In this document: in pieces, positions 1 to 50,937 of the stretch | Position numbering within the stretch: the first letter of the stretch is position 1 | Layout of the letters: every line of letters begins with the position of its first letter | Assembly (NCBI GenBank): GCA_017511645.1 | Contig: JAFWJH010000007.1 | Span: forward strand, 1 to 50,937 | Origin: Candidatus Saccharimonadota bacterium | Lineage (GTDB): Bacteria > Patescibacteriota > Saccharimonadia > Saccharimonadales > Saccharimonadaceae | Direction of reading: 5' to 3' | DNA: 50,937 nt | Made by a program: the position numbers and the translations under genes | Notes under the pieces: model-generated | Database searches by the model: none | Told to the model about the DNA's origin: nothing | Seen by the model: the letters and a program-made list of their open reading frames with translations, nothing else

Positions 1-2
1 TA

Positions 3-782
3 CTAGAGCCAAACGCTGGATATTGTAATGACCGTACTTTATATAGTAATCGGTCTTCGACTACTCCACTAATAGATTCCGATGTTATAGTTCCGGGCCC
101 TACTGGCAGTATGAGACCAGCTGCATATTATTTCGGAGCTTTTATTAGAAATGATCTTCCCGTTACCGTTACCGTTAAGGCACCCTCTTTAAACTGCCCA
201 CGTGGCGCAGTCGATCTATATACTGATAAGACAGATGGTGGCACCAACCTAAATAATGGTAACGGGCAATTAGAAGAGCCGGTGGCTCTCATCACGGCTG
301 ATGAAGCAGCTTTAGCTGGTAGTGGTGGATCCGAAGGACGAACCACAACCTCTACATATTCATCTAACTATAGCTATAGCTCATACTTGCGTTCCGGCAA
401 CAATTTCTGGTTACTTTCGCCTGGCAAACGCGACGACTATGGCCTAACTAGTAGTAGCATATTAACCTCCCATGGCTTCGTATCTTGTGGAGGTTCTAGT
501 TCATATTTAGTAGGTCGATACGGAGTACGCCCGGCCATTTCACTTACCTCTGGAACTATCATTTCTTCCGGCACCGGCACTGCGGTGGACCCGTGGGTGA
601 TACAACCAAATAATAACCAAGCACCAGAAGCAATCGATCCTCTAGGCGTCATGGAAGAAAATAATAATTCATGGAAGACTCTAAAGATTGTGTTACTGAT
701 ATTATCAATTGTATCCATGACTTTCTATATCCTAGTCTTAATTCAAAAGATCAAAAATTATGACAAAAAAATAAAAAAATAG
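3..782 (+). CDS. C-terminal part of a membrane-anchored surface protein (5' truncated by the window edge)
   Basis: The reading frame is open from base 3 to the TAG at 780-782 with no stop, so the gene starts outside the window; the ATG at 111 is internal. The visible part is rich in Ser, Thr, Asn, Gly and Tyr. It has a 'WLLSPG' stretch and a 'GVRPAISL' stretch, a pattern common in repetitive bacterial surface proteins where the domain ends in R-P-x-x-S-L. An acidic linker follows, then one membrane segment (about residues 190-212 counted from Met111) and a short Lys-rich cytoplasmic tail. This is the C-terminal anchor of a protein facing outward. The function and full length cannot be judged. 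It is probably monocistronic at its 3' end, because rpsU has its own promoter. Confidence 0.7.
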   Translation, partial: LEPNAGYCNDRTLYSNRSSTTPLIDSDVIVPGPTGSMRPAAYYFGAFIRNDLPVTVTVKAPSLNCPRGAVDLYTDKTDGGTNLNNGNGQLEEPVALITADEAALAGSGGSEGRTTTSTYSSNYSYSSYLRSGNNFWLLSPGKRDDYGLTSSSILTSHGFVSCGGSSSYLVGRYGVRPAISLTSGTIISSGTGTAVDPWVIQPNNNQAPEAIDPLGVMEENNNSWKTLKIVLLILSIVSMTFYILVLIQKIKNYDKKIKK

Positions 783-865
783 CCCCCACGTAGAAAGCTT
801 CATAGTCTTAAACAAAATTTAGCTAGTCACGTTTCTTCTCTCTTGCCTTATCTCTAAACCTGTGA

Positions 866-871
866 TATAAT
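866..871 (+). promoter_or_regulatory. -10 box of rpsU, near-leaderless
   Basis: TATAAT preceded by TGTGA. Only 10 nt separate it from the rpsU ATG at 882 and no Shine-Dalgarno lies between, so the transcript would have a leader of about 4 nt. Confidence 0.6.
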
Positions 872-881
872 ACTCCTCGAT

Positions 882-1100
882 ATGGCTATTAAAGTTACTA
901 GAAAAGATCAGGGTGAAGCAAACGAAAACATCATTCGTCGTTTCAACCGCAAAGTTCTCCAAAGTGGTATGATGCCCCTCAAGAAGTCGCAAATGCGCTT
1001 TAGTAAACCTATTTCTAAGCGCGAGCGCCGCCTTAAGGCTATCATCCGTGAAGCTCGCAAGGCCGAAAAGACCGAGCGCATCAAGCTAGGACTTAAATAA
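882..1100 (+). CDS. rpsU: 30S ribosomal protein bS21
   Basis: The 72-residue basic protein has the bS21 layout: N-terminal 'ENIIRRFNRKV', then the central K-S-Q-M-R-F segment and a Lys/Arg-rich C-terminal helix (RERRLKAIIREARKAEK). bS21 binds the 30S platform near the 16S 3' end and is involved in initiation. The gene stands alone between its own -10 box and an intrinsic terminator at 1102-1127. The -10 box is so close to the ATG that the message has almost no leader. That is notable for a protein that acts next to the anti-Shine-Dalgarno region. Confidence 0.93.
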   Translation: MAIKVTRKDQGEANENIIRRFNRKVLQSGMMPLKKSQMRFSKPISKRERRLKAIIREARKAEKTERIKLGLK

Positions 1101-1101
1101 T

Positions 1102-1127
1102 AAAATCTCCCCTCGGGGAGATTTTTT
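1102..1127 (+). terminator. Intrinsic terminator after rpsU
   Basis: AAAATCTCCCC (1102-1112), loop TC, GGGGAGATTTT (1115-1125), then a T tract to 1127. The -10 box of adk (TATAAT, 1130-1135) follows within 3 nt. Confidence 0.9.
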
Positions 1128-1152
1128 GATATAATTTATTAAAAGGAGAAAT

Positions 1153-1746
1153 ATGATTATACTATTTGGTTTAGCAGGCTCAGGCAAAGGTACGCAGGGA
1201 AAAGCTCTGTCCGAGCTTTTTGGTTGGCGTTGGATGTCGGTCGGCGAAGCGATTCGTCAAACTGGCGGCTATGAGGATATTATTGATCGCGGCAACCTTA
1301 TCCCAGACGAGGACGTTATCAAAATCATGGGCAAGCAAATCGAAAAGGCCGAAGCCGAAGGCTTTGATGTTATTCTAGACGGTTTTCCGCGTGACGTCGC
1401 TCAGGCTGAGTGGCTACTCGCCAACATGGCCGACAAGCTCGACGGTGCTATTATCCTAGAAGTTCCGAAAGAAGAATTATATGAGCGTCTCGCCCTTCGC
1501 GGTCGCGACGACGACAAAGAAAAAGAATCTATCAATCGCCGCTTTGAGATCTTTGAACAAAATATTTGTTCAATTTTACCTCTGTTGGACAGCAAAAATA
1601 TTCCAGTTGAGCGCGTCAATGGTGTTGGTTCAATCGAAGAAGTCACCGCTCGGCTAGCCAAAGTTGTCAAAGGGTTTAACCCCAACGCTACCGAGCAAGA
1701 AAGCGACGTTAACGGTGGAGAAATCGAGCATAGTTATGGTGAATAA
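1153..1746 (+). CDS. adk: Adenylate kinase, short-LID type
   Basis: Catalyses ATP + AMP to 2 ADP. The P-loop 'GLAGSGKGTQ' is at residues 6-15, the NMP-binding stretch follows, and the 'DGFPRD' motif is at about 76-81. The LID region (RLALRGRDDDKEKESINRR) is short and lacks the four-Cys zinc-binding LID. The core ends near residue 170 and an extra tail of about 25 residues follows. TATAAT at 1130-1135 and a Shine-Dalgarno AAAAGGAGA at 1141 support the ATG at 1153. The stop overlaps the start of map by 11 nt, so adk and map form one translationally coupled unit, as in many bacteria where adk and map are adjacent. Confidence 0.93.
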   Translation: MIILFGLAGSGKGTQGKALSELFGWRWMSVGEAIRQTGGYEDIIDRGNLIPDEDVIKIMGKQIEKAEAEGFDVILDGFPRDVAQAEWLLANMADKLDGAIILEVPKEELYERLALRGRDDDKEKESINRRFEIFEQNICSILPLLDSKNIPVERVNGVGSIEEVTARLAKVVKGFNPNATEQESDVNGGEIEHSYGE

Positions 1747-2512
1747 AGATACTGCTGACGCTAGGGCTCTGCAAGAAAAAATCGCCGCCATGCGCGAAGG
1801 CGGTAAGATCTTGGGTAATCTCTTAAGAGATCTTAAAAGCTACGTCCAGCCAGGTATGACTGGCAAAGAAATCGACGCCTGGGTTCGCCAAGAAATCGTC
1901 AGGCGCGGCGCTGGTGTGGCTTACGATATGCTCGAAGAAGAATTTCCAGGTGCTATTTGCATTTCTGTGAACGACGCCTTGGTCCACGGCGCCCCTACCG
2001 ACGAGCCACTCGAAGAGGGCGACAAAGTCTCTTTCGATCTCGATATTTATTACAAAGGCTATTTCACCGACTCTGCTTTTACTATGATTGTCGGTGACAA
2101 AGCTAGCCCTGCCGTAAAAAAAATGATCCAGATTACCGAATCTTCCATGTGGGAGGGAATTGAGCAAGTAAAACCTGGCGCTCACATTGGCGATATCGGC
2201 CACGCTGTAGAAAAGGTTCTAAGGAAAGGTCATCTCGGTGTGATTGAAAATTATATTGGTCATGGCATCGGCAAAACTATGCACGAAGCTCCCGAAGTTC
2301 CCAATTATGGCAAAAGAGGACATGGCTATAAGCTGGTCGAAGGCGACACTATCTGTATCGAACCAATGTCTTGTCTCGGTAAGCCTGCTAATTATGTAGA
2401 TGCAGATAGCAACTGGACCGTCCGCATGAAAGACGGCTCGATCGGCTGTCACTGCGAACACACTGTTCTGGTCACTAACGATGGCTATGAAGTCTTAACT
2501 TTGCCTGATTAG
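1736..2512 (+). CDS. map: Methionine aminopeptidase, type I
   Basis: Removes the initiator Met from nascent proteins. The type I metal site is visible: 'VHGAP' His, Asp in 'FDLDIYYKGYFTDS' and the later Asp, His in 'GHGIG', Glu in 'IEPMS', and Glu in 'HCEHTVLV'. An ATG at 1664 is in frame, but it would add 24 residues that lie wholly inside adk and look nothing like the family. I therefore chose the ATG at 1736, which gives 258 residues, the usual length. GGTGGAG at 1715 is a distant Shine-Dalgarno, and translation is probably coupled to adk by the 11-nt overlap. Confidence 0.92.
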   Translation: MVNKDTADARALQEKIAAMREGGKILGNLLRDLKSYVQPGMTGKEIDAWVRQEIVRRGAGVAYDMLEEEFPGAICISVNDALVHGAPTDEPLEEGDKVSFDLDIYYKGYFTDSAFTMIVGDKASPAVKKMIQITESSMWEGIEQVKPGAHIGDIGHAVEKVLRKGHLGVIENYIGHGIGKTMHEAPEVPNYGKRGHGYKLVEGDTICIEPMSCLGKPANYVDADSNWTVRMKDGSIGCHCEHTVLVTNDGYEVLTLPD

Positions 2513-2517
2513 TATGT

Positions 2518-2523
2518 TACAAT
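2518..2523 (+). promoter_or_regulatory. Extended -10 box of ftsA, leaderless
   Basis: TGT-TACAAT, 6 nt before the ftsA ATG at 2530, directly after the map stop. There is no Shine-Dalgarno. The transcript would start on the A of ATG. Confidence 0.6.
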
Positions 2524-2529
2524 AAGCTT

Positions 2530-3765
2530 ATGGATAACGATAAACGTTTCGTTACAGGCTTGGATGTAGGCACCGAAAATGTCCGCGCTGTAATCGTTTC
2601 TGTTGACAAAGACAACCATCTCGCTGTAGTCGGCTACAATGAAGGCAAATCTGCCGGAATGCGAAAAGGCGTTCCAGCCAATCTCGCTGGCCCTGCCGGC
2701 GCTATCGACAAGATGCTTGGCGAAGCCGAACGCATGGGTGGCTACGATGTCCGTAATGCCTACGTTTCCATCAATGGCTCCAGTATTCTATCTACCCGCA
2801 CCGAAGGCATGATTGCCGTCGGTACTGTCGAGCACGAAATTAACGTCGAAGACTTAGATCGTGTCGAGGATGTTGCCGTCTCTGGTCGTATCCCGGCTAA
2901 TCGTGATGTATTAGATGTCGTACCGCTAGAGTACGCCCTGGACGGGCAGGGGGGGATCAAGGATCCTCTTGGTATGTCTGGCGCTCGTCTCGAGCTGCGC
3001 GCCTGCGTAGTGTCAGCCCTCACCCCTAATTGTGATAACTTGAAAAAAGCTACAGCCGCCGCTGATGTCCATGCCGACAGGCTAGTTCCTAGCGTGGTAG
3101 CCGCCGCCAAGGCCGTCCTTACTGACCGCCAGAGAGAAAACGGTGTTGCTGTTATTGATATGGGTGCCACTACTACCTCTGTTGCCGTCTACGAAGAAGG
3201 TGACTTGCAATATGTCGGCGTCGTTCCTGCTGGGTCCAATAATATCACCAACGACCTCGCTATTGTCCTCGCTATCGACCCTACTCTCGCCGAGGAAATC
3301 AAGCAGCGTTTCATTACCGGTGATTTCGATCACGAAAAATCTCCTGTTATCAAGATTGGTCGCGAAGGTAAAGATGAGCGCGCTTTCGACCGCAAAGAGG
3401 TAGAACTCGTCGTCAAGGCTCGTCTTGAAGAGATTTTTGGTGAAATTCGCAAAAAACTCAAAGCCGCCAAATACGATCAACGCCTCCCAGAGGGAATTGT
3501 GCTCGTAGGTGGTGGCGCCAAAATGCGCGATATTGATTTATTTGCTAAAAAATCCCTCGAAGCTGCCGTCAAAATCGGTGTCCCCACAGGGCTGGGCGGT
3601 GTCGCCGATGCTATTGAAAAGCCCGAATTTGCCACTGCAGTAGGCCTAGCAATACTCGCCGCCATAGAGGGCCAATACACCCCAGTCAAGACCAAAAAGG
3701 CCAAAAAAGGCCAAAAAACCGCCAAAAACGGCAATTTTCTCACTAAACTCTTCTCAAAATTTTAA
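2530..3765 (+). CDS. ftsA: Cell division protein FtsA
   Basis: An actin-like ATPase of 411 residues that tethers FtsZ to the membrane. The phosphate-1 motif is at the N-terminus (TGLDVGTENVRAVIV). The SHS2/1C subdomain follows, then phosphate 2 'VAVIDMGATTTSVAVYEEG' (about residues 205-223) and the adenosine motif 'GIVLVGGGAKM' (about 323-333). After a Lys-rich linker of repeated KKAKKGQK-type units, the last residues (NFLTKLFSKF) form the expected amphipathic membrane-targeting helix. ftsZ follows after 64 nt with its own promoter. The 5' end appears leaderless. Confidence 0.95.
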   Translation: MDNDKRFVTGLDVGTENVRAVIVSVDKDNHLAVVGYNEGKSAGMRKGVPANLAGPAGAIDKMLGEAERMGGYDVRNAYVSINGSSILSTRTEGMIAVGTVEHEINVEDLDRVEDVAVSGRIPANRDVLDVVPLEYALDGQGGIKDPLGMSGARLELRACVVSALTPNCDNLKKATAAADVHADRLVPSVVAAAKAVLTDRQRENGVAVIDMGATTTSVAVYEEGDLQYVGVVPAGSNNITNDLAIVLAIDPTLAEEIKQRFITGDFDHEKSPVIKIGREGKDERAFDRKEVELVVKARLEEIFGEIRKKLKAAKYDQRLPEGIVLVGGGAKMRDIDLFAKKSLEAAVKIGVPTGLGGVADAIEKPEFATAVGLAILAAIEGQYTPVKTKKAKKGQKTAKNGNFLTKLFSKF

Positions 3766-3772
3766 TTCACCC

Positions 3773-3801
3773 TTGATTTAAAGAGAGTATAGGTATATAC
3801 T
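3773..3801 (+). promoter_or_regulatory. Sigma70-type promoter of ftsZ
   Basis: TTGATT (3773-3778), 17-nt spacer, TATACT (3796-3801). The expected start near 3808 leaves a 20-nt leader with a Shine-Dalgarno-like GCGAGGA before the ATG at 3830. Confidence 0.75.
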
Positions 3802-3829
3802 AGTATTATATTTAAAGCGAGGATAAATT

Positions 3830-4984
3830 ATGCCAGAGGTCAAACCGACAGAGGTGGAAAGCAAAGCCAGTATTAAAGTTGTAGGAGTCGGCGGTGCCGG
3901 CGGTTCCGCAGTAGAGCGCATGAAAGAAGTAGGCCTCAATGGCGTAGAATTTGTTGCTATTAATACCGATGCGCAGGCTCTTCATCACTCACCTGCCGAT
4001 ACCAAGGTTCACATTGGTAAAGGTCTTGGCGCTGGCGGCGATCCCGAAAAAGGCCGCGAAGCTGCCGAAGAGGGTAGAGAAGCTATTGACAAAGCCTTAG
4101 ACGGTGCCGACATGGTATTTATTACGCTTGGTGCTGGTGGTGGTACTGGTTCTGGCGCTGGTCCAATCGTTGCCGAAGAAGCCCGCAAAAAAGATATCCT
4201 CACTGTGGGTGTAGCTACCAAGCCGTTTACTTTCGAAGGCGCTCGCCGTCGCGCTAATGCCGATATTGCTATTGACAAGCTTGCTCGTCAGGTAGACGCT
4301 CTTATTACCATCCCAAATGATAGGCTCCTTCAGACTATCGATCCTCGCACTCCTCTTCTAGAGACTTTTAAAATCGCCGACGACGTACTTCGTCAAGGCG
4401 TTCAGGGTATTTCCGAACTCATCACTGAGCACTCGCTCATCAACCTTGACTTTGCTGATGTTAAAGCTATCATGAAAAACGCTGGCTCCGCCCTCATGGG
4501 TATCGGTCGCGCCAGCGGGGAAAACCGCGCCGTCATCGCTGCTCAGCAAGCTGTCGAGTCTCCACTTATCGAGGTCAAGATCGAAGGTGCTCGTGGCGTG
4601 CTCTTCTCCGTAGCAGGTGGTTATGATATGTCTATGAGCGAGATCCAAGAGGCCGCTGAGGTTATCACCGGTGCTGTTTCTCCAGATGCTAACATCATCT
4701 TTGGTGCTTCTATCCGTCCAGAGCTCGAAGACGAGATCGTCGTTACCGTAGTAGCTACTGGCTTTGACTCCGATTATTACAACGAGCCTATCCCAGAGCC
4801 AGAAACTACTAGCTTTGCAGACGAAAAACCAGCTTCCGAGCCCAAAGATTTTGCCGCTGAGAACAAGTCCAATATGTGGGATTCTATCAAAAACGAGCCC
4901 GAGCCAGAACCAGTCGCCGATGACGACGAAATGGATGTCCCGCCTTCCTTGCGCGAGCGCCTCAAAGGCAAGAAAAAGAAATAA
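3830..4984 (+). CDS. ftsZ: Cell division GTPase FtsZ
   Basis: A tubulin-like GTPase of 384 residues that builds the division ring. Visible motifs are the N-terminal 'GVGGAGGSAVERM', the tubulin signature 'GAGGGTGSGAGP' (about 101-112), the 'NDRLL' stretch (about residue 162) and the T7 region with 'NLDFADVKAIM'. After an acidic Pro/Glu linker it ends in the conserved C-terminal peptide 'DVPPSLRERLKGKKKK', which docks on FtsA, encoded just upstream. It has its own promoter. The nrdR-like gene follows after 18 nt. Confidence 0.97.
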   Translation: MPEVKPTEVESKASIKVVGVGGAGGSAVERMKEVGLNGVEFVAINTDAQALHHSPADTKVHIGKGLGAGGDPEKGREAAEEGREAIDKALDGADMVFITLGAGGGTGSGAGPIVAEEARKKDILTVGVATKPFTFEGARRRANADIAIDKLARQVDALITIPNDRLLQTIDPRTPLLETFKIADDVLRQGVQGISELITEHSLINLDFADVKAIMKNAGSALMGIGRASGENRAVIAAQQAVESPLIEVKIEGARGVLFSVAGGYDMSMSEIQEAAEVITGAVSPDANIIFGASIRPELEDEIVVTVVATGFDSDYYNEPIPEPETTSFADEKPASEPKDFAAENKSNMWDSIKNEPEPEPVADDDEMDVPPSLRERLKGKKKK

Positions 4985-5002
4985 CATAGAAAAGGTGCAG
5001 AT

Positions 5003-5455
5003 ATGGATCAGCGGAAGTTCAGAATTGGAGACAGTAAAGTTCTAGAAAGCCGCGAAACGGTGGACGGCACCATGATTCGCCGTCGCCGCGAATCTAGCGA
5101 TGGTCATCGTTTTACTACTTACGAACGTATTGAAATGCCGCCTCTTACCGTTACTAAGCGTAGCGGCAACAAAGAAATCTACGACCGCGACAAATTACTT
5201 CTCGCTGTCAAACGTAGCGTTGGCAAGTTTTTCAACTCCGAACTAGAAATCGAAGATGTCGTCAATCGCGCCTCTGATATTTTGTATGCTTATGGCACCG
5301 ATCAAATTACCTCTAAACAAATTGGCGAAGCTGTGCTAGATGTCCTCGCCGAAGTGAACGAAGTTGCCTATGTTCGTTTTGCTTCTGTTTTTCGCGAGTT
5401 CAAGACCCTCGAAGATTTCGAAAATATTTTAAAAGAACAAAAAAGGAAGCGTTAG
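5003..5455 (+). CDS. nrdR: NrdR-like ATP-cone regulator lacking the zinc-ribbon cysteines
   Basis: NrdR is the repressor of ribonucleotide reductase genes. It normally has an N-terminal four-Cys zinc ribbon and a C-terminal ATP-cone. Here the family landmarks are in place: 'IRRRRES' and 'RFTTYERIE' (about 25-45), then the ATP-cone 'VTKRSGNKEIYDRDKLLLAV' and 'VAYVRFASVFREFKTLEDF'. The positions of both CxxC pairs read as FRIG and SSDG, and the whole protein contains no cysteine. The start is firm because ftsZ ends 18 nt upstream and AAAGGTG precedes the ATG. DNA binding without zinc is unproven. It may be a structural variant or may have lost operator binding. No nrd genes lie in the window. 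Confidence 0.85.
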   Translation: MDQRKFRIGDSKVLESRETVDGTMIRRRRESSDGHRFTTYERIEMPPLTVTKRSGNKEIYDRDKLLLAVKRSVGKFFNSELEIEDVVNRASDILYAYGTDQITSKQIGEAVLDVLAEVNEVAYVRFASVFREFKTLEDFENILKEQKRKR

Positions 5456-5460
5456 ATTTT

Positions 5461-5715
5461 ATGCGGGTGGTTTGTATTTTTCGTGATAATCAAGATTACT
5501 CTCGCGCAGTTTCCGATTGGCTAGAAAACTTCTATCGCCAAACCGGCCGCAAGATAGAGGTCATGAACCCCGACGCTGATACTAATTTCTGCGAAACGTA
5601 CGACATTGTCGAATACCCTACCATCCTTGCTCTCGGCGAGATGGGCGACGTACGTGCTATGTGGCGCGGCCGCGACTTGCCGCTCATTAATGAAGTTTTA
5701 TACTATATGATATAA
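5461..5715 (+). CDS. Small thioredoxin-fold-like protein
   Basis: Eighty-four residues with a predicted beta-alpha-beta start (MRVVCIFRD), a middle helix, and a 'YPTI' segment that fits the cis-Pro loop of the thioredoxin/glutaredoxin fold. There is no CxxC redox pair; Cys5 and the lone Cys in 'FCETY' are far apart. A thiol-disulfide oxidoreductase role is therefore doubtful, and a structural or sensing role is as likely. It starts 5 nt after the nrdR stop with no clear Shine-Dalgarno, so it is probably translated by coupling. The 3' end carries the -10 box of mscS. Confidence 0.6.
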   Translation: MRVVCIFRDNQDYSRAVSDWLENFYRQTGRKIEVMNPDADTNFCETYDIVEYPTILALGEMGDVRAMWRGRDLPLINEVLYYMI

Positions 5716-5716
5716 T
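5711..5716 (+). promoter_or_regulatory. -10 box of mscS, leaderless
   Basis: TATAAT placed over the stop codon of the preceding gene, 6 nt before the ATG at 5723, with no Shine-Dalgarno. Confidence 0.6.
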
Positions 5717-5722
5717 AGGCAT

Positions 5723-6523
5723 ATGGATTTTATTGAACATCTTATAGAAAACGTCTGGGTCCAACGCGTCTTTTGGTCCGCTATTGTTATTTTATTTAGT
5801 CTTTTGATTTATCATGTTGTTGCCAGGATTTTAAATGGCAGGGAAAAGAGGGGATCCAAAATCATGAGCAACAAAAAGAACAAAACTCTTATACGCATGC
5901 TCAAAAGTATCGTCGCTAGCATTCTTGGTATTCTTACAGTTCTGATGGTACTCGAGATTTATGGCATCAATGTCACCTCTATGCTTGCTGGTGTTGGTGT
6001 TGTCAGTATCGTGATCGGCTTTGCTTTGCAAGATTCTTTAAAGGACATTATTCGTGGTTTCGTTATCGTTTCAGATAATTATTACGAAATTGGCGACGTT
6101 ATTAAATTTGGCGACAATCTTGGTCCGGTAGTTTCCGTCAGTCTGCTCACCACTAAGATCCGAGATGTTAATACTATGAACGTCGTCTCCATCGCCAATC
6201 GTAACGTTGACAAAGTTGAAGTTGATCCAGGCTACATTTTTATCCCTATCCCTATGCCTTATGAATTAAAGGTCGAAAAAGCCGAAGCAGTTGTGGAAGA
6301 AATAGTCAAAAACCTTCAAAAACAAGAAAGAGTTGCTACTGCTGCTTACCAAGGAATCACTGAGTTTGGCGACTCCTCACTTAATTATCAAGTAGTCGTC
6401 ACCTGCAACCCCGCTGATCGACTTCAGGCTCGCCGCGACTCACTCCGCACTATCTATACCACCATGGAAGCCAACAAGATCCACGTCCCGTACGAGCAGC
6501 TTGATATCCACAACAAAAAATAG
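5723..6523 (+). CDS. mscS: Small-conductance mechanosensitive channel, MscS family
   Basis: Releases solutes on hypo-osmotic shock. The 266 residues hold an N-terminal membrane helix (about 13-35), a second (about 60-80), and the pore-lining TM3 with the Gly/Ala pattern 'AGVGVVSIVIGFALQDSLKDIIRG' (about 88-111). The beta domain follows with 'YYEIGDVIKFGD', then a C-terminal alpha/beta cage. This is the short E. coli MscS-like architecture with one fewer N-terminal helix. It is monocistronic, with a -10 box directly before the ATG and a terminator after the stop. Confidence 0.9.
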   Translation: MDFIEHLIENVWVQRVFWSAIVILFSLLIYHVVARILNGREKRGSKIMSNKKNKTLIRMLKSIVASILGILTVLMVLEIYGINVTSMLAGVGVVSIVIGFALQDSLKDIIRGFVIVSDNYYEIGDVIKFGDNLGPVVSVSLLTTKIRDVNTMNVVSIANRNVDKVEVDPGYIFIPIPMPYELKVEKAEAVVEEIVKNLQKQERVATAAYQGITEFGDSSLNYQVVVTCNPADRLQARRDSLRTIYTTMEANKIHVPYEQLDIHNKK

Positions 6524-6542
6524 TCGCTACTCTGGCTAAGGC

Positions 6543-6568
6543 ACCACTCTCTCGCAGAGTGGTTTTTT
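6543..6568 (+). terminator. Intrinsic terminator after mscS
   Basis: ACCACTCT (6543-6550), loop CTCGC, AGAGTGGT (6556-6563), T tract to 6568. Confidence 0.9.
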
Positions 6569-6572
6569 ATGG

Positions 6573-6578
6573 TATAAT
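6573..6578 (+). promoter_or_regulatory. Extended -10 box of ileS, leaderless
   Basis: ATGG-TATAAT, 6 nt before the ileS ATG at 6585 and immediately after the mscS terminator. There is no room for a ribosome binding site. Confidence 0.65.
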
Positions 6579-6584
6579 ATTTTC

Positions 6585-9554
6585 ATGAAATATAGAGCTG
6601 GAGAACGCCGCAAGGCCGTAGAATACGAAAAAGCCATCACTGATTGGTGGAAGAAAAACAAGACTTTTGAAAAATCTGTCGAAAGTCGCCCGATTGATAA
6701 ATCTTATGTCTTCTATGATGGCCCTCCGTTTATCACTGGCTTACCGCATCATGGTACACTTCTTAGTTCTGTAGTCAAAGATGCTGTCCCGCGCTACTGG
6801 ACTATGAACGGTTATCACGTCGAACGTCGCTGGGGCTGGGACTGCCACGGTCTTCCAGCTGAAAATTTTGTCGAAAAACAACTTGGCATCACTGACCGTC
6901 GTGATATCGGCACCAAATGGAGTCTCGAAGATTATATCATCAAAGCTCGCGAGTCTATGGTGGCTAATTCCGAGACTTGGCGTGGCACTATCGACCGCGT
7001 CGGCCGCTGGGTGGATTTTGATAATTGCTACCGAACTATGAACAAAGATTTTATGGAGTCCGTCTGGTGGGCCTTTAAGAAGCTTTACGAAGCCGGCAAA
7101 ATCTACGAAGGCCGCAAAGTCTTGATGTACGATACTAAGTTCGCTACCCCTGTTTCCAAAGCCGAAGTTACGATGGACAACGACGCCTACCAAACCGTCA
7201 CCGACCCCAGCGCGTATGTGAAATTCAAATCTCAAGACTTCTACTTCCTAGCTTGGACCACCACCCCTTGGACCTTAATGGCTAACCGTATGCTCGCCGT
7301 CAGCTCTAAGCTCGACTACGGCGTATACGACGTAGACGGTGAAAAGTTTGTCCTAGCAGTAAAACGTGCCAAAGTTCTTTTCCCAGAGCTAAAGCCAGAA
7401 AAAACTATCAAGGGCAAAGAGCTTGCTGGTCTCGAATACGAAGCCATCGACGGTACCACCTGCAAAGCCTATACTGCTGATTTCGTTGGCGAAGAAGAGG
7501 GCACCGGCATTGTCCATATTGCTCCAGCTTACGGCGAAGATGACTACGCGCTCTATCTAGATCACCAAGACGAGGTCGAGTTCGTAGACACTCTAGACGA
7601 AAATGGCTATTATCTCCCCGAATACGCCGAAAAACTCTATACTTTGGGTGTGCGTGATACCGATGAACATGGCATCCAAATCTGGGCGGCCAACAAATTT
7701 ATTGCTAAATGCATGGAAGAGAAGGGAATTATCTACAAAATCGAATATATTCAGCATGAGTATCCGTTCAATCCTCGCTCTAAAGAGCGCATCATGTATC
7801 GCGCCTTCCCGTCTTGGTTTTTCGATATCGAAGGTCAAAAACCTCTCATGTTGTCAGAAAACGAAAACATTAATTGGTTCCCAGCACACTTAAAACACGG
7901 CCGCTTTGCCAAAAATATCGAGCAAGCGCCAGACTGGAATCTCTCCCGCGATCGTTTCTGGGCCACCGCTATGCCGGTTTGGAAGGGCGACAAGGGCACT
8001 GTTAAGGTAGTCGGTAGTTACGAAGAGCTCAAAGAGCTTTCTGGCAAAGAGCTCGAAGATTATCACCGTCCTTGGGTCGACGAGATCGAGTTTGATATCG
8101 ACGGCGAGCACTTCACTCGCATAGAAAAAGTGCTCGATTGTTGGTTTGAGTCTGGCTCAATGCCGTTTGCCCAAATGCACTACCCATTTGAAAACAAGAA
8201 AAAATTCGAAGCCAATTATCCAGCCGATTTTATCGTTGAGTATGTTGGCCAGGTTCGTGCTTGGTTCTACTATGTTCATGCGGTTAATACCGCCCTCGCC
8301 GAGATCGGCGCTTTCGGCGACAAGGCTAAAAAAGGTGCCAAAAACGCTTATAAAAATGTCATCACTACCGGTACCTTGGCTGGCAATGATGGCCGCAAGA
8401 TGAGCAAATCTCTCGGCAACTACACCGACCCAAATATTCTAATGGACCAGTACTCTGCCGACGCTCTACGTTTCTTACTGCTCAGCTCTCCAGTGCTCTC
8501 GGGCGAAGATTTCGCGCTGCTAGATAAGGACGTCTCCGACGTTAACCGCAAACTCGCCATGATCTGGAATGTTTACGACTTCTTCACGACTTATGCTGAA
8601 ATAGATCAAGTCGATTCGAAAGATCTCACAAATGCTATTTGCGAGACCGTTCGCGACAACGGGAGCGAATTGAGCGAGGAGCCCCATAACGATGGGCGCG
8701 ACGAAGCGAGTCGAGCAAAAAGCATTGTGAGATCTCCGCTAGACACCTGGATTATCTCTCGCATCTATCAGTTAAGAAACGAAATCACTGCTGGTATGGA
8801 GGAATACAACATTCCAAAGGCCCTCGAAAACGTCCTCCTATTTATCGACGACCTCAGCAACTGGTTTGTCCGCCGTTCACGCCGCCGCTTTAGCAAAAAT
8901 GATGATACGGCCGATAAAAACTCCGCCTACACTACGCTGTATGGCGTACTAGTATATCTAGCTAAGATTTTAGCACCATTTACTCCATTTCTTGCCGAAG
9001 AACTGTACCAGAAAATGACTGGCGATACTGGCTCAGTCCACCTAATGGATTGGCCGGCTGCCGGCGAGATAAACGACGAGGTTCTAGCAAAAATGGCCCG
9101 CACTCGTCAAATTATCACTGATGCTCTTGCCCTTCGTATGCAAAAGTCCGAGACCGAACAACAAATTAAAATCCGTCAGCCACTGGCCAGCCTTACTTAT
9201 AACGGGGATAAATTGCCGGAGTTTTACGAACAAATCATTGCCGAAGAAGTAAACGTTAAAAAAGTTATTCATGGCTCAGAGCTATTGCTAGACAAAACTC
9301 TCACCGAAGAATTAAAGAAAGAGGGCCTCGCTCGCGATCTTATTCGTGCCATCCAGGCCGCTCGCAAGCACGCCGGCCTCCAAGTAGATGACCAAATCAA
9401 GCTTTCGCTTTCCGTCGTGCCGCCAAAAGGCTACGAAGATCTTATTAAATCGGAAGTAAACGCTACAAATATTTCCCAAAACGACAATTACGCCTACGAC
9501 GAAATCACAAAGATCAACGGTGAAAATATCACCATTTCTCTCGAAAAGGTATAG
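6585..9554 (+). CDS. ileS: Isoleucyl-tRNA synthetase
   Basis: Charges tRNA-Ile. The class I signature is 'GLPHHGTLL' (HIGH, about residues 52-60), followed by the 'GWDCHGLP' loop, the CP1 editing domain with 'WTTTPWTL', and 'KMSKSLGN' (about 605-612). The anticodon-binding domain starts at 'PLDTWIISRIYQL'. It is 989 residues long. Between the catalytic core and that domain, residues about 679-717 form an extra segment encoded by a 115-bp palindromic element (8621-8735); homologues normally have only a short linker there. The TAG stop lies inside the arm of another long palindrome (9552-9732). Confidence 0.96.
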   Translation: MKYRAGERRKAVEYEKAITDWWKKNKTFEKSVESRPIDKSYVFYDGPPFITGLPHHGTLLSSVVKDAVPRYWTMNGYHVERRWGWDCHGLPAENFVEKQLGITDRRDIGTKWSLEDYIIKARESMVANSETWRGTIDRVGRWVDFDNCYRTMNKDFMESVWWAFKKLYEAGKIYEGRKVLMYDTKFATPVSKAEVTMDNDAYQTVTDPSAYVKFKSQDFYFLAWTTTPWTLMANRMLAVSSKLDYGVYDVDGEKFVLAVKRAKVLFPELKPEKTIKGKELAGLEYEAIDGTTCKAYTADFVGEEEGTGIVHIAPAYGEDDYALYLDHQDEVEFVDTLDENGYYLPEYAEKLYTLGVRDTDEHGIQIWAANKFIAKCMEEKGIIYKIEYIQHEYPFNPRSKERIMYRAFPSWFFDIEGQKPLMLSENENINWFPAHLKHGRFAKNIEQAPDWNLSRDRFWATAMPVWKGDKGTVKVVGSYEELKELSGKELEDYHRPWVDEIEFDIDGEHFTRIEKVLDCWFESGSMPFAQMHYPFENKKKFEANYPADFIVEYVGQVRAWFYYVHAVNTALAEIGAFGDKAKKGAKNAYKNVITTGTLAGNDGRKMSKSLGNYTDPNILMDQYSADALRFLLLSSPVLSGEDFALLDKDVSDVNRKLAMIWNVYDFFTTYAEIDQVDSKDLTNAICETVRDNGSELSEEPHNDGRDEASRAKSIVRSPLDTWIISRIYQLRNEITAGMEEYNIPKALENVLLFIDDLSNWFVRRSRRRFSKNDDTADKNSAYTTLYGVLVYLAKILAPFTPFLAEELYQKMTGDTGSVHLMDWPAAGEINDEVLAKMARTRQIITDALALRMQKSETEQQIKIRQPLASLTYNGDKLPEFYEQIIAEEVNVKKVIHGSELLLDKTLTEELKKEGLARDLIRAIQAARKHAGLQVDDQIKLSLSVVPPKGYEDLIKSEVNATNISQNDNYAYDEITKINGENITISLEKV
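8621..8735. repeat. In-frame palindromic element inside ileS
   Basis: The left arm AGATCTCACAAATGCT (8621-8636) is matched by the reverse complement of AGCATTGTGAGATCT (8721-8735), with one extra base on the left. The match continues imperfectly as (A/T)TTTGC. Between the arms lie two smaller hairpins, CCGTT-cgcgac-AACGG (8647-8662) and CCCAT-aacg-ATGGG (8683-8696). The segment is read in frame and adds about 38 residues rich in charged and polar amino acids at a domain boundary. It resembles the Rickettsia palindromic elements in design, not in sequence. Confidence 0.7.
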
Positions 9555-9732
9555 TTTAGAAAAGATTTTTATCAGCATAATGAGATTTAGACCAGATTTT
9601 TGAACGTTGTTTTTACAACCTAACAATGAAAAAATCTCCCCTAGCGTAGCGACTAAGGAGATTTTTTCTTGGATTATGTTGTGAAAACAACAAGTTGAAA
9701 AGTCCGAGCTGATAAAAATCTTTTCTAAACTA
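9552..9732. repeat. 181-bp palindrome forming the ileS 3' end, with an internal terminator
   Basis: The outer arms are a perfect 25-bp inverted repeat (9552-9576 and 9708-9732, starting TAGTTTAGAAAAG). Inside, GTTGTTTTTACAAC on the left mirrors a related GTTGTTTTCACAAC on the right, and the centre is a terminator: AAAAAATCTCC, loop, GGAGATTTTTT (to about 9667). The left arm contributes the ileS stop codon. It may be simply a large terminator or a MITE-like insertion. Confidence 0.8.
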
Positions 9733-9777
9733 CCCCTGTTAATTTGACAAAATGTGATATTTTTAGCATAAACACTA

Positions 9778-9806
9778 TTGACAAATCTCGTAAAGTGTGC
9801 TAGACT
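9778..9806 (+). promoter_or_regulatory. Strong promoter of the small acidic protein gene
   Basis: TTGACA (9778-9783), 17 nt, TAGACT (9801-9806) with an upstream TGTGC. The start near 9813 gives a 60-nt leader holding the stem GTTAGAA/TTCTAAC (about 9815-9841) and a Shine-Dalgarno AAGGAAA at 9861. Confidence 0.8.
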
Positions 9807-9872
9807 AAAAACAAGTTAGAAAACAAAACAAACATTCTAACAAATAAAATAAAAAATAAAAAGGAAAACAAA

Positions 9873-10073
9873 ATGACAGAAAGATTAAAATTACCAACCG
9901 AAGTAGTCGACTCAGATTGGAAAGATGATATAGACTATACGCCATATGAAGATGAGATGAACTATATCTCTCCAGAAAACGTGGAAAACGCTACCGCCGA
10001 ACAGGCAAAAAGGAGGAATATTAAAATTGGTCGGGTAGCATTATTTGGTGAAAACGAAAAACTCGCAGCGTAA
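9873..10073 (+). CDS. Small acidic hypothetical protein
   Basis: Sixty-six residues, not recognised. The N-terminal two thirds are acidic and Tyr-rich (DDIDYTPYEDEMNYISPE). The last third is basic then neutral (KRRNIKIGRVALFGENEKLAA). There is no signal peptide or membrane segment. It has one of the best sigma70-type promoters in the window and a clear Shine-Dalgarno, so it is likely well expressed. It stands alone between the ileS palindrome and a non-coding stretch. Confidence 0.6.
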   Translation: MTERLKLPTEVVDSDWKDDIDYTPYEDEMNYISPENVENATAEQAKRRNIKIGRVALFGENEKLAA

Positions 10074-10321
10074 TAACATTGTATAAAATATAAAGTCACT
10101 AGTTTTCCAAAAGGAAGGAAAAACCAATGTAAGACAAGTACTAATATAAGAATTAAAAAGAAAGGAATTGCCTATAAGATAGATTACTAATAAGTTTACA
10201 ATTAAAAATATTTATACGGTGCTATTTAGAGTCCTTAGGCACCGCAAGGGAACCATAAATTACACTAAAAACCGAACATGATGTTCGGTTTTTAGTGTGG
10301 CCAAAAATTATAACACAATAG
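10074..10321 (+). other. Non-coding stretch with hairpins and a start-stop codon pair
   Basis: No ORF. A Shine-Dalgarno-like AAGGAAGG (about 10112-10119) precedes ATGTAA at 10127-10132, a start codon followed at once by a stop. Further on are a stem CGGTGC/GCACCG (about 10217-10245) and a near-perfect palindromic terminator at 10262-10298. The whole could be a 3' UTR or small RNA of the 9873 gene. Confidence 0.45.
10262..10298. terminator. Perfect 18-bp hairpin terminator
   Basis: Arms starting ACACTAAAAACCG (10262-10279) and ending at 10298 pair perfectly around a single G at 10280. The stem ends in an A/T block, so it can terminate in both directions. Confidence 0.8.
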
Positions 10322-10350
10322 TTGACCCCCAAAAAAGGTTATGTTAAACT
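10322..10350 (+). promoter_or_regulatory. Promoter of the surface-protein operon
   Basis: TTGACC (10322-10327), 17 nt, TAAACT (10345-10350) with TGT in front. The predicted start is near 10357. Confidence 0.65.
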
Positions 10351-10389
10351 AAAGCCAGAAAGGTCAATATTATTAAATAAATAATCGCT

Positions 10390-10719
10390 ATGGACAACTA
10401 TCTTATCGATCGGGAAGCTTTGGGCCAGTTCATCGATGGACTCATGAAGCAAAAACCCCTGCCGGCAAATACACCGGAAGATCTAAACACACTAAGAGAA
10501 AACGCTATCAAAGAGCTCGACGATAGGTTAGGTTTAGCAATTTTTGGTAGCCTCTCTGAAGAACAGCTCAATCAGATTAATCAGCTATTAGATGATCCCG
10601 CGGCAACACCAGAAGCTTTCCAGCAATTTTTTACATCTGCCGGCTTAGATCTCCAAAAAATCATTAGTGATACCATGACTGCCTTTGGTAAAGAGTTTCT
10701 AGGAGGTCAAAATGAATAA
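10390..10719 (+). CDS. DUF5663-like hypothetical protein
   Basis: A helical protein of 109 residues. The middle 'LREN..KELDDRLGLAIFGSLSEEQLNQINQLLDD' resembles the pattern of DUF5663 proteins of CPR bacteria (ExRVxxxLxxxLSExQL). I make this link from memory of the pattern, and the family has no known function. There is no signal peptide or membrane segment. It is the first gene of a three-gene operon whose other members are membrane or wall-anchored, so it may be a cytoplasmic partner. The last 8 nt overlap the next gene, whose AGGAGG lies inside this one. Confidence 0.6.
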   Translation: MDNYLIDREALGQFIDGLMKQKPLPANTPEDLNTLRENAIKELDDRLGLAIFGSLSEEQLNQINQLLDDPAATPEAFQQFFTSAGLDLQKIISDTMTAFGKEFLGGQNE

Positions 10720-12289
10720 CGAATTTGCTAGTTTTGAAAAAATGCCTGCAAGCACGCCCGATCAGCCTGCAGACAAGATCAGTGCAGAACAGATCGAAGA
10801 AATTGCAGTCGTTGGTGAGCAACACGACGATACGCCTAGGGCAACTTACCAAGAACGTGGCGCGAAGGCCGAGGCTGCTGCAGGTAATCAGCCAGCCACC
10901 GAATCCCCAGAAGCGCCAGTAGCTGTACAAGCTTCAGAAACCGCCCCGGAAGAACTCTCAGCCGAAGAGGTCCAACAATCTGTGCTTGATGAAGTTCTCC
11001 AAGCGCATGAACCAATTCATTCTGAATCACAGTTTACGGCCACCGAAAACCAAAACAGCCTCAAGGATAAAATCAGAGAAACTATCAACAAAGCCAAAAA
11101 CACTCGCGGCTTCAAGATCGTCGTTGCAGGCTTGTTGGTGGCATCCATCGGTCTCTCATTGGCAGCTTGCGGTGGTGCCCATAACGCCAGCAATAACCAA
11201 GAGCCAACCACAGCTTTCGAACAGACTGCTGTTTCTGGTGAGCAAGCCAACGGAGTCTCTTATGACTACAGACATTATCTCGATTATGAAAATAAAGATT
11301 CCAAAAATGCCTACGACTATAGTCTGGTAGATCGTTACGGCGACAGAGATGCCACTATTGATGGCATAATGGATGTAGCCGAGCGCAACCCCGAAGCTTT
11401 AGCCAGCTACGCCTATCAAATTCTCAACGAAGAAGAAAAACAAGAGCTTGGTATTGACGGCATGAATATGACTCAGATCGACGACGCTATGAGTAACGAT
11501 GAAAATGGTGGCAAGCTACAAAAAGACATCTTGACCGAACTCGAAGAAGTCTTAAAAGATGAAAATAGTACAAGATTTGATTACTATCTAGAAAACAATT
11601 TTGAGGAAACCAGCTACGTATATTTTATCGATGACAATAATGACGGCACAGCTACGCCAGAAGAGATGCATATTGGTTATTCCACTACCAAGCGCGACGG
11701 TGCCCCCCAAGTAAATATACTCCGTAAGGCCAATACTGCTGATGGCAAGACCGTCTGGGTGCTTGCGGCAGATATTAATTTGAAGTGTGGCGGCCAGGTG
11801 AATTATAGTAAGGGCGAGTTCCCGGAGGGCGTCCCAAAAATTGATCAAGATAGTCCTGACCCAGAGACTACTACTAAACCAACCCCTGAAACTACCACGG
11901 AAACCACTACCCAGTGGGGCAAATCTGGTGATCCTCACGCTGGTGAAGATGTTACTAAGTCACCTCCGGTAGATCCCAACTCCCAAAAATCAAAAGAAGA
12001 AAATGACAATACCAATAAAGGCAATCAAGGTAATTCCAATACAAAACCAGGCTCTAGTAGCAATAACACCGACAGTAACAAAAAACCATCGAACCCAGAT
12101 AGAAAATCTGGCGGCGAAAACCAAGGTGGCAGCAGCACCAATGGTAACAATTCAGCGCCAAAAGGAGACGAGAGCAGGGAACAAAGCGGAAATGAATCAC
12201 AACGCCAAGCCCAAGAACAAAACCAGACTGGCGGCGATAACAACACTAATTCCGAAGAGGAACAAAGGGTGGCAGACGGAGATTTCTAA
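10712..12289 (+). CDS. Membrane-anchored extracellular protein with EF-hand-like loop and low-complexity tail
   Basis: 525 residues. The first about 130 are acidic and probably cytoplasmic. A single hydrophobic segment at about 134-152 is followed by 'LAACGG', a lipobox-like sequence with Cys153. An extracellular domain of about 230 residues contains an EF-hand-type loop (D-D-N-N-D-G-T-A-T-P-E-E, about 307-318) that fits calcium binding. The last about 140 residues are Thr/Asn/Ser/Gly/Lys low complexity, with no LPxTG. A perfect AGGAGG precedes the ATG. Either it is a type II membrane protein or a lipoprotein with an unusually long N-terminal extension. The function is unknown, and the neighbourhood says cell surface. 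Confidence 0.65.
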   Translation: MNNEFASFEKMPASTPDQPADKISAEQIEEIAVVGEQHDDTPRATYQERGAKAEAAAGNQPATESPEAPVAVQASETAPEELSAEEVQQSVLDEVLQAHEPIHSESQFTATENQNSLKDKIRETINKAKNTRGFKIVVAGLLVASIGLSLAACGGAHNASNNQEPTTAFEQTAVSGEQANGVSYDYRHYLDYENKDSKNAYDYSLVDRYGDRDATIDGIMDVAERNPEALASYAYQILNEEEKQELGIDGMNMTQIDDAMSNDENGGKLQKDILTELEEVLKDENSTRFDYYLENNFEETSYVYFIDDNNDGTATPEEMHIGYSTTKRDGAPQVNILRKANTADGKTVWVLAADINLKCGGQVNYSKGEFPEGVPKIDQDSPDPETTTKPTPETTTETTTQWGKSGDPHAGEDVTKSPPVDPNSQKSKEENDNTNKGNQGNSNTKPGSSSNNTDSNKKPSNPDRKSGGENQGGSSTNGNNSAPKGDESREQSGNESQRQAQEQNQTGGDNNTNSEEEQRVADGDF

Positions 12290-12290
12290 T

Positions 12291-13601
12291 ATGAAGAGAG
12301 GTTTCAAAAAACTCAGCTTATCAATCTTAACCTTAGGCCTAGCCAGCGCAGGGTTTATCGGTGTTACGACTAGCGACACCTATGCTCTTGTTGATACTCC
12401 TTGGGGCCCAGATCGCACCACGTTTACTTGGGCCGATCCCGCGCCTTATGCAACCTTTAACTCTATCACCGACAACCCTCAGCTTGGCGACGAACGCAAC
12501 TTTGTTCGTGTCCGTGAGGTAAAGGATGGTGAGAAATTTGGCGACGAAGTATCGCTCGAAGCAGGGAAGACTTACGAAGTTTACATCTATTACCACAACA
12601 ACGCAGACGCTCACGATGTTGGCAAGACCGCTATCGGTATCGCCGATGGCGCTGCTATGAAATCTAGCTTCCCGGCCGTCGTAAAAGCCGGCGAAAAAGC
12701 TACTGTCACCGGCACAATCTTTGCTTCTGACACCAATCCGCTAGAGGTTTGGGACGGGGCCTACATGACTACTAGCCAAGACATCTACCTTCGTTATATT
12801 CCTGGTACTGCCACCATTCACAACGGCGGCGCATTAAATGGTCAGCCTATCGGCGCAGACTATCTCTTTGGTGATGGCGCTCTACTTGGTTACAATAAGT
12901 TCTCCGGTCTTCTTCCGGGTTGCAATGAATACGCCGGCTACGTTACTTATCAACTTTTTGCTGACGCGCCAGGTTTTAATATCTCCAAATCTGTTGTTGG
13001 CGACAACTATAAAGTCAAAGCTGGTGACGTCATCACTTTCAAGGTTCGCTACGACAATACCGGTACTATGGACCAAGAAAACGTCGTCATTCTCGACACT
13101 CTCCCAGATAGCCTAGAATACGTCGCCGGCAGTGCTATTCTTTACAATAATAATTTCCCCGACGGTAAGCCGGTCAATGACGATATTGTCACCGAGCACG
13201 GCATGAATATCGGCAATTACGCCGGCGGCAACGGTTGGGCCGAGGTTACTTATAATGTCATCGTCAAAGATAGTGTGAACTGCGGCGACATGTTTAAAAA
13301 TGCCGTTACGGTCAGCACTGATGATGGTAATAAAAACGCTGAAGTAGAACTTACTGTAGACGATGGTAATTGTGTCATTCCAGAGAAAACTTGCGCCACC
13401 AACCCAGAAATGGAAGGTTGCCAGGAGTTACCAAACACTGGCCCGGTCGAAATTATTATGGCTACGGTCATTATCATCGGTATCGGCGGCGGCGGTTATT
13501 ACCTCTACCGCGCTAACAAGACTTTAAAAACTGTCGAAAATGCCGTTTCCGGTAAGGATGCCTCAAAAGACTCTTCCCAAAAGTCAGATGATATGGTATA
13601 A
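12291..13601 (+). CDS. LPxTG-type surface protein with DUF11 domain
   Basis: 436 residues. A signal peptide (MKRGFKKLSLSILTLGL..., to about residue 30) shows export. A beta-rich region follows, then a DUF11-like domain at about 225-345 ('ADAPGFNISKSV', 'VKAGDVITFKVRYDNTG', 'DTLPDSLEYV'). Near the end 'LPNTG' (380-384) is followed by a hydrophobic helix and a charged tail, the layout of sortase-anchored proteins. An upstream in-frame ATG at 12003 lies inside the previous gene; the ATG at 12291, just after its stop and behind GGAG, starts a proper signal peptide. A role in the epibiont-host contact zone is inference. Confidence 0.8.
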   Translation: MKRGFKKLSLSILTLGLASAGFIGVTTSDTYALVDTPWGPDRTTFTWADPAPYATFNSITDNPQLGDERNFVRVREVKDGEKFGDEVSLEAGKTYEVYIYYHNNADAHDVGKTAIGIADGAAMKSSFPAVVKAGEKATVTGTIFASDTNPLEVWDGAYMTTSQDIYLRYIPGTATIHNGGALNGQPIGADYLFGDGALLGYNKFSGLLPGCNEYAGYVTYQLFADAPGFNISKSVVGDNYKVKAGDVITFKVRYDNTGTMDQENVVILDTLPDSLEYVAGSAILYNNNFPDGKPVNDDIVTEHGMNIGNYAGGNGWAEVTYNVIVKDSVNCGDMFKNAVTVSTDDGNKNAEVELTVDDGNCVIPEKTCATNPEMEGCQELPNTGPVEIIMATVIIIGIGGGGYYLYRANKTLKTVENAVSGKDASKDSSQKSDDMV

Positions 13602-13626
13602 TTAAATGAGCTAAAAAAGGAATAAT

Positions 13627-13935
13627 ATGAAGAAAGCAGTTATCCTCGTAGGCGGGAAACAATATCTCGTCGAGGAAAAAGAGACCCTACGGGTGGACCT
13701 CCTCCCGGAAGGCACCAAAGAGCTCGAAACTGACGCTTTGCTTCTTATTGACGGTGATAAGACCACAGTTGGCACCCCGACAGTAAAAGGCGTGAAAGTT
13801 TCGGCAAAAGTTGTCACGCCAGAGGTCAAGGGCGACAAAGTTCGCGTTATTCGCTACAAAGCTAAAAAACGCGTCCACAAAGAAACTGGCCACCGCCAGA
13901 AATACACCGAGATTCAGATTGTTAAAATCGGTTAA
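13627..13935 (+). CDS. rplU: 50S ribosomal protein bL21
   Basis: 102 residues with the bL21 pattern: N-terminal 'ILVGGKQYLVEE', the 'LLIDGDKTTVGTP' strand, and C-terminal 'VIRYKAKKRVHKETGHRQKYTEIQI'. It binds 23S rRNA in the large subunit. TATAAT at 13595-13600 and AAAAAGGAA precede the ATG. Unusually rpmA (bL27), the common partner, does not follow; a terminator and parA come next. Confidence 0.95.
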   Translation: MKKAVILVGGKQYLVEEKETLRVDLLPEGTKELETDALLLIDGDKTTVGTPTVKGVKVSAKVVTPEVKGDKVRVIRYKAKKRVHKETGHRQKYTEIQIVKIG

Positions 13936-13960
13936 AATAAGCCCCCAGGGGCTTATTTTT
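13934..13960 (+). terminator. Intrinsic terminator after rplU
   Basis: AAAATAAGCCCC (13934-13945), loop CA, GGGGCTTATTTT (13948-13959). It overlaps the rplU stop codon. Confidence 0.9.
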
Positions 13961-13964
13961 ATGT

Positions 13965-13970
13965 TATAAT
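13965..13970 (+). promoter_or_regulatory. Extended -10 box of parA, near-leaderless
   Basis: TGT-TATAAT, 9 nt before the ATG at 13980, with no Shine-Dalgarno. Confidence 0.6.
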
Positions 13971-13979
13971 ATAAGCATT

Positions 13980-14756
13980 ATGAGTGCGAAGGTAATCTGT
14001 GTGACCAACCAAAAAGGTGGTGTGGGAAAAACCACTACTGCTGTCAATTTATCCTACTACCTCGCCAAAGACAAGAAAAAAATCCTCCTCATAGATTTCG
14101 ACCCTCAAGGCAATGCTACTTCCGGCCTCGGTATTGAAAAGACTGACAAAGCAGCTCTCGGTACTACCATGACCGAAGTCATCCTTGGTGCCGCAGCACT
14201 CAGCGAGGCCATTCGTCCCACCAAATATAAAAATTTCGACCTTGCCCCCGCCACGCCCGAGCTCGCCAACGCTGAGGTAGAAATTACCGGCATGCAGCGC
14301 AAGTTTGTGCGCCTGCGCGACGCCATCCGCACCGTGGCAGAAAATTACGATTTTATCATTATTGATCTCCCACCGTCATTATCTCTTCTTACTGTTAATG
14401 GTATGATTGCCTCGGATTATCTCCTCCTTCCGGTTCAAACCGAGTTCTACGCTCTAGAGGGAGTCGCTCAACTACTAGAGTCTATGAAACTCGTCATGAA
14501 ACAGGCCAATCCAAACCTCCGCTTGCTCGGCGTAGTTGCTACTATGTACGACAAGCGTACCAGCCTCTCTGCCCAAGTCTTTTCCGAGATCGAAAAGTAC
14601 TTCAAAAATCTTACCTTCAAGACTACTATTCCACGTAACGTTCGCGTCGCCGAGGCCCCGTCTCATGGTGTGCCAGTTGGCGCGTACGACAAGTTTAGCA
14701 AAGGCGCTAAGGCTTACAAAGAGTTCACCAAAGAATTAGAAGAAAGGATCAAATAA
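13980..14756 (+). CDS. parA: Chromosome partitioning ATPase ParA/Soj
   Basis: 258 residues with the deviant Walker A 'KGGVGKTTTAVNL' (about 11-23), the Walker A' strand 'ILLIDFDPQGNATSGLG' and Walker B 'FIIIDLPPSLSLL'. It binds ATP and non-specific DNA and moves the ParB-parS complex. The length is that of chromosomal Soj. The stop overlaps the parB start as TAATG, the classic coupled pair. Confidence 0.95.
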   Translation: MSAKVICVTNQKGGVGKTTTAVNLSYYLAKDKKKILLIDFDPQGNATSGLGIEKTDKAALGTTMTEVILGAAALSEAIRPTKYKNFDLAPATPELANAEVEITGMQRKFVRLRDAIRTVAENYDFIIIDLPPSLSLLTVNGMIASDYLLLPVQTEFYALEGVAQLLESMKLVMKQANPNLRLLGVVATMYDKRTSLSAQVFSEIEKYFKNLTFKTTIPRNVRVAEAPSHGVPVGAYDKFSKGAKAYKEFTKELEERIK

Positions 14757-15601
14757 TGGCCAAAGGTTTAGGTAGGGGGTTTGAAAGTCTCATCCCTACA
14801 GAGCTTATTGACGAAGAATTCGACATCACCGCAGCAGAAGACAAAAAGGGAAGCCAGCTTACCGAGCTTAAAATTACTGATATTGTCCGCGACGAAGATC
14901 AACCTCGTCGTGAATTCAACAAAGAAGCTATCGAAGCTCTCGCTGCCTCTATCAAAGAGCATGGCGTATTGCAGCCTATCGTCGTCACCAAAGAAGACGG
15001 CAAATATAAGATTGTCGCCGGCGAACGTCGTTGGCGTGCTAGTAAAATCGCCGGTCTAGACAAGATCCCAGCTATCGTTCGCACTCTAGATTCCCAAAAT
15101 CGTCTCGAACTCTCCATTATAGAAAATGCTCAGCGCGAAGACCTCAATGCTATCGAGCTTGCTACTGCCTATGCTAAGCTCAAAACTCAGTTCAATTTAT
15201 CTTCCGAAGATATTGCCGCCAGAGTAGGCAAAAGCGAAGCTTCTATTCAAAACACCATGCGCTTGCTAAATCTCCCTGATGATGTAAAGAAAATCATGGT
15301 CAAAGAGAAACTATCCGAAGGCGTGATGCGTCCGCTCGTCTCTGCCGACGAAAAAACCATGCGTAAAGTCCTGCCCAAGATTATCAAAGAAGGTTGGACC
15401 GCTCGCAAGGTCGAACGCTACTTTGCCGACACTAAGAAAAAGTCCAGCGCCGCCGCTATCAAGCGCGACACTCATCGCAAAGAAGAAGATGCTCTCAGCG
15501 CCAAGTACAACGCCGTAGCGCGTATCGCAGGTCGTAGCCTTACTTTTCGTTGTAAGACCGACGCCGACCTCCAAGACCTCATCAAGGCTTTATCTAAATA
15601 A
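14756..15601 (+). CDS. parB: Chromosome partitioning CTPase/DNA-binding protein ParB/Spo0J
   Basis: 281 residues. The ParA-stimulating N-terminus 'GLGRGFESLIP' is intact. The CTP-binding domain has 'QPRREF' and 'GERRWRASKIAG' (about 84-95), then 'ENAQREDLNAIELA' and the helix-turn-helix 'SSEDIAARVGKSEASIQNTMRLL' (about 152-174). A C-terminal dimer domain ends the protein. I saw no canonical 16-bp parS palindrome in the window, so its sites lie elsewhere or are diverged. Confidence 0.95.
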   Translation: MAKGLGRGFESLIPTELIDEEFDITAAEDKKGSQLTELKITDIVRDEDQPRREFNKEAIEALAASIKEHGVLQPIVVTKEDGKYKIVAGERRWRASKIAGLDKIPAIVRTLDSQNRLELSIIENAQREDLNAIELATAYAKLKTQFNLSSEDIAARVGKSEASIQNTMRLLNLPDDVKKIMVKEKLSEGVMRPLVSADEKTMRKVLPKIIKEGWTARKVERYFADTKKKSSAAAIKRDTHRKEEDALSAKYNAVARIAGRSLTFRCKTDADLQDLIKALSK

Positions 15602-15631
15602 CCCAACATTTGTTGTCTTTTGCATAGATGA

Positions 15632-15637
15632 TATAAT
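15632..15637 (+). promoter_or_regulatory. -10 box of rel, leaderless
   Basis: TATAAT, 6 nt before the ATG at 15644, with no Shine-Dalgarno. Confidence 0.6.
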
Positions 15638-15643
15638 TAACCT

Positions 15644-17110
15644 ATGAGCACTACGAAAACTTCTGATCGCATAGATCGTGCAGTCGAGGTGGCAAAAAAG
15701 GCTCACGAAGGCCAATTCCGCAAGACCGGCGAGCCATACATCATTCACCCCCTAGCCGTCAAAAAGATTCTCGAAGATTGGGGTATGGATGAAGACACTA
15801 TTATCGCCGGCGTCTTGCACGACACCGTTGAAGACACCACACTTACTTTAGACGATATTCGCAAAGAGTTCGGCGAATCAGTTGCTTTTTTAGTAGACGG
15901 CGTAACCAAGCTCTCTGATGCCCGTGCTGGTATGCGCGATATCGACACCTATCTTCCTGCCACCAAGGATAACTTCCTTCGTCTGATGATTGCGCTTGGC
16001 GATGACATCCGTGTGCTTATCATCAAACTCGCCGACCGTTTGCATAATATCCGCACCCTCTCGGCCCTTCCGCCCGACAAGCAAAAAAAGATTGCCAAAG
16101 AAACCCTCGAAGTTTTCGCGCCTCTGGCTGACCGTCTTAATATGGGGCAACTTCGTGTTGAACTTTCAGACCTTGCCTTTAAATATGTCGATCCGAAGCG
16201 TTTCAATGAACTAAACCACCTTATCGCTAAACGCAACAAATCGGCCGAAAAATCTCTCAAAAAGATCGAAGCCGAAGTCTCAGCTGCGCTCAAAAAAGAA
16301 AAAATTAAGTTTGAGTTATCTGGTCGCGTGAAGTCAGTTTATTCGCTTCACAAAAAACTCGCCAAACATAGCCAAAACATCAACGAGATCTACGACCTCA
16401 CCGCTCTTAGAATTATCGTGGAAGATATCACCGATTGTTATCTGGTACTTGGCATTATTCACTCGCTTTATACGCCTATGGGGGGTCGTATCAAAGATTA
16501 TATCGCCGTGCCAAAGCAAAACGGCTATCAGTCGCTTCATACTACAGTGATTACTAAAGACAAACATGTGGTGGAGTTTCAGATCCGAACTCGCGAGATG
16601 CACGAATACGCCGAACGTGGTTTGGCCGCCAGCTTTTACTATAACGAGCAAAAGCTCACTGAAAACTACAAAAAAGGGAAAATCGAACACTTGCCCACCA
16701 ATCTCCTCTGGATTACCGAATTACAAATGACTGCCGCCAAGCTTCGCGAGGGCAAAAAGGTAGACCTAAAAAAGCTAAAATTAAACCTCTTTGCCGACAA
16801 AATCTTCGTTTACACCCCGAAAGGCGATATTATCGATTTGCCGGCTGGGGCTTTACCATTAGATTTTGCCTATCGCCTGCACTCCGAAATTGGCGACCAT
16901 GTAGTAGGCGTCAAGATCAACGGTAAGATGAGTAACATGAACAAAAAATTAGAACAAGGCGATATCGTCGAGATCCTTACCTCTAAAAATCAGACTCCCA
17001 AGACATCTTGGCTAGATCGTATTATTACTTCTCATGCTCGCCAAAAACTCCTTCATCGCCTCAACCGCGCTAATCAAACAACTGGGACGAGTAATATAAA
17101 GAAAAAATAG
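15644..17110 (+). CDS. rel: Rel/SpoT-family (p)ppGpp synthetase/hydrolase without ACT domain
   Basis: 488 residues, about 240 shorter than a long Rel. The HD hydrolase domain is complete at its key points ('IIHPLAV', 'GVLHDTVEDT', 'KLADRLHNIRTL'). The synthetase domain has 'GGRIKDYIAVPKQNGYQSLHTTV' and 'VEFQIRT'. A TGS domain ('IFVYTPKGDIIDLPAGALPLDFAY', about 385-445) ends the protein. The helical, zinc-finger and ACT parts that sense stalled ribosomes in long Rel are absent. The enzyme can likely make and degrade (p)ppGpp, but its control must differ. Confidence 0.92.
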   Translation: MSTTKTSDRIDRAVEVAKKAHEGQFRKTGEPYIIHPLAVKKILEDWGMDEDTIIAGVLHDTVEDTTLTLDDIRKEFGESVAFLVDGVTKLSDARAGMRDIDTYLPATKDNFLRLMIALGDDIRVLIIKLADRLHNIRTLSALPPDKQKKIAKETLEVFAPLADRLNMGQLRVELSDLAFKYVDPKRFNELNHLIAKRNKSAEKSLKKIEAEVSAALKKEKIKFELSGRVKSVYSLHKKLAKHSQNINEIYDLTALRIIVEDITDCYLVLGIIHSLYTPMGGRIKDYIAVPKQNGYQSLHTTVITKDKHVVEFQIRTREMHEYAERGLAASFYYNEQKLTENYKKGKIEHLPTNLLWITELQMTAAKLREGKKVDLKKLKLNLFADKIFVYTPKGDIIDLPAGALPLDFAYRLHSEIGDHVVGVKINGKMSNMNKKLEQGDIVEILTSKNQTPKTSWLDRIITSHARQKLLHRLNRANQTTGTSNIKKK

Positions 17111-17125
17111 AACTAGCAACAAAAA

Positions 17126-17201
17126 TGGAGCCGATGGCAGGGATCGAACCTGTGACCTGCTCGTTACGAATGAGCTGCTCTACCAACTGAGCTACATCGG
17201 C
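17126..17201 (-). tRNA. tRNA-Thr (anticodon CGT)
   Basis: 76 nt with an encoded CCA. The acceptor stem is GCCGATG/CATCGGC, the D arm GCTC/GAGC, and the T loop TTCGATC. The anticodon loop TTCGTAA gives CGT (plus positions 17166-17168). The pair closing the anticodon loop (31-39) is A-C and the last T-stem pair (49-65) is also A-C, two mild oddities. A -10 box reads on the minus strand at 17243-17248. Confidence 0.93.
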
Positions 17202-17260
17202 ACCCCTGTGCCAGAAAGCTAAAAGCCAACAGCACTTGCTAAATTATATCATATTTGTGG

Positions 17261-17266
17261 TATAAT
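17261..17266 (+). promoter_or_regulatory. -10 box of the HdeD-like gene, divergent from the tRNA-Thr promoter
   Basis: TGG-TATAAT, followed by AAGGAGAT and the ATG at 17289. The minus-strand tRNA-Thr -10 box at 17243-17248 lies only 12 bp away, so the two promoters are back to back. Confidence 0.6.
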
Positions 17267-17288
17267 TAGAACAACTAAGGAGATAATT

Positions 17289-17879
17289 ATGCCTAAGGTG
17301 GAAACAATTAAACATCCAGCTGATAAAATTGGTTGGGGACTCAAAAAGTCTGCGTGGTCCGCAGTTGCTGAGTCAATTCTTATCATGATTTTTGGTATTC
17401 TTCTCGTAGTATGGCCAGATATTACCGTTGTTGTAATTGCTAATATTCTCGGTGCCATCTTTATTGTCAGCGGCATTTATCAAATTATCAACTATTTTGT
17501 TGTTAAAGGTCAAAACGATTTCTTTAATAATAGTCTTCTCTCTGGCGTAGTCGCTCTGCTTGTCGGTATTGCTGCTATTGTTATAGGTGAAGATATTGCT
17601 AATATTTTCCGAATCATCATCGGCGTCTGGATGATTTATGAATCTCTAGTACGCGTCAACACTGCAATCAAGCTTCACGCTACCGGAGTCAAAGTTTGGA
17701 GTTATATCCTAATCATCGCTATCATGATGTTAGCGCTAGGCATCTTTGTTACCTTCAATTCTGGCGCCATCATGCAGTTAATTGGCTGGATGATGGTTCT
17801 AACTGGCATCATCGGTGTCGTGGGCGACGCTATGTTCATTCAGCAAATTAATACTGTAGCAGAGAAGCTAACCAAGTAG
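17289..17879 (+). CDS. HdeD/DUF308-family membrane protein
   Basis: 196 residues with about six hydrophobic helices arranged as pairs ('AESILIMIFGILLVVWPDITVVVIANILGAIFIVSGIYQIINYF'). The W-P-D turn and I-x-G-I-x-Q pattern are typical of DUF308/HdeD proteins, inner-membrane proteins linked to acid stress in E. coli. Their molecular function is not known. It is the first of four closely packed genes (17289-20656). Confidence 0.75.
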   Translation: MPKVETIKHPADKIGWGLKKSAWSAVAESILIMIFGILLVVWPDITVVVIANILGAIFIVSGIYQIINYFVVKGQNDFFNNSLLSGVVALLVGIAAIVIGEDIANIFRIIIGVWMIYESLVRVNTAIKLHATGVKVWSYILIIAIMMLALGIFVTFNSGAIMQLIGWMMVLTGIIGVVGDAMFIQQINTVAEKLTK

Positions 17880-17881
17880 TC

Positions 17882-18244
17882 ATGAAAACTTTCAAAGAAG
17901 ATTTTATTAAAGTTTATCATTCCGAGCGCGGCATCTTGGTCCTCATGATTTTTAATCTCTTATCCTCTATTGCTCTACTAGTTTTTTCGCTAATTCACCT
18001 CAACCCTAATAGTTCGGTTGTTAAAATTGGCTACGGTGACATCGGTGGTTATCACGACGGCACTTGGGTAGATATGCTTACTTTTCCGCTACTTGCTGTC
18101 ATTTTTGGCGCATTTCATAGTTTGCTAGCCTTGCGTATCTTCCACAAACGCGGCGGTGGCATGGCCAAGTTTTTCTTGATCACCACTACGGCCCTAATCG
18201 CTAGCACATTCCTTGTGCTATTACGCTTGCTTGGAGAAGGCTAA
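17882..18244 (+). CDS. Small membrane protein, three predicted helices
   Basis: 120 residues, not recognised. Hydrophobic segments lie at about 17-38, 65-85 and 95-115, with a polar loop containing 'GDIGGYHDGTWVD' between the first two. It starts 2 nt after the HdeD-like gene and overlaps the glycosyltransferase by TAATG, so the three are co-translated. It may be an accessory subunit of the membrane glycosyltransferase. Confidence 0.55.
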   Translation: MKTFKEDFIKVYHSERGILVLMIFNLLSSIALLVFSLIHLNPNSSVVKIGYGDIGGYHDGTWVDMLTFPLLAVIFGAFHSLLALRIFHKRGGGMAKFFLITTTALIASTFLVLLRLLGEG

Positions 18245-19869
18245 TGCGTAGGAACTTAGAGATCCCACAAGGCAAACGCACTAAACTCTATCGTTTTCTC
18301 GAGATTTTACCTGGTGTTATTTCTTATGGCGCTATCATCCTGCTCTTTGTTTTATCTCTAATAGATCCGGTGCTTGGCGCGATTTATCTGTTCATTCTTA
18401 TCGCGGCGACTTTAGTTAAAGCTATCGGTGTCGCCTATCGTACTGTTCAAGGCTACGAAGTTATCAAACGTGCCGAACGTGTTGACTGGCGCAAGCGCGT
18501 GATGGATCTGGAAGATCCTCACACTGCCTACGAGCGCTTACGCGGCGACGACAACAAAAGCTATCATTTCGAGCAACACGTCGAAAATCTCAAAATGATT
18601 GCCGCCATGTCTAAAGAATACCCCAAGCCCTCTAAGATTTACCATGCTGTTATTATGACTGCTTACGACGAAGGCATCGAAGTACTCGACCCTTCCATTG
18701 CTGCCGTCAGAGATACTACTTTTCCAAACGACCACATTATTTTCACCCTCGCCTACGAAGAGCGAGGTGGGGAAGCAATTGAGCAAACCGTCGAAGCCCT
18801 AAAGAAAAAATATCATGGAGTGTTCAAAGATTTTATGCTAGTAAAGCACCCAGCTAATCTACCTAGCGAAGTTGTTGGTAAAGGCCCAAATCTTACTTAT
18901 GCTGGCTACGCTGTTGCAAAATATGTCGAAGAAAAACATCTCCCTCTCGAAAACATTATCGTTACTTCACTAGATAGCGATAACCGCATGGCCCCCAAGT
19001 ATCTTGACTCCGTCGCCTATGAGTTTATTACTCACCCTAATCGTCAGCGCCTCAGCTATCAGCCAGTATCGCTCTTTATGAATAATATTTGGGACGCCCC
19101 AGCCCCTACTCGCCTAATTGCGGTGTCCAATTCTTTCTTTAATGTTATTACCACCATGCGCCCGCATGCTTTGCGCAACTTCGCTTCGCATTCGCAGCCT
19201 TTACAGGCTCTCAAGGCTATGGATTTCTGGAGTAAGCGTACTATTGTAGAAGATGGGCATCAGTATTGGCGTAGCCTGTTCTTCTTTTCTGGTGATTATT
19301 CGGTGTTGCCAATTCGTATCCCAATTTACCAAGACGCCGTGATTGACGAGACTCTCTGGAAAACAATCAAAGCCCAGTTTATCCAAGTTCGTCGATGGTA
19401 TTATGGCGCGTCTGATGTTGCTTATGTTGGTTCTAAACTCTTCGTCAAAAAAGACAAACGTTACGCACCGTTTTGGCAGACTCTACCTAAGTTTTGGCGG
19501 CTGCTGGATGGTCATGTTACTCTAGCTATTATGGCGCCAATTATCACTTTTGGTGGCTGGGTGCCAATGATTATGAACATGTCATCTCACGATATGGTGG
19601 CTTACAATTTGCCCAACGTTGTAAGCATTGTTGAGACTGTTGCTTCTGTTGGTATCTTGATTACGGTCCTTATTTCTTTCCGTATGTTGCCACCACGCCC
19701 GGCCAAATACAAAAAAGGCCGTAGCATCTCAATGGTCATTCAATGGATCTTGATGCCAGTTACTTCCATTCTATATCAGTCTCTCGCCGCTTACTATGCT
19801 CAGACTCGCCTCATGCTCGGCAAATATATGGAAAAGTTTGACGTCACCAAAAAAGTTGTGAAAAAATAA
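18244..19869 (+). CDS. Membrane glycosyltransferase, GT2 family, processive type
   Basis: 541 residues. Two N-terminal helices (about 22-62) precede a cytoplasmic GT-A domain: 'AVIMTAYDEG', 'VTSLDSDNR' (D-x-D), 'IVEDGHQYWR' (acidic base region) and 'QVRRWYYGA' (Q-x-x-R-W motif). Three or four helices at the C-terminal end follow. The D-x-D/Q-x-x-R-W set is that of processive enzymes such as cellulose, hyaluronan and beta-glucan synthases, so it may make a surface polysaccharide. The substrate cannot be told from sequence. Confidence 0.8.
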   Translation: MRRNLEIPQGKRTKLYRFLEILPGVISYGAIILLFVLSLIDPVLGAIYLFILIAATLVKAIGVAYRTVQGYEVIKRAERVDWRKRVMDLEDPHTAYERLRGDDNKSYHFEQHVENLKMIAAMSKEYPKPSKIYHAVIMTAYDEGIEVLDPSIAAVRDTTFPNDHIIFTLAYEERGGEAIEQTVEALKKKYHGVFKDFMLVKHPANLPSEVVGKGPNLTYAGYAVAKYVEEKHLPLENIIVTSLDSDNRMAPKYLDSVAYEFITHPNRQRLSYQPVSLFMNNIWDAPAPTRLIAVSNSFFNVITTMRPHALRNFASHSQPLQALKAMDFWSKRTIVEDGHQYWRSLFFFSGDYSVLPIRIPIYQDAVIDETLWKTIKAQFIQVRRWYYGASDVAYVGSKLFVKKDKRYAPFWQTLPKFWRLLDGHVTLAIMAPIITFGGWVPMIMNMSSHDMVAYNLPNVVSIVETVASVGILITVLISFRMLPPRPAKYKKGRSISMVIQWILMPVTSILYQSLAAYYAQTRLMLGKYMEKFDVTKKVVKK

Positions 19870-19870
19870 T

Positions 19871-20656
19871 ATGGATAAACTAAACAAAGTCATCGACTAC
19901 ATCGAGGCTAATCTCGATGCGGAGATTTCCCTAGATTACATTGCTCGCCTCGCCGGTACCAATAAAGACGCCCTGCAGCGTATTTTTGTTTTTCTCACAC
20001 GTTTTTCAATTCATGATTACATTCGTAGACGTCGCCTTTCGAAAGCCTATGAGGATCTCAGAAATACCCACCTCAAAGTATTAGATATTGCAGTTAGATA
20101 TGGCTATAGTTCTACTGCCGCCTTTTCACACGCTTTTAAGAGGGAGTTCAATTTATCTCCCTTGGAAGCCCGTAAAGCTCGTCGTAAGATCAAGATTTTT
20201 CCGAAATTATTATTTCAGGGTCAGGTCCAGCCCAGCGGTGGACTCGAGGCCGAAATTGTTCATTTTCCCACCAAAACTTTATACGGTTTTGAGGTCACTT
20301 GCAAAGATTACGGCGGAGAATTATACAAGATCCGTAGGCTCTACGATAAGCTTCGCGAAGAAGGCTATTACAAAAAATGGGAAGCCAGTGAACGTTACGG
20401 GATTTTTTATTCAAATCTCGAACACTGCTATTTTGTGGGCACAGAAACCAAAGAAAAAGGTCTCACCGCGTTTCGCCTTGCCGGCGGCAAATACGCAGTT
20501 TTTCACCTAGATTCGCGTCAGCAAAAAGAAATCCTAAAATTAGAAAACTGGATTTATAAGCAATGGTTACCAGTCACCAATTTCAAGGCCAGCAATAATA
20601 TCAATTTTGAACTATACCGTCCAGGTGGAGTTGACCTATATTTTTCAATTCGCTAA
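19871..20656 (+). CDS. AraC-type regulator with GyrI-like ligand domain
   Basis: 261 residues. Two helix-turn-helix motifs of the AraC type fill residues 1-105 ('ISLDYIARLAGTNKDALQRIF', 'VLDIAVRYGYSSTAAFSHAFKREF', 'SPLEARK'). The rest (about 120-261) matches the GyrI-like/BmrR effector fold that binds small hydrophobic or cationic compounds in Rob and SoxS-like regulators. It starts 2 nt after the glycosyltransferase stop, so it is in that operon and could control it, the C45-like gene downstream, or itself. Confidence 0.82.
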   Translation: MDKLNKVIDYIEANLDAEISLDYIARLAGTNKDALQRIFVFLTRFSIHDYIRRRRLSKAYEDLRNTHLKVLDIAVRYGYSSTAAFSHAFKREFNLSPLEARKARRKIKIFPKLLFQGQVQPSGGLEAEIVHFPTKTLYGFEVTCKDYGGELYKIRRLYDKLREEGYYKKWEASERYGIFYSNLEHCYFVGTETKEKGLTAFRLAGGKYAVFHLDSRQQKEILKLENWIYKQWLPVTNFKASNNINFELYRPGGVDLYFSIR

Positions 20657-20705
20657 TTTGATTAATATTGTACAAAAAATATCAAAATCGCAGATAGACA
20701 CATGC

Positions 20706-20711
20706 CATAAT
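20706..20711 (+). promoter_or_regulatory. Extended -10 box of the C45-like gene, leaderless
   Basis: TGC-CATAAT, 6 nt before the ATG at 20718. Confidence 0.5.
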
Positions 20712-20717
20712 TAGGTT

Positions 20718-21740
20718 ATGTTAAAGTTTAAAGGTACTTATTACGAATTCGGCGAGCATATCGGTAGACAATTAGTCGAAAACGATCATGATTTTGCTGT
20801 AGATATCGACGAAAACATTTTACGCCGTCAGCTCAGAGAATACAAGAAATATTATCCTGAAATACTCGAACAAACTGCCGGCATTGCTCGCGCTACGAAT
20901 CTACCAGAAAAACAAGTAATCTACAACGAAATTGCTCTGCACCTAGAGTCCAGAAAACGTCGTCTTGCCGCCAAAAAAGGCTGCACGATTTTTGCCGTTC
21001 ACGAAAATGGTAAAATTTTTGTCGGCCGCAATTACGACTGGATGCCACGCGTACGCATGATTTTCGAAAAATGCGACATCAGTCTTAAAGGGAAGTATCG
21101 TTATTTCGCTTTTAGTGACCAAAGTACCTGGCCAGGCCATCTTGGCCGCAAAACTTGGGAATACTCTACCGAAGACGCAATCAACGAACACGGCCTCTAT
21201 ATCGGCCTTACCTTCTCTCATATCGATAAATGGTCCTATGGTATAGATTCTCCACATATGCTGCGTTTTGTCGCTGAGCACTGCAAGAATACAAAGGAGG
21301 CTCTGGCTGCTTTTCGCAAGATTCCGGTTAATTGCGCGCAAAACTTTTTGGTCGCTGATAAATCTGGCGATATGGCAGTAGTGCAGCATTATGCGCGTGG
21401 TTTTGAAATTATTCGACCAGACGACCGTGGAGTGCTGTTGCTCACTAACCATGTCTTGTCTCCAAAAATTAAAAAACTTGATCAAGTGCGAAAAGATGAT
21501 CCTAGTCACGACACTTTTTTGCGCTATGCCGAAGCCGAGCAATTAATTACTGAACAATTAGGGGGTATTAATGGTAACCACGAGTTTCAGTTTACCGATA
21601 TTTGGCCGATTCTTCGCAAGTCTCATTACGTATACAACAAGGAAACTATCTGGTCTCTAGCGCTTGAACTTTCCGAAGAACGTTATAATTTATATCACGA
21701 TACTGCCATGGGTCAAGAACAAGAAAAATTTGGTTTTTAA
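20718..21740 (+). CDS. C45-family Ntn hydrolase/acyltransferase-like protein
   Basis: 340 residues. The Ntn-hydrolase core begins at 'KKGCTIFAV' with the expected nucleophile Cys (about residue 89) followed by 'GRNYDWMP'. Upstream are the 'GTYYEFGEHIGRQL' start and an alpha-helical prodomain of about 85 residues, and later 'LLLTNHV'. This is the layout of acyl-CoA:6-aminopenicillanate acyltransferase (C45) and choloylglycine hydrolase relatives, which cleave themselves before the Cys and hydrolyse linear amides. No signal peptide is seen, so it is probably cytoplasmic. The substrate is unknown. An N-acyl compound taken from the host is one guess. Confidence 0.75.
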   Translation: MLKFKGTYYEFGEHIGRQLVENDHDFAVDIDENILRRQLREYKKYYPEILEQTAGIARATNLPEKQVIYNEIALHLESRKRRLAAKKGCTIFAVHENGKIFVGRNYDWMPRVRMIFEKCDISLKGKYRYFAFSDQSTWPGHLGRKTWEYSTEDAINEHGLYIGLTFSHIDKWSYGIDSPHMLRFVAEHCKNTKEALAAFRKIPVNCAQNFLVADKSGDMAVVQHYARGFEIIRPDDRGVLLLTNHVLSPKIKKLDQVRKDDPSHDTFLRYAEAEQLITEQLGGINGNHEFQFTDIWPILRKSHYVYNKETIWSLALELSEERYNLYHDTAMGQEQEKFGF

Positions 21741-21767
21741 TGCTATCATATAGTAAAGGAGTACTAT

Positions 21768-22652
21768 ATGAGTTCAAAAGTCTATTTCACGAAAGAAATC
21801 ACCCCAGAAAGCTTGATCAAAATCTACAAAGCGCTTGGCGTAGATTTGCCCGGTAAAGTTGGAGTTAAAGTTTCTACTGGCGAAGATGGAGCGAAGGGTT
21901 ATCTCAAAGCTGAACTCATCGGCCCTTTGGTGAAATCTTTAAATGGGACAATCCTAGAATGCAACACCGCCTATCCGGGTGCCAGAAATACTGCAAAAGA
22001 CCATATTGAAGTTGCCAAGAAACACGGGTTTACTAGTTTTGCGCCAGTAGATATTATGGACGCAGATGGTGATTTCAAAATCCCAATTAAAAACGGGAAA
22101 CACTTAAAATATGATTTGATTGGTAAAAATTTTGCGGATTACGATAGTTTTATCAACCTTGCACACGGCAAAGGCCACGCAATGGGTGGTTTTGGGGCCA
22201 ATCTCAAAAACCAATCCATCGGCATCGCTAGCAGAAACGGCAAAGCTTACATCCATTCTTGCGGAAAAACTAAAAGTCCAAGATTATGTTGGGTCTCAAA
22301 ACACCAGCAGATCGATTTTATTGAGTCTATGGCCGAGGCTGCTACAGCTGTAGCTGATTATCTAAAAGAACAGGGAAAACCAATTATCTATATTACTGTT
22401 ATGAACGCGCTTTCTGTTGATTGTGATTGCGATGCTAACCAGGGTGACCCAGTTATGAAAGATCTCGGCATTGTTGCCTCACTAGACCCAGTAGCTAATG
22501 ACCAAGCGTTTATTGATTTAATCTGGGCTTCAAAAGATCCCGGGGCAGCAAAGCTAAAAGAACGCATCGATTCGCGCTTAGGGCGTGAAATATTGCCATA
22601 CGCCGAAAGCTTAGGGCTTGGTTCATGCCGATATGAATTGGAGGAGATATAA
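21768..22652 (+). CDS. DUF362-family protein
   Basis: 294 residues. The family pattern is visible: N-terminal 'KVGVKVSTGEDGAKGYLKAELIGPLVKSL', 'YPGARNTAKDHIEVAKKHGF', 'FINLAHGKGHAMGGFGANLKN', and the Cys-rich 'LSVDCDCDANQGDPVMKDLGIVAS'. DUF362 proteins often carry or accompany ferredoxin domains. Here no CxxCxxC ferredoxin insert is present, but five Cys residues remain. The role is unknown. AAAGGAG precedes the ATG, and the CYTH gene follows after 1 nt. Confidence 0.75.
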   Translation: MSSKVYFTKEITPESLIKIYKALGVDLPGKVGVKVSTGEDGAKGYLKAELIGPLVKSLNGTILECNTAYPGARNTAKDHIEVAKKHGFTSFAPVDIMDADGDFKIPIKNGKHLKYDLIGKNFADYDSFINLAHGKGHAMGGFGANLKNQSIGIASRNGKAYIHSCGKTKSPRLCWVSKHQQIDFIESMAEAATAVADYLKEQGKPIIYITVMNALSVDCDCDANQGDPVMKDLGIVASLDPVANDQAFIDLIWASKDPGAAKLKERIDSRLGREILPYAESLGLGSCRYELEEI

Positions 22653-22653
22653 T

Positions 22654-23247
22654 ATGAATTTAGAAATTGAAGCTGTATTTTGTAATATAGATAAAAATAA
22701 AATTCGTGACAAACTAAAATCTCTCGGCGCTAAACTTGTCACTCCTGAGCGCAAAATGATTCGCACTGTTTTTCATTTGTCTCATAGCAACAAAAGCTGT
22801 TTTGCGCGAGTTCGTGATGAAGGCGATAAAATCGTAATAACGTATAAAGAATTTCACGATAGCTCTGCAACCGGCGTAAAGGAACTTAATCTCGTGGTAG
22901 ACGATTATGATTCGGCAGTAGAGCTTTTGCGAATTTTTGGTTTGCAGGAAAAATCATATGAAGAATCCATGCGTGAAACGTGGAAGCTAGACGGTGCAGA
23001 AATTTGTATTGATACTTGGCCATGGATACCAACTTATATTGAAGTCGAGGGGACCTCAGTGGAGAATATGACCATGGTGTCAGAAAAGTTAGGCTTTGAT
23101 ATGAAAGATGCTGTATACGGCTCGGTTGATACGGTCTATACGTTTTATTATGACGTCCCAGAAGACGAAATTTGTAATGGACTAAATGGTTGGAATCGCA
23201 TTGAATTCATCCCAATTCCAGATTGGTTAGCGAAGAAAAGAAAATAA
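22654..23247 (+). CDS. CYTH-domain protein
   Basis: 197 residues from the ATG at 22654, which follows GGAGGAG; the in-frame ATG at 22618 lies inside the DUF362 gene. Strands of the tunnel fold can be read in 'FARVRDEGDKIVITYKEF' and 'EICIDTWPWIPTYIEVEG'. The family (adenylate cyclase class IV, thiamine triphosphatase, inorganic triphosphatase) starts with E-x-E-x-K. Here it reads LEIEAVF, so the Lys is missing. Metal-dependent triphosphate chemistry is therefore uncertain. Confidence 0.72.
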   Translation: MNLEIEAVFCNIDKNKIRDKLKSLGAKLVTPERKMIRTVFHLSHSNKSCFARVRDEGDKIVITYKEFHDSSATGVKELNLVVDDYDSAVELLRIFGLQEKSYEESMRETWKLDGAEICIDTWPWIPTYIEVEGTSVENMTMVSEKLGFDMKDAVYGSVDTVYTFYYDVPEDEICNGLNGWNRIEFIPIPDWLAKKRK

Positions 23248-23288
23248 AGCTTCCAGAAATCCCTGTTATATGATATAATATAAGACAC

Positions 23289-23365
23289 GGGTGATTAGCT
23301 CAGTTGGCTAGAGCGTCTCGTTTACACCGAGAAGGTCGGGGGTTCGAGCCCCTCATCACCCACCA
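23289..23365 (+). tRNA. tRNA-Val (anticodon TAC)
   Basis: 77 nt with encoded CCA. The acceptor stem is GGGTGAT/ATCACCC, the anticodon stem TCTCG/CGAGA, and the loop TTTACAC with anticodon TAC (23323-23325). TATAAT lies at 23274-23279. A weak terminator, CCCTC/GAGGG plus T tract (23421-23447), follows. Confidence 0.96.
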
Positions 23366-23420
23366 AACGGTTTATAAAATAAATTTTATCTATTCTGTAA
23401 TCTATAAATATCTGTTAAAT

Positions 23421-23447
23421 CCCTCGGAAAAATAGAGGGCTATTTTT
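23421..23447 (+). terminator. Weak terminator after tRNA-Val
   Basis: CCCTC (23421-23425), 9-nt loop, GAGGG (23435-23439), then CTATTTTT. Confidence 0.6.
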
Positions 23448-23555
23448 ATGCCATTTTTACGACAAAAAAATACCAAAAACCACAATTTAATTCTATAGTT
23501 TTGACCGTTAAAACCCTACTTCAAAATAACATTTAATTATAAAACTATCATATGC

Positions 23556-23561
23556 TATAAT
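23556..23561 (+). promoter_or_regulatory. Extended -10 box of the 23568 gene, leaderless
   Basis: TGC-TATAAT, 6 nt before the ATG at 23568. Confidence 0.6.
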
Positions 23562-23567
23562 AAAGTC

Positions 23568-24020
23568 ATGAATATAAATTATCATAAACTTGCAAATAAA
23601 AAAACATTCTACATAGTCGGTATCATTATGACAATAATTGCCATCATTGGTGTCATTTTTGTACTACAAATAAAAGAAAATGGTATAAATGTTAGCATTT
23701 TATCAACTGGAGATATTGGCGGCACTACAAAATATGAAGTTACGGGAGCAAAATCCGAAATAGAAGCAAACAGGGCAATTATTAAAAAGGTGTATAGCAA
23801 TAATGAGTCTTTTCGGGCAGTTACCGACCAGGAATTGCAAGATATTGTAAATAAAATATCATCGAGTGGATGCGGCCAAATTACTGAAAGCTATACGCTA
23901 GGGCCTCCACTTAATGGCGCAGTCAATTGGACAAATTTTGGCAATAACAATCACGACGACATAGTCGTCTATATGCTCGATGACCAATATTTGGTTTATA
24001 CCGAATGTTCAAATCGCTAA
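23568..24020 (+). CDS. Membrane-anchored hypothetical protein
   Basis: 150 residues, not recognised. One membrane helix at about 14-33 follows a short basic N-terminus. The rest, facing out, is polar with two Cys ('SSGCGQ', 'YTECSN') that could form a disulfide. The base composition is AT-rich compared with the housekeeping genes, like its neighbours up to 26460, which hints at accessory DNA. It is convergent with the gene at 24083. Confidence 0.55.
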   Translation: MNINYHKLANKKTFYIVGIIMTIIAIIGVIFVLQIKENGINVSILSTGDIGGTTKYEVTGAKSEIEANRAIIKKVYSNNESFRAVTDQELQDIVNKISSSGCGQITESYTLGPPLNGAVNWTNFGNNNHDDIVVYMLDDQYLVYTECSNR

Positions 24021-24082
24021 GAATATAATTTATGCGTCCTTTACAGGCTTTAGCAAGCAAAGTCTCCTGCCCCTCATCACCA

Positions 24083-24736
24083 CTAATATTGCCTACAAGT
24101 AGTCTCCGAATCCTCGAGAGTTTCCTGTACTTTGTCGGCAATTTCTTGCGCAGACATACTATCGGTTCCATAACTCCAAACTATTTCACTCACACCTTCT
24201 TCATCATATTGCATTGTGTATTTTACATTATCCCCCTCCGTATAGCTATAATCAAAAACACAATGTTCTTCACAGTGTCTCTTATACTGATCCGTCAATT
24301 TATCTACCATTTCTTTTTCATGATCTTTATAGCTATCTCTCATGGTCTTTAGATTCACATTTATCGTCATATCTCCACTTGATATTTCGCCATCTTTGAC
24401 CTGGACATTAGTTTCTCCAGTTATAGTAATACCCATAGTCGTCGTGTTCATAGAGCAAGCAACCGTTTTTTCACCATTTTTTTGAAGAAATATCACTAGC
24501 AAAACTACCATTAGTGCAGCTAAAACGGCGCCACCAGTCACGCACCCGATAATCAGGTTCCGCTTCTTTTTGTTATTTTGCCATCCACCAGCTGTAGTAT
24601 TTGTTATTGTTGGATTCATTACCACTTGCTGGTCCATTATTGGTTGACCTATAGTCTGTTGCGGCGCTGACGAGATCGCCGGCGTCGTCTGATTGGAGTT
24701 TTGCGTCCCGCCTATCATTGAATTGTCATTGTTCAT
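24083..24736 (-). CDS. Membrane-anchored hypothetical protein with extracellular Cys-rich domain
   Basis: 217 residues from the ATG at 24736, which has AAAGGA 6 nt before it; an in-frame ATG at 24763 has no such site and overlaps the gene upstream. The first about 60 residues are Asn/Gln/Thr-rich and cytoplasmic. A membrane helix follows Lys-Lys-Lys-Arg (about 62-84), then an outward domain starting with 'VACSMNTTTMGITITGETNVQVKDGEI' and four further Cys. The pattern of a small domain with a 'YTMQYDEEGVSEIVW' strand recalls YehR/DUF1307-type lipoproteins, but I would not name it. It shares an operon with the gene at 24747-25376. Confidence 0.55.
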   Translation of the reverse strand: MNNDNSMIGGTQNSNQTTPAISSAPQQTIGQPIMDQQVVMNPTITNTTAGGWQNNKKKRNLIIGCVTGGAVLAALMVVLLVIFLQKNGEKTVACSMNTTTMGITITGETNVQVKDGEISSGDMTINVNLKTMRDSYKDHEKEMVDKLTDQYKRHCEEHCVFDYSYTEGDNVKYTMQYDEEGVSEIVWSYGTDSMSAQEIADKVQETLEDSETTCRQY

Positions 24737-24746
24737 ATAATCCTTT

Positions 24747-25376
24747 CTATTTTGATAACTCAATTATTAATTTGATAATCATTATTGCTATAGCAATGGA
24801 AGATAACACAATGGCGGCAATAGCTTTTCCTTTTTTGCCAGATTTCAAACCCTGGGCAGCGAGATAATAGTTAAAAATTACTATGATTGCGCCCACCGCT
24901 ATGCCGGCAAAAGAAACCACCAACATTAATATTGAAACCCAAAACGAGATTTCGGCGTAATTATTATTTCTTTTTTCGTTAGCTTGCCTAAACTCACCGT
25001 AGGTATTCTGTTGTGTAACTTGTGTAGCCGATTGCTGTGGTTGGCTAGATTGGGTATTGCTACCTAGCGCTACTAGTAATGGCTCTAGCGCATTTCTGTA
25101 TGGGATAATTGCCATCGCTCCAGCTATGCCGTCCGACAACGCTATGGGTTTTTGGAATGAACCAAGATACGCGTAAATTGCCACCTGGTCTCCATTGATA
25201 CTATATTCAAAAAATCGGCGTCCCACTATGGCGTCGCCGCCACGATAATACACGATATCGCCTTCCTGCATTTTTTGAAATTGATTAACAGACAACCAGG
25301 ACTGGATTTTTTGTTCTGTTTCTTGGTTGTTTTGAATGGGGAAACGGTATTCTGTTTTTCCGCTACCTACAAGCAT
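24747..25376 (-). CDS. Hypothetical protein with soluble N-domain and two C-terminal membrane helices
   Basis: 209 residues. The N-terminal about 105 form an unrecognised soluble domain that includes 'EGDIVYYRGGDAIVGRRFFEYS'. A Gln/Ser/Thr linker follows, then two membrane helices (about 143-175 and 188-207) with 'AAQGLKSGKKGKAIAAIVLS' between them, the pattern of DUF4190-like membrane tails. AAAGGAGG stands before the ATG. The 5' leader (25377-25544) is strongly structured, see the separate entry, so expression is probably controlled at the RNA level. Confidence 0.55.
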   Translation of the reverse strand: MLVGSGKTEYRFPIQNNQETEQKIQSWLSVNQFQKMQEGDIVYYRGGDAIVGRRFFEYSINGDQVAIYAYLGSFQKPIALSDGIAGAMAIIPYRNALEPLLVALGSNTQSSQPQQSATQVTQQNTYGEFRQANEKRNNNYAEISFWVSILMLVVSFAGIAVGAIIVIFNYYLAAQGLKSGKKGKAIAAIVLSSIAIAIMIIKLIIELSK

Positions 25377-25544
25377 GTAACCTCCTTTTATTGATTATGC
25401 CTTAAACGAAATAGGACACCGAGCAACGGTGTCTTAAGTCGTTCTTTCAAAAGCAAGTCAATATGCTTGTTTGGCTCGATGCCCTATGCACGGCATATTG
25501 ATAAAACTTATCAGTTTTACCTTGCTTTTGAATAAACTTAAGAC
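25377..25544 (-). promoter_or_regulatory. Riboswitch-like structured leader with a three-way junction
   Basis: On the minus strand, P1 is GTCTTAAGT (25544-25536) with ACTTAAGAC (25439-25431). It is prolonged by TCAAAAGCAAG and its complement (25531-25521 / 25457-25447). P2 is AAAACT/AGTTTT (25518-25503). P3 is TCAATATGC/GCATATTGA (25501-25493 / 25466-25458). The next hairpin GACACCG-ttgct-CGGTGTC (25433-25415) shares GAC with the 3' strand of P1, so the two cannot form together. The -10 box places the transcript start exactly on the first base of P1. Confidence 0.6.
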
Positions 25545-25550
25545 AATTTA

Positions 25551-25580
25551 ATCATATCACACTTTTAGTGACTAACGCAA
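25551..25580 (-). promoter_or_regulatory. Promoter of the structured leader
   Basis: On the minus strand TTGCGT (25580-25575), 18 nt, TGA-TATGAT (25556-25551). The start 7 nt on falls at 25544, the first base of the leader stem. Confidence 0.6.
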
Positions 25581-25593
25581 AAGGAATGCTGTA

Positions 25594-26460
25594 CTATCTT
25601 TTATTCCTACTTTCGATCTCTTGCAATTCAAACCTATACTTTTGTTCTACTTTTGGGTATTTCTTGTGGTCGACTTTTTCTACGAACATTTCGTACGGGC
25701 GCACGTATAATTTCTCGTCCCCATATAGCGCTCGGTAGGAAACCAATTTCTCTCCAGTCTCACTGTGGTAAGCTACATCTTCCACTAGGTATAAGTCACC
25801 TTTAAAATGCCGATAGATACCATGGATTTTCACTCCGCGCGAGGCTGCAATGCCGTCTGCCTTTTTTGATTTTTCTCCAACAATTTTTCTACACAGCACC
25901 CACACCACCATAGACCCCACAAAATTGCCCAGCGCACAGAATAGAACTGTCCAACTAAACATCATCGCCACCCCCATTGTGACTACATTAGCAATCGAGT
26001 GTTGAAACCCACAAAAAATAAACAGCGGTACCCCGATTAATATTCCCAGCTTAGATCCCCTCCTGTACAAATCTACTGCAATATACATAACAGCCCCGCA
26101 GCCCACCGCATTTAAGAAAAACTCTGCACTCATGTCCCATTTTGCGACCTTCGCCATAGCTACCTCTATTATAGTTTCATCCATCAGACTAAAAATCGCC
26201 CCAAATGCGTAGCCAAATATCAGATTGATCGCCAAAATTATCATTAAATCTGAAAGTTTCATCTTGTCTTCTACAAAAAAACCGCATTTACCAGTAAAGA
26301 GATTTAACCCCATCATACATACGCCTAAAAGCCCTAGCGAGAACAGAAACGGGCCCACTGGCTCGCCCATTTTGAGCAGTACGAAGTCGCCTAGACCTAT
26401 CAGTAGGCTTGCCCCTGCCGACAGTCTCACTAAGTTCAAATAACGCCAACTTTTTATCAT
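25594..26460 (-). CDS. Formate/nitrite-transporter-like protein fused to DUF1653
   Basis: 288 residues in two parts. Residues 1 to about 205 have six hydrophobic helices and FNT-family marks: '[19 protein letters not shown]', '[11 protein letters not shown]', '[12 protein letters not shown]'. FNT channels pass formate, nitrite, hydrosulfide or lactate as pentamers. Residues about 212-280 match DUF1653 ('[46 protein letters not shown]'), normally a small free-standing cytoplasmic protein. The fusion is continuous with no internal start. GGAGGTGAT precedes the ATG. The cargo is unknown, and the tail may regulate the channel. Confidence 0.75.
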
Positions 26461-26627
26461 ATCACCTCCAATTTATCTCGATTATACTAAAAATAACTCA
26501 AGAATAAAAACATAAGCATCTTTAAAAATAACTTTGTGCAACATTTGTAGCACAAGTCATTAAAAAGAAAAAAAATATGCTTTCATATTGTATTAAAATT
26601 ACCTTAGCGGAGGGTATAGGAGAAAAG

Positions 26628-27287
26628 ATGTTAAAAGTTGTGGTTTTTGATAGTGGTTATGGGGGAGAACTTTTTGCTGATTATTTACAAGACAATTTGC
26701 CAATAATCGAAATTATCAGAGTAATAGATTGGCGTAATGCTGAAAAAATTTTATCGAGGGCCAAAGATGCGCGGAAAGTTGCCGAAGTAGCCCTCCGTCC
26801 TTATATTGGCAAAGTGGATTTAATTATTTTTGCGAATTATCTTCTTTCAATTACAAGTCTTAAGTATTTTCGGCGTAAATATAAGACCCAAAAGTTTCTT
26901 GGCCTTCAGCTACCGCATCACAACACTGGCAGAGATACTTTGGTTTTGACGACTAAAGCCGTTGCCAAGACAATTAATTATTACAACTTTATTTTTCATC
27001 TTAGCTGCAGGTCCAAAACTTTAGCTCTAGACTCTTGGCCTGCCAAAATAGACGACGGGGAATTAACTTCTGCAGAGATATCAGACAGTTTCCGTTCACA
27101 TTTTTCTAGAGAAAGTTTTCGCCCGCAAGATATTATTTTGGCTTGTGCTCAGTTTAACGACATTAAAGCAGAACTTAAGGCTTGTCTTGGTGGCAACCCT
27201 AGATTCCACGATGGTTTTTACAATGCCTTGATTAAAACTTGTAAAATTTTACAAATACGAGGCGGTGTTGGCAAGAAGAAAACTTGA
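26628..27287 (+). CDS. Glutamate racemase-like protein with one catalytic Cys missing
   Basis: 219 residues from the ATG at 26628, which follows AGGAGA; an in-frame ATG at 26577 adds 17 residues with no family match. The start 'VVVFDSGYGGELF' is the Asp/Glu racemase N-terminal motif (normally FDSGxGG). The usual A-C-N-T stretch reads F-A-N-Y, so the first catalytic Cys is lost. The second, normally G-C-T-H, reads A-C-A-Q. It is therefore unlikely to racemise glutamate. It ends with TGA and overlaps the thrS promoter. Confidence 0.65.
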   Translation: MLKVVVFDSGYGGELFADYLQDNLPIIEIIRVIDWRNAEKILSRAKDARKVAEVALRPYIGKVDLIIFANYLLSITSLKYFRRKYKTQKFLGLQLPHHNTGRDTLVLTTKAVAKTINYYNFIFHLSCRSKTLALDSWPAKIDDGELTSAEISDSFRSHFSRESFRPQDIILACAQFNDIKAELKACLGGNPRFHDGFYNALIKTCKILQIRGGVGKKKT

Positions 27288-27312
27288 TTTATCCCTGTAA
27301 ATATCTTATAAT
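27284..27312 (+). promoter_or_regulatory. Promoter of thrS
   Basis: TTGATT (27284-27289), 17 nt, TATAAT (27307-27312). The leader is about 22 nt with AAAGGAT before the ATG at 27341. Confidence 0.75.
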
Positions 27313-27340
27313 AAGACAAGTAATTACAGAAAGGATAAAG

Positions 27341-29086
27341 ATGAAATCTCCAGAAGATTTAGAAAAAATGCGACACACTTTAAGTCATGTACTCGCAGCT
27401 GCAGTGCAAGAGCTTTATCCTACAGCTACATTTGGTATTGGTCCAGCTATCGACAGTGGTTTTTATTATGACATAGATTTTGGCGGCACCAAAATATCCG
27501 AGACTGACTTATCAAAAATCGAAAAGAAGATGCGCGGCATTATCGCTCGCAAATTACCGATGGTAAAACGCGTCGTCTCCAGAGACGAAGCCTTAAACTG
27601 GGCGCACAATAATAATCAGACTTACAAAATTGAGTTGATTGAAGAGTTGCCGGTAGATTCCGAAATTTCGTTTTATGATCTCGGCGATATTTTTACCGAT
27701 CTTTGCAAAGGCCCGCACGTCAAAAATACTTCTGAAGTTGGCGCATTTAAACTTATTCGTGTAGCTGGCGCTTACTGGCGTGGCGACGAAAAAAGAGAAA
27801 TGCTCACCCGTATTTACGGCGTAGCTTTTGAGACCGAAGCAGAGTTGGCCGACTACCTCAAACGCCAAGAAGAAGCCAAAGCCCGTGATCACCGCAAGTT
27901 AGGCAAAGAGCTAGATTTATTCTGTTTTTCAGAATTAGTTGGTTCTGGACTCCCACTATTTACCCCGCGTGGCACAATTTTACGTGATCTTCTTAATGAT
28001 TTTACTCAAAGCTATCGCCTCGATCGTGGATATAAAAAAGTTTGTATTCCTCATATCGCAAATGTAGATCTTTATAAAACCTCAGGTCACTACGAAAAGT
28101 TTCCCGAGATGTTGCAGTTTGTTTCCCAAGAAAGCGGCGATCATCTCGCGATCAAGCCGGTTTCTTGCCCTCACCACTCGCAGATTTTTGCGAGTAGCCC
28201 ACGTTCGTACAAAGATTTACCTATCAAATATCTTGAGACTACGATGGTTTATCGTGACGAACGCAAGGGCGAGCTCGGCGGCCTCTCGCGCGTGCGCTCT
28301 ATCACCCAGGATGATTCACACGTCTTTTGTACCGAAGATCAAGTTGGCGGTATCTTTGGTGAATTAATTGAATCAGCTAAAGATTTGTACAAAAAAATTG
28401 ATATGAAATTAAAGCTTCGCTTATCATTCCGTGATGATGGAGATGGTTATATCGGCACTCCAGAAATGTGGGAAAAAGCCCAGACGGCCATCAAAGACAT
28501 GGCTGACAAGTTTGAGATGGATTATTTCATCGGTGAGGGCGAAGCTGCAATGTACGGGCCAAAAATGGATTTCATGGCAGTAGATGCGCTTGGCCGCGAG
28601 TGGCAGCTTGCCACCGTACAGCTAGACTATGCTATGCCAGCGCGCTTCCATCTAGAATATGTTGATGCCGACGGCGCCAAAAAGACTCCAATCATGATCC
28701 ACTGTGCTTTGATCGGCTCTATCGAACGCTTTATGAGCGTGTATCTCGAGCATACTGCCGGCTGGTTGCCAATGTGGTGTGCTCCAGAGAATGTTCGCAT
28801 CCTTACTGTTAACGACCAAGTGGTAGATTATGTTAAAGAGATAGCTAATATTCTAGACAAAACAGAACTTAGCGATCCGTTGCCGCGTAATAAAATTCGT
28901 TACACGGTAGACGATTCTGCCGATTCATTAGGCAAAAAGATTCGTCGCGCTACTGGTATGAAGATTCCATGCGTAATCATCGTCGGTCCAAAAGACGTTG
29001 AAGACAATATGGTCTCCATTCGCTTGCGTGATAAAGAAGAGAAAATTGAGCTTAACAATCTCTCGGGCTATATAAAGGATTTGTAA
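27341..29086 (+). CDS. thrS: Threonyl-tRNA synthetase lacking the N-terminal TGS domain
   Basis: 581 residues. The editing domain is present ('HTLSHVLAAA', then 'CKGPHV' and 'AGAYWRGDEKREMLTRIYG'). The class II core follows: motif 2 'TTMVYRDERKGELGGLSRVRSITQDDSHVF', zinc ligands in 'VSCPHH', 'DDSHVF' and 'IHCALIGSIERF', and the anticodon-binding domain at the end. The usual about 60-residue TGS domain ahead of the editing domain is missing. The ATG at 27284 is in frame but lies upstream of the -10 box, so the start is 27341. Confidence 0.95.
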   Translation: MKSPEDLEKMRHTLSHVLAAAVQELYPTATFGIGPAIDSGFYYDIDFGGTKISETDLSKIEKKMRGIIARKLPMVKRVVSRDEALNWAHNNNQTYKIELIEELPVDSEISFYDLGDIFTDLCKGPHVKNTSEVGAFKLIRVAGAYWRGDEKREMLTRIYGVAFETEAELADYLKRQEEAKARDHRKLGKELDLFCFSELVGSGLPLFTPRGTILRDLLNDFTQSYRLDRGYKKVCIPHIANVDLYKTSGHYEKFPEMLQFVSQESGDHLAIKPVSCPHHSQIFASSPRSYKDLPIKYLETTMVYRDERKGELGGLSRVRSITQDDSHVFCTEDQVGGIFGELIESAKDLYKKIDMKLKLRLSFRDDGDGYIGTPEMWEKAQTAIKDMADKFEMDYFIGEGEAAMYGPKMDFMAVDALGREWQLATVQLDYAMPARFHLEYVDADGAKKTPIMIHCALIGSIERFMSVYLEHTAGWLPMWCAPENVRILTVNDQVVDYVKEIANILDKTELSDPLPRNKIRYTVDDSADSLGKKIRRATGMKIPCVIIVGPKDVEDNMVSIRLRDKEEKIELNNLSGYIKDL

Positions 29087-29920
29087 ATGGTACAAAAACC
29101 TAGTTCCGATGGAACAAAGCTTGGGTTAACACCATTGAGTACTCTCGAAGAACAGGTTTTTGTACCTACCATAGTAATTCTGGGGCCTACCGGATCAGGC
29201 AAGACTGGTGTTGCTATTAAAATCGCTAAGGCGTTAAACGGCGAGATTATTTCAGCTGATTCTCGTGCTATTTACAAAGGAATGGATATTGGCACTGCCA
29301 AGCCTACTCTAGAAGAAATGGACGGAATCCCTCACTACGGCTTTGATTTAGTATATCCAGACGAACGCTTCACTGTTGCAGACTGGAAAAAATATGCTGA
29401 AGAAAAAATCGGCGATATTAAAGAGCGTGGTAAAGTTCCAATTATTGTCGGTGGCACTGGTTTGTATGTTGATGCGCTAATTTATGACTATCATTTTAAG
29501 GGCCCCACAGGCGCCAAAATTGGTGATTTTGAACAAAAAAGTTGTTCAGACAGAACAGGGGTAAAAGGCAATTTTTTACTTATTGGTATTAAACACGAAA
29601 CAGAGGTGTTACGCACCAGACTGAAAAAGCGTCTTGACCAAATGTTCTGCCCGGCGCTTTACGACGAAACAAAAAGGTTAGTAGATGCATATGGCTGGGG
29701 TAGCGGTGCCATGAAGAGCAACATTTATGAATACGTGTGGAAATATTTGAATCACGAGCTGACTTTGGCTGAGGCCAAAGAACAATGTTTTTATAGAGAT
29801 TATCATCTGGCGAAACGCCAAATGACTTGGTTCAAGCGCAACCCGGAAATAATTTGGCTAGAACTTGAAAAAGTTTATCCATACGTGATAAAATATATGC
29901 ATAATGAGCAAAGAAACTAA
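29087..29920 (+). CDS. miaA: tRNA dimethylallyltransferase with palindrome-derived N-terminus
   Basis: 277 residues. It adds dimethylallyl to A37 of tRNAs reading UNN codons. The core is clear: 'VILGPTGSGKTGVAIKIA' P-loop (about 31-48), 'EIISADSRAIYKGMDIGTAKP', 'IIVGGTGLYVDALI', and the C-terminal 'QMTWFKRNPEIIWLE'. The P-loop normally lies near residue 10; here 27 extra residues come from a 78-bp inverted-repeat element (29089-29166). The helical insert between the 'YDYHF' and 'LLIGI' stretches is also much shorter than usual. Translation follows thrS directly (TAAATG). Confidence 0.88.
   Translation: MVQKPSSDGTKLGLTPLSTLEEQVFVPTIVILGPTGSGKTGVAIKIAKALNGEIISADSRAIYKGMDIGTAKPTLEEMDGIPHYGFDLVYPDERFTVADWKKYAEEKIGDIKERGKVPIIVGGTGLYVDALIYDYHFKGPTGAKIGDFEQKSCSDRTGVKGNFLLIGIKHETEVLRTRLKKRLDQMFCPALYDETKRLVDAYGWGSGAMKSNIYEYVWKYLNHELTLAEAKEQCFYRDYHLAKRQMTWFKRNPEIIWLELEKVYPYVIKYMHNEQRN
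29089..29166. repeat. In-frame palindromic element at the start of miaA
   Basis: Perfect 13-bp arms GGTACAAAAACCT (29089-29101) and AGGTTTTTGTACC (29154-29166). Just inside the left arm is a hairpin GTTCC-gat-GGAAC (29103-29115). The first arm base is the G of the start codon. The design (outer arms, inner hairpin, read in frame) repeats that of the ileS element. Confidence 0.7.
29889..29894 (+). promoter_or_regulatory. Extended -10 box inside the miaA 3' end
   Basis: TGA-TAAAAT, 9 nt before the ATG at 29904. Confidence 0.45.
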
Positions 29921-30506
29921 CACTCCAACAGAAAAATTATTCGGGTCCAAGACCCGCGCTAAACTTTTAAAACTATTTTTCGAAAATCCCGAAAAAAGTT
30001 TTTATGTGCGTGAAATGACCAGGGTTATAGACGAACAGATTAACTCCGTCCGCCGTGAGCTATTGAATCTCGAAAGCATTGGTATTGTCAAAAACGAGAC
30101 TTTTGATAATAAAGTATATTATTCGGCTAATAGTAAGCATCCATTCTATCGTCCTATGATTGATATTTTTTCAAAGAAGATTGATGCTGCTCGTGAAAAA
30201 GACGTTAAAGAAACTACGTGGGAAGAATACTGTCGCCCAGTCAAGAATTACCTAAAGGGCCTCGTCGTCACCAATCGTTTGCCTGGCCAAGATGGTATAG
30301 ACCTTCTCATTATTGGCAACGACAAAACAAAAAAGCTCACTCGTTGGGCCGAAGTAATCGAAAAGAAGCAAGGCAAGCCCATCAATTATGTGATTATGTC
30401 GCCAGATGATTTCACTTATCGCAAAAACGTTCGCGACCGCTTCATCACCGAAGTGCTCGAGATGGAGATCTCTGAAATCGTTGACCCAGACAAATTAATA
30501 AAATAA
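29904..30506 (+). CDS. Winged-helix regulator with C-terminal nucleotidyltransferase-like domain
   Basis: 200 residues. The N-terminal 'LFGSKTRAKLLKLFFENPEKSFYVREMTRVIDEQINSVRRELLNLESIGIV' is a winged helix-turn-helix of the ArsR/MarR-like type (about 10-75). The remainder ('GLVVTNRLPGQDGIDLLIIGND') recalls the nucleotidyltransferase-like domain often joined to such helices in CPR proteins, without an obvious G-S-x10-D-x-D catalytic motif. It overlaps miaA by 17 nt. The target genes are unknown. Confidence 0.65.
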   Translation: MSKETNTPTEKLFGSKTRAKLLKLFFENPEKSFYVREMTRVIDEQINSVRRELLNLESIGIVKNETFDNKVYYSANSKHPFYRPMIDIFSKKIDAAREKDVKETTWEEYCRPVKNYLKGLVVTNRLPGQDGIDLLIIGNDKTKKLTRWAEVIEKKQGKPINYVIMSPDDFTYRKNVRDRFITEVLEMEISEIVDPDKLIK

Positions 30507-30515
30507 GGAGAGAAG

Positions 30516-30962
30516 ATGTTTGAAATCGAAAGCAAATCCCAAGACGAAATCACTTTTAACACCAAAAAGACCACGATTAAGTTCAATATCGCCGACGCCA
30601 CCATCGACGCTGGTCTTCAAGTTGGGAAGATCACTGGACCAGGCGAGTTCGAGATTGGCGATGCCACTATTCGTGGCATCGTTACCGAAAGCGGCAAGAC
30701 TATTTACGACGTTGAAATTGGTGGCGTACATACCGGCATTATTGGTGGAATCGAAGAGAATCTCGACGATATTGTAGCCGACATCCTCTGTACTTCCTCT
30801 GTGCGTGCAATCCGTGAAATCGAGCCAAAGATTATCGTCTCCATGGGTAATGTTGACGGTATGGTAGCCGACCTCAAGCTCACCGCCCGCACCGAAAAAA
30901 AGCTCAAGGTCAAGAATCTCGACAGTCTCCCAGCTACTAAAGAGATAGTGGTCTTAAATTAA
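30516..30962 (+). CDS. Metallo-beta-lactamase-fold-like protein without metal motif
   Basis: 148 residues. 'ITGPGEFEIGDATIRGIV' matches the P-G-E-Y/F-E strand pattern of UlaG-like MBL proteins. The HxHxDH metal-binding motif and later His ligands are absent and the length is short. It probably keeps the fold but not hydrolase activity. AAGGAGAG precedes the ATG. It is co-transcribed with the M50 protease that starts 1 nt after its stop. Confidence 0.55.
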   Translation: MFEIESKSQDEITFNTKKTTIKFNIADATIDAGLQVGKITGPGEFEIGDATIRGIVTESGKTIYDVEIGGVHTGIIGGIEENLDDIVADILCTSSVRAIREIEPKIIVSMGNVDGMVADLKLTARTEKKLKVKNLDSLPATKEIVVLN

Positions 30963-30963
30963 G

Positions 30964-31608
30964 ATGGATCTCAATTTTCTTAGTATAGTCATCATTTTAG
31001 GGATAGTCCTAATATCGGTAATTTTGCACGAGTTATCTCATGGTGTTGTGGCTTATTGGCTCGGTGATCATACAGCCAAAGATGCTGGCCGTCTTACCTT
31101 TAACCCCATTAAACATATTGACCCATACATGTCGATTCTTGTTCCGGTTATATTATATATATTAAAAGCCCCCGTTTTTGGTGGCGCCAAGCCAGTACCG
31201 GTAAATTATCATAACCTCAAGTGGCACGAATGGGGTATGGCTTTGGTTGCCGTATCCGGCCCGTTCACTAATTTTCTTCTGGCCTTTATCTTCTTCTTGA
31301 TCGGGCATTTTTCTGGTTTAGCCTACGGTAGTGGCGGAGAATTATGGCAGTTCATCTTTGCAGAGTTTATTTATATTAATCTAGGTTTTATGATTTTTAA
31401 TCTCATCCCCATCCCACCTCTTGATGGCTCACGTATTCTTTATGCTATCGCTCCAGACGGTTTTCGCCAAGTCCTCACCAATATTGAACGCTATGGCATC
31501 ATCATCGTTTACATGATGATTTTCTTCTTTGGCGAGGTATTTTCTCATCTGATGATTGGTTGTATGGACGGTATCCTCAACTTTTTCTACTGGATAGTTG
31601 GTGCCTAG
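30964..31608 (+). CDS. Site-2 protease family (M50) membrane metalloprotease
   Basis: 214 residues with four or five membrane helices. The zinc motif 'HELSH' (HExxH, about 20-24) lies in the first helix, and 'PPLDGSRILYA' carries the third ligand Asp. This is the small M50B type without a PDZ domain. Such enzymes cut transmembrane substrates within the bilayer, often anti-sigma factors or signal-peptide remnants. The substrate is unknown. Confidence 0.85.
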   Translation: MDLNFLSIVIILGIVLISVILHELSHGVVAYWLGDHTAKDAGRLTFNPIKHIDPYMSILVPVILYILKAPVFGGAKPVPVNYHNLKWHEWGMALVAVSGPFTNFLLAFIFFLIGHFSGLAYGSGGELWQFIFAEFIYINLGFMIFNLIPIPPLDGSRILYAIAPDGFRQVLTNIERYGIIIVYMMIFFFGEVFSHLMIGCMDGILNFFYWIVGA

Positions 31609-31614
31609 ATATGG

Positions 31615-31758
31615 TATAATTAAATTAGCCCTATCGGCGACATGATTTTCCTGAATAATCATGTTATAGGGATTTCGTGGCTTACACCCGTGGGTGTATC
31701 GCATAAGATTTTACCCACCTTGTATATATTACGGGGAAAACAGGCCGGCAGGGCTATT
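31615..31758 (+). promoter_or_regulatory. Promoter and structured leader before the Nudix-RNase H gene
   Basis: TGG-TATAAT (31615-31620) sets the start near 31627. The leader folds as CCCTAT/ATAGGG (31629-31634 / 31666-31671) enclosing CATGATT/AATCATG (31641-31647 / 31657-31663). Then TACACCC/GGGTGTA (31683-31698) competes with GTGGGT/ACCCAC (31690-31695 / 31713-31718). The mutually exclusive stems suggest a switch. Confidence 0.5.
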
Positions 31759-32622
31759 ATGACAAGAGGTGGGATGAAACAAAGAATACGTGTAGTGGGC
31801 TTAATCAAAAACGAAGAGGGGGTGTTAGTTTTTAAGCGCAGCCGTGGCCGCAGCGAGTCGCCGGTTTTTTGGGAACTCCCCACCGGCAAGATCAAATTTG
31901 GTGAACAGCCCGAAGAGGCAATGGCTCGTTCGCTTACCGAGTATACAGGTCTAAGTGCCACTTCGGTAAACCTCAAAGATGTCGTCACTTTTCTTGCCCC
32001 AGAGGGGTCAAGCCAGCTTAGTAACCTCTATATTATATACGACTTACAGATTGATGATAAAACTAAGCCTACTCCACGCGACAGATACACTGCCTATAAG
32101 TTTGTCAAAGATTTTACTAACTCCAATGTCCACCTAAACGAGACCAGTATGTCTGTCCTCGAAATTGAGGAAGGTAAAGTTGACTCCAACCGTACCTCTC
32201 CGCGTGACACTGCCAACAGTGTCACTATTAATGTAGATGGCGCCTCACGTGGGAATCCTGGCCCATCTGGTATTGGCTACTGTATACACGATAGTAATGG
32301 TGAAATTATCGAACGAAAAGGCGAGTTCATTGGCTTTGCTACCTCTCGTCTAGCCGAGTATATCGCCATGCGAAAGGGAATTGAGCGCGCCGCTGAGCTT
32401 GGCTACAAATCTGTTCGTTTTATCTCTGATAGCTTAATGGTGGTAAATCAGTTAAATGGCGTTTTTCGCGTTAAAAATCAAGACGTAGTTCCAGTTTATA
32501 AAGACATTCAGCAAAAACTTAATGATTTCGACGCGGTCTCTTTTACCCACGTTCCACGTAGTAGAAACATGATTGCCGATTCTGAGGCTAACGCCGCCAT
32601 AGACGAAATATTACAGAGATGA
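31759..32622 (+). CDS. Nudix-like domain fused to RNase HI
   Basis: 287 residues if the ATG at 31759 is used; 31774 (after AAGAGGTG) is an equal choice, and 31642 is in frame but inside the structured leader. Residues about 6-130 are Nudix-like, but the box reads G-x5-E-x7-R-S-L-T-E-Y-T-G, with R-E and E-E altered, so hydrolase activity is doubtful. Residues about 155-285 are type I RNase H with all acidic residues: 'VDGASRGNPGPSG', 'AEYIA', 'SDS', 'MIADSEAN'. The linker codes a 9-bp perfect hairpin (32204-32225). The RNase H part should remove RNA from RNA-DNA hybrids. Confidence 0.82.
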   Translation: MTRGGMKQRIRVVGLIKNEEGVLVFKRSRGRSESPVFWELPTGKIKFGEQPEEAMARSLTEYTGLSATSVNLKDVVTFLAPEGSSQLSNLYIIYDLQIDDKTKPTPRDRYTAYKFVKDFTNSNVHLNETSMSVLEIEEGKVDSNRTSPRDTANSVTINVDGASRGNPGPSGIGYCIHDSNGEIIERKGEFIGFATSRLAEYIAMRKGIERAAELGYKSVRFISDSLMVVNQLNGVFRVKNQDVVPVYKDIQQKLNDFDAVSFTHVPRSRNMIADSEANAAIDEILQR

Positions 32623-32628
32623 TATAAT
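32623..32628 (+). promoter_or_regulatory. -10 box of rnpB
   Basis: TATAAT directly after the TGA of the RNase H gene, 6 nt before the predicted RNA 5' end. Confidence 0.7.
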
Positions 32629-32634
32629 AGTGGC

Positions 32635-32971
32635 GAGCCCGAAAGGCGGCCGCTTTTTATAAGAGGAAAGTCCGGGCAACATAGAGCAGGGTAGTCGCTA
32701 ACAGCGACCGTCCGTAAGGATAGGGAAAGTACCACAGAAACTTATACCGCCCCGGTTTACCGGAGCAAGGGTGAAAAGAGTGGGGTAAGAGCCCACAGCG
32801 CGCTGTAGCGATACGGTGCGGAGGCAAACCCTACCTGTTGCAAGGAGTGCTAATAACCTTTGCTCGAGGATGCACGCTCACCGCTAGAACGTTATAGCAA
32901 TGTAACGTCAAGATAGATGGTCGCCGACTATATATTATATATAGTCACAGAACCCGGCTTAGTGAACGCTC
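32635..32971 (+). ncRNA. rnpB: RNase P RNA, class A
   Basis: Conserved core elements can be read: GAGGAAAGTCCGGGC near the 5' end (32663), the AGGGTGAAA region, the GAGGCAAACCC segment, and ACAGAACCCGGCTTA near the 3' end (32947), which closes P4. P1 pairs GAGC at 32635 with GCTC at 32968. This ribozyme trims tRNA 5' leaders. The 3' end is followed by a bidirectional terminator. Confidence 0.95.
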
Positions 32972-32976
32972 ATATC

Positions 32977-33007
32977 AAAAACCCACCCGAAAAAAGGGTG
33001 GGTTTTT
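32977..33007. terminator. Bidirectional terminator between rnpB and rpmB
   Basis: AAAAACCCACCC (32977-32988), 7-nt loop, GGGTGGGTTTTT (32996-33007). It serves rnpB on the plus strand and the rpmB operon on the minus strand. Confidence 0.92.
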
Positions 33008-33023
33008 GTGATAAGCAAATAAT

Positions 33024-33251
33024 TTATTTGCTCGATTTTTTTTCAGCTCTAGCTTTTGGCGACTCGATCAAACCTTTTTTCTTCAAAGTTCTAAGAGCCG
33101 AAGTGGAGATATTACATTTCACCTTTTGGCCGTTGATGATCAAAGTTCTCTTTGATACATTTGGTTTAAAAACTTTACGAGTGTGGCGTTGGGAGAACGA
33201 TACGTTATGACCGTACATCTTACCCTTGCCGGTAATTTCACAGATAGCCAT
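33024..33251 (-). CDS. rpmB: 50S ribosomal protein bL28
   Basis: 75 residues with the bL28 start 'MAICEITGKGKMYGHNVSFSQRHTRKVFKPNV' and 'STSALRTLKKKG'. It has no Cys zinc pair, so it is the zinc-free form. It is the last gene of infC-rpmI-rplT-rpmB; AAAGGAGA precedes the ATG. In most bacteria rpmB is not in this operon. Confidence 0.93.
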   Translation of the reverse strand: MAICEITGKGKMYGHNVSFSQRHTRKVFKPNVSKRTLIINGQKVKCNISTSALRTLKKKGLIESPKARAEKKSSK

Positions 33252-33252
33252 C

Positions 33253-33600
33253 TTATTTCTCCTTTACCGTATTAACAATTGCTTTAAATGCTTCTGGGTT
33301 GTTTACAGCGAGATCGGCCAAAACTTTGCGATCGAGGCTGATATTCTTGGCTTTCATACCAGCAATTAGTTGTGAATAAGAAACACCAAGTTCGCGAGAA
33401 GCATTATTGATGCGAGTAATCCATAGCGCACGTAAATCACGCTTTTTGTTGCGACGATCACGATAGCTGTATTGCAAAGCCTTAATCACACCTTGCTTAC
33501 CGAGCCGATAGCTGCGGCGGCGGTAATGCTGCATGCCCTTGGTCTTATCTAATATCTTCTTATGTTTCGCGCGTGCCGCGACGCCTCTTTTAACTCTCAT
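33253..33600 (-). CDS. rplT: 50S ribosomal protein bL20
   Basis: 115 residues with the basic N-terminal helix '[36 protein letters not shown]' and the globular '[26 protein letters not shown]'. bL20 is needed early in 50S assembly and, in other bacteria, represses its own operon by binding the mRNA. One nucleotide separates its stop from the rpmB start. Confidence 0.95.
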
Positions 33601-33602
33601 AA

Positions 33603-33797
33603 TTAAACCCCCAATGCTTTCTTAACGTTTTTTGCGATTTTGCCATCAATGGTCGCAGCAGTTTTCATGTTGCGCTTTCTGGCTTTAGATTTTTTAGCGA
33701 GAATATGATTCCCGAATGCCCGCTCACGTACCAATTTACCAGAACCGGTAATCTTGATCCGTTTTGCGGTACCTTTATGCGTTTTTAACTTTGGCAT
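33603..33797 (-). CDS. rpmI: 50S ribosomal protein bL35
   Basis: 64 residues, '[22 protein letters not shown]' and '[12 protein letters not shown]' are the bL35 pattern. AAAGGAAA precedes the ATG. The 70-nt gap back to infC is the place where bL20 control acts in other bacteria. I see no obvious rRNA mimic there. Confidence 0.93.
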
Positions 33798-33867
33798 AAT
33801 GTTTTCCTTTAGTTTATAGTTGATATTTCCCCCAGATGTACGATCAGGAGGCCGTAAAAGTAGGAAA

Positions 33868-34386
33868 TTACTTCTTCCGTACCTGTACTGATAGGTTACG
33901 TCCGCTCATTTGCGGTTTGCCTTCTACAATGATGCCTTCTCCCAAGAGTTCGACAACTTTGTTTAAAAGTTCATTACCAAGCTCTTTATGGGCCATTTCG
34001 CGACCGCGAAAGATAATTAAAATCTTTACTCGGTCCCCATCATTTAGGAAACCACGCATTTTGCGAACTTTGATGTTAAGGTCGTTATCACTAATCTTGA
34101 GGCCGATTTTCATTTGCTTTAGCTCAGATTGTTTTTCGCGAGCCTTTTTGCGATTTTTAGCCTCTTCCTTCATCTTTTGGTACTGATACTTGCCCCAATC
34201 GATGATTTTAACGACCGGTGGGTTAGCATTGGCAGCAATTTCTACCAAATCTACCCCTTGTTCATTCGCGAGAAGCTGGGCCTCTTTGCTCGACATAATG
34301 CCAAGCTGTTCACCACTAGATCCAATTACGCGCACCTCTGGATAACGGATTTCCGAATTGAGGCGGGTGCGTGATGTAGTTTTGAT
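33868..34386 (-). CDS. infC: Translation initiation factor IF-3, probable ATC start
   Basis: 172 residues. IF-N: '[62 protein letters not shown]'. IF-C: '[34 protein letters not shown]' and the rest. The only in-frame ATG (34441-34443) lies upstream of the -10 box at 34423-34428, so it cannot be transcribed from that promoter. A Shine-Dalgarno GAAAGGA sits 6 nt before an ATC at 34386-34384, which fits the homology start. infC genes are known for rare start codons that IF-3 itself discriminates against. Confidence 0.92.
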
Positions 34387-34422
34387 ATTAGTCCTTTCTT
34401 CTCTTGAATTAACCTGATAGTA

Positions 34423-34428
34423 ATTATA
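34423..34428 (-). promoter_or_regulatory. -10 box of the infC operon
   Basis: TGG-TATAAT on the minus strand. The start near 34416 gives a leader of about 30 nt carrying GAAAGGA before the ATC codon. Confidence 0.7.
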
Positions 34429-34459
34429 CCAAAAAACACTCAATATCGCAAGAGGTAAA

Positions 34460-35971
34460 TTACCTTTTTCTATAGTTTAATGCTTCGGCGAGATGTTTCG
34501 AGGAAATCACATCAGATTTATCAAGATCTGCTATAGTCTGTGCCACCTTGATAGTCTTAAAATACGACCTTGCCGACAGATCAAGCCTCTCCGACGCCTC
34601 AGCCAATAACTTTTCCGCCACCGAGTCCATCCTTAACAGCTTCGACACTTCAAAACTAGACAGGGAACTATTATAGACTCCATCTTTGCCATATCTGGCT
34701 TTTTGGCGTACCATTGCCTCTGTTATATTATTTTTTACAACATTATGCTCATCAGTATTATCAGGGAGGGGCTTCAGAAGATCCGTGTTCTCGACCTTCT
34801 CGACGTTGATATTCATATCTATTCTATCAAACAGTGGTCCCGACAACTTTTTCTGGTAATTTTGAATCTGAGTTTCAGTGCACTTACACTCATGTGTCGG
34901 ATCTCCCAGGTACCCACATGGGCAAGGGTTCATTGTCGCTATCAGCATAAAATCTGCTGGATAAGTAGTTTTACGGTTGGCTCGAGAGATGGAAATCTCC
35001 TTATCCTCTAGAGGTTGACGCATTGCCTCTAACACCGACCTCTGAAACTCCGGTATTTCATCTAAAAATAGCACTCCCTTATGTGCCAGAGAAATCTCGC
35101 CCGGGCTTGCCATCGCCCCGCCCCCAATAATAGAGGTAGAACTGGCTGTATGATGCGGGCTGCGAAAAGGTCTTGCTTCTATAATTTCGTCTTTCGACAG
35201 CCCGGCGATAGAGTAGATTTTAGTGATATCTATTTTTTCTTCTGGAGTCAGATCTGGCAGCAGATTGGCCGCCGCTTTAGCGAGCAAAGTTTTGCCGGCA
35301 CCCGGTGGGCCAGAGATTAGGATATTATGATGTCCAGCAATAGCTATCTCTATTGCTCGTTTAGCCATAGCTTGGCCGCGAATATGATCTAGTATTTCGC
35401 CAGTAACATGCTGCTTGGCCTGGGTCTGGTTACTAATTTTGTCGGTCGTTGGTGGCGTATATTGACCTTTTAAGGCCAAGAAAAGATTTTGCAGGGTATC
35501 TACGCCGTAAATCGCCACCCCGCTCACCAGCGAAGCCTGTGGTAAGTTTTTGACCGGCACATAAATCTCAGTGCAGCCAGACTTTTTTGCCTTTTCTACT
35601 ACGTTTATGATGCCTTTTACGGGCTTTATTTTGCCGTCTAGCGATAGTTCGCCCACAAAGACCTTCCCAGCTACGTCGGCTTTGATTAGTTGGCCGGATA
35701 GTAGCAGTATTGATAATGCGATAGGTAAATCTAAATACGCCCCATCTTTTTGCAACTCGGCCGGAGCCAAGCTAATCGTTACTTTTTTGTCCGGAAAGCT
35801 AAATTGCGAGTTTACTATTGCGCTACGTACTCGCTCTTTTGCCTCATTGATTGTTTTGTTTGCCATCCCTACAATATTAAAAGTTGGCAGCCCACGATTC
35901 ATGTCCCCCTCGACTTCCACTAATTTGCCCCCGAAGCCATAGGGGATTGCAGAATATATTTTAGCTATCAT
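34460..35971 (-). CDS. comM: ComM/YifB-family AAA+ ATPase
   Basis: 503 residues. The N-terminal Lon-like domain ('FNIVGMANKTINEAKERVRSAI', 'PAELQKDGAYLDLPIALSIL') is followed by the Mg-chelatase-type AAA+ core: Walker A 'GPPGAGKTLLAKA', Walker B 'GVLFLDEIPEF', 'FRSPHHTAS', and the 'NPCPCGYLGD..HECKC' cysteines. In Vibrio, ComM is a hexameric branch-migration helicase for natural transformation, which fits DNA uptake in CPR bacteria. It is monocistronic on the minus strand, with its start facing the ncRNA region. Confidence 0.93.
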   Translation of the reverse strand: MIAKIYSAIPYGFGGKLVEVEGDMNRGLPTFNIVGMANKTINEAKERVRSAIVNSQFSFPDKKVTISLAPAELQKDGAYLDLPIALSILLLSGQLIKADVAGKVFVGELSLDGKIKPVKGIINVVEKAKKSGCTEIYVPVKNLPQASLVSGVAIYGVDTLQNLFLALKGQYTPPTTDKISNQTQAKQHVTGEILDHIRGQAMAKRAIEIAIAGHHNILISGPPGAGKTLLAKAAANLLPDLTPEEKIDITKIYSIAGLSKDEIIEARPFRSPHHTASSTSIIGGGAMASPGEISLAHKGVLFLDEIPEFQRSVLEAMRQPLEDKEISISRANRKTTYPADFMLIATMNPCPCGYLGDPTHECKCTETQIQNYQKKLSGPLFDRIDMNINVEKVENTDLLKPLPDNTDEHNVVKNNITEAMVRQKARYGKDGVYNSSLSSFEVSKLLRMDSVAEKLLAEASERLDLSARSYFKTIKVAQTIADLDKSDVISSKHLAEALNYRKR

Positions 35972-36123
35972 GTCACTTTGCTAACATAGCGACTGTAATA
36001 TTTCAACCCCCGCCCTCACGCCTATGCTTAAAAATGCTCTTATTATAAGGTTAGCGTCAAAAAATATCAAAAATGCTTGTGGAAAACTCCATAAAAAATA
36101 TAAAAAATTGTTCATAAAATGTA

Positions 36124-36152
36124 TTGACATTAGCGTTTTTTCGCGATATTAT
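36124..36152 (+). promoter_or_regulatory. Consensus promoter of an orphan transcript
   Basis: TTGACA (36124-36129), 17 nt, TATTAT (36147-36152). The start is predicted at 36159. Confidence 0.8.
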
Positions 36153-36158
36153 AGAGGT

Positions 36159-36268
36159 AGCTTCTGAATAAAAAAATTATTCAAAGCTCAAAAACAAACA
36201 TTTAGCCAAAATAACTCCACACTCTACACGAAGACCGGTTTTCCTCGCAGTTACCGGTCTTCTTCTAT
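36159..36268 (+). ncRNA. Candidate small RNA, about 105 nt
   Basis: No ORF. The predicted first base opens a 5' hairpin: AGCTT (36159-36163) with AAGCT (36184-36188) around GAATAA/TTATTC (36166-36171 / 36177-36182). About 40 nt of unpaired A/C-rich sequence follow, then a terminator stem GAAGACCGGT (36230-36239) / ACCGGTCTTC (36253-36262). I find no SRP or 6S signature. Confidence 0.55.
36230..36268 (+). terminator. Terminator of the candidate small RNA
   Basis: Perfect 10-bp GC-rich stem with a 13-nt loop, then TTCT. The U tract is weak. Confidence 0.6.
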
Positions 36269-36306
36269 TGTTAGAAACGCTAAAATATGGTAAAATTAAT
36301 ACAGTT

Positions 36307-36659
36307 GGGGCTGACAAAGCTTAGACGAATTGTTAACAGTCATGAGGCGTGCCGATTAAATACCGTAAGTATTAATAAGTGCTAAAAACACGAAAACTGC
36401 GCATGTTGCATACATGCCAGCATATGCCTAATTATTTGTAGGCTGGTTTTGGTCTAAGGTTTCGTAGGGCCAAAATTATCATACAACGAAAATAAGGCTA
36501 TCGTCGCGGCGAGCGATAGCTCGAAAATTTGCTACGGCTTTTAGCAGTTTCGTTTTCTGCAGCTGCTAATTATTGCCAAAATGAAACAGAAAACTACACA
36601 CGTAGAATCATGGCCAAGTGACAGTCCGGACGGGGAGGCAGTATCCCCCAGCTCCACCA
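36307..36659 (+). ncRNA. ssrA: tmRNA
   Basis: The acceptor stem is GGGGCTG (36307) with CAGCTCC before an encoded ACCA end (36659), including one G-T pair. The tRNA-like T arm reads near 36622. The tag reading frame starts at GCT 36381: A-K-N-T-K-T-A-H-V-A-Y-M-P-A-Y-A then TAA (36429-36431). It rescues stalled ribosomes and marks the peptide for proteolysis. The extended -10 box TGG-TAAAAT is at 36291-36296. Confidence 0.93.
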
Positions 36660-36673
36660 ACTTTTAGATTTAA

Positions 36674-36696
36674 AACACCTTTTGAGGGTGTTTTTT
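36674..36696 (+). terminator. Intrinsic terminator after tmRNA
   Basis: AACACC (36674-36679), GGTGTT (36687-36692), T tract to 36696. Confidence 0.85.
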
Positions 36697-36811
36697 CGTG
36701 ATTTTATAATTAATTGTTGTGTTTTTTACAACAATTTGTATAAGATTTTTGAACAGGGAAGAATAAGGGATATTGTTGTAATAATTACTCTATAAAACTT
36801 GAACAAATCTA

Positions 36812-36840
36812 TTGATTTTTTAAATTATTTATGCTAATAT
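36812..36840 (+). promoter_or_regulatory. Promoter of a structured transcript
   Basis: TTGATT (36812-36817), 17 nt, TGC-TAATAT (36835-36840). The start is near 36847. Confidence 0.7.
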
Positions 36841-36846
36841 AAAACC

Positions 36847-37250
36847 AGTCGTGAGACTAACACAAAAACTAAAAACAAAAGGAAAATATGACAAGGCAAA
36901 AAGCTAGAAATAAACCATAAACTTTGGCGGGCGAAAAGGTAATTTCTAGCCATAAATTACAAAATAGGAATTACCTAGAGCTCCGCCAAAAGGCAAAACT
37001 TGAGGTGCCAAGTTAGCCAAAAGCGTAGAGCGCGTCGGTAAATCTTTCATTAGTACTTTCCACAAAAACAAAAAACATAAACCAGAATGAAAGAAAACAC
37101 TCGACAAGGACGATGCTTCACCTAGCGTGAAGCGGTCAAAAAGGGAAAAGCGGATCAGGGGTTGCGGCCAATAGTTGTGTTTAAAAGCGTCGGATAACCC
37201 CCCGCTCCTCACAAGAAAACATGAATAAACACTTGGGGGCTAACCAGAAT
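36847..37250 (+). ncRNA. Candidate structured RNA with a 10-codon leader ORF
   Basis: No gene-length plus-strand ORF. AAGGAAAA (36879) precedes a short ORF at 36888-36920 (M-T-R-Q-K-A-R-N-K-P). Then come nested stems TTTGGCGG/CCGCCAAA (36923-36930 / 36983-36990) enclosing AGGTAATT/AATTACCT (36937-36944 / 36969-36976). A hairpin GGC-AACTTG/CAAGTT-GCC (36992-37018), GCTTCAC-ctagc-GTGAAGC (37115-37133) and GGGGTT/AACCCC (37158-37163 / 37196-37201) follow. The 3' end is uncertain. Confidence 0.5.
36888..36920 (+). CDS. Possible 10-residue leader peptide
   Basis: ATG at 36888 with AAGGAAAA 2-9 nt upstream, then ten codons and TAA. It is the first reading frame of the transcript from the 36812 promoter. 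It is basic and has no similarity I can name. It may be a leader peptide or chance. Confidence 0.3.
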   Translation: MTRQKARNKP

Positions 37251-37255
37251 CGTGA

Positions 37256-37261
37256 TATAAT
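37256..37261 (+). promoter_or_regulatory. Extended -10 box of the 37268 gene, leaderless
   Basis: TGA-TATAAT, 6 nt before the ATG at 37268. Confidence 0.6.
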
Positions 37262-37267
37262 CAAGTT

Positions 37268-37621
37268 ATGAAGCATAACCGCATTATATCTGTCGCTAGC
37301 ATAGCAGGACTCGCAGCTTTATTCCTCATGCTAACTTTCACTTCTCCGACGGAAATTGGTCCGTTCGGGGTTTTGTTATTTTTTACAACAGTTTATATAG
37401 TGTCTTTTGGCGTGGTTACTCTAATTTTTCAAAGTTTCATGCGCCTCGCTTTTAAGAAGGAATCTTTTCGCGGCAAAGATTATCTTTACTCAGCCGTTCT
37501 GGCTTTTGGGCCGATTATGCTCTTGATGGCACGCTCCTTTGGTGCTATCAACCTCTGGACTACTGGGCTAATTTGCATTTTTATATTTTTAGCTGAATTT
37601 TTAGTCGCAAAACGAGCCTAA
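37268..37621 (+). CDS. Small membrane protein
   Basis: 117 residues, not recognised. Four hydrophobic segments (about 7-25, 31-55, 74-92, 95-113) are separated by short loops, and the third loop is basic ('FKKESFRGKDY'). It precedes the VirD4-like ATPase gene with one small gene in between. A role in that system's membrane part is possible but unproven. Confidence 0.55.
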   Translation: MKHNRIISVASIAGLAALFLMLTFTSPTEIGPFGVLLFFTTVYIVSFGVVTLIFQSFMRLAFKKESFRGKDYLYSAVLAFGPIMLLMARSFGAINLWTTGLICIFIFLAEFLVAKRA

Positions 37622-37626
37622 TATGA

Positions 37627-37632
37627 TAAAAT
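37627..37632 (+). promoter_or_regulatory. Extended -10 box of the 37639 gene, leaderless
   Basis: TGA-TAAAAT, 6 nt before the ATG at 37639. Confidence 0.55.
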
Positions 37633-37638
37633 AAGCAT

Positions 37639-38079
37639 ATGAATTATGGTCAACCTAAGGAAATTAATGGTTCCCCTGAAACCATTAAAGATAGTCTTAA
37701 CGGGACTGATTCTTGGGACAATAGCCCAGAAAGAGATTCGCGTTCTATTGGCGATAGCGCCATCAATAGCCTTCGTGATAACAATGAACAAGAGCGGACT
37801 CCTGATAGTGTAAGACTTGGCGAAATCATGGTCGAGATGCCCCCAAATGCATCACCAGATGATATAGATAGGGTAGACCCAGCCAAAGTTATCGAGGCTA
37901 GCTTTAACCGTGCCGCCTTTAAGACTGGCGATAAGTTAGATCCTAACGGTGTAAAAGAGATAGATAAAGCCATTGCTAATCTTGGGCAGACCGGTAACGT
38001 TGCAGATTTTTACGATACCGCCAGAGAAGCTATGGAGGCAAACATTGATAATTCGTTTGGTAGAAAGTTGGGCGCATGA
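37639..38079 (+). CDS. Acidic hypothetical protein upstream of the VirD4-like gene
   Basis: 146 residues, not recognised. The first half is polar, acidic and probably disordered (Ser/Asp/Asn/Glu). The second half has helical segments ('DPAKVIEASFNRAAFKTGDKLDPNGVKEIDKAIANL'). There is no membrane segment or signal peptide. It ends in TGA 58 nt before the VirD4-like gene, which has a separate Shine-Dalgarno. It might be a substrate or adaptor, by position only. Confidence 0.5.
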   Translation: MNYGQPKEINGSPETIKDSLNGTDSWDNSPERDSRSIGDSAINSLRDNNEQERTPDSVRLGEIMVEMPPNASPDDIDRVDPAKVIEASFNRAAFKTGDKLDPNGVKEIDKAIANLGQTGNVADFYDTAREAMEANIDNSFGRKLGA

Positions 38080-38137
38080 CAAATTACATCTGTTTTGGTA
38101 TTTTTTACAACAATAAACCACAGAGGGAGACTAAGTA

Positions 38138-40873
38138 ATGGAACCTTGGGTGGTAGCTTTGATTGTAATTGGTGCTATAGGTATTATAGCGGCAATTTTT
38201 GGCGGCGCCTATATTTCTAAGCTTCGCAAAGTTAAAAAATACGAGCGTGGCCTTAAGATGGTACCACTTTTGATTCATCTCCCGCCCACTACCGATGATA
38301 TAGATGGTGGAGGCAGAGACAAGCGCGACATTGCAAACGAAGCCATCTCTAAGGCTCAGGTGATGTACTCTATACTTGCCTCCACGATTACTAAAGGAAT
38401 GAAAACTAAACTTTACGGCCAGCGTCACTTCTCGTTAGAGATTATCGCTAAAGACGGCATCGTCAAATATTACGCTATCGTCCCAGCCGTACTTACTGAG
38501 ACCGTACGCCAAGCTTTGCAATCTGCCTACCCCACAGCTAGGCTAGAGGAAAAGCGCGAAGAGAACATTTTTAGGGGTGGCGGTGGCGTAGAGGCGGTAG
38601 CTGGTGCAGAGCTTACACTTAACAAAGATTATTATTACCCGATTGCTACATACGAAGATACTAAGCGTGATGCTCAAATGGCAATGCTAAACGCATTATC
38701 CAGTGTGGGTAAAGATGAAGGTGCGGCTGTACAAATTTTGTTCCGTCCTGCGCAAAAAAATTGGTCTGAGGCTGGCAAACAATATATCGAAAACCTCCAA
38801 AAAGGCAAGACCAAGAAGACTGTCGGGGCTAATCTCGGCGATTTTGCTATAGATCTTATCCGTGCCCCCTGGGAGGTACCACCAGAACATGAAAAGTCCG
38901 AAAAGGAAACCGTCACCAACATAAAACAAGATGAAATTGCCGCTATCACCAATAAAATGCGTTTTCCGGCTTTTGAGACCTTGATTAGAGTCATAGCCAG
39001 CTCTGATAATAAGTCCCGTTCAGAAGCGATTATGGGGGGTATCGTTTCGGCTTTTTCCCAATTTAACTCTCCAGAGCTTAATGGCTTTAAGGTTAACACT
39101 TTTCGCGACCCTAAGAAGATAGCTATAGATTACACTTTTAGGTTTTTCCCGCTTAGAAATCGATCTAGTATCCTAAATAGCGTAGAACTCGCTTCCATTT
39201 TTCATTTACCAGAGCAGAGCGCTATCCCTAATTCTCAGGTAGAGCGTCAGCTCACCAAGCAAGTAGATGGCCCTGCCAGATTGGCTACCGAAGGTATCTT
39301 TCTTGGCACTAATGAGTTTCGTGGCGTCGAAAAAGCCATTTACCTCGATGATAAAAATCGCCGCCGCCACATGTACGTAATCGGTCAAACTGGTATGGGT
39401 AAATCAGTCTTCCTCGAGAACCTCGCCTTTCAGGATATGTGTGACGGACGCGGTTTTGCGTTTATCGATCCGCACGGTGACGCCGTCGAGGCTCTCCTCC
39501 AGCGCGTGCCAGAGGAGCGTATCGACGACGTCATCTATTTCGACCCTTCAGATATTGAACACCCCGTCGGCATGAATATGTTCGAATTTTCCACCCCAGA
39601 TCAAAAAGATTTTATCGTTCAAGAGGGGATTAGTATGTTACAATCTCTCTTTGACCCCAATAACCAAGGTTTCTTCGGTCCGCGTGGCCAGCATATGTTC
39701 CGCAATGCCGCACTTCTCTTGATGGCCGACCCAGCTGGCGCTACTTTTATCGATATCCCACAATGCTTCACCGACGCGGAATTCGTCAAATCTAAGCTCA
39801 AATATGTCACCGATAAGGCTGTCTATGACTACTGGACCAAAGAGTTCCCACAGTCGCAAAAATCTAACGACGCCGGCGAGGTGATCACCTGGTTCGCCTC
39901 TAAATGGGGTCCGTTTATCTCTAATACCATCATGAGAAACACTCTTGGTCAGGTAAAATCTGGTTTCAATATTCGTGAAATTATGGATAATAAGAAGATT
40001 TTTCTTGTTAACCTGTCTAAAGGAAATCTCGGCGATATCAACTCTAATCTTCTAGGTATGATTTTTGTGATGAAGTTCCAGCAGGCTGCCATGAGTCGCC
40101 AGGATATCCCTGAGGACCAGCGCAAAGACTTTTGCCTCTATGTAGATGAGTTTCAAAACTTCGCCACCGATAGTTTCGAATCTATCCTCTCTGAAGCTCG
40201 GAAATACCGTCTCAACCTTATCGTTGCGAACCAGTTTATGACACAGCTTACCGATAAGATTAGGGAGGCCCTGCTCGGCAACGTCGGCACCATCATCTGT
40301 GGGCGTGTAGGTGTAACCGACGCCGACCTCATGGTTAAGGCTTTTACCCCTACCTTTACAGCTGAAGATCTCACTAAGACCCCTAATTTCCACGCTGTTG
40401 CTAAGGTAATGATGTTTGATATGCCATCCGCGCCATTTACTATGCATTTGCCAGCCCCGATGGGCGAACCAAACAGGGAACTCATGGATACCTTAAAGGC
40501 CTATTCAGCTACCAGATTTGGCAAAACTCGTGCCGAAGTTGAGAAAGAAATCAACGATAGGTGGAATGCGGCTGAGAAGGCCAAGCAAAAATCCTCTCCG
40601 GAGCCATCCAGAGAGCCTGTGGACGTAGTTATGGTCGAAGACGTAAAAGATACCACCCCAGCGCCAAACCCTGCTGAGAAGGCCCCAGAAACGCCCAAAA
40701 AAGGCTTTTTAGATAACTGGATCGCCAAACGACCCACTTCTGCCCCACAATCCGCCCCAGATCCACAGTCCACTCCCGCCTTACAGCCAACACCTGCACC
40801 ACAGCCAACTCCACCCGCCCAGGTACCGGAGCCCAAATCTCAGCCAAATGAAGCTGTCTTCAGGATACGATAA
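38138..40873 (+). CDS. VirD4/TraG-like type IV secretion coupling ATPase
   Basis: 911 residues. One N-terminal membrane helix (about 4-26) is followed by a domain of about 330 residues. The RecA-like motor has Walker A 'GQTGMGKSVFLENL' (about 420), 'FAFIDPHGDAVEALLQRVP', Walker B 'FCLYVDEFQNFATDSFESIL' (about 665) and the 'NLIVANQFMTQL' sensor. The C-terminal about 100 residues are Pro/Gln/Ala-rich and disordered. In CPR genomes such ATPases accompany VirB4-like proteins and pili. No other T4SS gene is in the window, so DNA or protein export cannot be told apart. GAGGGAG precedes the ATG. Confidence 0.82.
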   Translation: MEPWVVALIVIGAIGIIAAIFGGAYISKLRKVKKYERGLKMVPLLIHLPPTTDDIDGGGRDKRDIANEAISKAQVMYSILASTITKGMKTKLYGQRHFSLEIIAKDGIVKYYAIVPAVLTETVRQALQSAYPTARLEEKREENIFRGGGGVEAVAGAELTLNKDYYYPIATYEDTKRDAQMAMLNALSSVGKDEGAAVQILFRPAQKNWSEAGKQYIENLQKGKTKKTVGANLGDFAIDLIRAPWEVPPEHEKSEKETVTNIKQDEIAAITNKMRFPAFETLIRVIASSDNKSRSEAIMGGIVSAFSQFNSPELNGFKVNTFRDPKKIAIDYTFRFFPLRNRSSILNSVELASIFHLPEQSAIPNSQVERQLTKQVDGPARLATEGIFLGTNEFRGVEKAIYLDDKNRRRHMYVIGQTGMGKSVFLENLAFQDMCDGRGFAFIDPHGDAVEALLQRVPEERIDDVIYFDPSDIEHPVGMNMFEFSTPDQKDFIVQEGISMLQSLFDPNNQGFFGPRGQHMFRNAALLLMADPAGATFIDIPQCFTDAEFVKSKLKYVTDKAVYDYWTKEFPQSQKSNDAGEVITWFASKWGPFISNTIMRNTLGQVKSGFNIREIMDNKKIFLVNLSKGNLGDINSNLLGMIFVMKFQQAAMSRQDIPEDQRKDFCLYVDEFQNFATDSFESILSEARKYRLNLIVANQFMTQLTDKIREALLGNVGTIICGRVGVTDADLMVKAFTPTFTAEDLTKTPNFHAVAKVMMFDMPSAPFTMHLPAPMGEPNRELMDTLKAYSATRFGKTRAEVEKEINDRWNAAEKAKQKSSPEPSREPVDVVMVEDVKDTTPAPNPAEKAPETPKKGFLDNWIAKRPTSAPQSAPDPQSTPALQPTPAPQPTPPAQVPEPKSQPNEAVFRIR

Positions 40874-40878
40874 TATGT

Positions 40879-40884
40879 TATAAT
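40879..40884 (+). promoter_or_regulatory. Extended -10 box of iscU, leaderless
   Basis: TGT-TATAAT, 7 nt before the ATG at 40892, starting just after the TAA of the VirD4-like gene. Confidence 0.6.
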
Positions 40885-40891
40885 AGAGACC

Positions 40892-41293
40892 ATGAAAGAA
40901 GGTCAAGACTGGATCTATACCGATATTGTAAAAGATCATTTTTTGAATCCTCGTAATTTCTTGATGGGCGATGAGAGCCAGTTTAAGTATGATGCCACTG
41001 GTATCGTCGGTAACCCTATCTGTGGTGATCAGATGAGAATGTTTATCAAAGTAGATAAAGATACCGACAGGATCACCGATCTCCGCTGGAAAACTTACGG
41101 CTGTGCTTCGGCTATCGCCTCCACCTCTGCTCTATCAGAGCTCGCTAAAGGCAAGACCCTAGATGAGGCCCTCAATATTACCGCCAAAGATATCGACGAT
41201 TATCTTGGCAACCTCCCTAAACACAAGTTCCATTGCTCTGTTCTCGGCCATGATGCTCTGAGGGATGCTATCGAGAATTATCGGCAGCAATAG
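40892..41293 (+). CDS. iscU: Fe-S cluster scaffold protein IscU/SufU-like
   Basis: 133 residues with the three scaffold cysteines in context: 'GNPICGDQM', 'TYGCASAIASTSAL' and 'HCSVLG'. The Asp after the first Cys is the known assembly-site residue. It accepts sulfur from the cysteine desulfurase encoded opposite. No SufU-type insertion of about 20 residues is seen, so IscU/NifU-N is the better match. It is convergent with iscS, overlapping by 26 nt at the 3' ends. Confidence 0.9.
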   Translation: MKEGQDWIYTDIVKDHFLNPRNFLMGDESQFKYDATGIVGNPICGDQMRMFIKVDKDTDRITDLRWKTYGCASAIASTSALSELAKGKTLDEALNITAKDIDDYLGNLPKHKFHCSVLGHDALRDAIENYRQQ

Positions 41294-42407
41294 TGCTAAT
41301 CTGCTGCAATCTATTAATCACGCCAGGTAACACGTCCATTACTCTGTCTATGTCCTCCATTGTATTATCTAACCCAAAAGAAAATCTTATCGACGAATGC
41401 GCCACCTCTGCGTCCCCAGTTTTTGCCATCAATACATGCGATGGTTTGGTGTCGCCAGCTGCACAGGCCGAACCCGTAGATACGATTATGCCTTCAGCAT
41501 CTAAATATAACTGGATCGACTCTCCCTCAGCCGCCCGAAACGATACGTTTAGGATATTTGGTAGAGAAGCGCCAGATTTAATATCGGTGTTTAACGAGCT
41601 GCCCGGTATTTCGGCCAAAATTCGCTTTGCTAAGTGGTCACGCAGCCTTCTTACCTCTGTATCATAGCTTTTCCAAGTTTGGTCTTTTAGCACTCTCTCT
41701 AGCGCAGTGCCAAACCCAACAATCCCCACCGTATTATAGGTACCACCTCGCCTCTTATTCTCTTGATTACCACCGACGATCAGCGGCCGAAACGGTACTC
41801 CTTTTCGCACATATAGCGCCCCCACTCCTATTGGCCCACCAATCTTATGCGCCGAAAAGGTCGCATAATCTAGTCCCAGAGCCTTTATGTCTATAGGTAT
41901 TTTTCCTAATGCCTGAGTTAAATCTGAATGCAAATAAGCCTTCCTTCTCTCTGTTACTAACGGTTTACCCCATTCATTTTTCGCTTCAAATAGCCCAGAG
42001 CTAGAGTATTCGCCCCTGTCTATATCTGGTAAATCTAAAATCTCCCCCAGCTCATTATTTGCCAGCATGTAAGAGTATAGCTTTGGCAACTTATCTCCAG
42101 TATACATCTTAGCTGCCTCTATAATCGAATGGTGCTCTAGAGGCGAAGTCTCAATCTGGCAGCCCTCAAAAGTCCGAATCACGGTATTATTACTCTCCGA
42201 CGCCCCAGAGGTAAAAATAATCTCCTCCGGTTCAGCATTAATTAGCTTTGCTAAGAGCTCTCTAGTATGATCTATCTCGTTCATCGCTAGGTGTCCAGGT
42301 GTATGTAGTGCCGAAGCATTCGCAAATAGCCGCCTTTCAGCCGCCTGCATCGCCTCTATCACCTCCGGTAACATCGGCGCCGTTGCCGCATAGTCCAGAT
42401 ATGTCAT
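41268..42407 (-). CDS. iscS: Cysteine desulfurase IscS/NifS-like
   Basis: 379 residues. It takes sulfur from cysteine for Fe-S clusters and tRNA thiolation. The PLP Lys is in 'FSAHKIGGPIGVGALYV'. The catalytic Cys loop is 'STGSACAAGDTKPSHVL', the longer IscS/group I loop. N-terminal 'YLDYAATAP' and 'GASESNN' are typical. Its minus-strand -10 box TGG-TATAAT (42415-42420) is 7 nt before the ATG, so it also looks leaderless. The 26-nt tail-to-tail overlap with iscU means the two transcripts are antisense at their ends. Confidence 0.93.
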   Translation of the reverse strand: MTYLDYAATAPMLPEVIEAMQAAERRLFANASALHTPGHLAMNEIDHTRELLAKLINAEPEEIIFTSGASESNNTVIRTFEGCQIETSPLEHHSIIEAAKMYTGDKLPKLYSYMLANNELGEILDLPDIDRGEYSSSGLFEAKNEWGKPLVTERRKAYLHSDLTQALGKIPIDIKALGLDYATFSAHKIGGPIGVGALYVRKGVPFRPLIVGGNQENKRRGGTYNTVGIVGFGTALERVLKDQTWKSYDTEVRRLRDHLAKRILAEIPGSSLNTDIKSGASLPNILNVSFRAAEGESIQLYLDAEGIIVSTGSACAAGDTKPSHVLMAKTGDAEVAHSSIRFSFGLDNTMEDIDRVMDVLPGVINRLQQISTIAADNSR

Positions 42408-42414
42408 ACTAGTA

Positions 42415-42420
42415 ATTATA
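42415..42420 (-). promoter_or_regulatory. Extended -10 box of iscS, leaderless
   Basis: On the minus strand TGG-TATAAT, 7 nt before the ATG at 42407. Confidence 0.6.
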
Positions 42421-42478
42421 CCACACGACGAATGACAGCTTTTTCGGGAGAGAGCAAAAGCTGGCAGGGCTGGCGGAC

Positions 42479-42507
42479 TTGTTTTTTTATCTAATAAGGT
42501 GTATACT
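42479..42507 (+). promoter_or_regulatory. Promoter of gyrB-gyrA
   Basis: TTGTTT (42479-42484), 17 nt, TATACT (42502-42507). The start is near 42514, with AGAGGT before the ATG at 42537. Confidence 0.72.
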
Positions 42508-42536
42508 ATAGGGGTATATTAAGAAGAGGTATAAAA

Positions 42537-44522
42537 ATGTCTGATAAAGCGGGAGATTACGACTCGTCAGAGATTCGCGTGCTAGAAGGCCTTGAGCCAG
42601 TTCGCTTGCGTCCAGGTATGTATATCGGCTCCACCGGTTATGATGGCCTGCACCATCTTATCAAAGAGATCGCCGACAACTCCATCGACGAAGCCATTGC
42701 GGGCTACGCAAATAAAATAGAAATCACCATCCTTACCGACGGCGGTGTCCGTATCGATGATAACGGTCGCGGTATTCCAGTAGATATTCACCCTAAAACG
42801 GGCAAATCTACTCTAGAGACAGTACTCACCGTCCTCCATGCTGGTGGTAAGTTCGGTGACGGTGGCTACAAGGTGTCGTCTGGCCTTCACGGTGTCGGCT
42901 CCTCGGTAGTAAACGCCCTTTCTACTCGTATGATTGCCGAAGTTTACAGAGATGGCAAGACTCACCATATCGAGTTTGACACTGGTAAACCCACGTCTGA
43001 TCTCAAGATTACCAAAGGCACTCCGCGCGAATCTGGTACCTCTATCACTTTTTATCCAGACCCCTCAATTTTTAAAGAAACTACTACTTTTGATTACAGT
43101 TGGGTATCAAATTATGCTCGTCATCAGGCCTACCTTACCAAAGGCATCCTAATTATCGTAAGAGATGAGCGCACTGGTGCGCAGGAGTCCTTCTATTTTG
43201 AAGGTGGCATCAAGAGCTATGTTAAGCGCCTAAATAATGGTAAAGAGGTGCTCTCTGATGATATTTTCTATGTCGATAAGCAAATCGGTGATTCTGCTGT
43301 CGAAATCGCTCTCCAATACAATGATTCTTACGCTGAGACCATGAAGCCTTTCGCCAACAACGTTCTTACTCCTGATGGCGGTATGCATGTGGTGGGCTTT
43401 CGCACCGGTCTTACCCGTACAGTCAATGACTACGCCCGCAAAAACGGCCTCTTAAAAGAAAAAGACGACAATCTTACCGGTGATGATATTAAAGAAGGCC
43501 TCACTGCTGTTATCTTGGTCAAGCTGCCAGATCCTCAATTCGAAGGTCAGACCAAAAACAAGCTTGGTAACCCAGAGGTACGTGGCTATGTCGACAAGGT
43601 CATGACCGAATACTTCGGCTACTATCTCGAAGAAAACCCCGCCATCGCCAAGAAAATTGTTAATAAAGCGACTTTGGCTGCCCGCGCTCGCAAAGCTGCT
43701 CGCGCCGCCAGAGATAACGTTATTAGAAAAGGCGCTTTCGAGGGGCTCAATCTCCCGTCCAAGCTCGCCGATTGTTCCTCTAGAAACAGGGAAGATTGCG
43801 AACTCTTCATCGTAGAGGGTAACTCTGCTGCTGGTTCGGCCAAAGAGGGCCGTAACCCTCAGATTCAGGCTATCTTGCCACTCAGAGGCAAAGTCCTAAA
43901 TACCGAGCGCGCCCGTCTTGATAAGATGCTCGCCAACCAAGAGTTAGTATCTCTGATTAAGGGCCTTGGTGTAGGTATTGGCGAACAGTTTAATATCGAA
44001 GGCTTACGTTACGACAAAATTATCTTCATGACCGATGCCGATGTTGATGGTCTTCATATTGCTACGCTTCTGATGACTTTCTTCTTCCGTTACATGCCAC
44101 AGGTTATCGAGGAAGGCCACGTTTATCTAGCTAAGCCACCTCTGTTTGGTCTCATCAAGGGTACCGGCAACACTCGCAAGATAGACTACCTCTATGACGA
44201 AGTTGCTCTCGAGAACAAATTATCCGAAAAAATTGAAGAGCGACGCAAAAACGGCACCAAGATCGACGAATCCCAAGAGCGCTTCAAACAAGCAGGCTAC
44301 ACCGCTCAGCAACGCTTTAAGGGTCTCGGCGAAATGGATGCCAAACAGCTTTGGGAAACCACTATGGACCCAGAGAATCGCATCCTAGTTCAGGTTCACA
44401 TCGATGATGCCGAAAAAGCTGACGCAGTATTTACGAAGTTAATGGGAGACCAGGTCGACCTCCGTAAAAACTTCATCCAGGCCGGCGCCGCTAGTGTCGA
44501 TTTGGACGATTTGGATTTCTAA
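42537..44522 (+). CDS. gyrB: DNA gyrase subunit B
   Basis: 661 residues. GHKL ATPase: 'IKEIADNSIDEAIAGYA', 'DDNGRGIPVDIHPKTGKSTLE', 'SSGLHGVGSSVVNALS'. The transducer domain follows. Toprim: 'EGNSAAGSAKEGRNPQIQAILPLRGKVLN' and 'DADVDGLHIATLLMTFFFRYMP'. The end 'RFKGLGEMDAKQLWETTMDP' is the usual C-terminal signature. With gyrA, 9 nt downstream, it forms the A2B2 gyrase that supercoils DNA. Confidence 0.96.
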   Translation: MSDKAGDYDSSEIRVLEGLEPVRLRPGMYIGSTGYDGLHHLIKEIADNSIDEAIAGYANKIEITILTDGGVRIDDNGRGIPVDIHPKTGKSTLETVLTVLHAGGKFGDGGYKVSSGLHGVGSSVVNALSTRMIAEVYRDGKTHHIEFDTGKPTSDLKITKGTPRESGTSITFYPDPSIFKETTTFDYSWVSNYARHQAYLTKGILIIVRDERTGAQESFYFEGGIKSYVKRLNNGKEVLSDDIFYVDKQIGDSAVEIALQYNDSYAETMKPFANNVLTPDGGMHVVGFRTGLTRTVNDYARKNGLLKEKDDNLTGDDIKEGLTAVILVKLPDPQFEGQTKNKLGNPEVRGYVDKVMTEYFGYYLEENPAIAKKIVNKATLAARARKAARAARDNVIRKGAFEGLNLPSKLADCSSRNREDCELFIVEGNSAAGSAKEGRNPQIQAILPLRGKVLNTERARLDKMLANQELVSLIKGLGVGIGEQFNIEGLRYDKIIFMTDADVDGLHIATLLMTFFFRYMPQVIEEGHVYLAKPPLFGLIKGTGNTRKIDYLYDEVALENKLSEKIEERRKNGTKIDESQERFKQAGYTAQQRFKGLGEMDAKQLWETTMDPENRILVQVHIDDAEKADAVFTKLMGDQVDLRKNFIQAGAASVDLDDLDF

Positions 44523-44531
44523 GGAGAAAAT

Positions 44532-47027
44532 ATGGAAGAAAATATCGAAAAACCAGAAATTATTGAAAATATCCCAGAGGGTATCGAACGTCGTGGCGTC
44601 GAGAATACCATGGAAGAATACTTCCTCAAGTATTCTATGTCGGTGATTGTGGATCGTGCTCTCCCCGATGTCCGCGACGGTTTAAAGCCGGTTAACCGCC
44701 GTATTCTCTATACCATGAACAAAAACGGCTGGAAGGCCCCTCATGCTACGGTGAAGTCTGCTCGTATCGTCGGTGACGTCATGGGCAAATATCACCCTCA
44801 TGGCGACTCCTCTATTTATATGGCTATGGTCAACCTCGCCCAGCCTTGGAAGATGCGCTACACCCTTATCGAAGGCCAAGGTAACTTCGGCTCCATGGAT
44901 GGCGACGAGCCAGCCGCCTATCGTTACACCGAGGCTCGCATGGATAAAGTTGGCGCTGAGCTACTTACCGATATCGAGAAAGACACCGTAGATTTTCGTG
45001 ACAACTTCGATGGCACCGAGCAAGAGCCAGTGGTCTTGCCAGCTGCTCTCCCGAATATCCTCCTAAACGGCCAAATGGGTATAGCCGTTGGTATGGCTAC
45101 CAACATTCCGCCGCACAACCTCGGTGAGCTAGTGGATGCCACTGTCGCCCAGATTGATGACCCCGAGATTACCTTAGACGGCCTCATGAAATACGTCAAA
45201 GGCCCAGATTTCCCAACCGGCGCCGAAGTTTATGGTGGCGCCCCGATGCGCCAAGCCTATGCCACCGGTAAAGGCTCTGTAGTGATGCGTGCCGTTACTA
45301 ATATCGAAGAGCGCAAAAATGGCCGCTATAATATCGTCATTACCGAAGTCCCTTACGGTATGAGTAAAGAAGGCTTTATCGAGAAAGTCCGCGAGCTAGT
45401 CTTAGCTAAGAAGTTAGACCATATCGCCGACGCTCGTGACGAATCTGCGCGTGGCAAGATCCGCATTGTAGTAGAGCTCAAAAAAGACGCCTTCCCCAAG
45501 AAGATTCTAAACCAACTCTACAAGATGACCGGCCTCCAAACCGCCTTCCACTACAATATGCTTGCTCTCGTCGATGGCATTCAGCCTCGCATCCTCGGTC
45601 TCAAAGAGATTTTGGGTGAGTTTATCAAGCATCGCCAAAAGGTCGTGCGTCGTCGCACCGAGTTTGAGTTAAAGAAGGCCAAAGAGCGCGCCCATATCTT
45701 GGAAGGCTTGAAGATTGCGCTTGACAATATCGATGAAGTCATCAAAGTCATCCGCGCCTCTTACGATGATGCCGACAAACAACTCATGGAGAGATTTGGT
45801 CTTTCCGAGATCCAGGCCAACGCTATCTTACAGATGCAACTTCGCCGCCTCCAAGGCCTAGAGCGTGACAAGATCGAAGAAGAGTTAAAACAACTCCATG
45901 ACCTCATCAAGAAGTTAGAGGCTATCCTCGCCGACGAAAACGAGATCTTAAGAGTCATCAAAGAAGAGCTTCTCGCCCTCAAGGCCAAGTATGGCGACGA
46001 GCGCCGCTCCAAGATTATCAATCACGAGGTCGGTAAGTTCTCCGAAGAAGAGCTCATTCCAGAGGAGGAAAGCGTAATCTTACTCACCTCTGAGAATTAC
46101 ATGAAACGCGTCCCGCAAACTGATTTCCGCAAGCAAAACCGCGGCGGTAAAGGTAAACGTGGCATGACTACCAAAGAAGAAGACGTCATTGCTCAGATAT
46201 TGACTACAAATTCGCACGACTTCTTACTCTTCTTTACCAATCAAGGCCGGCTCTTCCGTATGAAAGCCTACGAAGTCCCACAAGCTTCTCTAGCCGCCAA
46301 GGGCACCGCTGCGGTCAATATGCTCAATATGCACCCAGAGGAAAAAATCACTGCTATCATCAAGCAAGGCGACGCTGGTGCCAATGGCTACCTCTTTATG
46401 GCTACCAAGAAGGGAACTATCAAAAAGTCCGCTATCAAAGATTTCTACAATGTCCGATCCAATGGTCTCATCGCTATCAAGCTAGACGAAGGTGATGAGC
46501 TCAAGTGGGTCCAAGAGACCACTGGTGAGAACGATATTGTCATCAGTACCTCCGCTGGCCAGGCCACCCGGTTCAACGAAAAAGAGGTCCGTGCTATGGG
46601 TCGCGCCGCCAGAGGCGTACGTGGCATGCGCCTTCGCCCGAAGGACGAAATTGTCGGCATGGACGTAGTGACTGACCCCCAGCAAAAATTAATTGTGATT
46701 TCGGCCAACGGCTATGGCAAAGCTACCCCAGTATCTAACTTCCCACCTCACAAGCGTGGTGGTGTAGGTATCAAGGTAGCCGCCGTTACAGCTAAGACCG
46801 GCCCAATCGTTGCGGTTCACACCTTAGATCCGCTCGCCAAAGAGGTAATCATGATGTCTACCAAGGGTCAAGCCATTCGCGTAGCCATGAAAGAGATCCC
46901 AACGCTCGGTCGCGCCACTCAGGGCGTGCGCATCATGAAGATGAGCGAAGGCGACACCGTAGCCTCTATCGGCATCGTCCTCCCCGAAGAAGAGCAAGAC
47001 AAAACCGTAGAAGAAGATAAAAAATAA
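44532..47027 (+). CDS. gyrA: DNA gyrase subunit A
   Basis: 831 residues. The winged helix has the catalytic Tyr132 in '[10 protein letters not shown]'. The C-terminal beta-pinwheel carries the GyrA box as '[10 protein letters not shown]' (about 539), which wraps DNA and marks it as gyrase rather than topo IV. In the quinolone-binding helix the E. coli sequence G-D-S-A-V-Y-D reads G-D-S-S-I-Y-M: Ser83 is kept (S93) but the acidic residue at 87 is Met (M97). AAGGAG precedes the ATG. The terminator overlaps the convergent LRV gene. Confidence 0.96.
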
Positions 47028-47037
47028 AGCAAGTGAA

Positions 47038-47062
47038 AAGGCAGAGTAATTTACTCTGCCTT
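47038..47062. terminator. Bidirectional hairpin between gyrA and the LRV gene
   Basis: AAGGCAGAGTA (47038-47048), loop ATT, TACTCTGCCTT (47052-47062). It contains the stop codon of the minus-strand gene. Confidence 0.75.
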
Positions 47063-47761
47063 AGCCTGTTCCTTGAGAATTGATATGAAAGCATCTGTGC
47101 TTTCCGCGGCGGTTCGCACATACCAATCTTCATCTTTAGAGAGTTCTGATCGTATTTCACCCGGAGTATTATGGTTTTGTGCTACTTTAGATCTTACTCT
47201 ACTAGATTCATCCTTAGACAACATTTCCAGAATCTCTATCGGCGTGTTCGAATTTCCTGCTACTCCCCACCTCACATCACTTTCGTTGTCCTCAGAAAGT
47301 GCCAATAATACGTCGATTGGGGTATTTGCGTTTCTCGCCACGCATTCTCGTACAACCCCATATTCATCCTTAGACAACATTTCCAGAATCTCTATCGGCG
47401 TGTTCGAATTTCCTGCTACCCCTGCTCTTGTTGCGATAACTTCGTCTCTAGAAAGTCTTACCAGAGCTTCTGCGGGCGTATTCTGATTATGTGCCACACT
47501 GCGGCGCACATCTCTGTCATCATCCCTAGAAAGCTTTGCGAGAACATCCGTAGGTGTTTTTTTGTTGTCCGCTACGGCCTGCCGTACATCCCCAACTTCA
47601 TCTCTAGAAAGTTTTACCAGAGCCTCGATAGGAGTATTTGGATTATCTGTTACGACATAACGCACCTCCATATCATCATCCTCAGAAAGTTTCATTAGGA
47701 TTTCTGGGGCGGTAGTGGGGTCTTCCGCTGTGCGTAATTTTGCCTCCACTTCATTCTTCAT
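47051..47761 (-). CDS. LRV/HEAT-like repeat protein
   Basis: 236 residues made almost wholly of about nine 24-residue units of the form N-x-N-T-P-x-E-x-L-x-x-L-S-x-D-x-x-x-x-V-R-x-x-V-A. This is the leucine-rich repeat variant (LRV) type, an alpha solenoid for binding proteins. There is no signal peptide, membrane segment or Fe-S cysteine cluster, which the founding LRV protein has. Two units are identical over more than 50 nt (47211-47263 and 47367-47419), so copies were duplicated recently. AAGGAGG precedes the ATG, with a small GCGG/CCGC hairpin in front. Confidence 0.75.
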   Translation of the reverse strand: MKNEVEAKLRTAEDPTTAPEILMKLSEDDDMEVRYVVTDNPNTPIEALVKLSRDEVGDVRQAVADNKKTPTDVLAKLSRDDDRDVRRSVAHNQNTPAEALVRLSRDEVIATRAGVAGNSNTPIEILEMLSKDEYGVVRECVARNANTPIDVLLALSEDNESDVRWGVAGNSNTPIEILEMLSKDESSRVRSKVAQNHNTPGEIRSELSKDEDWYVRTAAESTDAFISILKEQAKAE

Positions 47762-48053
47762 TATCTTTTTCCTCCTTCTGCGGTTTATCCGCCTTTGTTA
47801 TTTACATTAAATTTATACGAGCACGATCCACCCCAGAAGATGTCCCGCCGCTCATCTTGTCTACCATCTAGATAGACAAAATGAGCAGCAGAACAGGAAA
47901 ATGTAAGTTAATTTACTATGCAGTCTTTTGATTGCATACTAACATTATAACACACATGCTTATTTTTGTCAATCTACTATTGACAAAATAAGACCCTTAT
48001 GCTATAATTAAGAAGATACATTTGTATAGCACATTTAGAAGGAGGGAATTATT
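47762..48053. promoter_or_regulatory. Divergent control region between the LRV gene and the 48054 gene
   Basis: It holds an inverted repeat GCTCATCTTGTCTA/TAGACAAAATGAGC (47850-47863 / 47873-47886, one mismatch) and a second, ATGCAG/TTGCAT, near 47920. The plus-strand promoter is TTGACA (47980-47985), 17 nt, TGC-TATAAT (48003-48008). A perfect 10-bp palindrome TTTTGTCAAT/ATTGACAAAA (47964-47988) overlaps its -35 box, a likely operator. Confidence 0.65.
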
Positions 48054-49112
48054 ATGTCTAGTGCTATTTTACAGGCAAAATTTGATGATATCCTTGAGGA
48101 ATTTAACAATTCTATCAGGGACAACGACTCTGTTGGCATAGAAAATGTCAATTATGCAATGCACAAAGACTGGCTCAGTTTTATTGATGCAGGCTTTGAT
48201 GTGAATCAGGTTATAAGCATGATGTCCGGCAAGGATATCTCAGATCATTATGACACTTTATTGTCCTACGGAGCAGAAATCGACATTACCAAATATTTCT
48301 GGGATTTCGATAGAGTTTTCGTAGTAAAACACCTGAACGATTTCATAAATCGGGGCGTAAGCCTTGAAGATATCGTTTCAAAATGTGGTCTGTACTCTTC
48401 TGGAACAGTTGAGTCGGATATTGAGAGAATCGTCGAATTTTCTGAAAAAGGCATAGATATAAGAGTAATTTTTACGCTTTTCCAGAAAATAATTGATGAT
48501 GCCCTTGAAAACCAGGATTCAGACTACATCATTGGAGTCTTTATGGCTCTGTGCCAAAATGGATTACCAAAGGAAGAACTGAAAAAATGGTTAGATCAAA
48601 AAACTAGCCAAAATGGTTTTATTCTCTGTGATATCGTTGAAGAAAATCCAGACGAATGGGAAAAATTAGGAGTCAATATTTCAGACTATGCAGACAAATG
48701 GTTAAGATATTATTACGATCACTATTATTACCATCGTAAACCCTTAAAAGATCTCCCAAAAAGCATCACTGAGAAAAAATTCATTGAATTTTTCTCCATG
48801 GAAGAGATTTTGAATTTAATCAACGAGGCTGCTGGTTTTTCATTTTATGATTTTCTTACGAAAGAAATTTCTTCAAATGAAAATCTTGAAATTCTGGCAC
48901 ATAAATTCGTTGACGAAATCGGCTATTCTGCTGATCATATGGGCGAAATTATAGACTTCATCATGGCAGGATCATCCGTTATTGATTTAAAAGAAATCGA
49001 AAAGATGGATTTTGGCGATGAGCCACACCCGGATTATGACTACGATTTATACCATGAAGTCTTAAAGAGCGCCGGCGCAAGCAAAGAATTGCTCGATAAA
49101 TTCTCTTCCTAA
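48054..49112 (+). CDS. Hypothetical helical protein
   Basis: 352 residues, not recognised. Acidic and predicted mostly helical, with loosely repeated 'GxDV/I..I...' units ('DAGFDVNQVISMM', 'NRGVSLEDIVSKC', 'EKGIDIRVIFTLF', 'GYSADHMGEIIDFI'). These suggest a solenoid of ankyrin- or LRV-like pairs. A Tyr/His-rich stretch lies at about 222-230. There is no membrane segment. Codon use is AT-rich compared with gyrA upstream, so it may have been acquired. A strong promoter, a possible operator, AGAAGGAGGG and a terminator make it a complete single-gene unit. Confidence 0.6.
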   Translation: MSSAILQAKFDDILEEFNNSIRDNDSVGIENVNYAMHKDWLSFIDAGFDVNQVISMMSGKDISDHYDTLLSYGAEIDITKYFWDFDRVFVVKHLNDFINRGVSLEDIVSKCGLYSSGTVESDIERIVEFSEKGIDIRVIFTLFQKIIDDALENQDSDYIIGVFMALCQNGLPKEELKKWLDQKTSQNGFILCDIVEENPDEWEKLGVNISDYADKWLRYYYDHYYYHRKPLKDLPKSITEKKFIEFFSMEEILNLINEAAGFSFYDFLTKEISSNENLEILAHKFVDEIGYSADHMGEIIDFIMAGSSVIDLKEIEKMDFGDEPHPDYDYDLYHEVLKSAGASKELLDKFSS

Positions 49113-49118
49113 CAATCT

Positions 49119-49143
49119 AAATCCCCTCAATATGAGGGGATTT
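49119..49143 (+). terminator. Intrinsic terminator after the 48054 gene
   Basis: AAATCCCCTC (49119-49128), loop AATAT, GAGGGGATTT (49134-49143), then T-rich. Confidence 0.88.
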
Positions 49144-49182
49144 ATTTTATTCTCTAATTGTTAAAAAATCTAGGTGGGGGGG

Positions 49183-49211
49183 TTGAAATAATTTTTTACC
49201 TGTGCTAAAAG
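49183..49211 (+). promoter_or_regulatory. Promoter of a candidate ncRNA
   Basis: TTGAAA (49183-49188), 17 nt, TGC-TAAAAG (49206-49211). The start is near 49213-49218. The sequence AGGTGGGGGGGTTGAAAT around the -35 box recurs at the 49622 promoter. Confidence 0.6.
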
Positions 49212-49212
49212 T

Positions 49213-49467
49213 GGCGTCGGGTTGATTTCGGAGTTTAGTGGGAAAAGAGCATAAACGCAAAAGTTTATGAGTGACCGGGGGCTCATTAAACGGTTATTCT
49301 AGGTATGCTAGTGCCCTAGAAAGGGAAGATGAAAATGACTATACAGATTAACATTCTGTGTATCGTCTGGCCCAAAAGGAAGACACGCCGAAGTAAAAAA
49401 TCTAACTAGCTTCGCACTAGTTAGATAACAACCCTACAGAGAAAGTTTCCTAGAGGCTTTCTCTTTT
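49213..49467 (+). ncRNA. Candidate structured ncRNA, about 250 nt
   Basis: No ORF of note. The ends pair, GGCGT (49213) with ACGCC (about 49385). Inside are a hairpin ACAGA/TTCTGT (about 49344-49360), a perfect stem TCTAACTAG/CTAGTTAGA (49401-49409 / 49417-49425) and a final terminator GAGAAAG/CTTTCTC (49439-49445 / 49457-49463) with TTTT. The family is unknown; 6S-like or SRP-like assignments are untested. Confidence 0.5.
49439..49467 (+). terminator. Terminator of the candidate ncRNA
   Basis: GAGAAAG, 11-nt loop, CTTTCTC, TTTT. Confidence 0.7.
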
Positions 49468-49621
49468 CATAGCTTAATTATATCACACTATCGTCCAGGA
49501 ATCTCACAAAAATCTCAATTTCGCAGCACAATACATCACTCATCCACGTTTTTACCGCAAGCACAAAGCCAAAAATTACAGAGGTGATACCTATTACGTT
49601 TACCAAATCTCAGGTAGGGGG

Positions 49622-49651
49622 TTGAAATCTGCGCCGTTTTATGCCTATACT
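49622..49651 (+). promoter_or_regulatory. Promoter of the last surface-protein gene
   Basis: TTGAAA (49622-49627), 18 nt, TATACT (49646-49651). An ATG at 49641 lies within it, so the start is 49680 with AAGGGAG. The stretch from 49468 to here holds no gene. Confidence 0.65.
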
Positions 49652-49679
49652 CCCCCAGCTTAATAATGAAGGGAGACCT

Positions 49680-50807
49680 ATGGTCAAAAAATTATCACTA
49701 ATACCAACCCTGGCGATCCTTGCGGGTAGCATCGGCTTACAAGCTACGCCAGCCTTTGCTCGCGAAAGCAGCGAAATCTGGACTGTGCCGCAGCTTATGA
49801 CGATACAAGAAGAGGTTGCCGCCGAGACGGCAGAGCTTTGCGCTGGCGACAGCTCTTGCGAGGATGAGCTATACTTTAATCATCTCGAGGCGGGCGGCAA
49901 ATACGCTGCCCTAGATGGCTTCAGCAATATGATTATACTTATTACCGCTATCAACCCCAGTAATTCTACTATTCGCGTGATTTTCCACGACGAAGACCCC
50001 ATGATGCGGTGGCTACCAGAGGAAGAACGCCACTCTACTCTAGACGAGCTCTACGTCTCCAAGTTTTCAAACCGCCCCGGTATCGACGAGGCGCACGATA
50101 TCATGCGTAGCGGCTACAGTAGTGATACGCATCACCCACTCTTTGCGGGTACTGCTGCCACTAATGGTGCTGGCTGGTTTACGCCCAATATCGAGGTAGA
50201 GCTGCCTATCGCCAACGCCACCTCTATACTCGAAGCGCCCCATATCATCCATTTTGCTATGGAGGCTGATTATACAAACGTAATCGGCGCTCACGATTAT
50301 AGTAGTTGTCTAACCTCGCCCGCCTACGAAGAGGGAATGGAATGCCGCGTGGTGTTCGACGAAAACGGTTGGTTTTATTTCTTGCCGTTTTGGCCAGGCG
50401 CAGAATTGCCAGCTACGATGACTGCCACCGAAGATCTAATGCCAGAGGACACCACCCCAGAGGAAACACCTGTTGAAGACCCCACCCTGCTAGACGACAC
50501 CCTAGTAGAAGGCGGCCTTGGCGCTGTTGAACCAGAGGAGGGGACCACATCCACAACGGAGGTAACCCCAGAAATAGCATCAATAGGAACCGCCCCCACC
50601 TCAGACATCCTGCCTACCACCCCAGACACCGGCAAGCCCACCTATGGTTTTCATGCCAAGAAAACCGACCTCCCGTTATGGATCGCCGGGCTAATTATTG
50701 CTAATTTTGTCTTATTGATTTGGTGGTTCACGCCAATTCGTAGAAAATCCTCCAAAAATCCTAAAAAACCAAAAAAGGGTATTGACAAAAAACCCAGATT
50801 GGGATAA
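49680..50807 (+). CDS. Secreted, membrane-anchored surface protein
   Basis: 375 residues, not recognised. The signal peptide is 'MVKKLSLIPTLAILAGSIGLQATPAFA', with cleavage likely after Ala27. The exported domain has paired Cys ('LCAGDSSCEDEL', 'SSCLTSPAYEEGMECRV') that may form disulfides. A stretch of about 80 residues is rich in Thr/Glu/Pro/Asp. One membrane helix ('LPLWIAGLIIANFVLLIWW') and a Lys/Arg tail end it. No true LPxTG motif; 'PDTG' occurs about 20 residues before the helix and could be a divergent sorting signal. It may act at the cell surface or host contact. Confidence 0.7.
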   Translation: MVKKLSLIPTLAILAGSIGLQATPAFARESSEIWTVPQLMTIQEEVAAETAELCAGDSSCEDELYFNHLEAGGKYAALDGFSNMIILITAINPSNSTIRVIFHDEDPMMRWLPEEERHSTLDELYVSKFSNRPGIDEAHDIMRSGYSSDTHHPLFAGTAATNGAGWFTPNIEVELPIANATSILEAPHIIHFAMEADYTNVIGAHDYSSCLTSPAYEEGMECRVVFDENGWFYFLPFWPGAELPATMTATEDLMPEDTTPEETPVEDPTLLDDTLVEGGLGAVEPEEGTTSTTEVTPEIASIGTAPTSDILPTTPDTGKPTYGFHAKKTDLPLWIAGLIIANFVLLIWWFTPIRRKSSKNPKKPKKGIDKKPRLG

Positions 50808-50937
50808 GATGGTATCAGTCTAAAGCTGCGAGTACTTATTTTAGTAGTCTTTAGAAATATTTTAACAATTTAGTTGTGCAATTAATCATCGTCAGTTTTT
50901 AATTTTATGTTGAGTTTTCAAATTTAACATTCTTTAA
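50808..50937. other. Non-coding end of the window
   Basis: AT-rich, with no gene, clear hairpin or promoter seen. Confidence 0.4.

Follow-up and report, generated by a model that had tools for sequence, protein, structure and literature searches.

Structured 5' domains that stand directly before a gene, with bases of the closing helix P1 common to an intrinsic terminator and the two folds mutually exclusive, are known from terminator-controlling riboswitches. T-box leaders offer terminator and antiterminator as alternatives, pT181-type antisense-controlled attenuators carry a 5' pre-emptor that sequesters the 5' arm of the terminator, and switches of the PreQ1/SAM-II type contain a pseudoknot with A-rich connecting segments. 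The leader described here shares each of these traits. It lies on the minus strand of a 50,937-nucleotide stretch of DNA from a Candidatus Saccharimonadota bacterium, called the window below, and belongs to a family of leaders that differs from all four systems. Unlike terminator-controlling riboswitches, the family has variable arms and no established aptamer core or ligand, its loop is itself a partner of the terminator 3' arm, over 9 to 18 bp, and its genes encode surface, membrane and restriction-modification proteins. The pT181-type attenuators are not known to have the extra loop-to-terminator pseudoknot, and the present leaders are chromosomal and multi-copy, with no antisense transcript identified. 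Compared with PreQ1/SAM-II-type switches the leaders are much larger (85 to 170 nt across the family for the domain closed by P1), the pseudoknot serves as the putative antiterminator helix, and Rfam has no match to them. A T-box assignment was rejected: the loop strand has a superficial likeness to the T-box sequence (it reads UGGGCACCG in some members), but there is no conserved UGGN (these positions covary with the terminator 3' arm), no Stem I with a specifier was seen, and Rfam returned no T-box match.

The preliminary description of this locus had not recognised a known class, and the searches agree. Against Rfam 15 the window leader gave no match at the gathering threshold in a strict search and chance-level matches only in a permissive one, and 16 homologous loci gave none at the leader, the RNase P and LOOT RNA matches falling elsewhere in the loci. 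The open-licence literature contained no description of such a leader class. This is apparently an undescribed RNA family with no tested member in Rfam.

The minus-strand leader 25544-25377 folds with an energy of -53.8 kcal/mol, compared to -30.5 ± 3.3 in shuffled sequences, and none of 200 shuffles was as stable, so that the proposal of a real structured leader stands far beyond chance. Its predicted first base, 25544, is base 1 of P1 and lies exactly 6 nt beyond an extended -10 reading TGTGATATGAT; this spacing recurs in 73 of 86 homologous leaders. The three bases that end P1, GAC, also belong to the hairpin at 25433-25415, and P1 and hairpin are therefore mutually exclusive, as had been supposed, with the Shine-Dalgarno and then the ATG of gene 1 (at 25376) following. 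The three-way junction of about 114 nt fared less well: the P1-closed domain of the window leader is indeed 114 nt long, but P2 and hence the junction are optional among homologues, many of which have a single long hairpin, and the junction is for this reason not a conserved feature. P1 encloses at least two hairpin loops in 48 of 71 leaders from a first set, and it encloses a single loop in 41 leaders of a second. P1b is represented in homologues by equivalent helices of different sequence. The most informative interaction was missing from the preliminary description altogether, namely the pairing of the P3 loop (25487-25474) with 25424-25411.

Coordinates of the leader and of the genes behind it, in window positions
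Feature	Position	Strand	Basis or remark
Extended -10 box TATGAT with TG upstream	25551..25556	(-)	sequence; ends 6 nt before P1 base 1
Whole leader element: P1 domain, hairpin and tail	25400..25544	(-)	covariance model R1 E 8e-26 (window sequence among R1's own building sequences); R2 E 2e-20; fold z -7.2
s1, P1 5' strand GUCUUAAG, predicted transcript 5' bases	25537..25544	(-)	P1 pairing and covariation
P1b 5' strand (inner part of long stem), partner 25446-25457	25521..25532	(-)	fold
P2 hairpin, family-optional	25501..25520	(-)	fold; missing or different in many homologues
P3 stem with large apical loop L3	25459..25500	(-)	fold
s2, L3 sequence AUAGGGCAUCGAGC, putative antiterminator/pseudoknot strand	25474..25487	(-)	14-bp complement of s4
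P1b 3' strand	25446..25457	(-)	fold
P1 3' strand CUUAAGAC; GAC common to terminator 5' arm	25431..25438	(-)	sequence, fold, covariation
Terminator-like hairpin GACACCG-UUGCU-CGGUGUC (s3:s4)	25415..25433	(-)	terminator scan; arms conserved in homologues
s4, terminator 3' arm and tail start GCUCGGUGUCCUAU, s2 partner	25411..25424	(-)	pairing, covariation
Tail CUAUUUCGUUU 3' of hairpin	25404..25414	(-)	sequence; U content below most homologues
Shine-Dalgarno AGGAGG	25381..25386	(-)	sequence
Gene 1, 209-aa protein, C-terminal hydrophobic region	24747..25376	(-)	no confident Pfam match
Gene 2, 217-aa single-TM protein	24083..24736	(-)	no confident Pfam match

Protein homologues of gene 1 occurred in only 3 of 151 genomes of the family and offered no route to related leaders, which were recovered by DNA and covariance searches instead. 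At the DNA level, 100 genomes of the window's genus yielded two relatives that were almost complete, along with several fragments of the 3' part. These relatives stand before quite different genes, and the conserved unit is therefore the leader and not the gene. A covariance model built from 11 leaders (R1, E ≤ 1) matched 62 of 174 genus genomes, often several times each, and a second model built from 71 leaders (R2, E ≤ 0.01) matched 54 of 247 genomes in 35 of the 132 sampled genera of the order. A sample of the phylum added one further genome of that class and four that lie in other parts of the phylum, and most of these have the same anatomy. Where contigs with the leader are named, they belong to Saccharibacteria, and several come from ruminant guts. 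Pattern matches examined on virus contigs were mostly to one primase-like phage coding sequence without the remaining anatomy, and a match of the L3-core pattern also fell in a phage coding sequence; both were set aside as chance.

Related leaders abound in compensatory changes, both in P1 and between s2 and s4; the preliminary description had named such changes as the deciding check. An s2:s4 match of 9 to 18 bp was present in 90 of 90 leaders (14 bp in the window copy), with a mean score of 32.7 that fell to 14.6 ± 2.7 when the upstream sequence was shuffled and to 20.9 ± 5.4 when the arm was taken from another leader. The s2:s4 pairing is 95% in helix 1 and shows 117 double-change cells against 37 in shuffles, with slid controls all far lower; the search models were seeded with s2 and s4 sequences, and the s2:s4 helix was absent from the alignment's search model. 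For P1, which is part of the model and whose counts are biased towards it, the genus set showed 99.5% of cells paired and 140 double-change cells (40 in shuffles). In the second set, 68 leaders mostly from other genera, 98.1% of cells were paired for the stored structure and 99.8% for P1 alone, with 188 double changes against 43 in shuffles. The terminator arms GACACC and GGUGUC show little variation, with a concerted two-sided change at two pairs in a few members.

Conservation is also seen around s2, which is often preceded by an A run (AAA). An AA(A/G)CA-type motif follows it in 44 of 121 leaders where 8.6 were expected, mostly at a distance of 4 to 6 nt; it is commoner in the second set and weaker inside the genus. 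In leaders from beyond the genus, conservation of the loop core is good, with AAAnGGGCACCGnG followed by AAACAGU. The window copy keeps the flank motif only in part.

We consider it likely that the leader is a cis-acting transcription attenuator made of four competing strands, with a pseudoknot as its antiterminator. In this model s1 would be the ∼8 nt at the 5' end of the transcript, s2 the loop, and s3 and s4 the 5' and 3' arms of the terminator, giving three possible helices, s1:s3 (P1), s2:s4 (the pseudoknot) and s3:s4 (the terminator). P1 and the pseudoknot would be compatible with each other and each would exclude the terminator. In the ON state s1:s3 and s2:s4 would both form, the long pseudoknot reaching into the U-rich tail, and the gene would be transcribed in the absence of a terminator; in the OFF state s3 would pair with s4, the end of P1 would open and the polymerase would stop before the gene. 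The pairing, conservation, covariation, shared bases, promoter spacing and gene association come from sequence comparison; we infer that the hairpin would terminate transcription in vivo and that P1 together with the pseudoknot would be the ON state. An alternative fold that excludes the terminator is supported by covariation, and the helix energies, when summed, were in favour of P1 with the pseudoknot and not of the terminator in 89 of 89 leaders, the pseudoknot energy being a helix sum that ignores loop and topology costs.

In most members a predicted intrinsic terminator, the hairpin with a U run behind it, precedes the gene (mean of 5.2 U in the 8 nt past the stem). In the window copy the stem is followed only by CUAUUUCG, and its tail CUAUUUCGUUU is a weak one by the standard of intrinsic terminators; termination here may thus be inefficient, or the copy may work in another way. 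A second element, either a copy resembling s2 or a tandem hairpin, is present in 36 of 138 leaders where 11 were expected. The s2-like copy, GUGGCACCAC, recurs between terminator and start codon, 20 to 50 nt past the terminator, in Fib_succ_major leaders (for example L149, L150, L151, L110, L136, L191, L197 and L206), and it could compete for s4 once read-through occurs. Six leaders of EcoRI-type or N6 methyltransferase genes (L069, L071, L072, L073, L076 and L159) have a second, tandem-terminator-like hairpin resembling GACACC...GGUGUC directly after the first, usually followed by a U run. In an N6-methyltransferase subgroup (L065, L064 and L067) a hairpin reaches right to the AUG, its sequence being AUAGAYRCC...GGUGUCUAU or a variant, which suggests additional translational control.

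The leader is on the strand of the ORF that follows it, and the start of this ORF is less than 100 nt away in 109 of 134 cases, with a median of 33 nt. The two genes behind the window leader had been described as membrane proteins of no recognised kind, and each does have a hydrophobic TM-like stretch; a relative of gene 1 (51% identity in A5) stands behind another leader, L098, in genome G011. The upstream FNT-type channel of the preliminary description (25594-26460, minus strand) is FNT-like and carries a DUF1653 domain in the same chain. Across the family, a TM-like stretch was seen in 96 of 132 products. Recognised families comprise EcoRI-type, C5 and N6 DNA methyltransferases, the surface families Fib_succ_major and Listeria-Bacteroides repeat, and TM2, DUF4352, DUF4190 and OmpA, with a sigma-70 factor and an OLD-type protein among the single cases. 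The leader before the sigma-70 family factor (L120) may place the switch atop a wider cascade in that genome.

The association with Fib_succ_major genes is strong and not universal. In G056, a 0.8-Mb genome in which 39 leaders were found, 30 of 39 such genes have one; in G085 the count is 12 of 27. The window's genome has five leaders, those of 4 of its 7 Fib_succ_major genes and, as the fifth, the window leader. A check for leaders missed before ten leaderless Fib_succ_major genes gave a single weak extra candidate. Among the families listed by a scan for defence systems, almost all were DNA methyltransferases, with one OLD-type protein besides, and the label of a defence regulon was rejected for the whole family since it holds only for this subset.

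An effector would bias the choice between the two folds, probably by recognising the pseudoknot and its A-rich flanks (AAA before s2 and AA(A/G)CA after it), and one global signal would fit with the large number of unlinked targets in each genome. The low variation of the GGCACC/GGUGUC core seems to need another reason for part of its conservation, perhaps this effector. A small molecule or ion is a plausible candidate short of being probable, and we hold a protein in the same regard; control by transcription or folding kinetics with no dedicated ligand is unlikely, and a trans RNA more unlikely still. With arms so variable, a large classical aptamer is less likely. The conserved loop flanks are compatible with a small aptamer formed by the pseudoknot, or with a site for a protein.

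The preliminary description had read the locus as an aptamer with an expression platform. This reading is supported in part: its switch logic and promoter coupling hold, and a strict riboswitch with a metabolite aptamer is possible and rather doubtful. Sequence and topology of the arms vary strongly; it is the switching strands and the surrounding loop that contain the conserved nucleotides. A true metabolite or ion riboswitch, in which the pseudoknot and its A-rich flanks would be the aptamer and the ligand would hold P1 and pseudoknot against the terminator, is a narrower version of the four-strand attenuator. The conserved loop core outside the genus, the excess of motifs after s2 and the coupling to a terminator all agree with it, but with P2 dispensable, the flank motif only partial in the window copy and the genes belonging to no one pathway (surface proteins, DNA methyltransferases, small TM proteins, a sigma factor), we regard it as possible and rather doubtful. 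We are similarly reserved about an antitermination leader controlled by an RNA-binding protein that would sit on the loop or terminator strands in the manner of BglG or LoaP and govern a surface-protein and restriction-modification regulon. Conservation of GGCACC, GACACC and GGUGUC beyond the needs of pairing would fit such a protein, as would the many unlinked targets per genome, which are typical of a trans-acting regulator; however, no candidate regulator has come to light, and the coupling of four strands could by itself account for the conservation.

Two readings would take the leader out of the control of its genes. A mobile inverted-repeat element, such as a MITE-like sequence or an IS end, with a chance promoter could explain the long palindromic ends and the several related matches at contig ends, where repeats often fall. 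The DNA of the window leader is single-copy in its own genome, however, a DNA-level search there returning itself and chance matches only and no near-identical dispersed copies; the family's copies diverge nearly everywhere save in the pairing strands, where changes are compensatory, and they lie in one orientation just upstream of genes at a fixed promoter spacing, all of which makes this origin very improbable. A trans-acting small RNA of ∼130 to 150 nt ending at the hairpin, with the downstream genes incidental, would account for the highly structured, terminator-ended transcript expected from each copy and for the s2-like sequences that a subset has past the terminator, ahead of the start codon. 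It is an improbable alternative given the close same-strand gene starts and given that the covariation of s2 is with the s4 belonging to the same leader.

Gene regulation in Patescibacteria is very poorly known. One RNA architecture here stands before up to ∼39 genes of a 0.8-Mb genome, with enrichment for surface, small membrane and DNA methyltransferase genes, which face the host bacterium and phages. As a tentative broader reading, which we rate as an open chance and not as the expected outcome, this may be a new, Saccharibacteria-wide class of riboswitch-like attenuators, with an antiterminator pseudoknot of a new kind anchored at transcript base 1, that coordinates dozens of surface-protein and restriction-modification genes per genome to one signal, e.g., contact with the host or attack by phages. 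Were the RNA architecture confirmed, it would rank as a dominant regulatory device of these epibionts and as a candidate for an orphan riboswitch class, one whose consensus is clear. Tools for inducible expression, which the group lacks, could then perhaps be built on it. Inducible expression is needed, and riboswitches have been proposed as a means to it (PMC11665869).

Other structured RNAs were also observed. The window itself contains an RNase P class A RNA gene at 32634-32976 (+) and a tmRNA gene at 36307-36659 (+). In a genome of the same family, a LOOT RNA (RF03000, E 4e-12) lies at L162:2743-2860 (+), ∼1.1 kb downstream of a leader.
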